A stretch of 39,143 nucleotides of DNA, from IMG/VR virus record IMGVR_UViG_3300031240_000020, positions 1 through 39,143 of that record; one strand, given 5' to 3'. Both the position numbers and the translations under genes were made by a program. The notes under the pieces are model-generated. The model searched no databases. It was not told the origin of the DNA and saw only the letters and a list, made by a program, of their open reading frames with translations. This stretch comes from a virus. Positions 1 to 39,143 of the stretch are shown piece after piece; within the stretch, counting starts at the first letter, position 1, and each line of letters opens with the position of its first letter.

Positions 1-10
1 GGACGGTCAA

Positions 11-136
11 ATGATTACACGAAAAGGAAATACCAAGCAATTCGCATTGAATATAGTTGGTTCCAGCGTTTTTGGACGATACGCCAAAATCAATAGTGAA
101 TTTACTTATAATATGTTTGCATCTGATAACTTCATG
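11..136. repeat. Terminal direct repeat, left copy (circular closure)
   Basis: These 126 bases are identical to 39018-39143. Both copies start exactly at the ATG of the gp10-like gene. This is the pattern of a circular or circularly permuted genome assembled as a linear contig. Bases 1-10 do not match the bases that precede the right copy, so they are probably an assembly or read-end artefact; the right copy carries the natural ribosome binding site. Confidence 0.93.
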
Positions 137-1756
137 GTTCCTTATGCAGGTTATGAAATTGCAATATCAGCTGCTAATTTTGGAAATGGAAAAATAGGTA
201 GAGGATGCTTCACTAGCACTAAATTCAATAGAATAGTAACAGTTATTGATGACAGAGTTTATCTTACTACTATTACTTATAATCAAACTCATTCTCAAGT
301 ACAGAATTTCCAAGTATCACAAATTGGAACTTTGCAAACTTCAAGTGGTGTTGTTTACATAACAGAAAATAATAAGCCACAGATTGCAATTTCTGATGGT
401 ACTAAGATTTATATTTATGATCCTGCAAATAGTCCTACATTAACAATACCAACAATTCATTTTGTACCTGGTTATATTACTTATCATGATTCTCGTTTTT
501 TATGTGCTGCGTCTCAAGATACAGCAGCAGCTGCAACCGTTAGAAATAATACTTGGAGATTATCAGAATTAGATTCTGTATCCACTGGAATGAATCCAAT
601 ACAAGGTGGTCTTAGTTGGCCAGATAGTGCTGCATTTATAGGACAAATATCAACAAAACCAGATAATACCCAAGCAGTGGTTCGTTTCCCTTCTAAGGGA
701 AATATGATTATGGTTATGGGAAGTATTGTTTCCGAGGCTTGGTTTGATGTGGGCGCAAAATTATTTCCTTATCAAAGAACAACACAGTTCAATATAGATT
801 ATGGTTGTTTAAGTCCTGCAACTGTTGCTTACATGGATGAATTAGTAGTATGGCTTGCTGCTAATGAGAAAAGCGGCCCTATTATTATGTATTCAAATGG
901 TGGAATGCCTGATAAGGTAACAGATGATGGAATTGACTACCTATTTTCTCAATTGAATGCACCACAAGATTCACAAGCATTTTTATATAGGCAAGATGGA
1001 CATTTATTTTATCACATTAATTTCTATACTGATAACTTGTCGTTATTTGTTGACTTTTTGCCTGATGGATCTCGTAAAATATATCATGCATCAGATCAAG
1101 ATCTTAATTACTTTATTGCGTCTCAAGTAGCTTTCTTTAATAATCAATATTATTTTGTTACTCGTAATAATGGTAATCTATTTGCGTTTGATACAATATT
1201 CACTACATATGAAGATGTAGATGCTAAAAATAATGTTATTACTCATGAGATACCACGTATAAGAACTTGTAAAAATATACGTCTTCCATCTCAAGAATAT
1301 TTCATAGCAAATGATATTGGATTCACTATAGAAACTGGTGAGACAAATTACCAACAACAATCAGCCTGGCCTATTAACCTAATAACGGAAGATGGAAAGT
1401 TACTTATAACAGAAGGAAATGCTATTTTTCTTGAAACACAAGATGGAAATCTTTTATATACTGAAGATGGTAATTCTTTAGTAGCTCAAGGAACAGATAG
1501 TACTGATTTTTCTTTTTTAATATCTGAACAAGAAAATATAATTTACACAACTCCTAGAGTTGATATGTCTATATCAAGAGATGGCGGCGCAACCTTTGGT
1601 AGTGATTATGGGTATACGCTTAATCCTATTGGTCAACGTAAGAATCGCCTTATGTGGTGGCAAGTAGGTATTGCAAATGACATGGTATGTCAATTCAAAT
1701 TCTGGGGGCTTGGAAGATTTGTGGTAACTGATGGGATTTTGAACATAAGACAATGA
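11..1756 (+). CDS. P22 gp10-like tail protein (packaged DNA stabilization)
   Basis: 581 aa. In P22, gp10 joins the head-tail adaptor gp4 to the rest of the tail and keeps packaged DNA inside. The assignment rests on position directly after a gp4-like gene and on the C-terminal pattern: residues about 525-581 have a beta-rich SISRDGG...R..LMWWQVG...F.F.G...V..G..I layout like the gp10 end. Length is above P22 gp10 (about 470 aa); the extra part includes a short internal repeat at about 455-495 (LITEDGKLLITEG, LETQDGNLLYTEDGN). The real ribosome binding site, AAGG 12 nt before the ATG, is seen only in the copy at 39006-39018. Its stop overlaps the next start (ATGA). Confidence 0.75.
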   Translation: MITRKGNTKQFALNIVGSSVFGRYAKINSEFTYNMFASDNFMVPYAGYEIAISAANFGNGKIGRGCFTSTKFNRIVTVIDDRVYLTTITYNQTHSQVQNFQVSQIGTLQTSSGVVYITENNKPQIAISDGTKIYIYDPANSPTLTIPTIHFVPGYITYHDSRFLCAASQDTAAAATVRNNTWRLSELDSVSTGMNPIQGGLSWPDSAAFIGQISTKPDNTQAVVRFPSKGNMIMVMGSIVSEAWFDVGAKLFPYQRTTQFNIDYGCLSPATVAYMDELVVWLAANEKSGPIIMYSNGGMPDKVTDDGIDYLFSQLNAPQDSQAFLYRQDGHLFYHINFYTDNLSLFVDFLPDGSRKIYHASDQDLNYFIASQVAFFNNQYYFVTRNNGNLFAFDTIFTTYEDVDAKNNVITHEIPRIRTCKNIRLPSQEYFIANDIGFTIETGETNYQQQSAWPINLITEDGKLLITEGNAIFLETQDGNLLYTEDGNSLVAQGTDSTDFSFLISEQENIIYTTPRVDMSISRDGGATFGSDYGYTLNPIGQRKNRLMWWQVGIANDMVCQFKFWGLGRFVVTDGILNIRQ

Positions 1757-2262
1757 GCAATAGCAGAACTATACAAGGTATATTTCCCGATTATCCACGA
1801 GAAAGTCCAATGGTGGATAAACAAGGTAATATTATGCCTATTTGGGATTTAGGTCTAGGATCATTATTCCAGGCTTTACAGGCTAATTTCAGTAATGAAG
1901 GTATAAGTGTACCAAATCTAAGTAATGATGATATGAGCACTATACAGGCGTTCTATACGCCTTTTATAGGACAGACTTATGATACTTTAACAAAGAATTT
2001 GAATGATATTAGTGGACAGACTATTTTTGATAATACTAATAAGGTTTGTAATCAATTTGTCATAGCTGTAAATGCTGCTGATCCACCATTAGTGACATTA
2101 GCGCAATGGGTGCCATTTGCGATGATGCTGATGTATGCTGGAAATCCTAATACTCACGTAGCTGGCGTGTTAAATTGGTTCTGCTATGATGTAACAAATA
2201 AAGTACTATATGTATGTACAACAGCTGGCGCCATAGCTGATGCTATTTGGACAGCTGTTTAA
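1753..2262 (+). CDS. Virion-associated protein with AGNPN/CTTAG module
   Basis: 169 aa, start overlapping the gp10-like stop by 4 nt, so translation is probably coupled. No enzyme motif. Residues about 125-169 form a module, AGNPNTHVAG...YDVTNKVLYVCTTAG...IW, that recurs in the fibre gene at 10427 (AGNPNGAIAG...WDTTNSILYTCTSSG...VW). It occupies the place of P22 gp26/gp14 in tail gene order, but I see no long needle-type coiled coil. Probably a tail or fibre-attachment component; function inferred from position only. Confidence 0.6.
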   Translation: MSNSRTIQGIFPDYPRESPMVDKQGNIMPIWDLGLGSLFQALQANFSNEGISVPNLSNDDMSTIQAFYTPFIGQTYDTLTKNLNDISGQTIFDNTNKVCNQFVIAVNAADPPLVTLAQWVPFAMMLMYAGNPNTHVAGVLNWFCYDVTNKVLYVCTTAGAIADAIWTAV

Positions 2263-2302
2263 AATACCGTATAATGATTAAAATCGTAAAAGGAATTGCG
2301 AT

Positions 2303-2989
2303 ATGTCTAGTCCAAGATATATGAATAATAATGGAACTAATCCAGTTGATATGAATGATCCTAACTATGGTAAATGGTTTGGAAGAGGTGCAGGTGCTGC
2401 TTCTATTGGAGCAGGCATGTATAACCTTATACATCCTGGAAAAGATATTTCTCAAGATTCAATGCACACCTTAGACCAAATTCCAGAACAAACAGCACAA
2501 TATTATATGCCTTATTTTAATGCAGGTACGGACGCATTAAATAAATCAAAATCTCAATATGATATGCTCAGTCAAGATCCTGGAAAAAGACTTAATCAGA
2601 TAGGAGAAGATTTTCATGAATCTCCTGGTTTTAAATTTGCATTACAACAAGCTTTGCAAGCCACTGGTAATTCCTCAGCGGCAGGGGGTATGGCTGGCAG
2701 TCCTGAATATCAACAAAATGCTATGAACACAGCACAAGGATTAGCTAATCAAGATTATTATAATTGGATGGGACATGCCACAGATCTTTATAAAACAGGT
2801 GTTAATGGTGAGAATGATATTGCTCACATGGGTCAAAATGCTGGATCTAGTATGGCTGATCAAATAGCGCAAGTATTATCAGATAAATCTCAATTACAAT
2901 ATGAAAATAATGTTAATAAAAATAAAAATAGGCAATCATCTTGGGGAAATATTATAGGTGGCGCAGCACATCTTGCGGCATTTTTATAA
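2303..2989 (+). CDS. Ejection protein-like (P22 gp7 position)
   Basis: 228 aa, nearly the length of P22 gp7 (229 aa), and first of three genes in the place of P22 7-20-16, whose products leave the virion with the DNA. The pattern YYMPYFNAG (about residues 68-76), an SPGFKFALQQALQA stretch (about 107-120), a small-residue AAGG segment and a conserved QGLANQDYYNW are typical of phage DNA-transfer proteins. SD AAAAGGAA precedes the ATG. The C-terminus is hydrophobic (GGAAHLAAFL). Confidence 0.6.
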   Translation: MSSPRYMNNNGTNPVDMNDPNYGKWFGRGAGAASIGAGMYNLIHPGKDISQDSMHTLDQIPEQTAQYYMPYFNAGTDALNKSKSQYDMLSQDPGKRLNQIGEDFHESPGFKFALQQALQATGNSSAAGGMAGSPEYQQNAMNTAQGLANQDYYNWMGHATDLYKTGVNGENDIAHMGQNAGSSMADQIAQVLSDKSQLQYENNVNKNKNRQSSWGNIIGGAAHLAAFL

Positions 2990-2998
2990 GGAGTATTT

Positions 2999-4018
2999 AT
3001 GACTTATACTATGAATCAATTTGCACAGCCTAGAGAAGAATATCGTGATCCATTTGCTAATTTAGTTAAGAATGCTATGGCTGCATATCAAGGTGGAGTA
3101 CAGACAAGATATGCTGCCCCTACTGCACAACAAGATTTATTAGCTAAAATGTTAGCTACTCAAAAATCTCAAGCTGAATTGCCATATGCAGGAGAAATGG
3201 CTAAAGCAACTACTGCTTATAAAATAGCAATGGCTAAATATTTATCTAGTCCTAATCAAGCATTAAAATACATGTCAAATCTTGGAAAAAGTTATGTTGA
3301 ACCAGGTATTGTTGATGCGATACTTCAAAGTAGAGGAATAAAAAATACTCAACCTGGACAAGGATTTGAATACAATCCTCCAGAAATGAATCAGGGACAA
3401 CAAGGACAACAAGAGCAACCACAACAACAAGGTGATCAACCTGGTAGCATAAATGATGTCTATTCATTAGAAAGACAAAAAATGACATCCGATGCCCAAG
3501 CAAGAAATAGAAATCTTTTTGCTACTAATATTGAAAAAACTTTATCTTATATTGATCCAAAAGCATTAACTCAATATGGTGGAGGTTTAGGATCCGTTGA
3601 AAAATGGGGACAAAAAGGTCTTTCATCTATTGGTAAAGAATCTAAAAACTACGACAACTATAGAGCATCATTAGATGCTGTAAAATTATTAACAAAACAA
3701 ATACGTCAATTTTATGGCGATTCAATACAACCAACTGTACAAGAAAATTTAGAAGCTTTAAATAATCCAGCTACATGGTCAGTTAATCCAAAGCTAGCAG
3801 AAAGATTATTTCATCAAACAACAGACATACTTAAAAATGAATTAGGAACTTATCGTTCTGCATTAAGAACACCTAAAGCATACGAAGAAACACAGATGCC
3901 TAGCAATGTTAACAATTCACAGAATATGGAACCACCTTCTAATGAAGATATAGAATTTACTGCTAAAAAATATAATATGCCAGTTTCTCAAGTTAAATCT
4001 ATGATGGGGATTAAATAA
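2999..4018 (+). CDS. Putative ejection protein (P22 gp20 position)
   Basis: 339 aa, SD AAGGAG 5 nt before ATG. Mostly helical and polar with no enzyme motif; residues about 130-150 are a Gln/Gly-rich linker (QGQQGQQEQPQQQGDQPG). The Q-rich, Ala-rich N-terminal half and the position between two other ejection-type genes suggest an internal virion protein. Stop and next start overlap (TAATG). It is not recognisable by a specific family motif, so this is inference from gene order. Confidence 0.5.
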   Translation: MTYTMNQFAQPREEYRDPFANLVKNAMAAYQGGVQTRYAAPTAQQDLLAKMLATQKSQAELPYAGEMAKATTAYKIAMAKYLSSPNQALKYMSNLGKSYVEPGIVDAILQSRGIKNTQPGQGFEYNPPEMNQGQQGQQEQPQQQGDQPGSINDVYSLERQKMTSDAQARNRNLFATNIEKTLSYIDPKALTQYGGGLGSVEKWGQKGLSSIGKESKNYDNYRASLDAVKLLTKQIRQFYGDSIQPTVQENLEALNNPATWSVNPKLAERLFHQTTDILKNELGTYRSALRTPKAYEETQMPSNVNNSQNMEPPSNEDIEFTAKKYNMPVSQVKSMMGIK

Positions 4019-5619
4019 TGCCTAGGGATTTATTTGAAGAGAGAGGAATTAAAATAGATCAGCCTCGTGATTTATTTCAAGAACGAGGAATAGAAACTCC
4101 ATCTATGAAAAAAAACAAATTAAAAGAATTATTAGGTGCAAATAGATCACCATTAGATACTGTTCGTGATTTAGGTCAGGGTGCATTAACAGGTCTTGGA
4201 GAAGGTGGACAATTAATTGCTAGAGCATTAACAGGTGGTTATGCTCCAAAAGTAGATTTTGATAAAGCATTAGGATTTGTTGGTTCTCCTAATAAGTCTA
4301 CCTCTGGAGAAGCTGAGAAAATGATAGGTTCATTTTTACCTTACATGGAATTTGGTGGTGGAGCGACTTTAAAAGGAATAGATGCAACAAAAGGTGCTGT
4401 TTCAAAAGGTATAGATTATTTGCAACCAGGAAAACAAGCAGAACAATTTAGATCAACTCTTGGATCAGGCACATCGTCTGAAAATATAGAAAATTTAGGT
4501 AAAAGATTGCAATTCGCTAAAAAATCAGCTACTGAAGAATCTTTAATACCAAAAAGAGAATTATATTCTCAAGAAGGTAAATCAAATATTTACAATGTTT
4601 CACAAAATGAATTACCAGAAGGAAACTTAAACAAATTAAGTGAAATAATAAATCCTCAAGAAGAGTTTTCAGTATCACAAAAAGATGCATTATCTAAAGC
4701 ATTAAAAGATTATAGAAAAACTGGAAAAATAGAGTCATTCTTAAATAAGAGTGAGGATATATTCAGTATTCCAGAATTAAAAGAATCTCATGCTGATAAG
4801 ATAGAAGATATTCTTTCTATGCCTACCAAGAGAGATAGTCTCTATTTATCTGACAAAGATGTGAATTCATTTTACGGAAAAAAAGGTAATTTGAAAGAAC
4901 TTCATGATGCATATGTTAAAAAACCTATTTTAAATAATTATGATGCTCTCCAATCTGCATTAAAGAAACAACAGAGAATTTTAGATAAAAGATTAAAATC
5001 AGGAACTATAACAGATTTAGGAGAATCCAAGTTAGATCAACTTAATGAAAATATAAAAAATCTTGATAAAGATAAAGAAAATTTTATGAATACTTTGCCT
5101 CAAGAATTAAAGAATCTTGAGAATGAATTTCGCCAGAAATATGCTTCTGGTGTTGGAAAATATGCAGATGCAGGTGAAGGCGCAAAAAATATTATTCGTA
5201 AATTATATAAAGGTAAATGGCAAGAAGTTACACCTAATCAGATAGGCAGAGTTTTTTCTAGACCTACAACGGAAGTTAAAGAGATTCTTAAAGAAATAGG
5301 CCCATCTGGATCTAAGAATATATTATATAATGCTCTTCAAAAAGTTCCTGTTGGAGATGCCGAAGGATTAGCTAACACTTTACTAGATTTGAAAAGAACA
5401 AAAGGTTATGATCAATTTATAACCAATGATATGGAAGATTGGGCACAGAAAACATTAACTCAAGTTAAACGCTCTAAAATGATTAAGAACGCACTTGGAT
5501 CTTTAGGTGGCGCAGGCGCAGGATATGCTGCTTTTGGACCAGCAGGAGCTGCTATAGGTCTTGGAGCACCATTTGCTAAGCAAGGATTGCAAAAGGTAGG
5601 GCATTATCTGAAAAGATAG
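4018..5619 (+). CDS. Putative ejection protein (P22 gp16 position)
   Basis: 533 aa, translationally coupled to the previous gene. The N-terminus carries a tandem repeat, PRDLFEERGI / PRDLFQERGI (residues 2-11 and 16-25). A Gly-rich amphipathic stretch follows (about 50-70, DLGQGALTGLGEGGQLIARA), then a long Lys/Glu-rich helical region. The C-terminal segment (about 490-525) is a Gly/Ala membrane-active-looking stretch (GGAGAGYAAFGPAGAAIGLG). This architecture fits large podovirus ejection proteins that reach the cell membrane. No lytic transglycosylase motif seen. Confidence 0.55.
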   Translation: MPRDLFEERGIKIDQPRDLFQERGIETPSMKKNKLKELLGANRSPLDTVRDLGQGALTGLGEGGQLIARALTGGYAPKVDFDKALGFVGSPNKSTSGEAEKMIGSFLPYMEFGGGATLKGIDATKGAVSKGIDYLQPGKQAEQFRSTLGSGTSSENIENLGKRLQFAKKSATEESLIPKRELYSQEGKSNIYNVSQNELPEGNLNKLSEIINPQEEFSVSQKDALSKALKDYRKTGKIESFLNKSEDIFSIPELKESHADKIEDILSMPTKRDSLYLSDKDVNSFYGKKGNLKELHDAYVKKPILNNYDALQSALKKQQRILDKRLKSGTITDLGESKLDQLNENIKNLDKDKENFMNTLPQELKNLENEFRQKYASGVGKYADAGEGAKNIIRKLYKGKWQEVTPNQIGRVFSRPTTEVKEILKEIGPSGSKNILYNALQKVPVGDAEGLANTLLDLKRTKGYDQFITNDMEDWAQKTLTQVKRSKMIKNALGSLGGAGAGYAAFGPAGAAIGLGAPFAKQGLQKVGHYLKR

Positions 5620-5657
5620 ACTATAATTTGTAACAATACATGCCAAGGAAGGCGCAA

Positions 5658-7571
5658 ATGAAAGATAATTCATTATTGATAGCTGCACCTATGTTACAGG
5701 ATTATCTTGTCGATAAGACAACAGGTGCTCCATTATCTGCTGGTATTGTTACTTGTTATCGTGATGATAGTAGAACGACATTAAAAAATTGGTATTACCA
5801 ATCTGGAACTCCAGGGCATTATGATTATGTTCCTCTTCCAAATCCTCTTACTCTAAGCGCTGTTGGAACCATTGAAGATGCTAATGGTGTTGATACCATT
5901 CCTTTCTTCTATCCATATAGCGAAGATGATAATCAAACGTTCCAGCCATATTACATCACTGTAGATAATTCAGATTTACAGAGACAATTTACAAGACAGA
6001 ATTTCCCATTTATTGGAAATTCTTCTTCATCCAGTCAATCATCTAATTTACAGAATTATGTTATAAATAATGTATTTTGGAGAAACATAGGCTCATTAAA
6101 TGCTCAGACTTTACCTAATAGCATTTTGATAAATAGTAGTCCTGTTTATTATTATGTTTTAGCTCCAAGTCAGCATGATGGATTTAATATGCCTGACTTT
6201 CAGTATTTAAAAAATGTTAATGGTGCAACTGAAACTATTACATTTACTAAATTTGATTTAGGTGATAATCCATTAAAAAATATTGATGGTACACAAGCAA
6301 TAACTCCTGAGTTTTACATAAATCATCATTGTACTGGTGCTCAACTTGGAGAAACATTAAAAGTATATCAATTCCCAATTTCATTGCATGTAAAAACATT
6401 AGAAACAGTTCCTTTTGTAATATCAATACAGGCTAAAAATGAATCTGGAAATGAAAATGGATTCATTAATATTTATGTATATAAATTTTTAGGAACTGGT
6501 GTTACATCTCCATCTCCAACGCTTCTTAAAACATTAACATTAGGAGATTCATGGCAAGAATATAAAGTAACAGGAAGTTTCCCATCAGCTGATTTAGATA
6601 CACTAGGTAATGGAGGAGATGATGCTTATTATATTCAAATAGGTATGCCAACAGCTGTTACATGCGATATTGATTTCACTTTACCTTCTCTTTATTTGGG
6701 TAATGATGTACCTATTAATAATTTTAGTACTTATGATCAAATTGATGCAATTATCAATAGCCCTAGAACTGGTGATTTCAGAACATCATTAAATTCATTT
6801 CAGCCATACGGATGGGTTACAGCAAATGATGGAAGTATAGGTAATACATCTTCTTCTGCTACAACGAGAGGAGATGTTGATACATGGCAACTTTATAATC
6901 TAATTTATACTACAGTATTGGATCATTGGGCACCTGTATCTGGTGGAAGAACATCTCCTGGTAATACAACAACGGCAGCTTATACGGATTTTAGTGCTAA
7001 CAAGAGATTAACTTTAACTAGAAATTTAGGTCGTGTATTAGCTGGCTTGAATCCAGTATTTTCTGGATTGTCGACATTTATAGTTAACACTGGAACAGAT
7101 GTTTTAACTTTAGCAACGGCTACTTCTAGAACTTTAACAATAGGAACACCAGTACAAGTTTATAATACTGGTGGTGGATTACCTGCGCCTTTAGCAGCAA
7201 ATACAGTTTATTTTGTAACTGGAAATCCATCTACAACTTCTTTTCAATTAGCTGCAACATTAGAAGATGCTTATGCAGTAACTGCTATTGATATAACAAC
7301 AGCAGGAACTGGAACACAAACTATTATTAGCGCAATTGGATCTTATGTTGGAGAAAGTAATCATCAATTAACAGTACCTGAACTTGCAGCACATCATCAT
7401 GCTCCTTTAGATGGTGGATCATTTGTAACAGATCAAAGTGGTTCACCAAATGTTCCAGCCGGAACAACTGGAGTTGCTCAAGTTTCTTCTATTACAACAG
7501 ATACAGGAAATGGAATTCCACACAATACAATTCAACCAACTACTTATATGAACGTATTTATAAAGTTATAA
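5658..7571 (+). CDS. Tail fibre/collar-type adhesin
   Basis: 637 aa from ATG 5658, chosen because AAGGAAGG lies just upstream; an in-frame ATG at 5640 has no ribosome binding site. The N-terminal ~100 residues (IAAPMLQDYLVDKTTGAPLS, then FQPYYITVDNSD) look like a virion-anchoring domain. A Ser-rich linker follows, then a beta-rich body with a segment LPAPLAANTVYFVT...FQLAAT seen in many tail proteins. The C-terminus (LAAHHHAP ... IPHNTIQPTTYMNVFIKL) has the His-rich turn and HN..QP....N..I.L ending of phage collar-domain fibres. Likely receptor-facing or adaptor fibre. Confidence 0.7.
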   Translation: MKDNSLLIAAPMLQDYLVDKTTGAPLSAGIVTCYRDDSRTTLKNWYYQSGTPGHYDYVPLPNPLTLSAVGTIEDANGVDTIPFFYPYSEDDNQTFQPYYITVDNSDLQRQFTRQNFPFIGNSSSSSQSSNLQNYVINNVFWRNIGSLNAQTLPNSILINSSPVYYYVLAPSQHDGFNMPDFQYLKNVNGATETITFTKFDLGDNPLKNIDGTQAITPEFYINHHCTGAQLGETLKVYQFPISLHVKTLETVPFVISIQAKNESGNENGFINIYVYKFLGTGVTSPSPTLLKTLTLGDSWQEYKVTGSFPSADLDTLGNGGDDAYYIQIGMPTAVTCDIDFTLPSLYLGNDVPINNFSTYDQIDAIINSPRTGDFRTSLNSFQPYGWVTANDGSIGNTSSSATTRGDVDTWQLYNLIYTTVLDHWAPVSGGRTSPGNTTTAAYTDFSANKRLTLTRNLGRVLAGLNPVFSGLSTFIVNTGTDVLTLATATSRTLTIGTPVQVYNTGGGLPAPLAANTVYFVTGNPSTTSFQLAATLEDAYAVTAIDITTAGTGTQTIISAIGSYVGESNHQLTVPELAAHHHAPLDGGSFVTDQSGSPNVPAGTTGVAQVSSITTDTGNGIPHNTIQPTTYMNVFIKL

Positions 7572-7580
7572 GGATATAAC

Positions 7581-7934
7581 ATGTCAACAAAATTGAACTT
7601 TGGTAGAGATGCTCAAGGTTATAATGCTTATGCACCAGCTCCTTCAACTGATAATTATAGCGCAACTTTGACAAATGGTTCTGCAACTAGCATTACTGTA
7701 CCTTCAAATTTTCAACAATGGGTTGCAGTATTTTCTATCGGTTCTGGTTCAAATGTTTGGGTTGATTTTACAGGAGCCACCGCGGCTGTTCCAGCAGGAG
7801 CAACATTAGCTGCAACTACTTCTATTTTAAATCCTGCTACTAGAACCGTTCTTGCGGGCTCTAAAATAAGTGTTATTACAGATAATATGACGGCAGATTT
7901 AGGGATATCATTATATGCAATCTCACCTATCTAG
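7581..7934 (+). CDS. Small beta-rich virion protein
   Basis: 117 aa, SD AAGGAT upstream, 9 nt after the fibre stop. Composition is Thr/Ser/Ala-rich with alternating hydrophobics ([15 protein letters not shown], then WVAVFSIG). This is typical of small fibre-associated or decoration proteins that trimerise. No enzyme motif. Function unknown; membership of the virion cluster is inferred from position and style. Confidence 0.6.
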
Positions 7935-8094
7935 TTTTACATTTTCACCAAATTTCAATTTTGGTAATCAAAATTTATTTATACAACAATTTGATTTTGG
8001 TGAAGGAATGTTTCCACCAACTCCAGGAGATTTTAGATTATTAAATGGAACTGATTTTTTATTACTTACAGGTGGTAATTTCTTATTACTATAA
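7915..8094 (+). CDS. Small fibre-cluster protein, [10 protein letters not shown] motif
   Basis: 59 aa, overlapping the previous gene by 20 nt in another frame and ending 9 nt before the next start, so it exactly fills the gap. The C-terminus, [19 protein letters not shown], is a short beta repeat similar to the LITEDGKLLITEG repeat in the gp10-like protein. A weak AGGGAT lies 12 nt before the ATG. A real gene is likely from the fit and the repeat; function unknown. Confidence 0.55.
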
Positions 8095-8103
8095 TGGAAT
8101 TGT

Positions 8104-10155
8104 ATGTCATCAAATATTTTTCAAATATATACTGCAAATCCTACTACGACTTTTCAGTCTACAGATTTGCTTTATCTTGGAAGATCTCCTTATAATGCAC
8201 TTGATGACTTTGGATTTACTTATTCATCTTTAGCATCTCAATTTTCATCTTCAACTTTAACATCTGGTAATATTTTTGTAGGAAATTCATTAAATGTTGC
8301 GACAAGCGTCACTATGTCAGGCGATGCTACATTATCAAATACAGGTGCATTGACTTTAGCTAATAGTGGAGTTTCTGCTAATACTTATACTGTAAATGGA
8401 TCAAATTTATTTACTGTTGACGTAAAGGGTCGTTTGACTAGCGCATCAAGTATTACCGTTTCTTCTGCTCCTAGTGGCACAGCAGGAGGTGATTTGTCTG
8501 GAACTTATCCAAATCCTACAGTTTCTAAAATAAATGGTGTAACACTTGGTACAACGACCGCTACTAGCGGAAATATCCTAATTGGATCAGGTACAGCATG
8601 GGTAACAAATGCAATTAGTGGAGATGGAACTTTATCTAATGTAGGCGTTATCATTATAACAAAAACAAATGGTGTTCCATTTGCTCCATCAGCAACTACT
8701 GACACTACTAATGCATCTAATATTTCTAGTGGTACTTTACCTTCAGGAAGGTTAACCGGTTCTTACACTGGAATAACAGGAGTTGGAACATTAACAGCAG
8801 GAACTTGGCAAGCAACTGTTATTGGAAGTACATATGGTGGAACTGGTGTAAATAACGGATCTAATACAATTACTATTGAAGGAAATATAAATACTGCAAA
8901 TTCTTTTACTACTTCTGGTAATTTTGCAGTAACTCAAACATATACTGGTATTACTAATGTTACTTTTCCAACGAGTGGAACATTAGCAACTACCGCTGGA
9001 ACAGTTTCATCTATAACCGGAACAGCAAATCAAATTATAGCATCTGCATCTACTGGTGCGATTACATTGTCTACTCCACAAGATATAAATACAACTAGTA
9101 GCCCTACTTTTTTTGGTTTAACTATTAGTGGAGCTGGAAATAACGGAATGTTATTTTCTGGAATATTAACAACGAATGTTCCTGTATTAAGTTTACAATC
9201 ACAAACTGCTCATACTACTTCTAGTAATACCTACATGAATTTAAGTGGTACTTTAAAAAATACTGCAGCATCTCCTACGGATAGTTCTTATTTAAATTTA
9301 CAACCAACTTTTTCTACTACCAATACCTTAACAGATGCTAGATTCATTTATGTTAACCAGGGGGTTGGAGGAGCAGGATCCATTACCAATGCCTATGGTG
9401 TTTATATTGAAAGTCCATCCATAGGTGCATCAAATAGCTGGTCACTTTGGGCTAAAGGGATATCGGCATTTGGATCAACGAAACAATCATCAATATCAGC
9501 ATCCGGAGTATTAACTTTAGGAACTGCTTTAGGAGTAGGAAGCGGAGGAACTGGAACAGCTACTACATTTACTACTGGATCTGTTATTTTTGCTGGATCG
9601 AGTGGTATTTATTCTCAAGATAATTCTAATTTTTTCTATGATGGAACCAATCACAGAGTTGGCTTAGGCGCTACTTCTCCTTTATTTGAATTAGATGTAA
9701 GAAATACAAGCGCAACTACTCCAAATGTGTCTATTGGGAAATGGACAGGAAGTGGCGGAGCGCCCACAGCATTGGGAACACCATACTTAAAAATAGGTGG
9801 TAATGAATTTGCTACAACAGGATTCTATACTGTTGGATTTGCTTTTCAAACAGCTGCTGCAGATAATCCAGCAGTAGAAATTGGTGCTACAACAGTTACA
9901 CAAGCTGGTGCTAGAGGAATTTTTGATTTTATTATAGCTACAAGTAGTGTTAATTCATTATCTAGTGCTGCTGTGGAAAGATTTAGAGTAACCAATGATG
10001 GTTTCGTTCAATTAGCATCTCCTTCATTTACAGCTAATGGTGCAGTAGTAACTACTTTAACTGGTATAGGTCCAACAGGATCACATACTACTGTCCAAGA
10101 ATGGCTAACAATAAAAAATGCTAGCGGAACTACGAGATATTTACCTTGTTTTTAG
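8104..10155 (+). CDS. Large tail fibre with tail-fibre repeats
   Basis: 683 aa. It contains repeated Gly/Thr/Ser-rich fibre motifs: [19 protein letters not shown] (about 74-92), a [20 protein letters not shown] block (about 129-148), [20 protein letters not shown], and [11 protein letters not shown]. The C-terminal part (about 505-600) has a [21 protein letters not shown] stretch as in trimeric fibre heads that precede knob or chaperone domains. No intramolecular-chaperone signature is clear. Expected at the distal tail for host binding. Confidence 0.75.
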
Positions 10156-10163
10156 GAGAAGAT

Positions 10164-10400
10164 ATGTCAATCTCAAGTTTATCTATGTATCAAACATTAG
10201 TAAATGAATGGAATGATATAGTTAATAGTGTTACGCAAATAAACTCTTGGGTAGATATGACATTATTAAAAATATCTGTTCTACAAAATGATCCTAACTA
10301 TTCAGCTAATATTGATACAAATGAAACGAATTATTTGAATAATTTTATAAATGTATTAAACACATTTAAAGCAACTCAACCAATAAATCCAGATCAATAA
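10164..10400 (+). CDS. Small helical protein in fibre cluster
   Basis: 78 aa from ATG 10164, chosen because TAGGAGA sits 7-8 nt upstream; an ATG 18 nt earlier lies inside the end of the fibre gene and has no SD. Helical and Asn-rich (NSVTQINSWVDMTLLKISVL). Located between two fibre genes, so possibly a fibre chaperone or capping protein, but this is position only. Confidence 0.5.
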   Translation: MSISSLSMYQTLVNEWNDIVNSVTQINSWVDMTLLKISVLQNDPNYSANIDTNETNYLNNFINVLNTFKATQPINPDQ

Positions 10401-10426
10401 ATTTTAATTAATCCAAGGATGGATAT

Positions 10427-11467
10427 ATGGCAAATGAAAAAGTAACAGAATTGCCTGTTGTGGCATCGGCTACACTGGCAGACATTATTTATGCTGTTCA
10501 AGCTGGTAATTCAGTACAAGAAACATTAAATCAAGTTTTTGAGTTAATGCTTGCTAATATTATTTTACATAATGCTGGTAATCCTAACGGAGCTATAGCG
10601 GGTGAAATTTATCAATTATGCTGGGACACCACAAATAGTATTCTCTATACATGTACATCAAGTGGAAGTTCTACAACCGCTGTTTGGACCACTGCTGGCA
10701 GTGTTACATTTCCTATTAGTTTAGCTAATGGTGGTACTTCAAAAGCTCTTACAGCATCTAATGGCGGTTTAGTTTATAGCGATGCTTCATCCATGGAGAT
10801 TTTATCTGGAACTGCTACCGCTAGACAAGTTCCATTATCTGGATCAAATGCACCACCATCATGGTCAACATGTACTTATCCAGCGACTACAACTATTAAT
10901 CAATTGCTTTATTCAGGATCGGCCAACGTTATTTCAGGTCTTGCTACTGAAAATAGTGCAATTTTAGCTACAAATTCTTCTGGTGTTCCTGCATTCATTG
11001 GATCTTTGACTAATGGTCAGATATTAGTAGGATCAACAGGCGCAACACCTACGGCTGCAACTTTAACAGCTGGATCTAACATTTTTATTTCTAATGAAGC
11101 TGGAAGTATAACAATTTCAGCTACTGGATTAGGTGGATTTAGTTGGACGACTGTTACTGGCACATCTCAGAATATGGTGTCTAACAATGGTTATATTGCT
11201 AACAATGCAGGCCTTGTAACATTAGCCTTACCTGCAACAAGTAATGTTGGTGATGAATTAGATGTCATTGGGAAAGGTGCAGGTGGTTGGGCTATTTCTC
11301 AAGGAGCAGGTCAATCCATTGTATTTGGCTCTCATACAACAACTGTAGGAGCTGGTGGAAGTTTATCATCAACCAATGCTAAAGATTGTTTTTATATGAT
11401 ATGTACAGTTGCCAATACAGAATGGGAAATAGCTTCTGCTCCACAAGGAAATTTAACTTTTGTCTAA
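10427..11467 (+). CDS. Tail fibre with AGNPN module and fibre repeats
   Basis: 346 aa, SD AAGGATGG. The N-terminal ELPVVASATLADIIYAVQAG pattern (residues 7-26) is a common phage fibre start. Residues about 50-92 repeat the AGNPN...DTTN..LYTCTSSG...W module of the gene at 1753. Then come fibre repeats (LANGGTSKALTASNGGLVYS; QLLYSGSANVISGLATENSA) shared with the next gene. The C-terminal domain (VTLALPATSNVGDELDVIGK ... IVFGSHTTTVG) is a beta fold common in phage fibres. Probably receptor binding. Confidence 0.7.
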   Translation: MANEKVTELPVVASATLADIIYAVQAGNSVQETLNQVFELMLANIILHNAGNPNGAIAGEIYQLCWDTTNSILYTCTSSGSSTTAVWTTAGSVTFPISLANGGTSKALTASNGGLVYSDASSMEILSGTATARQVPLSGSNAPPSWSTCTYPATTTINQLLYSGSANVISGLATENSAILATNSSGVPAFIGSLTNGQILVGSTGATPTAATLTAGSNIFISNEAGSITISATGLGGFSWTTVTGTSQNMVSNNGYIANNAGLVTLALPATSNVGDELDVIGKGAGGWAISQGAGQSIVFGSHTTTVGAGGSLSSTNAKDCFYMICTVANTEWEIASAPQGNLTFV

Positions 11468-11479
11468 AAGGATTTAAAC

Positions 11480-12130
11480 ATGACAACCAATAATGGAATA
11501 AATGCAAATTCATCTACTCCATGGGGAGTTACGAATGGTGGAACTGGTTTAACTTCAACAACTGTAAGTCAAATTTTGTATTCATCATCTAATAATGTTA
11601 TATCTGGGTTATCAACAGCAAATAATGGAGTTTTGGTTACAAATGGGAGCGGTGTTCCTTCAGTTAGTAGTACACTTCCTTCCTCTCTAAATATATCAAC
11701 TCCTAATATAGTAGGAGTAACTAATGCTAGTAATGCAGCGTCAGGAAGTGTTGGTGAGTATATAGAATCTGTTGTTTTGACAGGATCAGCAGTTAGTTTG
11801 ACTAATATGACTAATGCAAATATAACTACAATATCATTAACAGCCGGAGATTGGGATGTATGGGGTCTAGTTGCTTTTAACGCAGGTGCTTCTACTTTAT
11901 ATAGTTCATTAGCAGCTAGTGTTAGTGTTACTTCAGCTACTTTTGGACAGAGCGTCAATATATCTTATCTTCCTGCATATGCTTCTCCTATAGCTGCTGG
12001 AAATCTTCCTACGGGACAGATTAGAGTTAATGTTAATACCACTACTACTGTATATCTTATTGGTTTTGCTGGATTCTCAGTTTCTACAATGAGTGCTTAT
12101 GGTTTTATAGCAGCTAGAAGAGTTAGATAA
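11480..12130 (+). CDS. Short fibre / receptor-binding protein
   Basis: 216 aa, SD AAAAGGATTT. The N-terminal half carries the same repeat as the preceding fibre (VTNGGTGLTS...QILYSSSNNVISGLSTANN). The C-terminal half (VSLTNMTNANITTISLTAGD...WDVWGLVAF ... YGFIAARRVR) matches a receptor-binding head common at the end of podovirus fibre clusters. Sharing repeats with its neighbour suggests duplication and shuffling of fibre parts. Last gene of the late rightward block. Confidence 0.65.
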   Translation: MTTNNGINANSSTPWGVTNGGTGLTSTTVSQILYSSSNNVISGLSTANNGVLVTNGSGVPSVSSTLPSSLNISTPNIVGVTNASNAASGSVGEYIESVVLTGSAVSLTNMTNANITTISLTAGDWDVWGLVAFNAGASTLYSSLAASVSVTSATFGQSVNISYLPAYASPIAAGNLPTGQIRVNVNTTTTVYLIGFAGFSVSTMSAYGFIAARRVR

Positions 12131-12134
12131 AAAA

Positions 12135-12218
12135 TCGGCGATAGCTTGGTTAACTTCTTACTAAGGGAAATTACCTACCGCCGACCGGATGTGCTTTATA
12201 CTACTATTGAATATAGTA
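12135..12218. terminator. Structured convergent intergenic region
   Basis: This gap separates convergent genes ending at 12130 (+) and 12225 (-). TCGGCG (12135-12140) pairs with CGCCGA (12179-12184). A second hairpin with arms ATACTA / TAGTAT lies at about 12197-12218. Neither has a clean U-run, so a termination role is inferred from location only. Confidence 0.35.
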
Positions 12219-12224
12219 TGTCAA

Positions 12225-12680
12225 TTAAAATTTAACATCATCATTAAAGAAGACATCTGCTACTTCTTTGGGTATTTCTTGTTTAATATAGTCATGAACA
12301 ACATTTCTTTTAGGAAAAATTCTACCATAAGAATCTTTTGATTCTGGCTTTATTGATATTTTAACATATCCTTCAAGTCCAGATAAATCTTCTTGTAAAT
12401 CACCTTTCTTGTATTGTTCAAATAATCCAGTAGAATCACAAAAATGATTAACTTTTAAAATATTAAATGGAACATCTGAAAATACTAAATAATCAAAAAT
12501 AACAGCAGATAAATTATCTCTATATATTTTTAATTGCAATTCACACATATCATTTCCAGCTTTTGAATATGTTCTTTTTGATTTTAATACTTTGAATTTG
12601 TATATTCCTTCTTCAAGTATTTTAGGTCCTGTTAGATCATTTAATTCTTGATTTGATAATGGCTTGAAATTAAATCCCAT
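12225..12680 (-). CDS. DUF669-like single-strand DNA-binding partner
   Basis: 151 aa, SD AAGGAG. The pattern LEEGIYKFKVLKSKRTYSKA followed by beta strands (CELQLKIY, VIFDYLVF) and a YVKISIKPE...KRNVVHDYI ending resembles phage DUF669 / OB-fold-like proteins that sit next to Sak4 ATPases in recombination modules. It is directly downstream of the Sak4-like gene. Likely binds single-stranded DNA during recombination or replication; inferred from fold pattern and context. Confidence 0.5.
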   Translation of the reverse strand: MGFNFKPLSNQELNDLTGPKILEEGIYKFKVLKSKRTYSKAGNDMCELQLKIYRDNLSAVIFDYLVFSDVPFNILKVNHFCDSTGLFEQYKKGDLQEDLSGLEGYVKISIKPESKDSYGRIFPKRNVVHDYIKQEIPKEVADVFFNDDVKF

Positions 12681-12746
12681 TTTATTTCTCCTTTGTTTAT
12701 AAGTTTCTTAAGTTTGAAAATAGTTTTTAAGTTTTTGAAATTAAAT

Positions 12747-13418
12747 TTACATTGCTATATCTTCACAATAATATTCATTCATTTTTTGTTTAACAAATGC
12801 TAAATCATTAGGTATATTTTTTTTATCAAACATTCCCATTGGTGATTTTGCTATGTGTCTTGAGTCTCCTTGTGTTATAAAAGAATAATTTCCATTTGTA
12901 AGTTCAGTTTGCAATACCATTGCGTACATTCCTTCAATTGTTATTTTTTCATCAAGCATTCTTCCTATGGTTTTTATTTTCATTTTACCATTTTCATTTG
13001 ATTCAGAATGAGTCAAAACAAATATATCTAAATCTTCACGTAATGTAGGTAATGTTTTCAAGAGATCATATGCATGCTTAGCTATCAATGAAAATTTATC
13101 GTATCCTCTAGTCATTGCTTCATCCATGAATTCATTAGCCATAAGATATTGAAAATCATCTATAATTAAATTTCTTATTTCTAATCTTTTTGTGTTTATT
13201 AATTTTATTACTCTGTCTATTGCCTCATAATTATTAGAACAATAATAATTACCTGTTGTACCATCTGGAGAAAGAGGAATATAAAGTTTTTTATATCCTT
13301 TGAAAGGAAGTGGTTTATTTAATACATTCAAAATAAAAGTATGTTTTGGATCTAAATTTCTTATCGATGTACTTTTACCAGTTCCAGATTCGCCTATAAT
13401 TAAAGATGTGTTAGCCAT
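12747..13418 (-). CDS. Sak4-like RecA-fold ATPase (recombination)
   Basis: 223 aa, SD AGGAGA 5 nt before ATG. Walker A GESGTGKS at residues 9-16, Walker B LIIDDF at 84-89, and a sensor-like VLTHSE at 134-139, in a short RecA-type ATPase. This matches the Sak4 / AAA_24 phage ATPases that promote single-strand annealing with an SSB partner. The following gene is a DUF669-like protein, the usual companion. Other RecA-like phage ATPases of the same size cannot be excluded. Confidence 0.75.
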   Translation of the reverse strand: MANTSLIIGESGTGKSTSIRNLDPKHTFILNVLNKPLPFKGYKKLYIPLSPDGTTGNYYCSNNYEAIDRVIKLINTKRLEIRNLIIDDFQYLMANEFMDEAMTRGYDKFSLIAKHAYDLLKTLPTLREDLDIFVLTHSESNENGKMKIKTIGRMLDEKITIEGMYAMVLQTELTNGNYSFITQGDSRHIAKSPMGMFDKKNIPNDLAFVKQKMNEYYCEDIAM

Positions 13419-13420
13419 TG

Positions 13421-13558
13421 TTATTCTCCTAAAAATTGTATTGCAAAAATAATGTAAAGTACTACAGCCATTGAAAATAAAATAATGTCGTTTTTTATAA
13501 AGTTTATAAGATCATTATTTTTACCAAGCCTTTCTTTTGAATTTATGTAATCTTTCAT
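13421..13558 (-). CDS. Small single-pass membrane protein
   Basis: 45 aa. Start overlaps the stop of the upstream zinc protein (ATGA at 13558-13555), and its end carries the SD of the Sak4-like gene. Residues 25-43 (IILFSMAVVLYIIFAIQFL) form one transmembrane segment after a charged N-terminus. The tight overlap on both sides supports a real gene. Function unknown. Confidence 0.55.
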   Translation of the reverse strand: MKDYINSKERLGKNNDLINFIKNDIILFSMAVVLYIIFAIQFLGE

Positions 13559-13758
13559 AGTGAATTATCCATTTCTTTTCCTATATCTGTTCCTCTAAAT
13601 TTACCAGTACATTCTGCATGTTGAATTATCCATTTTTTTTTAAAAAAATATCTTTTATTTTTTGGTAATAATTCAAAGTTACCTTTATTAATTTCAACTT
13701 TTTTGTTGCACCTATAACAAATACCTTCAAATTTATTTCTCAAGAATTTTTTTGTCAT
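13555..13758 (-). CDS. Small zinc-binding protein (CxxC...HxxxC)
   Basis: 67 aa, SD GGGAGA. CYRCNKKV at residues 14-21 and QHAEC at about 46-50 give a C-x2-C / H-x3-C zinc site, followed by KFRGTDIG. This layout is frequent in small phage proteins of unknown role. Start overlaps the upstream stop (TAATG) and its own stop overlaps the next start. Confidence 0.65.
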   Translation of the reverse strand: MTKKFLRNKFEGICYRCNKKVEINKGNFELLPKNKRYFFKKKWIIQHAECTGKFRGTDIGKEMDNSL

Positions 13759-13922
13759 TATTTATCTCCCAATGATTTTATTACATCATTCATTTCAGTA
13801 AGCACTTGCGATACAGTTTTTCTAAATAATGAAATTGTATTTTTATTTTCATAATTGGCATCATCATAACCTTCATTGTATCCTTTGTGAAAAATATCAA
13901 CTGATTCTTCTTTAGTAATCAT
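13758..13922 (-). CDS. Small hypothetical protein
   Basis: 54 aa, SD GGAGATGG. Both ends overlap neighbours: ATGA with the gene upstream and TAATG with the gene downstream, the signature of coupled translation in this operon. It is helical and acidic with an HKGYNEGYDDANYEN stretch. No recognised domain. Confidence 0.6.
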   Translation of the reverse strand: MITKEESVDIFHKGYNEGYDDANYENKNTISLFRKTVSQVLTEMNDVIKSLGDK

Positions 13923-14311
13923 GCTGCCATCTCCGCATTAAATTCTCTTAATACATGATTGAATATTGATTTCATTTTATCTTCATAAACACTTACTGTA
14001 TTGTTCATTATATTTTCTGAAAGATTAATACGTTCTTTTGTTCCGCCAAGAAGTGCTTTATATAAATTTTCAACTATATTGTATATTTCATTTGATTCAG
14101 TAATGAATTCGACTGATCCGCAAGGATCAGACTCGATATTTTCTTTTATAATTAATCCTGCGAATTCTTCTTTATCAGAATATGATAATTGAGAATATCT
14201 TTGGCGGTTGTAAACGGTAATTAGGTTTATAACAAAATCTTGAATATTTCTTGATACTATAGAATAGTCATTCATGCTAGTCATTCCTTTGGCAATTTGT
14301 ACTGTTTTCAT
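13919..14311 (-). CDS. Hypothetical early-operon protein
   Basis: 130 aa, SD AGGAAG inside the preceding small gene. Helical throughout, no catalytic or metal motif. Position ahead of the recombination genes suggests an early or host-interaction role, which is only inference. Confidence 0.6.
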   Translation of the reverse strand: MKTVQIAKGMTSMNDYSIVSRNIQDFVINLITVYNRQRYSQLSYSDKEEFAGLIIKENIESDPCGSVEFITESNEIYNIVENLYKALLGGTKERINLSENIMNNTVSVYEDKMKSIFNHVLREFNAEMAA

Positions 14312-14411
14312 GCACTTCCTGGCACATAGGGCAGTCTAACATTTCTACTGTACCAGATACATAGGGATATGAGTGTTGTAATGGCTCATATTGGTTATTG
14401 TCTTGTTGCAT
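14277..14411 (-). CDS. Small zinc-type protein, first gene of leftward operon
   Basis: 44 aa, strong SD AAGGAG 6 nt before ATG and about 40 nt after the predicted start of the leftward transcript. CPMCQEVHENSTNC (residues 27-40) gives C-x2-C and a later Cys, as in small phage zinc-ribbon proteins. It overlaps the next gene by 35 nt in another frame. Confidence 0.6.
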   Translation of the reverse strand: MQQDNNQYEPLQHSYPYVSGTVEMLDCPMCQEVHENSTNCQRND

Positions 14412-14457
14412 TTGTTTCTCCTTAGTAAGTTTCTATTGTGTTTGCGTTACGTTTTCA

Positions 14458-14486
14458 ATGATAGTATATTGGTTTTCGTAAGTCAA
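14458..14486 (-). promoter_or_regulatory. Leftward early promoter
   Basis: Read on the minus strand: TTGACT (-35, 14486-14481), a 17-bp spacer, and TATCAT (-10, 14463-14458). Each hexamer has one mismatch to the sigma-70 consensus. It lies 47 bp before the first leftward gene, which has a strong SD. Confidence 0.7.
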
Positions 14487-14488
14487 CT

Positions 14489-14513
14489 ATTTGTTTGCGT
14501 TTATATAACAAAT
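14489..14513. promoter_or_regulatory. Candidate repressor operator (inverted repeat)
   Basis: ATTTGTT (14489-14495) and AACAAAT (14507-14513) are perfect 7-bp inverted arms around an 11-bp centre. The site abuts the -35 of the leftward promoter and is 57 bp before the XRE-type gene. A dimeric HTH repressor binding here would control both directions. The rightward promoter is less clear (TTGCTT 14516-14521; TATAAC 14536-14541, 14-bp spacing). Confidence 0.45.
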
Positions 14514-14569
14514 GGTTGCTTTTATTAAACGTATATATAACAATGAGTTACAATTAAAAGGAGAAAGCC

Positions 14570-14785
14570 ATGATGTCAGCTCAAGAATTTTTAAAGAATA
14601 TTAGGTACAAATTGTGCCTAACACAGTCTCAATTTGGAGAATTGGTGGGCATGGGAAAGGCTACTATATCTCTATATGAAACAGGGGATAGGAAACCACG
14701 CATGGGGAATATTAAAAAGATAGTAGATACTCTTAAGAAAAATGGCATTGAAATCGAATACTCTGATTTGCAGGATAAAAAATGA
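14570..14785 (+). CDS. XRE/Cro-type HTH regulator
   Basis: 71 aa, SD AAAAGGAGA 6 nt upstream. Residues 18-40 (LTQSQFGELVGMGKATISLY plus ETG) are a classic XRE helix-turn-helix with the E.G..P following pattern. At the divergent junction of the leftward and rightward early operons, it sits where lambda-like phages place cro or a repressor. No CI-type C-terminal domain, so Cro-like is the better guess. Confidence 0.8.
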   Translation: MMSAQEFLKNIRYKLCLTQSQFGELVGMGKATISLYETGDRKPRMGNIKKIVDTLKKNGIEIEYSDLQDKK

Positions 14786-15081
14786 TAGTAAAAGACAAAA
14801 ATAAAACACTGAATAAAAGTTATGAGATATCAGATAAAGTATTTAATTTAATGAAAAAAGAAGCTATTGAGTTTCACTCTGATGATAATGATCCAGCTGA
14901 GCATGTATATTTATTTTTGCATGTATTGGCAAGAATAAATTCTTTAATGCTTCTAACACTAGAAGGATATGGTAAAACATATGCAATTGAAAAAATGACA
15001 ATTGATTATGCAAAAGAATGTGTTGATGAAATAGTTAAAGAATATTTGAAAGTTTATAAGGAAAAAAATAATGAAAATTAA
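14782..15081 (+). CDS. Hypothetical protein
   Basis: 99 aa, start overlapping the HTH gene stop (ATGA). Mostly helical and charged (ECVDEIVKEYLKVYKEKN near the end). No recognised motif. Co-transcribed with the HTH regulator, so probably an early accessory protein. Confidence 0.55.
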   Translation: MIVKDKNKTLNKSYEISDKVFNLMKKEAIEFHSDDNDPAEHVYLFLHVLARINSLMLLTLEGYGKTYAIEKMTIDYAKECVDEIVKEYLKVYKEKNNEN

Positions 15082-15376
15082 TGTAGTCACATCAGATGAT
15101 CTTGTACCAGAAGAATTAAAATCATTATCAAATAAAGTTGATAGGATAAATAATATTATTAAAACATGTTTTTATAATGAATTTGAAGGAATGATGAATG
15201 TAGATTGTATTAATATTTTGATGACATGTATTTGTAATTCTCTTTTTAATATATTATTTAGTATAGTTGATGATATTTATACGATGCAAGAACTTATTAA
15301 AACATTTGAAGGATCATTACCTAAAGTTTTTGAAGAATATAAAAAAAGAATTCAAGAACAAAATAATGTTCATTAA
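15071..15376 (+). CDS. Hypothetical protein, Cys-containing helix
   Basis: 101 aa, overlapping the previous gene by 11 nt. A central hydrophobic stretch with several Cys (CINILMTCICNSLFNILFSI, residues about 46-65) could be a membrane helix or a buried core. Acidic ends. No family recognised. Confidence 0.5.
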   Translation: MKINVVTSDDLVPEELKSLSNKVDRINNIIKTCFYNEFEGMMNVDCINILMTCICNSLFNILFSIVDDIYTMQELIKTFEGSLPKVFEEYKKRIQEQNNVH

Positions 15377-15427
15377 AATTGGATGAATTTATGATTGAAA
15401 CAATGAAAATATAGTTGTTGACAGTTA

Positions 15428-15537
15428 TATATATTATGTGCATCAACGTTAAAATTTACACTTATACAATGGCCGGTAATATGACTTACCGGCCATTTCG
15501 AATTCGCTTCTCACATAATATATAAATCAACCGGTAA
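15428..15537. other. Nested inverted repeats in a 197-nt gap
   Basis: TATATATTATGTG (15428-15440) and CACATAATATATA (15512-15524) are perfect 13-bp outer arms. Between them a 12-bp stem, AATGGCCGGTAA (15468-15479) with TTACCGGCCATT (15486-15497), closes a 6-nt loop. A third CCGGTAA lies at 15531-15537, just before the next gene. No U-run follows, so it is not a plain terminator. Operator array, structured leader or accessory replication site are all possible. Confidence 0.6.
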
Positions 15538-15573
15538 TTTTACGAGTTATAAGTTAAAAGTCAATAGGAAATT

Positions 15574-15786
15574 ATGGCAAATAAAATAAGTAATTTTGAA
15601 CCAGAAGATGAACTTTTAAGAATTCCAAATTATGTATTAAAAGATATTTTAAAAAATGGAGTTGCATATATGCCTTTGCCAAATGGAAAAATACAAAAAA
15701 TAACGAAAGAAGATCTTTTATTTAAAGTTGATGAAATAGAAGAATATCTATCAAAAATAGGTAACCAAAATGAAAATAAATCATGA
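15574..15786 (+). CDS. Hypothetical protein
   Basis: 70 aa, SD AGGAA. Contains a short beta segment (VAYMPLPNGKIQKIT) between charged helices. First gene after the inverted-repeat region, so possibly under its control. It overlaps the next gene by 17 nt. Function unknown. Confidence 0.55.
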   Translation: MANKISNFEPEDELLRIPNYVLKDILKNGVAYMPLPNGKIQKITKEDLLFKVDEIEEYLSKIGNQNENKS

Positions 15787-16036
15787 AGATCTAGCAATTA
15801 TAATCTGCCCTCCATACCCAGAGTATAAAGAAGCGCCAAAAGATCAGTCACATTCTGAACTTCGTGATTGCCCTAAATGCAAAGAAAAGATGTGGTTATC
15901 TGAAAAAAAGAAAGGAGTATTAATGTTTGCATCTTGTCTTGGTAAAGATATATTTCTGTCTTGTTATGATTGTTTTAAAAAACATGCTGAAAATGGTGAT
16001 TTAGGTGTTGATTCTATAAGAATGGTAAAAATTTAG
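15770..16036 (+). CDS. Small zinc-binding protein (two CxxC)
   Basis: 88 aa. CPKC (about residues 34-37) and CYDC (about 65-68) form a four-Cys zinc ribbon; a PPYPEYKEAP segment precedes it. Overlaps the upstream gene. Many small phage proteins share this layout; function unknown. Confidence 0.6.
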   Translation: MKINHEDLAIIICPPYPEYKEAPKDQSHSELRDCPKCKEKMWLSEKKKGVLMFASCLGKDIFLSCYDCFKKHAENGDLGVDSIRMVKI

Positions 16037-16044
16037 GAAAATTA

Positions 16045-16281
16045 ATGAAAAAATGTTCAGTTGAAGGTTGTGATAATGATTGCAATTCTAAAATATTTTT
16101 AGAATGTGACTATCATATATCTAAAAGTTTTCATGAAATCAATCGCAAAGTAGTATTGGAAGCATTTCCAGAAATTAATGGTATGCCATATAAGAAACCC
16201 GTTAATAAATATGCAAAGTTTCTTAGAGATTGTGCAGACCGTGATTTATTTACTAAGTATGAGGATGATGAATTAAAATAG
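16045..16281 (+). CDS. Small Cys/His-rich protein
   Basis: 78 aa, SD AGGAAAA. The N-terminus, CSVEGCDNDCNSKIFLECDYH, provides C-x4-C-x3-C and a C-x2-H pair, likely one zinc site. The TAG stop at 16279 is followed by 27 more in-frame sense codons to TGA at 16363, hinting that a longer ancestral version was cut by a stop. Confidence 0.55.
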   Translation: MKKCSVEGCDNDCNSKIFLECDYHISKSFHEINRKVVLEAFPEINGMPYKKPVNKYAKFLRDCADRDLFTKYEDDELK

Positions 16282-16361
16282 AAGATCACAGAAGCCAATG
16301 TACGCGCAAAGATGGTTATCTATCTATTAGAAAACAATTTAATAACCAAAGAGGAAATAAA

Positions 16362-16547
16362 ATGACAGAAAACTTTGAAGAAGTAGAAACTTCTAAACTA
16401 AAAATAATACAAATTGGATTGGAAGCTTATTTACAAGGATGTATAGACACATTAAAAATCATTCAAGCTATAGCAATTCCTACCAAAAAATTATATGAAA
16501 CAAAAATACAACAAATAGAAACAATTTTAAATAAACGAGGAGAATAG
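16362..16547 (+). CDS. Small helical hypothetical protein
   Basis: 61 aa, SD AGAGGAAA. Single helical protein (LEAYLQGCIDTLKIIQAIAI) with a charged C-terminus, and no motif recognised. Three nt separate it from the next gene. Confidence 0.5.
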   Translation: MTENFEEVETSKLKIIQIGLEAYLQGCIDTLKIIQAIAIPTKKLYETKIQQIETILNKRGE

Positions 16548-16550
16548 AGT

Positions 16551-16736
16551 ATGACCGACAAAAAAGAAGATAAACCAAAATTTAATTTGTGTAAAAAATC
16601 AGATATGGAACTTAGATTAGTAATAGACAACCCAGAAGAAGTTATTGAGCTTCATCAACGATGGAACCAAAGAACTCGTAAATGGGAAAACCTTAATTGT
16701 CCTCCTGGGGCGCATGTTGTTAGAAAGGATAAATAA
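16551..16736 (+). CDS. Small protein with altered C-terminus
   Basis: 61 aa, SD GAGGAGAA. Ends ..NCPPGAHVVRKDK. The same GAHVV coding bases recur at 17098-17115, where the reading frame continues as KEKK and stops just before the DUF551 gene. The original gene therefore probably ended there, and the present end was made when the tRNA cassette entered. Function unknown; stop overlaps the next start (TAATG). Confidence 0.55.
   Translation: MTDKKEDKPKFNLCKKSDMELRLVIDNPEEVIELHQRWNQRTRKWENLNCPPGAHVVRKDK
16705..16722 (+). repeat. 18-bp direct repeat, copy 1
   Basis: CTGGGGCGCATGTTGTTA, identical to 17098-17115. The two copies flank the 85-aa gene and the tRNA-Thr gene, with a 393-bp period. Confidence 0.85.
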
Positions 16737-16993
16737 TGACTAATAGTTTAGATAAAAAAGCTAATTGTGATATACATGGTTTTGTATTATTTAAACATAA
16801 AATAAATAAAAAAGGTGAATGGTATGTATGTCAGGATTGTCTTAGAGAACAATGGAGAAAAGCTAAGAAAAAACATTATAATAAAAATCCAGGATATACT
16901 AAAGGATGGCAAAAAGACTGTAGGGAAATAAGAAAATATTTCTCTACATATATAAAATTAATGTTATATATAAGTAATGAATCGCCCAAATAG
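16736..16993 (+). CDS. Zinc-finger protein beside tRNA
   Basis: 85 aa. C-x2-H at residues 10-13 and C-x2-C at about 33-36 (CQDC) make a zinc site, followed by a basic helix (REQWRKAKKKHYNKNPGY). The last 10 nt lie inside the tRNA gene. A DNA-binding or HNH-like protein is possible, but no HNH triad is seen. Lies with the tRNA between 18-bp direct repeats, so it is probably a late arrival. Confidence 0.55.
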   Translation: MTNSLDKKANCDIHGFVLFKHKINKKGEWYVCQDCLREQWRKAKKKHYNKNPGYTKGWQKDCREIRKYFSTYIKLMLYISNESPK

Positions 16994-17056
16994 CTCAGTT
17001 GGTAGAGCAACTGCTTCGTAAGCAGTAGGTCGTTGGTTCAATTCCAATTTTGGGCA
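16984..17056 (+). tRNA. tRNA-Thr (anticodon CGU)
   Basis: 73 nt, full cloverleaf: acceptor GCCCAAA/TTTGGGC, D stem GCTC/GAGC, anticodon stem ACTGC/GCAGT with loop TTCGTAA (anticodon CGT at 17017-17019), T stem GTTGG/CCAAT with loop TTCAATT. Discriminator A; CCA is not encoded. It reads ACG, a codon that low-GC hosts usually decode poorly. Confidence 0.95.
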
Positions 17057-17097
17057 AATAATTATATTTTTAAATATTTAGGAAAAACAATGTCACA

Positions 17098-17115
17098 CTG
17101 GGGCGCATGTTGTTA
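17098..17115 (+). repeat. 18-bp direct repeat, copy 2
   Basis: Identical to 16705-16722. In the frame of the upstream gene it continues VKEKK then TGA at the SD/start of the DUF551 gene, as expected for the uninterrupted ancestor. Just before it, AGGAAAAACAATGTCACA (17080-17097) resembles the start of the small membrane gene at 17316, so the junction is mosaic. Confidence 0.85.
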
Positions 17116-17130
17116 AGGAGAAGAAATGAT

Positions 17131-17316
17131 ATGGGATGGATTAGCGTTAAAGATGAATTTCCTGCTCCCGGAATGGATATTTTAATTTCAAGAGGTAAAA
17201 GTATTGGTCTTGGTTATATAGATCAAAATAATATTTTTCGTGGTTCTATTAATCATTATCCTGAGGATGGTATAAAATACTGGATGCCATTGCCACTACC
17301 TCCTGAGGAAAAATAA
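17131..17316 (+). CDS. DUF551 family protein
   Basis: 61 aa from ATG 17131 (AAGGAGAAG upstream). W-I-S-V-K at the start, PAPGMDILIS, and a closing YWMPLPLPPE are the hallmark ends of DUF551, a small phage/enterobacterial family of unknown function. A second member is at 32868. Stop overlaps the next start (TAATG). Confidence 0.75.
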   Translation: MGWISVKDEFPAPGMDILISRGKSIGLGYIDQNNIFRGSINHYPEDGIKYWMPLPLPPEEK

Positions 17317-17447
17317 TGTCACATCATGATGTTTTTTTAATACTTAATGTTCTTTTTATTATAGCTGGAAATGGTTTTGAAAATAATTTTAGTAAGTGTC
17401 TTTGTTATTTAGCTGCATTTTTTTATGCTATTTTATCATTTTTTTAA
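17316..17447 (+). CDS. Small two-helix membrane protein
   Basis: 43 aa, start overlapping the DUF551 stop (TAATG). Two hydrophobic segments (VFLILNVLFIIAG; CLCYLAAFFYAILSFF) joined by a short polar turn. Last gene of this rightward block. Function unknown. Confidence 0.5.
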   Translation: MSHHDVFLILNVLFIIAGNGFENNFSKCLCYLAAFFYAILSFF

Positions 17448-17471
17448 AAAAATACCCCACATAAGTGGGGT
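17446..17471 (-). terminator. Rho-independent terminator, leftward
   Basis: ACCCCAC (17454-17460) pairs with GTGGGGT (17465-17471) around ATAA. On the minus strand the stem is followed by seven Ts (17452-17446), ending the leftward operon from 18516. Rightward there is no U-run, so it works less well for the plus strand. Confidence 0.75.
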
Positions 17472-17505
17472 TAAGTTTGGGTAGGTACTTTATTATAATT
17501 ATATT

Positions 17506-17688
17506 CTAGAAAATAAATTCATATCCTATATCTTTTGGTGTATTGCCGTACTTAACTTCACATTCTTCTATCCACTTTTTTGCTTCTGGACATAAATCTA
17601 TTTTAGTAAAGTCATCTTTACCTTTACCTTTTTTATTCCATCTTTCATCTTCATTACTTTTTATCGTCCATACTCCTTTCTTTATCAT
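17506..17688 (-). CDS. Small hypothetical protein
   Basis: 60 aa, SD AAGGAG. Contains a WTIKSNEDERWNKKGKGK basic stretch and a C-terminal CEVKYGNTPKDIGYEFIF. No recognised family. Last gene of the leftward RHH operon. Confidence 0.5.
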   Translation of the reverse strand: MIKKGVWTIKSNEDERWNKKGKGKDDFTKIDLCPEAKKWIEECEVKYGNTPKDIGYEFIF

Positions 17689-17815
17689 TTTCTTTCTCCT
17701 TAGTATCCATATATTTTATTAGCATATTTAATAATATTTTATACATATTTAATGATGCTATCTTTGCATCTATTATATTTATTTTTCTTTTAATATCATT
17801 TATGTCAGGTAACAT
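17654..17815 (-). CDS. Small helical protein
   Basis: 53 aa, SD GAGG 8-9 nt before ATG; overlaps the next gene by 35 nt. Isoleucine-rich helix (IKRKINIIDAKIASLNMYKI) then a charged tail. The SD and the fill of the gap support it. Confidence 0.5.
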   Translation of the reverse strand: MLPDINDIKRKINIIDAKIASLNMYKILLNMLIKYMDTKEKENDKERSMDDKK

Positions 17816-17847
17816 AAATTTATCCTCGTTTTGGTAATATAATTTTA

Positions 17848-18120
17848 TTATACAACATCAACATTAATTATTTTTTTTGCCATATGCATAGCTTCCATAA
17901 ATCCTCTTGCATGGCTTATATCTTCTGGTTTTTTAGTTTTTACAGCGTTATATAGATAACGTATAAAAATTTTTCTCATTTCTTCAATTTTACTTTTAAC
18001 ATCTTTAAATTCACCTTCATTTACATTTGGATCATCATTTACAGATTCCATTGGATCTAATCCAGTTTGTTCTATATATTCAGTTTGTTTATCTAATACC
18101 CATTGACCTGTTTTACTCAT
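17848..18120 (-). CDS. Hypothetical protein
   Basis: 90 aa, SD GAGGG, starting directly after the stop of the upstream RHH gene. Mostly helical with a C-terminal amphipathic stretch (ARGFMEAMHMAKKIINVDVV). No motif recognised. Confidence 0.55.
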   Translation of the reverse strand: MSKTGQWVLDKQTEYIEQTGLDPMESVNDDPNVNEGEFKDVKSKIEEMRKIFIRYLYNAVKTKKPEDISHARGFMEAMHMAKKIINVDVV

Positions 18121-18300
18121 TTATAAACCCTCAACTTTATTTAAAAGTACTTCCTGCTTCTTACCAACAAAACTTTTTTCCAGACTTTGCCTAACAAGTT
18201 GTGACAAAGATAAGTCTTTCTCTATTGCAGCTATCTTTAACTTTTTCCAGCATTCCTTAGAAACTTCTACTGGTATGGACTTTAGTTCTTCTTTGGACAT
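18121..18300 (-). CDS. Ribbon-helix-helix regulator (Arc-like)
   Basis: 59 aa, SD GAGG. Strand SIPVEVS followed by two helices (KKLKIAAIEKD; SLSQLVRQSLEKSF) is the RHH fold of Arc/MetJ-type repressors. Length is close to Arc (53 aa). It could be a transcription repressor or an antitoxin, but no toxin gene is paired with it. Downstream of a second RHH gene in the same operon. Confidence 0.65.
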   Translation of the reverse strand: MSKEELKSIPVEVSKECWKKLKIAAIEKDLSLSQLVRQSLEKSFVGKKQEVLLNKVEGL

Positions 18301-18357
18301 TTATTTAACCTCGGTTACTTTATGATAACTATGATTATATATTTATATTTTATACTG

Positions 18358-18516
18358 TCAACTACTCTCTATACTTTCTTTTTCTTTTTTTACCAAAAAG
18401 TTAATAATGTCTGACATAGGTATTTCTAGTACCGCAGATCTTTTTTTTAGGAAAGCCCATAGTTCTTTATCTAACTTAGCTAAAAAGTATTTTTTATCTT
18501 TATCTTTTGTATTCAT
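18358..18516 (-). CDS. Second ribbon-helix-helix-like regulator
   Basis: 52 aa. YFLAKLDKELWAFLKKRSAV then PMSDIINFLVKKEKE fits strand-helix-helix with the S-x-I-I pattern of RHH helix B. First gene after a strong leftward promoter, next to the divergent replication operon. No strong SD (GCACGCAACC before the ATG), so the start is less sure. Confidence 0.55.
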   Translation of the reverse strand: MNTKDKDKKYFLAKLDKELWAFLKKRSAVLEIPMSDIINFLVKKEKESIESS

Positions 18517-18557
18517 GGTTGCGTGCCTTTATATAAATATTTTTAGAATAAAATATT

Positions 18558-18586
18558 ATTATATAAGTGACACTGATAAACAACAA
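18558..18586 (-). promoter_or_regulatory. Leftward promoter of the RHH operon
   Basis: Minus strand: TTGTTG (18586-18581), 17-bp spacer, consensus TATAAT (18563-18558). It lies 42 bp before the first RHH gene. Confidence 0.7.
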
Positions 18587-18627
18587 GCACATTGATTAAT
18601 TTTGATTACAATTTGAACTAATGATTG

Positions 18628-18656
18628 TTTACAAAGGAAAAATAAAAGAGTATGTT
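18628..18656 (+). promoter_or_regulatory. Rightward promoter of the replication operon
   Basis: TTTACA (18628-18633), 17-bp spacer, TATGTT (18651-18656). Divergent from the RHH promoter, with -35 boxes about 41 bp apart, so one RHH-bound operator could regulate both. Confidence 0.5.
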
Positions 18657-18662
18657 TCTATG

Positions 18663-18828
18663 CATGTAAGGGGAAGTAACAGCTTCCCCCCTCAGGGAAA
18701 GTCCTTTTAAAACTTAAAGGGAATTCTCGACACCAATCTAAATTAACCCTCTTTCTACTGTAGAGCAGTAACAGGATTATTATATCTATGCTCATAGAAA
18801 GATCAACCTTTTATTTAAGGAATTTTTT
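18663..18828 (+). promoter_or_regulatory. Structured 5' leader of the replication operon
   Basis: About 166 nt without a gene between the promoter and the initiator ATG. Hairpins: GGGGAAG/CTTCCCC (18670-18676 / 18683-18689), CCTTT/AAAGG (about 18702-18720) and TACTG/CAGTA (about 18757-18771). A long folded leader suggests RNA-level control of the initiator. No known riboswitch class recognised. Confidence 0.45.
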
Positions 18829-19692
18829 ATGTCCATAGAAAAAACAAATTTCAATTATCTTCGTCAACAGAAACTTCCTTCTACAACAATCCCAACAGGC
18901 GTACTTCAGAACATAAAAGATACAGATGTACTTGCTGTCTATTGTTATCTAGCAAGTCTTCCTTGTGGGTGGGAAGTAAATAGAAAGCACTTAATGAATC
19001 ATTTTCAGAAAGGAAGAGACAAAATTGATCACGTATTGAAATGGTTAAATAATAACCATCTATTAGAGTATCACCGTGAAAGAAAGGAAGATGGAAAGCT
19101 CGGGATAGGCTTTATTATTGTTAAGGACGGGATAGATTTTGTTAAGAATGTAGTTAATAATCAAGAACATAACACCAGACCACTAAAAACCAGTGGTGTG
19201 GCTAAGCGAACCAGACCACTAAAAAACCCGGGTCTGGTTAAACCAGGGTCTGGTAAATCAGGCACATATATAAATAATAATATTTATAATAATAAAGATA
19301 ATATAAAAGCAGAGAGAGCGCTCCATTCTGTCGCGCCAACATCTCGATCTCGCTCACGCTCGATCTCTCCCTCTCTTTCTTTACAAACCTTCCAACCAAA
19401 TCAAGAGCACATCATCCTGGCTCAAGACCTGCGCGTGGATATAGACCGTGAATTAGAATCTTTCAAAGTTAAAGGAGGTAAATACAAAAATAATCTGGAT
19501 CAAGGTTTTAAGATTTGGTTAAAAATGGCCAAAGAGCATCAAGATAGCAAACCAAGTAAACCACAAGAAATCAGAAGTACAGTTCCTTGGTTTGGTCCAG
19601 GGCACCCTACTTATGATTCTTTATACCCACAACGGAAGTTAAATTCGCAAGGAGCGAACTATGGACAGCAGAAAGAAGGATTACGATTATAA
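18829..19692 (+). CDS. Replication initiator, O/DnaD-like
   Basis: 287 aa, SD AAGGAA. N-terminal ~100 residues form a winged-helix unit (DVLAVYCYLASLP...KHLMNHFQKGRDKIDHVLKW). A low-complexity linker (about 115-185) includes repeats RPLKTSG / RPLKNPG and an RSRSRSIS basic run. The C-terminal GGKYKNNLDQGFKIWLKMAK (216-235) resembles DnaT/DnaD-type ends that contact helicase or ssDNA. The linker DNA holds origin-like repeats, as lambda O does. Likely opens the origin and recruits the host helicase. No helicase or loader gene is obvious nearby. Confidence 0.7.
   Translation: MSIEKTNFNYLRQQKLPSTTIPTGVLQNIKDTDVLAVYCYLASLPCGWEVNRKHLMNHFQKGRDKIDHVLKWLNNNHLLEYHRERKEDGKLGIGFIIVKDGIDFVKNVVNNQEHNTRPLKTSGVAKRTRPLKNPGLVKPGSGKSGTYINNNIYNNKDNIKAERALHSVAPTSRSRSRSISPSLSLQTFQPNQEHIILAQDLRVDIDRELESFKVKGGKYKNNLDQGFKIWLKMAKEHQDSKPSKPQEIRSTVPWFGPGHPTYDSLYPQRKLNSQGANYGQQKEGLRL
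19175..19313. other. Candidate replication origin within the initiator gene
   Basis: CCAGACCACTAAAAA occurs at 19175-19189 and 19211-19225 (36-bp period). The core in inverse orientation, GGGTCTGGT, occurs at 19230-19238 and 19246-19254 (16-bp period). An almost pure A/T stretch follows at 19264-19307. Iteron-like repeats beside an AT-rich unwinding region, inside the initiator gene, is the lambda ori layout. Confidence 0.65.
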
Positions 19693-19999
19693 ATCAGTAG
19701 TAACAGCTGGTGAAATGTTTGCAGTGAAGATGAAAAATGCAATTTTTCCTGATAGGCCATGGACGCCATTAATTGCTTTAAGTGTTGGATACACTATGTC
19801 TGCTTTTAAAAAAGTAGCAAAAAAATTCTATCCCGAGTTAAATGAAGTTCAATTGTTGCACAAATTAGGTGGATATAGCGAAATAGATATTGTCGATGGT
19901 TTTAAAGATCCAGAGTTTTCCATGGAGGGAAAATGCGAACCAAACCAACCAAGGCATATTGGAAGGCTTATAGAGGGCTGTACGGCAACGATAAGTTAA
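19661..19999 (+). CDS. Hypothetical replication-operon protein
   Basis: 112 aa, SD AAGGAG, overlapping the initiator by 32 nt and the nuclease by 67 nt. Helical N-terminal half (VVTAGEMFAVKMKNAIFPDR). No motif recognised. Position after an O-like gene recalls lambda P, but size and sequence give no support for a helicase loader. Confidence 0.55.
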   Translation: MDSRKKDYDYKSVVTAGEMFAVKMKNAIFPDRPWTPLIALSVGYTMSAFKKVAKKFYPELNEVQLLHKLGGYSEIDIVDGFKDPEFSMEGKCEPNQPRHIGRLIEGCTATIS

Positions 20000-20403
20000 A
20001 TTTAGTACCTGAGGAAGGGGTAAAAAAAAAGTCGTCTCCTAGAGCTCGTATTGAGGTTCCAAGTGAACAAGAGGAACAAATCAGAGCTTCAGTTTGGATG
20101 GATAAAATGGGAATTGCTCATCATCATTCTCCTAATGGGGGGTTTAGAGATGCCCGAGAAGGCGCCAAATTCAAGCGTATGGGCACCTCTGCTGGTTACC
20201 CGGACTTTGTATTACCTTATGCCAGAAAAGGATACCACGGGCTTTACATTGAGGTTAAACGTAGATACGGAGGTAAACTTTCGGAAGCGCAAATTTATTG
20301 GCGAGATTTATTGATTAGGGAAGGTTATGCCTGGTATGAAGCAAAAGGCGCTGATCAGTGTATAAAAATTGTACAGAACTACTTAGGAATGACAAATGAA
20401 TGA
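19933..20403 (+). CDS. VRR-NUC domain nuclease
   Basis: 156 aa, SD GGAGG. Conserved VRR-NUC pattern: E47/E48 in the first helix, HHHSPNGG (63-70), KRMGTSAGYPD (81-91) with D91, EVK (107-109), Q120 in LSEAQ. This PD-(D/E)XK family includes phage structure-specific and Holliday-junction-type nucleases. Placed with replication genes, it probably processes branched DNA before packaging. Confidence 0.85.
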   Translation: MRTKPTKAYWKAYRGLYGNDKLNLVPEEGVKKKSSPRARIEVPSEQEEQIRASVWMDKMGIAHHHSPNGGFRDAREGAKFKRMGTSAGYPDFVLPYARKGYHGLYIEVKRRYGGKLSEAQIYWRDLLIREGYAWYEAKGADQCIKIVQNYLGMTNE

Positions 20404-20578
20404 TCTAAGTTTTGATGAAAGCAACGCCTTAAGTGAAACAGTAGTCATGTTCATGGAAATGCCAATTAGAAAATTAAGATATACAATAAAATCATTAAAA
20501 AAATATAAAACCGTTGAAGCAAAAGAAGTTATTGATATACTGCAATTAATTATTAATAAGAAGAAAATAAAAGTTTAG
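20396..20578 (+). CDS. Small hypothetical protein
   Basis: 60 aa, overlapping the nuclease by 8 nt. Helical, basic C-terminus (LQLIINKKKIKV). Last gene of the replication operon, followed by a hairpin (20609-20628) and a terminator. Confidence 0.5.
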   Translation: MNDLSFDESNALSETVVMFMEMPIRKLRYTIKSLKKYKTVEAKEVIDILQLIINKKKIKV

Positions 20579-20608
20579 TCCTTGGCAGTGATTTTTACTA
20601 TGTAAGCT

Positions 20609-20628
20609 ATACGTGTTTTGTCACGTAT
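20609..20628 (+). other. Hairpin after the replication operon
   Basis: ATACGTG (20609-20615) pairs with CACGTAT (20622-20628) around TTTTGT. No T-run follows. It may protect the 3' end of the operon mRNA or belong to the RNA region downstream. Confidence 0.5.
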
Positions 20629-20660
20629 CTCCTCGTTTTGGGGTAAAAATATTTGGGACG

Positions 20661-20683
20661 ACCCGTGAATAGCGGGTTTTTTT
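20661..20683 (+). terminator. Rho-independent terminator
   Basis: ACCCG (20661-20665) and CGGGT (20673-20677) flank a 7-nt loop and are followed by TTTTTT. It probably ends the replication operon and marks the upstream limit of the structured RNA region. Confidence 0.6.
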
Positions 20684-20784
20684 ATTATGAATACATGCAA
20701 CCTACTAGAGGATCGCTAGTGGCATTTTATGTGAAGTTTGTTAAGCCGCGCATGTGTTCGCCAATTATGTTGTTACATATCTAT

Positions 20785-20845
20785 GACCCATTTACCTTCC
20801 CCATGTTGGGTGTACTGCGGTGCGCACTGCTTGGTATAATGGGTC
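20785..20845 (+). repeat. RNA module 0 (degenerate)
   Basis: GACCCA (20785-20790) pairs with TGGGTC (20840-20845), then GTCAGTTTACGG, the tail motif of the other modules. The GATACT motif is missing, so this is a weak copy. Confidence 0.4.
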
Positions 20846-20855
20846 GTCAGTTTAC

Positions 20856-20872
20856 GGAAACAGCGTCGCTGA
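20856..20872 (+). repeat. Arm repeat, copy 1
   Basis: GGAAACAGCGTCGCTGA, identical to 21244-21260. Here it folds directly with ATTTCC to make a short hairpin before module A. Confidence 0.8.
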
Positions 20873-20886
20873 TTTCCAAAGGTTAT

Positions 20887-20977
20887 GCCCTATGATACCT
20901 GGCCAATAGGATTTGAGTAATTAACTCAATTAAACAGGCATGATGAATCATGTGACCAGCGAAGGGTAAAATAGGGC
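20887..20977 (+). repeat. RNA module A
   Basis: Outer helix GCCCTAT/ATAGGGC, motif TATGATACCT, inner helix CTGG/CCAG, hairpins TTGAGT/ACTCAA and CATGAT/ATCATG, then GGGTAAAATA. The tail shares 21 identical bases (20968-20988) with module C (21576-21596). Confidence 0.7.
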
Positions 20978-20999
20978 GCCAGTTTATGTAAAAAATGTC

Positions 21000-21242
21000 G
21001 TGGAAATGAAATTGAATAGACAATATTTTTTTGATAAATATTTAAACAAAATTATTGAATATAGGGAAAAATATTCAATATTAGAAAAACAATTAGAAAC
21101 TGCTACTGCTAGAAATGTAATATTTATTAAATCTTTGCAAGAAGATTTGTCGATAAAATTTTGTAAATTTATTCTAAAACCAAATGTTTATTTTGAATTA
21201 GAAGAGCAAAAATATATTGAAAATTTATTAATTAAAGATTAA
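21000..21242 (+). CDS. Small coiled-coil protein inside the RNA region
   Basis: 80 aa, Lys/Glu/Ile-rich with a heptad-like stretch (IIEYREKYSILEKQLETATA). Its AT-rich coding style matches the phage genes, not the flanking RNA. It lies exactly between the two arm repeats, its stop ending 2 nt before copy 2. No good SD is visible. Could be an inserted gene or chance reading frame; the coding-like composition favours a gene. Confidence 0.45.
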   Translation: MEMKLNRQYFFDKYLNKIIEYREKYSILEKQLETATARNVIFIKSLQEDLSIKFCKFILKPNVYFELEEQKYIENLLIKD

Positions 21243-21243
21243 T

Positions 21244-21260
21244 GGAAACAGCGTCGCTGA
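21244..21260 (+). repeat. Arm repeat, copy 2, with 120-nt insertion domain
   Basis: Same 17 bases as 20856-20872. Its partner TGTTTCC lies at 21384-21390, so the arm encloses about 120 nt with its own hairpins (ACACC/GGTGT, CGG/CCG and GGCC-rich stems). The following AAAGTTTATGG leads into module B as AAAGGTTATG leads into module A. Confidence 0.75.
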
Positions 21261-21399
21261 CAGTGAAGCGAATTCGGTAACACCCTGTGAGGTGTGAAAC
21301 GGTTAAAACCCGTGGCAGACGAGCCTGAAAATGGTAGACCACAGCGCTGAAGTTCCTGGCCAGAAGAACGTGCAATTCGTTCCTGTTTCCAAAGTTTAT

Positions 21400-21468
21400 G
21401 GCCTATGATATTTAGTATGGGGTTGGCATAGCCACACCATTTAAATGATTAGCTAAATAAGATAGGCC
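21400..21468 (+). repeat. RNA module B
   Basis: Outer helix GGCCTAT/ATAGGCC, motif TATGATATTT, inner helix TTTAG/CTAAA, apical hairpin ATGG...GGC/GCC...CCAT. Shortest copy (69 nt). Tail ACCAGTTTATG. Confidence 0.7.
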
Positions 21469-21478
21469 ACCAGTTTAT

Positions 21479-21585
21479 GCCCGACGATACTTTTTACAAG
21501 ACGAAAGCCTAAGTTTGACGAATGCGTTCCACGCACTAGGATGATAACCGAGGGTTAGTAGAAACGATTTAAAGGAAAATAGGGC
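21479..21585 (+). repeat. RNA module C
   Basis: Outer helix GCCC/GGGC, motif GACGATACT, inner helix CTTT/AAAG, then GGAAAATA. Tail GCCAGTTTATGG is shared with module A. The first bases CCGACGATACT match module D exactly. Confidence 0.7.
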
Positions 21586-21595
21586 GCCAGTTTAT

Positions 21596-21683
21596 GGCCG
21601 ACGATACTAAAACTATAAATTAATCCTTTGATGGATACTAATCCTTTCCGTGAGAGTCGGATGATGTTTTGGGAAAATAGGCC
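21596..21683 (+). repeat. RNA module D
   Basis: Outer helix GGCC/GGCC, motif GACGATACT, inner helix AAAAC/GTTTT, then GGGAAAATA. Tail TCCATTTTTTA. Confidence 0.7.
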
Positions 21684-21704
21684 TCCATTTTTTATCTACC
21701 AAAA

Positions 21705-21733
21705 AATTACCAATTAATGTCAAATTGGTAATT
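21705..21733 (+). other. Strong AT hairpin between modules D and E
   Basis: AATTACCAATT (21705-21715) pairs perfectly with AATTGGTAATT (21723-21733), with A-run before and GTATTTT after. It could be a weak terminator separating two transcripts. The surrounding 21685-21835 is AT-rich, unlike the modules. Confidence 0.5.
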
Positions 21734-21749
21734 GTATTTTGTTAAATGT

Positions 21750-21776
21750 TTGATGGGTTAAAAAGATATATATAAT
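21750..21776 (+). promoter_or_regulatory. Possible promoter before module E
   Basis: TTGATG (21750-21755) and a perfect TATAAT (21771-21776) with 15-bp spacing, shorter than ideal. If used, it would transcribe module E and the tRNA-like element separately. Confidence 0.35.
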
Positions 21777-21840
21777 TGATTAATATATAATTTAACTTTA
21801 ATTTTGTTAATTGCTCTGATAAGCTCTGTTAAATGTTCAT

Positions 21841-21942
21841 GGCCGATGATACTGATGTGCGAGTTTTATATTATGTCCGTGCTGGTCATTACTAGTTAAC
21901 TCCAGCGGAATGAAAAACTTTATATCTGAGGGAAAGTAGGCC
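21841..21942 (+). repeat. RNA module E
   Basis: Outer helix GGCC/GGCC, motif GATGATACT, inner helix AGTTTT/AAAACT, then GGGAAAGTA. Tail TCCAATTTATGG runs straight into the tRNA-like element. Confidence 0.7.
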
Positions 21943-21953
21943 TCCAATTTATG

Positions 21954-22034
21954 GATTCAGTACCTCAGATGGTTAGAGGACATTGAGTACTATAGTACTA
22001 GGTGAAGTCGTTGGTTCAACTCCAACCTGAATCC
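21954..22034 (+). ncRNA. tRNA-like structure without anticodon loop
   Basis: Acceptor GATTCAG/CTGAATC (7 bp; a flanking G-C at 21953/22034 would extend it to 8), linker TA, D arm CCTC/GAGG with AGATGGTTA, T arm GTTGG/CCAAC with canonical loop TTCAACT, 5-nt variable loop. The anticodon arm is abnormal: CATTG/AGGTG with two G-U pairs and one mismatch, then AGTAC/GTACT closing a 4-nt TATA loop. No 7-nt loop exists, so it cannot decode. It may act as a processing signal or tRNA mimic. Confidence 0.75.
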
Positions 22035-22062
22035 TTCAATAGTAATAATTTATTATTTGATA

Positions 22063-22068
22063 TATAAT
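22063..22068 (+). promoter_or_regulatory. -10 element for the 309-aa gene
   Basis: Perfect TATAAT 61 bp before the ATG of the coiled-coil gene. No good -35 at the usual distance (TAGTAA at 17 bp), so an activator or alternative factor may be needed. Confidence 0.4.
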
Positions 22069-22128
22069 GTCTCGTTCCCTTCCTTTTTTCCCTTTCCTGT
22101 TTTAAATGTATTTCTGGAGTAAATTAAT

Positions 22129-23058
22129 ATGGACATTAATGTACCAGCAGGTCAAACCAGTGGTCTTCATTTGCACGATAGAAATGAAAATCACACAAAC
22201 GAACATTGCTCTTCTGCCGGGCAAGTTGAACGCTTAAGTTTAGCTGGAATTTCAGCAACTAATAGCAATGCTGTTGAAGGTCGAGCATTAACCAATGCAA
22301 ATGGTGTTGAAGGTCGTGGAGAAACCGAAAGATTCGGTTTTCAAAACTTGAATGCTGTAAGAAATGAAGCGGTAGAAACACGCAATAAAGTTGAACGCAA
22401 TGGTGATAAAAATGAATCCACAACTGAAAAGTTTGGATTATATAATGCCAATAAAGTTGATCAGAGCATCGATGCTACAAAAGATGGCATTAAAGATGCA
22501 ATGCTTCAATCTGCACAAGACACAGCAAGTTTAATGGTAAGCCAAACTATAGGCTTTAAAGATGGACTGTTAAAAGCATGTGGTGATACAGCTTCAATCA
22601 TACAAAATGCTAACAGCGGTTTCCGCGATTCTCTTTTGCAAGCTTCTAACAATGCCGCAGCTATACAGGCTTCTATTGCTAGCGGTGTTTGTGGAATTGA
22701 AAAAGAAATAGCTTTTGTTAAAGGTTCTGTTGAACTACAAGCTGCAAACAATCGTGCTGCGTTAGAGCTAGAAGCCGCTAAGAACTTAGCCGCTGTTCAG
22801 CTTACAGCAACAATTAATGCAAAAGATGCTGCATTGACAGCTGCACATAATACAGCTGCATTGATGGCTAAAATTGCAGAATGTTGCTGCGAAAATAAAG
22901 CATTGGTTATTGAAAAAGCAAATGGTACTGATATGCTGATTCGAAAACTTGATGAAGATCGCGTTAAAGATCAATTACAATTCGCTCGTGATGAATTGGT
23001 TGCTCTTCGTTTACGTGCTTCTTTAGTTCCCCCAGTAGTTGCAGCAGTGTCATTGTAA
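22129..23058 (+). CDS. Ala-rich coiled-coil protein, ECCCENK motif
   Basis: 309 aa, SD TGGAG. After an N-terminal His/Asn-rich part it becomes repetitive Ala/Asn/Glu helix (AANNRAALELEAAKNLAAVQ) with about 11-residue spacing, then AECCCENK (about 256-263) and TDMLIRKLDEDRVKDQL. Proteins with the CCCE..L..EKA..TD.LIR signature occur in many phages without known function. It has its own -10 and a strong terminator, so it is probably highly expressed; a structural or filament-forming role is a guess. Confidence 0.65.
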   Translation: MDINVPAGQTSGLHLHDRNENHTNEHCSSAGQVERLSLAGISATNSNAVEGRALTNANGVEGRGETERFGFQNLNAVRNEAVETRNKVERNGDKNESTTEKFGLYNANKVDQSIDATKDGIKDAMLQSAQDTASLMVSQTIGFKDGLLKACGDTASIIQNANSGFRDSLLQASNNAAAIQASIASGVCGIEKEIAFVKGSVELQAANNRAALELEAAKNLAAVQLTATINAKDAALTAAHNTAALMAKIAECCCENKALVIEKANGTDMLIRKLDEDRVKDQLQFARDELVALRLRASLVPPVVAAVSL

Positions 23059-23060
23059 TA

Positions 23061-23089
23061 AAAAGGGGGCATAAAGCCCCCGTTTTTTT
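23061..23089 (+). terminator. Rho-independent terminator (bidirectional)
   Basis: GGGGGC (23065-23070) and GCCCCC (23076-23081) around ATAAA, followed by GTTTTTTT and preceded by AAAA. Works for the coiled-coil gene and, on the other strand, for the small gene at 23102-23263. Confidence 0.9.
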
Positions 23090-23101
23090 ATTCGCATACC
23101 T

Positions 23102-23263
23102 TTATTCTTGATTTTTGGCTTTCTTTTTTAGAAGCGCTTTATCTTGTTTTACATCCCATTTCTTTATTTGCTTAGTAGCTTTTTCTATAGCCTTGTGCAT
23201 TTCTTTTGCGTGTTTTTCTAGTTGTTTTTTAGTGGCATATTTGGTCATGTCTGGTTTTTTCAT
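23102..23263 (-). CDS. Small Lys-rich protein
   Basis: 53 aa, SD AAGGA 11 nt upstream. Very basic helical protein (TKKQLEKHAKEMHKAIEKAT). Ends against the bidirectional terminator. A dyad TGTTC-N6-GAACA lies upstream at 23315-23330. Function unknown; possibly nucleic-acid binding from charge alone. Confidence 0.5.
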   Translation of the reverse strand: MKKPDMTKYATKKQLEKHAKEMHKAIEKATKQIKKWDVKQDKALLKKKAKNQE

Positions 23264-23314
23264 TGTTTAAATTTTCCTTAGTTATTGAAAACAAAAGAAT
23301 ACTATCATAGGTAA

Positions 23315-23550
23315 TGTTCCATGTAGAACAATTTTTTGTACTAATTGATTAATTTGTAATCAAATTTAATTTTGGAGTAGTTAACAGTCATTAACAGTAG
23401 TTAAGGGTGTCACCCATTAGTGAAAATGGTAGTTAAATATCGATTTTTTGCTTTAAATATAGGGTTTAAGTGGGTGGGACCCATTCATCGTTGACAAATG
23501 AAAAAAGGGGCAGATTGATATAAAAAATATTCATTCTCCCCCTTTTTATC
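23315..23550. promoter_or_regulatory. Repeat-rich regulatory gap before the lysis genes
   Basis: The 428-nt gap 23264-23691 has no gene I can support. It holds a TGTTC/GAACA dyad (23315-23330), TTAACAGT repeated at exactly 10-bp spacing (23381, 23391, then TTAAGGG at 23401), paired GGGTGTCACCC and GGGTGGGACCC blocks (23405-23415; 23473-23483), TTGACA (23491-23496) without a clear -10, and a stem AAAAAGGGG/CCCCTTTTT (about 23502-23547) able to act as a terminator. Confidence 0.45.
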
Positions 23551-23691
23551 GATCAACCAGGTGCTAATAGCACTAGGTGCTTAGAGCCATTAGATGCTGC
23601 CAGCTTCATCTTTGTTTTAGTTATTACTTGCAAACTTTTATAGGTTGGAGCAAGATGATCCAGAAATTTAATCTTACAAGTCGGAGTCAAA

Positions 23692-23859
23692 ATGGAATAT
23701 TTGATCGGGTTTGGAATTGGTATTGCAATCGGTGCGTCTATCATTATCTATCGTCATTATAAATCTGACTTGTCGTATAACTTAGCTGTAATTAAATCTG
23801 ACTTAACCTCTATTCATGTAAAAATTGATAATTTCCTTAGTAAAAAAGTAACTCCTTAG
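23692..23859 (+). CDS. Small N-terminal membrane protein, lysis cluster
   Basis: 55 aa, SD CGGAG 6 nt upstream. Residues 3-20 (YLIGFGIGIAIGASIIIY) are a Gly-rich transmembrane helix, followed by a polar helix. Upstream of endolysin and holin-like genes, it may be an antiholin or accessory lysis protein; no family signature. Confidence 0.55.
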   Translation: MEYLIGFGIGIAIGASIIIYRHYKSDLSYNLAVIKSDLTSIHVKIDNFLSKKVTP

Positions 23860-23877
23860 TAATATTTGATCTATTTT

Positions 23878-23903
23878 AGCCCTACTGCGTGGGGCTTCTT
23901 TTT
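23878..23903 (+). terminator. Weak terminator
   Basis: AGCCC (23878-23882) pairs with GGGCT (23892-23896) around a 9-nt loop; TCTTTTT follows. Ends the 55-aa gene or attenuates transcription into the lysis genes. Confidence 0.45.
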
Positions 23904-23918
23904 GCGCGTGAGTTTTTT

Positions 23919-24086
23919 ATGATTATAAGTAGATGTTGTAAATCTAATGTATATCTTTTGATCGATTATTACGTATGCGAGACATGTCATTTTTGTTGTG
24001 ATACGCTAGATTCATCAAAAGAACATAATAAGGATTATCAAAATGACGCCAGACATGAAGTCGAAATTAAGGCATCTTCTTATTAG
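23919..24086 (+). CDS. Small zinc-ribbon protein
   Basis: 55 aa from ATG 23919; an upstream in-frame ATG at 23889 lies in the terminator hairpin. CCK...YVCETCHFCCD (residues 6-28) is the four-Cys ribbon seen in many small phage proteins. Overlaps the endolysin start by 44 nt. No strong SD. Function unknown. Confidence 0.5.
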   Translation: MIISRCCKSNVYLLIDYYVCETCHFCCDTLDSSKEHNKDYQNDARHEVEIKASSY

Positions 24087-24483
24087 TCATGAAAGCTATG
24101 AACACTTTCCTTATACAGATACCACCGGTCACATCACAATAGGAATAGGTAGAAATCTTAGCGATAGAGGAGTTCTTCCTACAGAAATTGACATGATGTT
24201 TGACCATGATGTAGATTATTTCTTTAACTTCCTTACTGATCATTTTGCGTGGTTCCCTAAGTTAAACGATGCGCGTCAGATCGCATTGGTTGACATGTGT
24301 TTCATGGGAACACGCTCCTTTCTTACTTTTGATAAAATGATAGCGGCTTTAGAAAAAGGCGATTATAATCTAGCTGCTCAAGAAGTAGTCAATTCAAAAT
24401 ATGAAGACCAAGTCGGTCAAAGGGCAATGGATATTGCCACTATAATTAAGACAGGAAGTCTAGATGGAATTAAAGCAGCTTAG
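24043..24483 (+). CDS. Endolysin, T4-type lysozyme (GH24)
   Basis: 146 aa, SD AAGGA. Catalytic triad spacing of T4 lysozyme, E-x8-D-x5-T, is met by E17, D26 and T32 in HESYEHFPYTDTTGHITIGI, followed by GRNLSDRGV. Cleaves the peptidoglycan glycan strand. Lacks a signal or SAR helix, so it depends on a holin, probably the next gene, which overlaps it by 20 nt. Confidence 0.9.
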   Translation: MTPDMKSKLRHLLISHESYEHFPYTDTTGHITIGIGRNLSDRGVLPTEIDMMFDHDVDYFFNFLTDHFAWFPKLNDARQIALVDMCFMGTRSFLTFDKMIAALEKGDYNLAAQEVVNSKYEDQVGQRAMDIATIIKTGSLDGIKAA

Positions 24484-24931
24484 TTCTATTATATCAAAAT
24501 ACTCTCCTTTTCTGGGCGATGCTGTTGCCACCGTTAGTCCTTTATCAGCTGTAATTATACGATTAGTAGCTAAATTATTCGGCGCAGATCCTACAAATAT
24601 TGATGACATCACCGCTAAAATTTCGTCTGATCCAGATGCAGCAGTTAAATTAAAACAGATCGAAGCAGAGAATTTTGGCAATGCTGTAGATGATAGAAAG
24701 AGTGCTCGTGAGCGTGAAGAAGAGATTGTTAAAGTAACAGGTAAGCGTGACAGAATATTGGATTTCATTGCTATCTTAGTCGTACTTGGATATTTTATAA
24801 TGTGTGCTATGGTAGGATTGACTAGAATGGATCAGAGTGATCATGATGTTCTTTATATGATGGTAGGACAACTTACTGCTGGATTTATCATGGTACTTGG
24901 TTACTATTTTGGTTCTAGTAATAAGCAATAG
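24464..24931 (+). CDS. Putative holin
   Basis: 155 aa, SD AGGAAG, overlapping the endolysin. Two clear transmembrane segments near the C-terminus (99-119, ILDFIAILVVLGYFIMCAMV; 129-149, VLYMMVGQLTAGFIMVLGYY) and a weaker hydrophobic stretch at 14-39. A charged linker (65-97) separates them. This matches phage holin-type proteins of about 150 aa next to an endolysin. Confidence 0.65.
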   Translation: MELKQLSSIISKYSPFLGDAVATVSPLSAVIIRLVAKLFGADPTNIDDITAKISSDPDAAVKLKQIEAENFGNAVDDRKSAREREEEIVKVTGKRDRILDFIAILVVLGYFIMCAMVGLTRMDQSDHDVLYMMVGQLTAGFIMVLGYYFGSSNKQ

Positions 24932-24945
24932 AGGTTAAATTTGAA

Positions 24946-25059
24946 ATGGAGTTAGAAAATATAGCTTGTATCATGCTACTTATATTTTTTGGAAATGCGA
25001 TTTGTTTGGCATGTGTGGGAATGATTTATTTAATGTTTAAAATTATACATGGAATTTAA
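24946..25059 (+). CDS. Small membrane protein
   Basis: 37 aa, SD GAGG upstream. Nearly all hydrophobic (IACIMLLIFFGNAICLACVG). Tightly packed between holin and the next gene (2-nt gap). May assist lysis; unknown. Confidence 0.5.
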   Translation: MELENIACIMLLIFFGNAICLACVGMIYLMFKIIHGI

Positions 25060-25061
25060 TA

Positions 25062-25355
25062 ATGAGATGCAGCATTTGTGTTGGTTCTGGAAAAGTTATG
25101 GGTGGTGGAATGATGTTACGCTCCTGTACTGAATGTGGTGGATTGGGAATTATTGAAGAAGAAAAAAAAAAAGATATTGAGGAAAGTATCAAATCAACTC
25201 CGCATTACAAAGATGCGATTGATAATATTAAGGCACTTAATCCAACTATCACTGAAGAAGATGCTAAGAAAATGTTTTCGGAAGAACTTAAAAAAATAGA
25301 AGACAAGGATGATGAAGGTGATTCTAATGCTAGAAAGAAAAATAAAAGAACTTGA
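25062..25355 (+). CDS. DnaJ-like zinc motif protein
   Basis: 97 aa. CSICVGSGKV (3-12) and CTECGGLG (22-29) are two CxxCxGxG motifs as in the DnaJ zinc domain, then a charged helix. It has only one zinc unit and no J domain, so it is not a DnaJ chaperone. Function unknown. The next gene starts within it. Confidence 0.55.
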   Translation: MRCSICVGSGKVMGGGMMLRSCTECGGLGIIEEEKKKDIEESIKSTPHYKDAIDNIKALNPTITEEDAKKMFSEELKKIEDKDDEGDSNARKKNKRT

Positions 25356-25482
25356 GAAAAAATCAAGGCGTTTATTATTTTGCATAATTGTATTGTCATT
25401 AATGAATGTTCTTTTACTTTTATGGATTGGATCAAATGTGAGTAATTCAGATAAATGCAGTATTGTTTTCATGGATGGATAA
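25327..25482 (+). CDS. Small membrane protein, possible spanin part
   Basis: 51 aa, SD AAGGTGA. Basic helix (MLERKIKELEKKSRR), transmembrane segment (LLFCIIVLSLMNVLLLLWIG), short outside tail with one Cys. Overlaps its neighbour by 29 nt in another frame, as lysis genes often do. No lipobox, so a spanin role is only a possibility. Confidence 0.5.
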   Translation: MLERKIKELEKKSRRLLFCIIVLSLMNVLLLLWIGSNVSNSDKCSIVFMDG

Positions 25483-25492
25483 GAGAGTATTT

Positions 25493-25927
25493 ATGGCTAA
25501 TACAGGTGGAAGACCCACTATTTACAGCGATGAATTAGTAGATTATGTGTGTGGATTAATTGCCACCCATTGCATGGGTTTGCATGGTTTGTATGCTGAA
25601 TATACTGATTTTCCTCATCCAAGAACTATTCAATTTTGGGTATACAAATATCCAGAGTTTTTACGCAAGTACCTAGAAGCTAAGAGTGCTCAGTCGCATA
25701 TTTTGTTGGATAATACTATAGATATAGCTAATTATAATACTGATGATTCATTACTAAAAATAAATAGAGATAAACTTATTATTGATACTTATAAATTTAA
25801 TGCAACAAGATTAAATAGAAGAGATTATGGAGATAAGACTCAAATAGAGAACATAAATCCTACCGAAGAAAAAGAAGAAGTAAGGAAACTGGTAGAAAAA
25901 TGCAAGAAGAACATCAAAAAGAAATAG
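25493..25927 (+). CDS. Small terminase subunit
   Basis: 144 aa from ATG 25493 (GAGAG upstream); an ATG 30 nt earlier has no SD and lies in the previous gene. Begins GGRPTIYSDELVDYVC, the standard start of P22/phage small terminases, and has a helical central part with a basic C-terminus (EKCKKNIKKK). Recognises the pac site and loads DNA onto the large subunit, whose gene overlaps by 28 nt. Confidence 0.75.
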   Translation: MANTGGRPTIYSDELVDYVCGLIATHCMGLHGLYAEYTDFPHPRTIQFWVYKYPEFLRKYLEAKSAQSHILLDNTIDIANYNTDDSLLKINRDKLIIDTYKFNATRLNRRDYGDKTQIENINPTEEKEEVRKLVEKCKKNIKKK

Positions 25928-27456
25928 ATTATGATAATCAATTAAGAGAAGATTTGTTATCAAGTCTTTTTTTATTTCACTGCGTTATATTCGAAAAACG
26001 TACCGGTCGTGAATTTAAAATAAGTCATCCTGATAGTAATGAATCACATTTCATTACTGTTTGTCGTGAACTTGAGAATATGTTTTATCTAAAACATAAC
26101 AGATTAATAATCAATCTTCCGCCTGGATGGGCAAAGTCTGAAATATGTAAGAGTTTCATTTGTTGGTGCTTTGCTCATTATCCAGATTGTAAATTTCTTT
26201 ATATCAGTCACTCGTTTGAGCTAGCTGTAATTCATACTTCTGAGATAAAGCAAACAATGATTATGCCATTCTATCGCAAGATGTTTGGTATTGAGATAAG
26301 GCGTGATAGCTCAGCTAAAGACTTTTTTAGGACCACAGCAGGTGGCGCCGTTGCTGCATTTGGATCTAAAGGTGCTATAACAGGTCAAGATGCTGGATTA
26401 CCTGGCGAGAATAGATTCACTGGCGCGGCAATGATTGATGATATTCATAAGCCAGAAGAAATCCATTCAGATACAATTAGAGATCGTGTTAAACGTAACT
26501 ATTTCGAGACGGTAGAAAGACGTTTGCGAGCGCCCAATGTACCATTGATATTGATAGGGCAAAGGCTTCACGAAGATGATTTGATGGCGCATTTGATGTC
26601 AGGAGCTGACGGTCAAGATTGGCGTAAAGTAATCATTAAAGCGCTTGATGATGCTGGTAATGCTCGCTATCCTGAGGTCAACCCAAAGAAACAATTACTA
26701 ATAATGCAGGAGAAACAGCCTTATGTATTTGCTTCACAATTTCAACAAGATCCTATGCCTGCTGGTGGTGGTTTATTTAGGACTGAGTGGTTTCCTTTAT
26801 TGGATCAATCTCCGGATATTATATCAAGCTTCATTACCGTTGACTCAGCAGAAACCAAAGAAGAATATAATGATGCTACAGTTTTTAGCTTTTGGGGAGT
26901 TTATAAAATCAATTTTAATGGGTCTGATATTGATAATATGTATGGATTACATTGGATAGATTGTCATGAACTTAGAATAGATCCTAAAGACTTGCAAGAC
27001 GAGTTCATGGACTTTTGGACTGGATGCATGCGTTATAAGATCAAGCCAAAGTTTGCAGCTATTGAGAAGAAGTCTACTGGCGTGACTTTGATATCAGTTT
27101 TAAAGGATATTCAAGGTCTTCGTATCATTGATATAGAGCGCTCAGGAACCAAAAATAGTAAGACCAATCGTTTCCTTGAGATGCAGCCATTCATAGCCAG
27201 CAAGCAAGTATCATTGCCTGCCACTGGCAAGCATACTACAATGTGTTTAACTCACATGAGCAAGATAACTGCTAATAATGTCCACAGGTTCGATGATATT
27301 GCAGATACTTGTTATGATGCTGTTAAGATGGCTTTGATAGATAGAATTATCATCAACAAAGAGATTGGTACGACAGATCATAGTGCTATGGCTAAAAACT
27401 TGATATCTACTTACAACAGGATGGATAGACTTAAGAAGGCGGCTTATGGGAATTAA
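25900..27456 (+). CDS. Large terminase subunit (ATPase and nuclease)
   Basis: 518 aa. Walker A-type INLPPGWAKSE (71-81), Walker B AAMIDD (176-181), motif LILIGQRLHEDD (216-227). Nuclease residues D315 (ITVDSAE), E389 (AAIEKKSTG) and D465/D466 (RFDDIAD) fit the RNase H-like fold. Pumps DNA into the prohead and cuts it. P22-like partners suggest headful packaging, which agrees with the circular assembly. Confidence 0.93.
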   Translation: MQEEHQKEIDYDNQLREDLLSSLFLFHCVIFEKRTGREFKISHPDSNESHFITVCRELENMFYLKHNRLIINLPPGWAKSEICKSFICWCFAHYPDCKFLYISHSFELAVIHTSEIKQTMIMPFYRKMFGIEIRRDSSAKDFFRTTAGGAVAAFGSKGAITGQDAGLPGENRFTGAAMIDDIHKPEEIHSDTIRDRVKRNYFETVERRLRAPNVPLILIGQRLHEDDLMAHLMSGADGQDWRKVIIKALDDAGNARYPEVNPKKQLLIMQEKQPYVFASQFQQDPMPAGGGLFRTEWFPLLDQSPDIISSFITVDSAETKEEYNDATVFSFWGVYKINFNGSDIDNMYGLHWIDCHELRIDPKDLQDEFMDFWTGCMRYKIKPKFAAIEKKSTGVTLISVLKDIQGLRIIDIERSGTKNSKTNRFLEMQPFIASKQVSLPATGKHTTMCLTHMSKITANNVHRFDDIADTCYDAVKMALIDRIIINKEIGTTDHSAMAKNLISTYNRMDRLKKAAYGN

Positions 27457-27595
27457 TTTTTTAAAATTAATATTACATATCATTATATTTATAGTTGCTG
27501 TTGTTTTAGTAAGTATGGTTATGGATTTTTTTACAGACATACATTCAATAGCAAAAGACATTCATCATTATGTGGGGTTGTTTGATGGAAAATAA
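27446..27595 (+). CDS. Small membrane protein overlapping terL
   Basis: 49 aa, SD AAGAAGG inside terL. N-terminal transmembrane segment (LKLILHIIIFIVAVVLVSMV), polar tail ending HHYVGLFDGK; its last codons overlap the next gene start. The same LFDG ending occurs in an 18-aa frame before 27963. Confidence 0.5.
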   Translation: MGINFLKLILHIIIFIVAVVLVSMVMDFFTDIHSIAKDIHHYVGLFDGK

Positions 27596-27920
27596 TACAA
27601 TCAATTTATCAAGAGAAGAATTAGAAACATTAATAGCAGAAGAATGTTACGCACATGTAGTTAAATATCATGATGAAAAGTACGAAGAAATGGATTCAAT
27701 TTATCGTCAGGTAAAAGTATTGTCTACTGATATATTTGAAAGCAATATAAGAGTTCTTAATAGACTTCAAGAAATAGAATCTATGATAAGCGCACATAGT
27801 GTTGGTGTGCAGAATGTATATGATGAATTGAAAGTAATAAAAGAAGTATATGAAGTATCAAAAATAGATAAAGATTTATTTAACAAAATTCATAGGATCA
27901 AACAAATAATGGAAGAATGA
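27585..27920 (+). CDS. Hypothetical coiled-coil protein
   Basis: 111 aa from ATG 27585, chosen over 27570 because it has the same GGTTNTTTGATGGA context as the next gene. Highly helical, acidic, with heptads (IRVLNRLQEIESMI). Between terminase and portal, but P22 has no counterpart. Function unknown. Confidence 0.55.
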   Translation: MENNTINLSREELETLIAEECYAHVVKYHDEKYEEMDSIYRQVKVLSTDIFESNIRVLNRLQEIESMISAHSVGVQNVYDELKVIKEVYEVSKIDKDLFNKIHRIKQIMEE

Positions 27921-27962
27921 TTGTTAATTTCATAAGGAATGTCAGATATATGAGGTTATTTG

Positions 27963-28328
27963 ATGGAAGATAAAAAGAAGAAAAAAGTAATATCAGAAAA
28001 AACACACATAAAACATATGTTTGCTAAAGACAAAGAAATAGATTTTCTAAAAAAAGTTGTAAATGATCAAAGAATTCTATTGGATAGAGATAGAAATAGA
28101 AAAGATGAACACATGAGATCTTTATACGAATTGAGATCATATGATGAAATAGTTAATGATATTAAACAAATGTTTCATAATAATTTGCATGATATAAATA
28201 TGAATATCAATGAAGTTAGAACATTTATGATTGAAACTTGTCGTGTTGTTGAAAGATTAGAAAAACAATTTGGAGAACTGTCACATGGAAGTGGCAAAAA
28301 GGCACCAAGAGCAACTAGAAAGGATTAA
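27963..28328 (+). CDS. Hypothetical coiled-coil protein
   Basis: 121 aa, GAGG 10 nt before ATG. Lys-rich start, long helices (VNDQRILLDRDRNRKDEHM) and a basic C-terminus (KKAPRATRKD). Similar size, style and start context to the gene before it, so the pair may be an old duplication. Overlaps the portal gene. Confidence 0.55.
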   Translation: MEDKKKKKVISEKTHIKHMFAKDKEIDFLKKVVNDQRILLDRDRNRKDEHMRSLYELRSYDEIVNDIKQMFHNNLHDINMNINEVRTFMIETCRVVERLEKQFGELSHGSGKKAPRATRKD

Positions 28329-30396
28329 GACAAATGTACGTCGTTCATACGACTACTTCAAACCAAACTATGACAGATACAACGAGTTCAGACGATTTGT
28401 ATTTGAATCATCTCTAAAGGATGATGAAATACAATTACTCATGGCTCAATCTAAACCTCAGCTTGAGTTTAACGTACTAGAGGCTTATATATCGCGTCTA
28501 TTAGGCGAATTCTCTAAGCAAGAGCCTGATATTGAAGTTTCAGCAGATGATCAGAGTAAAGCTGATCCAATGACTATTAAGGTCATAGAACAGCATCTTC
28601 GCCATACTTTGTTAGATCCTAAAAACCATAACACTCGATATGAAGTGTATAAAGACCTGTTATCTGGAGGTTTTAGTTCTCTTAAAATATTTACTGATTA
28701 CGCTAATCCTATGAGCATGCACCAGATCATTGATATAGAACGTGCATTTGATCCAACATTGTGTGGGTATGATCAATTAGCACGCTATTCGCATAAAGGG
28801 GATGGTAGATTCTGCTTCGAACTGTTTCCAATGTCTAAGGATGATTTCAAAGAAGAATACCCAGACATTGATGTAGAAAGGTTAAGTTTCAAGCGTGGCT
28901 TTGCTGGTTTCAATTGGTCATATCTGAATGATACAACTCCAACATTAATCATTGCTGACTATTATGAGAAGAAAAAGAAAGAGACAAAGATCGTAGAGAC
29001 TCGTGAAAATAAAGTAATGACGCTTGATGAATATAATAAGATGCTTGATGAATGGGATAAGTTTGAAGCGCCACCAGCAATCATTGGTAAACCGCGTAAG
29101 ACAATGCTTGAAACTATATGCAGATATCGCCTTATAGAAAATATGGTGATGAAGTATGAAGAAACAGACTTTAGGTGTCTTCCACTAATATTTGTGGATG
29201 GTAGTTCTGTTATGGTTAAAACTCCTAAGAATGGCAATGTAAGGCAAGTATGTAGGCCTTATGTGTACCACGCTAAAGGCGCTCAACGTCTTAAGAACTA
29301 TGCTGGTATTGCATGGGCAAACGAAATTGAAAACACTGTGCAGCATAAATTCATGGTTGCTAAAGAAGCATTACCTAAAGAAGAAGACTTTTTACAAGCA
29401 TATAAGGATGTGCAGAAAGCTAGTGTGTTGGTTTACAACTCAGTACACGAAAACAACCCAGATATGCCTATATCGAACCCTATTCGTGAGATTCAGCGTG
29501 TTCCAATGCCGGTTGAGATATCTCAAGCATTCACTGGTTCCGATTCATTAATTCAGAACATTCTAGGTAGTTACGATGCAAGTCTTGGTATAAATAACAA
29601 TCAGCTTTCAGGAGTTGCAATAGTAGAAGCCGCTAGCCAAAGCAATTCTACTGCAATGCCATACATTGTTGGTTATCTGCAAGGATATAGTAGAGCCGCA
29701 GAAGTTTATGTTGATCTGATGCCTAAGTATTATACGACACCTAGAACGCTTCCTCTGATTGATGAAGAAGGCAAGAAAGGATATATCAAAATAAACCAAG
29801 ATGATGGCATGCCGATGGATTTTGACACTAATGATCTAAATGTCGTAGTAAAAGCCGGCGCTTCATTCCAAGTTCAGAAATCTCGTACGCTGATGATGGT
29901 AAAAGAAATGATGGGCATGTCTCCTATCTTTGCTCAGTTTATAGCAGAGAAAGGATTGAACTTTGTCTTGGATAACATGGAAGGTAAGGGTGTTGATCAG
30001 CTTAAGAGTATGGTGGATGAATGGTTACAAGAAATGCAGCAACAGAAAGCTATGGCAATGCAGCAACAACAGCAAGAAATGCAGAATAACCCTGCTGTGA
30101 TGAAGCAGAAAATAGACGCCCAAAAGTTGATGCAACAATCAGTAAAAGATGATAAACAATTCCAGATGGATATGGCTAAATTAGAGATGGATGAGAAAAA
30201 GTTATTGGCTGACTTGCGTATATCTCAAGATCAATCAGCTGTGCAGCTTGTTAAGGCCAATACTGAGAGATTTGCTAAGTCTGTTGATTTACAGATGCAG
30301 CATCATGATATGAAACATAGGCATATGAAAGAAGCTATTGAGACTCATCATATGGTTTCACAGCCTAAAGTACAACCTCAACATCAAGGAATGTAA
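28285..30396 (+). CDS. Portal protein, P22 gp1-like
   Basis: 703 aa from ATG 28285 (GGAGA upstream); P22 portal is 725 aa. Features: LEFNVLEAYISRLLGEFSKQ near residue 55, a wing/stem alpha-beta body, and a long Gln/Met-rich C-terminal helix (about 580-690, MQQQQQEMQ and MQQSVKDDK) like the P22 portal barrel. Forms the dodecameric DNA channel; neighbour to terminase and scaffold. Confidence 0.85.
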   Translation: MEVAKRHQEQLERIKTNVRRSYDYFKPNYDRYNEFRRFVFESSLKDDEIQLLMAQSKPQLEFNVLEAYISRLLGEFSKQEPDIEVSADDQSKADPMTIKVIEQHLRHTLLDPKNHNTRYEVYKDLLSGGFSSLKIFTDYANPMSMHQIIDIERAFDPTLCGYDQLARYSHKGDGRFCFELFPMSKDDFKEEYPDIDVERLSFKRGFAGFNWSYLNDTTPTLIIADYYEKKKKETKIVETRENKVMTLDEYNKMLDEWDKFEAPPAIIGKPRKTMLETICRYRLIENMVMKYEETDFRCLPLIFVDGSSVMVKTPKNGNVRQVCRPYVYHAKGAQRLKNYAGIAWANEIENTVQHKFMVAKEALPKEEDFLQAYKDVQKASVLVYNSVHENNPDMPISNPIREIQRVPMPVEISQAFTGSDSLIQNILGSYDASLGINNNQLSGVAIVEAASQSNSTAMPYIVGYLQGYSRAAEVYVDLMPKYYTTPRTLPLIDEEGKKGYIKINQDDGMPMDFDTNDLNVVVKAGASFQVQKSRTLMMVKEMMGMSPIFAQFIAEKGLNFVLDNMEGKGVDQLKSMVDEWLQEMQQQKAMAMQQQQQEMQNNPAVMKQKIDAQKLMQQSVKDDKQFQMDMAKLEMDEKKLLADLRISQDQSAVQLVKANTERFAKSVDLQMQHHDMKHRHMKEAIETHHMVSQPKVQPQHQGM

Positions 30397-30399
30397 AGA

Positions 30400-30555
30400 A
30401 TGATGGTTTATTTGGTTACTATAAATTTTAATGGTTGTTTAATGAAATTCGCAACATTAAGAAAAGACATTGCGGACGATGTATTTATTTCTTTTGAGTT
30501 ATTAAATCCAGAAATAGAAGAAATTAAGTTAACAGGAAGTTGTGATAAATGTTAA
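30400..30555 (+). CDS. Small hypothetical protein
   Basis: 51 aa, AAGGA upstream of a double ATG. Mixed beta/alpha (VYLVTINFNGCLMKFATL), ends CDKC. Fits exactly between portal and the next gene. Function unknown. Confidence 0.45.
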   Translation: MMVYLVTINFNGCLMKFATLRKDIADDVFISFELLNPEIEEIKLTGSCDKC

Positions 30556-30565
30556 GGAGTTTGAT

Positions 30566-30742
30566 ATGAGTGAAAAGAAAGTAACATGGAATGACCTGCA
30601 TGAAGCGACTCAACATGAAATAAGGAAAACTTATAAATTGAATGATCGTCAGTTCGAACAACAAATCAGGACGCATATGGATGGAGCTAATGCCCAGGAA
30701 CGTCGTCAATTATATCAAACAGTATGTAGTAAAAGGAGATAA
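30566..30742 (+). CDS. Small hypothetical protein
   Basis: 58 aa from ATG 30566 with AAGGAG upstream; an earlier in-frame ATG (30542) lies in the previous gene. Helical and polar (WNDLHEATQHEIRKTYKL). No motif. Confidence 0.5.
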   Translation: MSEKKVTWNDLHEATQHEIRKTYKLNDRQFEQQIRTHMDGANAQERRQLYQTVCSKRR

Positions 30743-30745
30743 ACC

Positions 30746-30895
30746 ATGAAATCTAATCCATTCAACAAGAGAGAAGATAAGAACGCTAAGAAAGCTTTTG
30801 CTAAGACAAAGTCTGATGTTAAGCCAGTTGCTAAAGATACAAACAAGACTAAGCGTAAGATGGTTAAGCCTACCAAAGGTAAAAGATATGAATGA
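30746..30895 (+). CDS. Small very basic protein
   Basis: 49 aa, SD AAAAGGAG. Rich in Lys (KREDKNAKKAFAKTKSD), ending KPTKGKRYE. Such small basic proteins are common between portal and scaffold in podoviruses. Overlaps the next start (ATGA). Confidence 0.55.
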   Translation: MKSNPFNKREDKNAKKAFAKTKSDVKPVAKDTNKTKRKMVKPTKGKRYE

Positions 30896-31212
30896 AGATA
30901 ATAATAGGTAAAGTGTGGTATGCATTAAATGGTCAATCTCCTTTTGCATTGAAAATACGTGGATTAGGAATAATGGAATCTTCATTAATTAATGGATTTG
31001 ATACTGTAGTATTAAATAAAATTCAATTGAAAAAATTAAGAGATCAGATAGACAAGAAATTAGGAGAACATGAGATGCCATTAAAAAAATCATCTTCAAA
31101 GAAAGCTTTCAAAGATAACCTAAAGAAAGAAATTAAAAGTGGTAAGCCACAGAAACAGGCTGTTGCCATTGCTTATTCAGTTAAGCGTAAGGCACAGGGT
31201 AAAAAGAAATGA
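30892..31212 (+). CDS. Two-part protein with KQAVAIAYS domain
   Basis: 106 aa. N-terminal part (1-61) has no recognised motif. C-terminal 45 aa (MPLKKSSSKKAFKDNLKKEI then GKPQKQAVAIAYSVKR) corresponds to a small phage protein that usually stands alone. ATG 31075 with AGGAGA just upstream could start that short form, so one gene may give two products. Confidence 0.6.
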   Translation: MKIIIGKVWYALNGQSPFALKIRGLGIMESSLINGFDTVVLNKIQLKKLRDQIDKKLGEHEMPLKKSSSKKAFKDNLKKEIKSGKPQKQAVAIAYSVKRKAQGKKK

Positions 31213-31421
31213 CATCACCTGTAGAATTGGAATTACCCAAGGAAAAAAGATTCAAATGTCCAACTCATGGTGAAATAAGTGATGCAGAATCTTTGTTTTT
31301 AACAGTACATTTGAAAGATGGAAGTTATAGATCAAAGAGAAGATGTATAAAATGTATTATTTATTTTATCGAAAGCACTTTTAGTGAATTGGAAGAGATA
31401 AATGACTATAATATAACTTAA
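31209..31421 (+). CDS. Small zinc-binding protein
   Basis: 70 aa, start overlapping the previous stop (ATGA). CPTHGE (17-22) and CIKC (46-49) give a C-x2-H / C-x2-C zinc site, resembling CDIHGF/CQDC in the gene beside the tRNA. Function unknown. Confidence 0.55.
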   Translation: MTSPVELELPKEKRFKCPTHGEISDAESLFLTVHLKDGSYRSKRRCIKCIIYFIESTFSELEEINDYNIT

Positions 31422-31459
31422 TAAAACCTTTACTATATTTTGAGAAAAAGGTAAAAATA

Positions 31460-32053
31460 ATGGAAGAATATAGAATAGATATAAAAATAAGAAATAACTT
31501 AATACTTTCTAAGATAGAATCATTAGGATATAAAAGTCCATTAGACTTTTGTAAAAATATAGGAATTAGCTATGGCGGATTGATAGCTGCCGCTAATATG
31601 AAACGTCCTATTTTTGATAAAAAAGGAAAAATTCGGCCTTTCATTAACAAATTATGTGATGTATTGAAATGCGCTCCTGAAGAAATATTTTCAGCTAATC
31701 AGATGGAAGCTTCGCTAGCAACGAACAAGAAAACTTTATTAGTTAACGAAGCAGAAGCAATTTATATAATGAATCAAACTGATAGTCAAAAGATGTTAGA
31801 GGAACAAGTATTTGATGATCAGAGAAATGATGCAATTTTAACAATTCTATCTACTCTCGCACCTCGTGAGAGACAAATTATTGAGATGCGCATGGGATTA
31901 GGAGAGTATAATAAAGAACATACTTTAAAAGAGTGTGGAAAAAAATTTAATGTTAATAAAGAAAGAATAAGGCAAATAGAACAAAAAGCTTTACGAAAAA
32001 TGAGGCATCCTTGGAGGAGTGATCCATTAAGAGAATATATATACGAGGAATAA
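31460..32053 (+). CDS. XRE-like domain fused to sigma-70 region 4
   Basis: 197 aa, AAGG upstream. Residues about 11-78 look like an XRE-type HTH (SPLDFCKNIGISYGGLIAAA ... CDVLKCAPEEIFS). Residues 133-184 match sigma-70 region 4: LAPRERQIIEMRMGLG, then TLKECGKKFNVNKERIRQIE and QKALRKMRHP, close to RpoD region 4.2. No region 2, so it cannot melt promoters alone. Probably tethers host RNA polymerase to phage promoters or replaces region 4; candidate late-gene regulator. Confidence 0.75.
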   Translation: MEEYRIDIKIRNNLILSKIESLGYKSPLDFCKNIGISYGGLIAAANMKRPIFDKKGKIRPFINKLCDVLKCAPEEIFSANQMEASLATNKKTLLVNEAEAIYIMNQTDSQKMLEEQVFDDQRNDAILTILSTLAPRERQIIEMRMGLGEYNKEHTLKECGKKFNVNKERIRQIEQKALRKMRHPWRSDPLREYIYEE

Positions 32054-32054
32054 A

Positions 32055-32330
32055 ATGAAAATATTGCAACTTAATCCAACCATTCCAATGTCTTGTCCAA
32101 AAGGCAAAGGCCAAGCATTATTCTTAATAGATTATGGTTCTGAACACAACCTGATGTGGGTAATAGCCATTGATGATACATGCGAGATTTGGACTTATCA
32201 GAATCCAGAGGTTAGAGTGCAGAAGAATGTCACGATGGGCAGAGTTAATAAAATATCATGTAAACATTCTACTACAATTTGGAACCAATCATATCGAGCA
32301 TGCGAAGATTGTGGAATTAGAATATCATGA
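32055..32330 (+). CDS. Conserved phage hypothetical protein
   Basis: 91 aa, SD GAGGAAT overlapping the end of the sigma-like gene. LNPTIPMSCPKGKGQALFLI followed by DYGSEHNLMWVIAID and MGRVNKIS is a pattern common in podovirus genomes near the portal. C-terminal CKH...CEDCG looks like a zinc site. Function unknown. Confidence 0.65.
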   Translation: MKILQLNPTIPMSCPKGKGQALFLIDYGSEHNLMWVIAIDDTCEIWTYQNPEVRVQKNVTMGRVNKISCKHSTTIWNQSYRACEDCGIRIS

Positions 32331-32497
32331 TATGTTTATTCAGAAGTCACAAATTCAAACGCACTCACAATCATTTCATAGGTGGTATAATAGCTATCCA
32401 TGTTAGGTGTGAAAGATGCCACAAGAAGATGATGATATGGTGGTTAACTGATAAAGGTGAAGAAAGAGAAAAGGGTATAAGGATAAGTTTACTATGA
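32327..32497 (+). CDS. Small DUF1660-like zinc protein
   Basis: 56 aa, ATGA overlaps at both ends, so translation is coupled. MICLFRSHKFKRTHNH followed by RCERCHKK matches the short layout of prophage DUF1660 proteins (N-terminal C/H, then C-x2-C). Function unknown. Confidence 0.55.
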   Translation: MICLFRSHKFKRTHNHFIGGIIAIHVRCERCHKKMMIWWLTDKGEEREKGIRISLL

Positions 32498-32877
32498 GCA
32501 TAGAAGAAAAAATTGATTTGGATATGAGATTGGCTAAGCTAGAAAAATCAAGAGAAAATCATAGAGAAAGATTAGATAATCATTTTGATTTTTTGCGTGA
32601 ACTACGAGAAAAAATAGAAGGAATTTATGTTAGTACTCAATTTGATATTGATAGAATTACTGGAGAAATAGATAAATTAAAATTAGAAATAAAAGAAATA
32701 AAAAGATTTCAGGATATAACTCATTTGGAATATAAGTCTAATAAAAAACCACACAAGTGCCCTGTTTGTGATGGAAAAGTTTTAAATGAGATTAAAATTC
32801 AAAGAACAGAAAGTGGAAGAGATAAATTAGTTCTTGAGTGTCATGCATGTGAAGGGAGAGGCATTGTATGGGGATGA
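32494..32877 (+). CDS. Coiled coil with C-terminal zinc ribbon
   Basis: 127 aa. Residues 1-75 are charged coiled coil (LDMRLAKLEKSRENHRERLD; ITGEIDKLKLEIKEIKRF). CPVC and CHACEGRG near the end form a zinc ribbon of DnaJ-like style. Overlaps both neighbours. Function unknown. Confidence 0.6.
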   Translation: MSIEEKIDLDMRLAKLEKSRENHRERLDNHFDFLRELREKIEGIYVSTQFDIDRITGEIDKLKLEIKEIKRFQDITHLEYKSNKKPHKCPVCDGKVLNEIKIQRTESGRDKLVLECHACEGRGIVWG

Positions 32878-33122
32878 ATGAATGGATAAGTGTTAAATTT
32901 GCTGTTCCTCATGATGAACGATATGTATTAGTTCAAAGTTCTTATGAATGGACAATGTCGAATGGAGATAAAAGATGTCAAAGAGTAATACATATAGCTA
33001 GTAGAATAGTTTTTAAAAATGGACATGTTAAATGGAAATCTCAATCAGGAGGATACATTTCTACTCATAAATCTCAAACTAAAATAACACACTGGATGCC
33101 ATTGCCTGATTTACCAAAGTAG
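32868..33122 (+). CDS. DUF551 family protein
   Basis: 84 aa, SD GGAGAGG. WISVKFAVPHDERYVLVQ at the start and THWMPLPDLPK at the end define DUF551; the second member in this genome (the other is at 17131). The middle is longer and basic. Function unknown. Confidence 0.75.
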   Translation: MGMNEWISVKFAVPHDERYVLVQSSYEWTMSNGDKRCQRVIHIASRIVFKNGHVKWKSQSGGYISTHKSQTKITHWMPLPDLPK

Positions 33123-33132
33123 AAGACATTGT

Positions 33133-33267
33133 ATGAATTTCATTAAAGAATGTAAAAATAATAAAACAAACTCATATAGGTCTTACAGAAGATGGTATTT
33201 TGGATGGAGTGCTATTTGGTTTAACATAGATTGTAGTTCACCTTACAAAAGATTTGAAGTATTATAG
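33133..33267 (+). CDS. Small aromatic-rich protein
   Basis: 44 aa, AGAAGA upstream. Central YRSYRRWYFGWSAIWFNI is rich in aromatic residues and Arg. Fits the gap between DUF551 and the next gene. Function unknown, modest support. Confidence 0.4.
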   Translation: MNFIKECKNNKTNSYRSYRRWYFGWSAIWFNIDCSSPYKRFEVL

Positions 33268-33291
33268 AACAAATTCCATGGAGGAAAGACA

Positions 33292-33450
33292 ATGATTGAC
33301 AACGGAAAAGTTAAAGACAACCATCAACAAGGCATTGAAAGAGTCAAGCAACGTGGCCCTATGCCTAAAGGTCAACCTGGCAAGATGTCAGACAAAGGAA
33401 AAGCAAATTGGAAGCGTTCTGGTGATAAACTAACTCCCAGAAAAGCATAA
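33292..33450 (+). CDS. Small basic Gly/Lys-rich protein
   Basis: 52 aa, strong SD GGAGGAAAG. Unstructured-looking, basic (RGPMPKGQPGKMSDKGKANW). Sits before structural genes; function unknown. Confidence 0.55.
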   Translation: MIDNGKVKDNHQQGIERVKQRGPMPKGQPGKMSDKGKANWKRSGDKLTPRKA

Positions 33451-33479
33451 TTCACCATTCATTTGATAAGGATATCAAA

Positions 33480-34604
33480 ATGGGCATTAAATCTATTTAT
33501 ACAGATACTACAGGTCAAGTTCAGGTCAATCCTCGACGCGTTAAAATTATTACTTATGATGGTCTATCAACAGTTACTACAGCTGGTTATCTTTCAGTAG
33601 CTCCTTTGTCTACATATTCTGTCTATCCAACAGATGTGTTTGATATTATTTATTCATACTCTGATGCTACGAATAGCGGAACTTATGGTGAATTTTTACC
33701 TACGTTTAGTAATGGTATTGTAACGCTAAGTCAGGCTGCCTCATCTGGTATTACATTGCCAACTATTGCAAATCACATTGCTGTTTTCAGTAATACTACT
33801 GGTCAATTAGGTGAAGATGCAGCAACTGCTATCAATGGCGGTAACATTCAGGCTGGTTTATCTGGAACTGCTGGCTATGTTGCATCTTTTCCTGCAACAG
33901 GATCAAAAGGTAGTTTGCGTTTAACAGCAGTTGCTAATACGGGTGATACGCTTGTTACCATTAGTAACGCATTGCATGGTCAAGCTTCTGTTTATTCTAT
34001 TCCTGATTCTGGCGCGTCTACAGCTAATTTATTGATTTCAAAATTAACAGGAACTCAGCATATCACGGTAGGAAGTTTAGCAGTTGATGCTGGAACTTTA
34101 ACATCAGGCATAGCAACAGGCGGTACCGTAGGTAAAGTAATTCTATTTCCAACTACAGCATCAAAAGGATCTTTAACTTGGCAAGCAGTTGCTAATAGTG
34201 GAGATACAGCTACTATTTTCCAAACAGCGGCTCTTGGTCAAGCTGTAACTTATACTTTCCCAGATCCAGCGGGTGCTACTGGCGCGCCTTTAGTGGCTCC
34301 TAGCGCTTTAGTCTCTGGAAATCTTGTTAAAGCGAGTGGTACAGCAGGATTGATTGTAGATGCAGCTTTTGCATTACATGCTGGCACGACAGCATCTTTT
34401 GCAGGCGGTGGCACTACTAATACATTTACTACTACTAATATGACATCTTCTAGTATTGTAACGGCTAACATAGTTACTTCTACTAACTCAGTAAGTATCA
34501 CAAAAGCAGTTCCTGGAACTAATCAATTAGCAATTACTTTTAGCGCTGATCCAGGTGCGAGTACCACTCTAAACTGGATTAGTATTACCCCAGCAGTAGC
34601 TTAA
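33480..34604 (+). CDS. Virion structural protein with tandem repeat
   Basis: 374 aa, SD AAGGATAT. Two tandem ~60-residue repeats: GTAGYVASFPATGSKGSLRL (about 129-148) and GTVGKVILFPTTASKGSLTW (about 216-235). Each continues with AVANTGDT / AVANSGDT and a YSIPD / YTFPD strand. Such repeats occur in phage head-fibre and decoration proteins. Thr/Ser/Gly-rich C-terminal domain. Between portal and scaffold; head decoration is the best guess. Confidence 0.6.
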   Translation: MGIKSIYTDTTGQVQVNPRRVKIITYDGLSTVTTAGYLSVAPLSTYSVYPTDVFDIIYSYSDATNSGTYGEFLPTFSNGIVTLSQAASSGITLPTIANHIAVFSNTTGQLGEDAATAINGGNIQAGLSGTAGYVASFPATGSKGSLRLTAVANTGDTLVTISNALHGQASVYSIPDSGASTANLLISKLTGTQHITVGSLAVDAGTLTSGIATGGTVGKVILFPTTASKGSLTWQAVANSGDTATIFQTAALGQAVTYTFPDPAGATGAPLVAPSALVSGNLVKASGTAGLIVDAAFALHAGTTASFAGGGTTNTFTTTNMTSSSIVTANIVTSTNSVSITKAVPGTNQLAITFSADPGASTTLNWISITPAVA

Positions 34605-34618
34605 TAAAGAGGAAAGTT

Positions 34619-34798
34619 ATGAAAAGAGAAGACATTGAAAAACGTATGATCGATCTTGAAAGAAGTATTGCTCAGACTAATGCAAATTTAAATGTATTAC
34701 TTGGGCAAAGAGAAGAATGTCAACACTTTTTAAAATGTTTAGATGAAGAGAAAAGACTAATTGATGAAAATGTAATTGATATTAGCACTGCATCCTGA
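34619..34798 (+). CDS. Small coiled-coil protein
   Basis: 59 aa, SD AGAGGAAAG. Charged helix (REDIEKRMIDLERSIAQTNA) and EECQHFLKCLDEEKRL. Ends immediately before a convergent gene. Function unknown; could be a short scaffold or clamp helper. Confidence 0.55.
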   Translation: MKREDIEKRMIDLERSIAQTNANLNVLLGQREECQHFLKCLDEEKRLIDENVIDISTAS

Positions 34799-34999
34799 TT
34801 ATTCATTTATTCTTAATTGGTCTTTAAACCATTGGTCGGTTTCTTCTACTGGGTAGTAGATCCGACCTTTTCCTTCTAGTTGAAGGAAGGATGGTTTTTC
34901 TTTTTTGAAAATTCTTGCTTGAAACCAATGAATGGAATAACCGTAACGTTTAGACGCTTCTTTAACACTAAGATAGTTTTTACCTAAAATCTCTATCAT
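34799..34999 (-). CDS. HTH-17/excisionase-like DNA-binding protein
   Basis: 66 aa, SD AGGAAT. LSVKEASKRYGYSIHWFQAR (10-29) then IYYPVEETDQWFKDQ matches the MerR-like helix_turn_helix_17 fold of excisionase/AlpA-type proteins. It is the only leftward gene in the morphogenesis block, so possibly a later insertion. No integrase is present for it to serve. Confidence 0.7.
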   Translation of the reverse strand: MIEILGKNYLSVKEASKRYGYSIHWFQARIFKKEKPSFLQLEGKGRIYYPVEETDQWFKDQLRINE

Positions 35000-35096
35000 G
35001 AATTTATTCCTTTAAATTCTATAAATCAAACACATGCTATTTTGTGTTATTTTTTATTATTTTTCAATATTTTTTACTATTATTTACTATTATTTT

Positions 35097-35123
35097 TTGC
35101 ACCATTTATGCGATAGGTATAGT
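35097..35123 (+). promoter_or_regulatory. Possible promoter before the scaffold gene
   Basis: TTGCAC (35097-35102) and TATAGT (35118-35123), 15-bp spacing, after a T-rich tract. Would give a 150-nt leader that includes the tandem repeat. Spacing is short, so support is weak. Confidence 0.35.
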
Positions 35124-35145
35124 CTAAAAATATGGATAAAACCAT

Positions 35146-35273
35146 CGAGACTCTTGCGATATGAGAGGCACATACCGTGGCGGGGAAATAGCCAATGCTG
35201 CTATGAGCATTCAATCATAGACGAGACTCGTTCGTTAGGCGAGGCGTTTACCGTTGCGGGGTTAATAGCTAAG
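35146..35273 (+). repeat. Tandem ~52-bp repeat in the scaffold leader
   Basis: Copy 1 at 35146-35198, copy 2 at 35222-35273. Shared blocks in order: CGAGACTC, GAGGC, TACCGT, GCGGGG, AATAGC. About 70 percent of positions agree. In copy 2 the scaffold frame stays open upstream of its ATG; in copy 1 the same frame has stops. Either a folded regulatory leader or a duplicated gene start. Confidence 0.6.
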
Positions 35274-35282
35274 GAAGCATTG

Positions 35283-36056
35283 ATGGAAAGCTCAAATGGA
35301 ATGAGCCAAGGTCAAGATACATCTTCACCTGGTAGTTTAACTTCACCAGCGCCAGCACAGCAGCAATCAGCTCCTGCGCCCTCGTCTGATGAAAGGGTTT
35401 TAAGGCAATCTGAAGTAAATGAAATCGTTAAACGCGCAAAGTTAAATGCGGTTGATGACTACAAGCGATTGCAGTCTGAACAGCCAAATTACTTTAATCA
35501 GAAATATGGGGAAAATGCACCACAGCATCAACCTGTAAATCAGAATGCGCCTACTCCGAACGAAGCTCATTATAGACAGATAGCCGCTCAAGAAGCTCAA
35601 CGATTACGTGACGAATGGGTACAAGAAGCACGTACCAAGTCCGAATCAGAACATGCACAAAGGATTGTGCAGAACTTCTGGGATAAAATCTCACCTGGTA
35701 AAGATAAATATCAAGACTTTGAAAAAGTCACTGGCGATATTGAATACGCACGTTTTCCAAATGTTGTACAAATGTTATCTGAACATATAGATAATGCTCA
35801 CGATGTTTTGTATGCCTTTGGTAATGATCCTATGAAAATGTCGCATCTCGAAGCATTGGCTGAGAGATCACCCAGGGCTGCTATTCAACATGCGCAACGG
35901 TTATCGCAATCTCTAAAAGAAAACGATAAAGCTTCAAAGATACGCATGCCCAATGAGCCATTAGATCAACTGCGACCTTCTAACACTGGAACGGATAATG
36001 GTGTTATGGGAGCAAAGGACTATCGTGCTTTACACAAAAGCCGAGGATGGTCTTAA
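35283..36056 (+). CDS. Scaffolding protein (P22 gp8 position)
   Basis: 257 aa from ATG 35283, with AAGGAAG upstream; the frame is open further upstream but lacks a better start. N-terminal Gln/Pro/Ser-rich (PAPAQQQSAPAPSSDE), long charged helices in the middle (QEAQRLRDEWVQEARTKSE), and a basic C-terminus (YRALHKSRGWS) like the coat-binding end of P22 scaffold. Immediately before the coat gene. Confidence 0.7.
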   Translation: MESSNGMSQGQDTSSPGSLTSPAPAQQQSAPAPSSDERVLRQSEVNEIVKRAKLNAVDDYKRLQSEQPNYFNQKYGENAPQHQPVNQNAPTPNEAHYRQIAAQEAQRLRDEWVQEARTKSESEHAQRIVQNFWDKISPGKDKYQDFEKVTGDIEYARFPNVVQMLSEHIDNAHDVLYAFGNDPMKMSHLEALAERSPRAAIQHAQRLSQSLKENDKASKIRMPNEPLDQLRPSNTGTDNGVMGAKDYRALHKSRGWS

Positions 36057-36107
36057 CCATAGCATAAGTATCCGAACTCTCATTCATTGATAGTTAGGAG
36101 CTTACTC

Positions 36108-37424
36108 ATGGCTACGTACCCGAATAATATTTTGCAAACCGTGCAGACGTATCAACGTTCTTCACTTGCATTATTGCTTAACCTTTGCTGCCATATTGCA
36201 ACAGCAAATACAAAATTTAAAGACTTCGATAAGATTCAAGCTAACTTAGGTTCTACAGTTACGTTTGATCTTCCTCCAAGATTCACGACTACATCTGGCC
36301 TTGTTGCTGCATGGCAGCCTGCTGTTCAGCGTGTATTGCAGTTAGTTTGCGATCAAGCTAACAACACATCGTTCGCAGTAACAGCGCAACAACGTATCTT
36401 CAACTTGGAAAAAGGTGAAGAAGATTACATGCGTGTGTTTGGTAAATCAGCAATTGCAGAATTAGCAAACTTAGTTGAATCTAACATTGCATTGAACTGG
36501 GCATCTGCTGTTGTAAGCGGAGTAGATGGCACGACTAATACCTTTTCAGGCCCATATCGTTTCTACGGCGATGGTTCTACAAGTCTAAGTTCATACCAAC
36601 AATTAGCTCAAGCAGTCATGTTCTTCAAGAACTATGGCTCTGTTGCTGAAGGCATGAAAATCTATCTTCCTGATACTGTAATTCCATCTATCGTTGGTAA
36701 TGGATTAAATCAATTCGCTCCTAACCGAAACGATGACATAGCCCTCTCATGGGAAGTGGGTGATTTCGGCACGCCATTAGTTAAGTACTACCAATCGAAC
36801 TTAATGCCAATCCACGTTTCCGGTAACAGCGGTGTTGCTGGTAATCTCTTTACGGTAGTAAGCACGAATGATCCTACTGGTCAGAATGTTACTCAAATTA
36901 CTGTAACAACCAATGGTAGCGCAACAGATGCGAGTGCAGTATTTGCTGGGGACTTATTCCAGTTCAAAGATGGTGTAAGTGGCCAACCTAATATGCGTTA
37001 TTTGACATTCATTGGTCATACGCAATCCGCTAACCCCGTGCAATTCAGAGCAACAGCCAATGCAGCATCTGCTGGTAGCTCAATCACATTGACGATTACT
37101 CCTGCATTGAACTGGGCTGGTGGCGCTAATCAAAACCTAAATAATCCAATTGCAGCTGGCATGCAGATCCTAACATTCCCATCTCATCGTTGCGGTGGAA
37201 TCTTGGGTGGTGATGGTCTGTTTATGGCTATGCCGCAGTTGCCTGAACAAAGTCCTTATGACACAGCGAATGAATATGATGACGAAACTGGCGCATCTCT
37301 TCGTTTGACATATGGTTCTGTATTCGGACAAAACCAAACAGGGATGATCTATGACGAAACTCACGGTTCAGTAATTGTGCCTGAGTATTCCATGCGCTTC
37401 CTTGTTCCATTGTCTCAAGGCTAA
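36108..37424 (+). CDS. Major coat protein, P22 gp5-like
   Basis: 438 aa from ATG 36108 (TAGGAG upstream); P22 coat is 430 aa. MATYPNNILQTVQTYQRSSL, then GSTVTFDLPPRF and a central inserted domain rich in strands (about 225-330) fit the HK97-fold coat of P22 type. Codon use is visibly less AT-rich than the neighbours, as expected for the most expressed gene. Followed by a hairpin. Confidence 0.85.
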   Translation: MATYPNNILQTVQTYQRSSLALLLNLCCHIATANTKFKDFDKIQANLGSTVTFDLPPRFTTTSGLVAAWQPAVQRVLQLVCDQANNTSFAVTAQQRIFNLEKGEEDYMRVFGKSAIAELANLVESNIALNWASAVVSGVDGTTNTFSGPYRFYGDGSTSLSSYQQLAQAVMFFKNYGSVAEGMKIYLPDTVIPSIVGNGLNQFAPNRNDDIALSWEVGDFGTPLVKYYQSNLMPIHVSGNSGVAGNLFTVVSTNDPTGQNVTQITVTTNGSATDASAVFAGDLFQFKDGVSGQPNMRYLTFIGHTQSANPVQFRATANAASAGSSITLTITPALNWAGGANQNLNNPIAAGMQILTFPSHRCGGILGGDGLFMAMPQLPEQSPYDTANEYDDETGASLRLTYGSVFGQNQTGMIYDETHGSVIVPEYSMRFLVPLSQG

Positions 37425-37430
37425 TAATGG

Positions 37431-37453
37431 AAAGGCGTCAGTTTGGCGCCTTT
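37431..37453 (+). terminator. Weak hairpin after the coat gene
   Basis: AAAGGCG (37431-37437) pairs with CGCCTTT (37447-37453) around 9 nt; only three Ts follow. Probably a partial terminator or mRNA-stabilising hairpin that sets coat above downstream genes. Confidence 0.5.
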
Positions 37454-37480
37454 AACTTAACGGATTAAGAGGAAATTTAT

Positions 37481-38287
37481 ATGACAAATCCACAAATTCA
37501 GAATGATCCAGTAATCACTTTACCTTTTCTTTATAAAACAGGATTGATAATTTCTAATGACGCAACTACTCCCAATACTGTACTTGATATAGCACAGGGG
37601 CAATGCCGTGATTCCAATGATATTATGGATATTACATTAGGAGCCAATAATCCTAATTTAGAAGGAAATACGGTTGCAGCACCTTTAAAATTGAATGCTG
37701 CTGTTAATGGTGTTAATGGTCTTGATACTGGATCGTTAGCGGCAAGTACTATGTATGCAGTGTATATGATAGCCGATTCACGCTATTATAAGCCTGTAGC
37801 AAGTATTTTAACTCTTGCTTCTAACACAGCTCCTTTAGTTCCTTTTGGGTACGATTCTTATCGGCTAATTGGTTATTGGCCAACTGATTCTAGCTCGCAC
37901 TTTTTACTTGGCTATGTAACAGGAACCGCTAACTCATTGTCATTTTTCTATGATGCTCCTCAAGCATCAAATGTAACTGCTGGAGCATCGACAAGTTATG
38001 CAGCTGCATCTTTGGCTAACATTGTACCTGCCGTTAATAACTTATCTGTGCTTATTCAAAGTGTTTACACACCGCATGCTGCTGCTGACACATTGAAAAT
38101 GCAACCAGGTAACGGAACAGGCGATATGGTAACGATTGAAGCGCCTAGCACTAACGTTTTATATACAGACTCAGCATTAGTTTCACAGTTAGTGACAGGT
38201 GTACCAACTATTAACTATAAAGTTTCTAGTGGAACATCTCCAGCTGCTGTTGCTATCAATGTTAGAGGATATACCTATTCTGTTTAA
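37481..38287 (+). CDS. Virion structural protein after coat
   Basis: 268 aa, SD AGAGGAAA. Beta-rich: LPFLYKTGLIISNDATTPNT, CRDSNDIMDITLG, and C-terminal AAVAINVRGYTYSV. This style is common for phage fibre or head-decoration proteins next to the coat gene. P22 has no gene between coat and gp4. Role inferred from location. Confidence 0.55.
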   Translation: MTNPQIQNDPVITLPFLYKTGLIISNDATTPNTVLDIAQGQCRDSNDIMDITLGANNPNLEGNTVAAPLKLNAAVNGVNGLDTGSLAASTMYAVYMIADSRYYKPVASILTLASNTAPLVPFGYDSYRLIGYWPTDSSSHFLLGYVTGTANSLSFFYDAPQASNVTAGASTSYAAASLANIVPAVNNLSVLIQSVYTPHAAADTLKMQPGNGTGDMVTIEAPSTNVLYTDSALVSQLVTGVPTINYKVSSGTSPAAVAINVRGYTYSV

Positions 38288-38298
38288 AGAGGTGAGCT

Positions 38299-39006
38299 AT
38301 GACATACCTTGCTCAAACTCTGGTAACAAAAAGTTGGTATTTATCTGGAATCGTCGCCCGTAATCTACAAGTTCCCACGGGCGATCAGATTACTGATGGC
38401 TTATTTTTATTAAATGCACTTCTTGATTTCAAACAAATTGAAACCGAGTTGATTCCTTATTTTACCTATAAAACAAATATTTTTTGCGTTCCTGGACAAG
38501 AAACGTATTTCATTCCTAATTGTGCGTTGATCCAATCAGTTACTTTTAATATTGGTGTTGTTAGATATCCAATGCAGTATTTAACTGATACTTCTTATTT
38601 TGGATCGAGTCGTGTTGATAATATTCAGACGTTACCTTTCAATTGGACGTATGTCAGAGAATTAGGTGGTGGTAATTTATATCTTTATTTTTTACCTGAT
38701 CAAGCATATCAATTAAAAATATTTGGTAAATTCTTTTTAACTGATGTTTCATTAACTACAGACTTAACTACTGTTTATGATACTTCTTACATTGAATATT
38801 TAAGATATGCTCTTGCTGCATATATGTGTTCTGAATATGGAATATCTTTCAATCCTGATTCACAAAAGATTCTTGATTCTTATAGAAGGAAATTAATGTA
38901 TCTATCGCCTCCTGATTTGAGTATGCAGAAATCTTCTATATTGACGCAAGGTGCATCATTAAGCTTTGCTCAAATAAATCTAGGGCAAGGATTTCAGCCT
39001 AGTTAA
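38299..39006 (+). CDS. Head-tail adaptor, P22 gp4-like
   Basis: 235 aa, SD AGAGGTGAG. Helical start with GDQITDGLFLLNALLDFKQI (27-46), then CVPGQETYFIPN and a C-terminal helical region with IEYLRYALAAYMCSEYGISF, as in gp4-type adaptors that dock under the portal. Longer than P22 gp4 (166 aa). Directly before the gp10-like gene, as in P22. Confidence 0.75.
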   Translation: MTYLAQTLVTKSWYLSGIVARNLQVPTGDQITDGLFLLNALLDFKQIETELIPYFTYKTNIFCVPGQETYFIPNCALIQSVTFNIGVVRYPMQYLTDTSYFGSSRVDNIQTLPFNWTYVRELGGGNLYLYFLPDQAYQLKIFGKFFLTDVSLTTDLTTVYDTSYIEYLRYALAAYMCSEYGISFNPDSQKILDSYRRKLMYLSPPDLSMQKSSILTQGASLSFAQINLGQGFQPS

Positions 39007-39017
39007 GGTATTTACTT

Positions 39018-39143
39018 ATGATTACACGAAAAGGAAATACCAAGCAATTCGCATTGAATATAGTTGGTTCCAGCGTTTTTGGACGATACGCCAAAATCAA
39101 TAGTGAATTTACTTATAATATGTTTGCATCTGATAACTTCATG
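39018..39143 (+). CDS. Start of gp10-like gene, partial (right terminal repeat)
   Basis: First 42 codons of the gene that begins at 11, identical in all 126 bases. Here the true upstream context is kept: the adaptor stop TAA, AAGG, then ATG 11 nt after the stop. Joining 39017 to position 11 restores the complete gene. Confidence 0.93.
   Translation, partial: MITRKGNTKQFALNIVGSSVFGRYAKINSEFTYNMFASDNFM

Follow-up and report, generated by a model that had tools for sequence, protein, structure and literature searches.

Background

Bacteriophage T4 carries within its tRNA cluster two small stable RNAs, RNAC (species 1) and RNAD (species 2), which are described as "of yet unknown functions" (PMC9697503). 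In our own reading RNAC contains a T-arm-like hairpin (CCGGG-TTCGAAT-CCCGG) beside an imperfect closing stem and lacks an anticodon arm. ROOL and GOLLD RNAs, encoded by phages and prophages and often located near tRNA islands, are also of unknown function (PMC12286853). Metatranscriptomes of forest and peat soils contain polycistrons of allo-tRNA-like and otherwise irregular tRNAs (Mukai et al. 2017, reviewed in PMC7609411); as the review section describes them, these RNAs are transcribed, some carry a G at position -1 which lengthens the acceptor, and E. coli enzymes do not charge them (PMC7609411). Bacterial tRNASec has an acceptor domain of 8 + 5 bp, together with a 6-bp D stem and a 4-nt loop, and decodes (PMC7609411).

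We analysed a 39,143-base virus record, the whole of which is referred to here as the window, and identified an array of small structured units having partial precedents in T4 RNAC/RNAD and in the soil polycistrons. The T4 RNAs resemble the array in being small stable phage RNAs within a tRNA cluster, but they are not repeated units and their sequences are different, and R1, our covariance model of the repeated module, has no match in the T4 tRNA region. ROOL and GOLLD differ in that each is one large RNA, above 800 nt in many GOLLD members, which assembles into a homo-oligomeric cage. A sequence-only reading of this DNA had suggested a relative of GOLLD or ROOL; no sequence or structure match to GOLLD, ROOL, HEARO or OLE was found in the array even at permissive thresholds. 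Like the soil polycistrons as reviewed, the phage units form arrays of irregular tRNAs. The soil allo-tRNA-like molecules are however of the 8/4 type with an extra loop, whereas the phage units are 8/5 with a large insert and their 8 + 5 pairing places them outside the 12-bp acceptor domain (8/4 or 9/3) of allo-tRNAs. The section of the review covering these polycistrons mentions neither the R1 module nor a phage origin; judged by description, the soil polycistrons may represent arrays of this phage type detected at the RNA level. The tRNA-like units share the 8 + 5 bp acceptor domain of tRNASec but are without a normal-sized anticodon arm.

Results

An array of distinct units in a tailed-phage genome

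The window contains tailed-phage genes including those for the terminase large subunit and the portal, whose nearest cultured relatives show approximately 34% (TerL) and 24% (portal) identity. The array is flanked upstream by a resolvase-like gene ending at 20403, which is followed by a 60-aa ORF, and downstream by a 309-aa ORF starting at 22129. Its features are listed below, with bit scores for modules M0 to M5 referring to R1.

20660..20685, + strand: hairpin resembling a terminator, with a T run after it, bounding the array upstream (consensus scan; candidate only)
20785..20845, + strand: M0, possible degenerate module, GACCC/GGGTC stem followed by GTCAGTTTACG (weak, 8.4 bits)
20856..20877, + strand: small hairpin GGAAACAGCGTCGCTGATTTCC (direct repeat D3; fold)
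20887..20981, + strand: M1, module of the R1 family, 3′ end GCCA (40.6 bits; fold z -3.2)
21000..21242, + strand: 80-aa ORF inside the array (GTG start; ATG at 21006)
21244..21390, + strand: tRNA-like element of the R2 family (R2, 58.7 bits, E 7.2e-14)
21400..21472, + strand: M2, 3′ end ACCA (53.1 bits; fold z -4.2)
21473..21478, + strand: linker GTTTAT between units (sequence)
20982-20988, 21590-21595 and 21947-21952: further linkers of the GTTTAT kind
21479..21589, + strand: M3, 3′ end GCCA (55.6 bits)
21596..21687, + strand: M4, 3′ end TCCA (64.8 bits)
21841..21946, + strand: M5, 3′ end TCCA (51.5 bits)
21953..22034, + strand: tRNA-like element closing the array (RF00005, 42.3 bits in a permissive search; fold)
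25900-27456: terminase large subunit
28270-30396: portal

The units thus run in order from the possible M0 through the small hairpin, M1, the 80-aa ORF, the R2 unit, M2, M3 and M4 to an AT-rich stretch, M5 and the tRNA-like element at 21953-22034. The tRNA-like element at 21244 begins with the letters of the small hairpin. The sequence-only reading had described five clear modules, all of which R1 recovers in place (40.6-64.8 bits), but had overlooked the two tRNA-like elements and the ORF; a search for a family match to the ORF found none. At the loci inspected around CCA-linker sites the modules share the array with other kinds of unit, all spaced by GTTTATG-like linkers. In one contig (L026:5449-5786) four tandem modules lie beside a tRNA-Gln gene and a tRNA-like unit. 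Within the window, 33 bases of the AT-rich stretch are repeated with 85% identity at 23342-23374, an intergenic position after the 309-aa ORF, and an ordinary tRNA-Thr (CGT) gene lies outside the array at 16984-17056, approximately 4 kb upstream.

The R1 module

The five modules have in common a closing helix GSCC/GGSC, a 5′ motif GAYGATA or TATGATA, a variable hairpin, a 3′ motif GRAAAATA (with variants TAAAATA in M1, TAAGATA in M2 and GAAAGTA in M5) and a terminal NCCA followed by a T-rich linker, the counterpart of which in M4 is TTTTTTAT. The shared tail CCANTTTATG reported earlier combines two separate features, namely a 3′ end resembling RCCA and, after it, the spacer preceding the next unit. 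In M2 the closing helix extends to 7 bp (GGCCTAT/ATAGGCC), the length of a tRNA acceptor stem; among the five modules this longer helix (GSCCTAT/ATAGGSC) folds in M1 and M2 only, and the others may reach the same length by stacking through non-standard pairs. M1, M3 and M4 were absent from the training alignment of R1, and M3 was scored alone as its flank overlaps the match to M2 and cmsearch reports one of two overlapping matches. The weak copy M0 folds its stem better than shuffled sequences (z -2.2), although at 8.4 bits (E 0.03 in 286 nt) and with differing loop letters it is a possible module copy only.

None of the modules was matched by the tRNA model RF00005, even with the threshold relaxed to E 10. 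The modules have no T arm, for which reason we rejected their interpretation as minimal cloverleaves. A short peptide (MADDT...) read from ATGGCCGACGATACT was also rejected, as copies differ by indels and several start with ACG or ATT.

Covariation within the variable hairpin

The inner helix was part of no search pattern and its pairing is therefore a fair test of structure. The ends of the variable core pair over a mean of 3.30 bp, compared to 2.10±0.14 bp after swapping ends between different modules, and the covariation score of 50 aligned modules is 0.323 compared to 0.152±0.014 for shuffled and at most 0.151 for slid alignments. Among the first three variable pairs we found AU, UA, GC and CG as well as wobbles, and 43 of the 50 copies retain a U-G pair adjoining the internal loop. 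These values bear out the earlier proposal of an RNA structure under selection. The closing helix and loop motifs did belong to the search patterns, hence their invariance is partly by construction; similarly, the choice of loci by motif biases the apparent size and conservation of the R1 and R2 families, and E-values from these home-made models are rough.

Occurrence in phages and databases

A module covariance model and a search of phage metagenomes had both been proposed from the sequence alone; pattern scans of IMG/VR located the module in about 60 further viral contigs. One of these, L003, is a relative almost identical to the window (99%, with a single difference across 20580-22130); a few are near-duplicates of one another, and the remainder represent different phages. 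The 16 full records carry 1-4 copies each, placing the window with its five at the high end, and in many phages the module stands singly between two ORFs on the same strand. Searches with cmscan against Rfam release 15 found no family matching the module, whether run on the window, on 20300-22300 with E values up to 10 or on 12 related loci, nor did we find a description of it in the published literature searched. The expectation of a new class is upheld in so far as the module is absent from Rfam and has covarying homologues in many phages.

DNA comparison with 50,697 records of cultured phages and with 72,556 plasmids revealed no meaningful similarity at the sensitivity used. A motif scan of 84,980 prokaryote genomes returned one match (L040), which we take as chance given its 20.5 bits, higher GC and absent flanks. 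No gene is a constant neighbour of the module, the commonest protein families each being confined to some of the loci. Relatives of one protein, which starts MELEKQVCSLELAKRLKEL (PHROG 31971, unknown function; for example L013:6775-7275), occur in 16 module loci; cultured phages gave no match to it.

tRNA-like units of the R2 family

In the second kind of unit an 8-bp acceptor is combined with a D-like hairpin (loop GACAGTGA) and a T arm (loop TGCAATT), and an insert of 49-159 nt replaces the anticodon arm. In the window the acceptor is formed by 21244-21251 and 21383-21390 and the T arm by 21366-21382, also with loop TGCAATT. Searching both strands of all loci for a T arm adjoining an acceptor helix identified 34 structures. 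Of the 34, 27 share the strand of a module at a distance of up to 1.5 kb, and another four (one in L030, two in L053 and one in L058) lie beside modules found with R1; some are ordinary tRNAs within module arrays.

A non-circular test of this kind of unit was obtained by scanning IMG/VR with the 5′ motif alone. A T arm and a pairing acceptor strand accompany 26 of the 29 matches, the acceptor strands pairing as GGCAATCG/CGATTGCC in 14 cases and GACAATCG/CGATTGTC in nine. The covariance model R2, built from 18 of the 5′-motif matches on contigs chosen for the tRNA-like unit alone, has a covariation score of 0.285 compared to 0.098±0.015 and, although derived from other contigs, matches the window at 21239-21395 with the score listed above. 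At E < 1e-3, 23 of the 58 module loci contain R2 units; these lie on the module's strand, often end to end with a module (L006, L007, L017, L022, L062, L053 and the window) and in L062 and L053 exactly between two modules. The association is not obligatory, with R1 present in just 2 of 23 new contig stretches chosen for R2.

The element closing the array at 21953-22034 has an 8-bp acceptor, a D-type arm with GG in its loop and a T arm GTTGG-TTCAACT-CCAAC. Its RF00005 match was obtained in the permissive search only; it was neither listed in the whole-window Rfam search nor called by ARAGORN. Since a long hairpin stands where the anticodon arm would be, its loop of 4 nt contrasting with the 7-nt anticodon loop of a cloverleaf, the predicted fold does not look able to decode, and we class the element as tRNA-like. 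Automatic annotation probably miscalls units of this class. ARAGORN labels several of them in other contigs (L067:674-807, L030:3987-4125 and L033:7902-8061) as tRNA-Stop, tRNA-His or tRNA-Ala with very long inserts. In a further contig (L089:3059-3254) the insert of a tRNA-like unit seems to hold a second whole tRNA-like sequence, nested within the first.

Ends resembling those of tRNA precursors

RNase P uses a GGU sequence to pair with the substrate RCC and also touches the base at -1; U at -1 and RCCA are contact points, and the enzyme cuts simple model hairpins (PMC11143913). End statistics were taken from 23 modules collected with a pattern demanding nothing after GGCC, such that CCA was not asked for. 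Position -1 is occupied by T in 22 of the 23; a purine follows the helix in each of the 23, succeeded by C (17/23), C (18/23) and A (13/23). Helix, U at -1 and 3′ R-C-C-A are accordingly found in the modules, with the final A in just 13 and CCA not universal. The combination of U at -1, discriminator purine and CC(A) is the signature of a tRNA precursor. Sites of the form CCA(N)TTTAYG are concentrated around the modules, 39 of 57 lying no more than 700 nt from a same-strand module, a zone that makes up approximately 8% of the sequence. From the fit of the ends we consider it probable that the units are processed by RNase P, for which the module, having no T loop, would be a minimal substrate at best.

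Discussion

From the observed structure, covariation, recurrence, array layout and pre-tRNA-like ends we favour, with somewhat better than even confidence, an array of separate small RNAs cut out as tRNAs are and displaying variable heads on constant platforms. That many phages carry a lone module between same-strand ORFs indicates that the units are autonomous and argues for separate small RNAs. A polycistronic phage transcript would be resolved into these units through the tRNA maturation pathway, RNase P cutting just 5′ of the first G of the closing helix, where base -1 is U, and the 3′ side reaching R-CC(A) by trimming or through repair by the host CCA enzyme. One predicted mature product, R1, would consist of a short closing helix, an internal loop GACGATA/GRAAAATA that is invariant and a hairpin head that varies, and the other, R2, of an acceptor, a D + T elbow and a variable insert replacing the anticodon arm. 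Both would serve as constant platforms displaying a fast-evolving RNA head.

The units would then act in trans, likeliest as decoys for a host factor that handles tRNAs such as a tRNA-cutting defence nuclease. This role is tentative and drawn by analogy, since we found neither a single protein or pathway marking the module-bearing phages nor a host. A role of the heads as antisense or guide sequences against the phage's own genome was rejected, the longest complements (11-13 nt) being equal to those of shuffled heads.

A cis-acting mRNA element, either a riboswitch-like sensor or punctuation for cleaving polycistronic phage mRNA between its genes, is an unlikely explanation despite several points in its favour. 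The internal loop is near-invariant, many single copies lie shortly after a stop codon (within 30 nt in 20 of 54) or shortly before a gene (within 60 nt in 18 of 50), and punctuation fits with cutting by RNase P. The downstream gene is however not constant, the spacing varies, and tandem copies, of which there are up to five, would be needless for punctuation.

Less probable again is a folded DNA site for gene-cassette recombination, comparable to an integron attC site or a small mobile element. Conserved ends around a variable palindromic middle, intergenic location and insertion-like presence or absence between homologous neighbours would suit such a site (the gene pair flanking the module in L045, for example, is without one in the window). 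The conserved U-G wobble argues against it, as a DNA hairpin would read a mismatch at that position, as do the shared strand of neighbouring genes (54 of 61 upstream and 50 of 61 downstream) and the end-to-end placement of modules with tRNA-like units and tRNAs.

A further alternative, close to the sequence-only reading, is one giant ornate RNA of approximately 1.3 kb with repeated domains, related or analogous to GOLLD or ROOL and folding and perhaps assembling as a whole. Several structured units in a row near a tRNA-like sequence in a phage do recall such RNAs. Given the absence of an Rfam match, the lone modules between ORFs in many phages at 1-4 copies per full record, and within the array an 80-aa ORF, distinct tRNA-like units and tRNA-like ends on each unit, we regard a single giant RNA as very improbable; the findings point instead to an undescribed phage RNA family. 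Functionless decaying tRNA genes, a reading suited by the irregular tRNAs which automatic tools miss or mislabel, are hardly credible, being already contradicted by the compensatory changes and by the near-invariant loops across many phages.

The separate processed RNAs that we favour define a phage RNA family missing from Rfam, yield two working covariance models and assign 'irregular tRNA' arrays to phage genomes. They also open a long-standing question, the function of phage stable RNAs including T4 RNAC and RNAD, to tests on many natural variants. As the heads change fast on constant platforms, they may face a changing host target. Speculatively, and with about the confidence that we attach to a decoy role, the array could represent a natural display system in which two unrelated processed platforms present many fast-evolving heads from one transcript, in an arms race with tRNA-directed host defences.

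Follow-up and report, generated by a model that had tools for sequence, protein, structure and literature searches.

A tRNA-like module without an anticodon loop closes an intergenic array of structured RNA modules in uncultivated phages: possible RNase P-type processing units

Introduction

Mitochondria divide their messages with tRNAs and the enzymes of tRNA maturation, and the tRNA-like domain of tmRNA joins an acceptor and a T arm to a long insert that is not an anticodon arm. According to the portion of PMC12710915 drawn on here, RNase P cleavage is RCCA-dependent, is optimal with U at position -1, and extends to hairpins that lack the contact between T loop and T-loop site. RNase P also cuts phage RNAs and polycistronic mRNAs, and the excerpted sections of PMC11143913 name phage P1/P7 C4 RNA, phage M3 RNA and polycistronic mRNAs as substrates that are not tRNAs. 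The genomic RNAs of plant viruses carry non-decoding tRNA-like structures; in the part of PMC9976931 used here, all viral tRNA-like structures have an N-1, and HisRS charges minihelices of 13 bp that carry G-1:C73. Two large structured RNAs of phages, GOLLD and ROOL, lie near tRNA islands (PMC12286853, in the section cited), and phage tRNAs that resist anticodon nucleases have been proposed (PMC10264068, likewise in part).

Here we describe an element of 82 nt at positions 21953-22034 of the window, by which we mean the whole stretch of DNA analysed (39,143 nt; positions 1-39,143 of IMG/VR virus record IMGVR_UViG_3300031240_000020). Like the non-tRNA substrates of RNase P, the element and its neighbouring modules are structured stretches with a free leader, an acceptor-like helix and often RCCA in a phage or mRNA context, whereas a series with tRNA elbows and arrays of modules at gene borders are not described in those sections of PMC11143913. 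Non-decoding mimicry and the tRNA-His type of N-1:N73 pair are shared with plant-virus structures (PMC9976931, in the same part), but the present modules are intergenic in DNA phages and have a T arm and an acceptor helix of the usual kind. An 8-bp acceptor is also found in tRNA-His, with which the element shares G-1:C73, and in bacterial tRNA-Sec; unlike both, the element has no anticodon loop. Its layout resembles that of the tRNA-like domain of tmRNA, and ARAGORN, which covers tmRNA too, reported no tmRNA. GOLLD and ROOL are likewise large structured phage RNAs near tRNAs, but the present array is made of repeated modules with shared ends and had no match to either covariance model (Rfam) at E 5.

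Results

Structured modules lie in an intergenic gap

The gap from the ORF that stops at 20578 to the downstream gene, which starts at 22129, contains repeated modules, and the element is the last unit of this 1.35-kb array. The features of the gap and its downstream gene are as follows.

20689..20759, + strand: weak candidate for a first module (GAATACATG/CATGTGTTC), tail GCCA
20785..20845, + strand: candidate module GACCCAT...ATGGGTC, tail GTCA, found by eye
20856..20877, + strand: mini hairpin GGAAAC-AGCGTCGCTG-TTTCC, found by eye
20887..20977, + strand: type A module (GCCCTAT/ATAGGGC), tail GCCA
21006..21242, + strand: small ORF within the array, 78 aa, no family match
21244..21390, + strand: type B elbow module with acceptor GGAAACAG/CTGTTTCC, D-like loop GACAGTGA and T loop TGCAATT; found by the held-out model R1 (38.1 bits, E 1.2e-6)
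21400..21468, + strand: type A module, end helix GGCCTAT/ATAGGCC, tail ACCA
21479..21585, + strand: type A module, end helix GCCC/GGGC, tail GCCA
21596..21683, + strand: type A module, tail TCCA
21841..21942, + strand: type A module (GGCCGATGATACT...AAAGTAGGCC), leader TTCAT, tail TCCA, found by eye
21947..21952, + strand: leader ATTTAT directly 5' of the element, tested for enrichment below; putative RNase P cut at 21952/21953
21953..22034, + strand: tRNA-like module with an 8-bp acceptor (GGATTCAG/CTGAATCC), a D arm, a 24-nt hairpin (TATA tetraloop) where a tRNA has its anticodon arm, and a T arm with TTCAACT
22129..23058, + strand: downstream gene, 309 aa, no family match

We recognised three kinds of module. 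Type A modules are built from an end helix of 4 bp that is GGCC-like, an internal loop of 7 x 7 nt (GACGAUA/GAAAAUA) and a variable stem, and NCC(A) usually follows; within the window their end helices interchange GCCC/GGGC and GGCC/GGCC. Type B and other elbow modules have an acceptor of 8 bp and a T arm of 5 bp, together with a D-like hairpin and a middle part that varies, and plain modules consist of a long stem, often with NCC(A). The type A internal loop (for example in 21596-21683) resembles the loop E sequence of 5S rRNA, GAUGGUA/GAGAGUA. Type A may accordingly be a 5S loop-E mimic; Rfam gave no 5S match in six loci, and the pattern occurred in 0/145 genomes of one phylum. Two of the type A modules are separated by an AT-rich stretch (21685-21836) with a hairpin-like TTACCAATT...AATTGGTAA.

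Terminator-like hairpins lie before the array (20660-20678) and after the downstream gene (23065-23081), and no convincing promoter was found between the first of these and the gene. Given the placement of the two hairpins, the array and the gene for the 309-aa protein could share a transcript, and probably do. Elsewhere in the window (31460-32053) is a gene for a sigma-70 region 4 protein (PF04545, E 1e-15), and the phage may supply its own promoter specificity.

The element is a cloverleaf that lacks an anticodon loop

Both the minimum free energy structure and the centroid from RNAfold are cloverleaves with a 5-bp hairpin closed by a TATA loop, and the cloverleaf is also predicted with G21953 included in the fold. 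All of the tRNA features that we checked are present apart from the anticodon loop. Specifically, U8-A9 follow directly after a 7-bp stem, the D stem is CCTC/GAGG, the D loop AGATGGTTA holds A14, G15, G18G19 and A21, the variable region is AAGTC (providing C48, the partner of G15), and the T arm is GTTGG-TTCAACT-CCAAC, whose TTC completes the elbow with G18G19. A first-pass annotation that described textbook acceptor, D and T arms, and an extended anticodon-arm hairpin ending in TATA with no 7-nt loop, is thus borne out. It had placed the 5' end at 21954; the boundary is better put at 21953 because G21953 pairs with C22034 beyond the 7-bp stem and makes the acceptor 8 bp. Nor does the preceding module run straight into the element as had been stated, since it stops at 21942 and a 10-nt linker, TCCAATTTAT, intervenes.

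The arm in the anticodon position spans 24 nt (CATTG AGTACTATAGTACT AGGTG), compared to 17 nt in a normal tRNA, and includes a G.A mismatch. An alternative 4-bp stem with a 7-nt loop can be drawn on paper (ATTG-AGTACTA-TAGT), although that loop has neither U33 nor a purine at 37 and is absent from the predicted fold. Hence, the element does not have the 7-nt loop on a 5-bp stem, with U33, that characterises a decoding tRNA.

In the window, both ARAGORN and Rfam at curated cut-offs reported only the tRNA-Thr at 16984-17056. ARAGORN did not call the element, which lies below the gathering cut-off of RF00005. The best sub-threshold Rfam match of the element was tRNA-Sec (RF01852; 26.3 bits, cut-off 47), which its 8-bp acceptor would lead one to expect. 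We also scanned for the full signature of an 8-bp acceptor, TA, a 4-bp D stem, an AG..GG..A D loop, a 5-bp T stem and TTCRANY. The window yielded one match, counting both strands; 100 dinucleotide-shuffled versions of it yielded none. The folding energy of the element is unremarkable (z -1.63), with 14 of 200 shuffles equally or more stable.

Related arrays are spread among uncultivated phages

Pattern scans of IMG/VR found related arrays in more than 35 contigs of uncultivated phages. Overlapping sets of contigs were recovered with the type A 3' end (15 contigs, 13 judged real after L013 and L014 had been left out as coding chance matches), an 18-base core of the type A 5' end (30 contigs) and the type B 5' end (10 contigs). 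L002-L005 were left out as chance matches of another scan. One record, L001, comes from a phage that is 99% identical; it carries the same element and has a single mismatch in 1550 nt of array. Because the element is unchanged there, a sequencing error in the arm is unlikely. The other outcome named as damaging to a mimic, relatives with a normal anticodon loop, was not seen either: the sole close relative is identical, and the distant arrays contain no clearly decodable module.

A search with a tRNA-like pattern matched at least 80 contigs, and among the matches listed there was no homologue of the exact element beyond L001. The matches listed comprised 12 with an 8-bp acceptor and an ARAGORN call, 6 with an 8-bp acceptor and no call, 12 called without an acceptor match, and 50 with neither (chance or criteria). 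Just L001 and L035 were relevant among the 6 uncalled matches. Among tRNA-like genes, those at L091:1881 on and L119:5820 on (+ strand) have an acceptor of 8 bp and an anticodon region enlarged by a long insert, and ARAGORN called neither. Two phages carry a similar 88-nt plain module (L012:774-861, - strand, tail AGCC; L035:3626-3713, + strand, tail AACC).

The array and the L021 modules had no match in 50,697 GenBank phage records, and the L021 modules had none in 72,556 plasmids. The 18-base type A core had a single match in genome_contigs (L025), which reads as coding, has no 3' half and was taken as chance. No array lies directly upstream in L009 and L010, which encode relatives of the downstream protein. 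The large terminase of the window was detected in 7 of 39 array-bearing records, or 4 of 22 among those longer than 30 kb. Since so few of these records, which may be fragments, have the terminase, the result suggests that modules travel between phage lineages. We found no description of intergenic module arrays of this kind in the open-licence literature.

Clusters of modules lie between genes that are mostly on the same strand. After eight of 82 scan matches had been removed by eye (wrongly so for L050 14191-14286, at 32.6 bits with R1), 20 of 38 clusters started within 15 nt of the stop of a same-strand ORF, compared to 8.6% of random positions. Apparent duplicates and modules cut at a contig end (L040, L042, L043 and L046) were also left out by eye. 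Where a long ORF was found next to a cluster among the 38, the nearest was on the same strand in 24/30 cases upstream and 28/33 downstream.

Elbow modules covary and mostly escape tRNA detection

A rule on leader and first pair reduced 63 raw candidates to a catalogue of 25 modules with a tRNA elbow and an 8-bp acceptor. All eight acceptor positions are paired in 25/25, with changes on both sides, and the T stem is nearly always intact; the modules were selected for pairing, which biases the percentage paired, and the evidence for covariation lies in how varied the pair types are. Across 14 aligned elbow modules, 93.5% of cells were paired and 14 of 18 pairs had changed on both sides, and none of 500 shuffles scored as high on any measure. 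A switch at T-loop position 55 goes along with one in the D loop, TT occurring with GG in 6/6 modules and TG without GG in 19/19 (Fisher 5.6e-6, which overstates independence, as many type B sequences are closely related). The most telling case of this switch is the second module of L049, which has the type B frame yet carries TTCGACT and CACGGTGA.

The element has the architecture of this class, with the leader TTTAY|G, an 8-bp acceptor, a 5-bp T arm and matched D and T loops. ARAGORN called 1 of the 25 modules, L039, placing its anticodon at position 41. In the L049 contig, a sequence beside two elbow modules (4288-4355, - strand) was identified by Rfam as a tRNA (42.7 bits) and missed by ARAGORN; its anticodon arm is short, with a 5-nt loop TAAAC by eye.

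We built a model, R1, from 14 elbow modules with the window excluded. On the window, R1 found the type B module and did not find the element. When forced with filters off on a stretch of 201 nt, it aligned exactly to 21953-22034 with 13.5 bits, below the 17-28 bits of 8 of 11 ordinary phage tRNA-His genes (scores for three are not listed). An R1 scan of the contig set gave 31 matches, including the 14 modules of the model; it lists no window match despite the E value of the type B module in the window scan, which we ascribe to different first looks. By sequence, therefore, the element is no closer to the elbow modules than ordinary tRNAs are. As its R1 score is no better than that of ordinary tRNA-His genes, the element is likely, from its sequence, to descend from a tRNA gene, perhaps recently.

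Modules share their 5' ends and many share a tail

Many modules have in common the leader TTTAY|G and a G...C stem, often with NCC(A) where the elbow is absent. With no selection on the tail, NCC followed 12 of 31 T-arm-less stems of at least 8 bp after TTTAY|G. For 14 control leaders the count was 4 of 113 stems, T arms being present in 3 of the 113; the difference has a Fisher P of 1.8e-6. T arms themselves occurred in 18/49 stems after TTTAY|G versus 3/113 after the control leaders. A previous version of this comparison, set at stems of 7 bp or more, gave NCC in 20/58 cases behind TTTAT; each of ten other leaders, with between 11 and 37 stems apiece, yielded 0 to 3.

For type A modules found via their 5' end alone, tails played no part in the 18-base search pattern. 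NCC was present in 20/21 of those with a 3' half at new, non-duplicate loci; outside these 21 were L036 and L043, with a type A 5' half and no 3' half, and a double match in L037. By comparison, NCC was present in 5 of the 25 elbow modules and absent in 20. CCA is not encoded in the 3' flanks that we read of ordinary tRNAs (the window's tRNA-Thr, Gln of L037 and Asn of L048).

Discussion

Our leading reading, to which we give an even chance from sequence evidence, is that the element is a tRNA-derived, non-decoding module closing an intergenic array, and that the modules are RNase P-type processing units of phage transcripts. The element is probably not a lone broken tRNA, given the related arrays, the shared module ends and the 25 elbow modules with covariation. 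Among the roles considered, an RNase P processing mark appears to fit it best, in view of the TTTAT|G leader, the G...C first pair and the RCC(A) tails of modules without an elbow. We prefer RNase P because it best explains why these traits are retained together: a -1 pyrimidine in the leader, G:C as first pair, an unbroken helix, and either an elbow or RCCA. U-1, the G:C first pair and the acceptor-T helix are all present in the element.

Host RNase P would recognise the elbow and acceptor helix in elbow modules, and the acceptor helix with RCCA in the others. Cuts at TTTAY|G would divide long phage transcripts at gene borders, and the last cut here would separate the array from the message for the 309-aa protein encoded at 22129. 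RNase Z or exonucleases would trim the element at its 3' end. A module read by processing enzymes rather than ribosomes could afford to lose its anticodon arm. Several results speak against RNase P. The tail 3' of the element's acceptor is TTCA rather than NCCA and so lacks the RCCA of an RNase P substrate, most elbow modules have no NCC, R1 misses the element in the window and scores it low when forced, and some arrays have opposite-strand neighbours (6 upstream, 5 downstream). Modules functioning as separate RNAs would show the same ends as processing units.

Perhaps the most interesting rival, albeit an unlikely one, is a chargeable mimic, in which the 13-bp acceptor-T helix and G-1:C73 form a HisRS substrate, as in plant-virus tRNA-like structures, that would sequester the enzyme or shield the end of an RNA. 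The 8-bp acceptors are consistent with it, as is a first pair of G:C in 23/25 elbow modules (G:U in 2/25). Among the pattern matches listed, 11 of the 12 ARAGORN-called viral tRNAs with a TTTAY leader and 8-bp acceptor are tRNA-His, and the charging of minihelices and the N-1 of viral structures (PMC9976931, in the part used) point the same way. However, no CCA is encoded after C73 of the element, and modules without an elbow would not fit.

We regard as improbable that the element is a relic, that is, a decaying phage tRNA gene with an anticodon arm broken, for example, by duplication of an AGTACT palindrome (AGTACTAT-AGTACTAG). Its T-arm stretch differs from that of the window's tRNA-Thr at just 1 of 19 positions, which would suit such an origin, as would the R1 result and the lack of a homologue beyond L001 among the matches listed. 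Yet no other arm is damaged, and pairing at the hairpin tip is perfect. Related arrays also hold other non-decoding elbow modules, one of which, in L035, scores 38.1 bits for tRNA in Rfam, above the cut-off, while its anticodon arm stays unaligned.

It is more doubtful that all modules of the array fold together into a single large RNA, a novel phage giant like GOLLD or ROOL in which the element is one domain. About 1.35 kb of structured modules within one gap would accord with this, as would the position of GOLLD and ROOL near tRNA islands (PMC12286853, in the section cited). Against it, neither model matched, 16/38 clusters consist of a single module, and module order and number vary. A known large-RNA family was rejected, there being no Rfam match. 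A tRNA-like attP has been proposed for halovirus HF2 (PMC8707807, in part). Hardly any weight attaches to an attP copied from a host tRNA gene here, for no integrase was seen among the window proteins scanned (a subset of ORFs in a record that may be incomplete) and similar modules recur inside arrays.

The first-pass annotation had read the element as a tRNA mimic serving as a processing mark, a stability element or a decoy for nucleases. That reading holds in part. A non-decoding mimic is supported by the related phages, whose modules have an elbow, an 8-bp acceptor and an abnormal or expanded anticodon region and are rarely called by ARAGORN. A decoy for anticodon nucleases fits poorly and, with the target loop missing, was not kept as the main explanation; for the same reason the proposal of PMC10264068, as far as the cited part goes, is not directly applicable to an RNA without an anticodon. 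The element may instead be a stability element, or a decoy aimed at enzymes whose recognition depends on the acceptor or elbow.

More tentatively than the RNase P reading of the element itself, we propose a modular RNA punctuation. Phages of several lineages may mark gene borders with tandem modules of RNase P-type ends and interchangeable design, be it tRNA elbow, internal loop or plain stem, the tRNA-like ones having given up decoding and perhaps even accepting histidine. If so, these phages would divide their messages via host tRNA-maturation enzymes with purpose-built mimics, which would explain why they retain the tRNA shape without decoding. The modules would constitute a natural library of minimal RNase P substrates, and their signature sequences would help find a hidden class of phage RNA in metagenomes.

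Separately, an ORF with an endonuclease match (L053:2778-3218, - strand; phrog_2340, E 1.4e-15) splits a type B elbow module between its D-like and T loops. L038 and L032 have starts that by eye resemble that of the interrupted module, and elbow modules may be homing targets.
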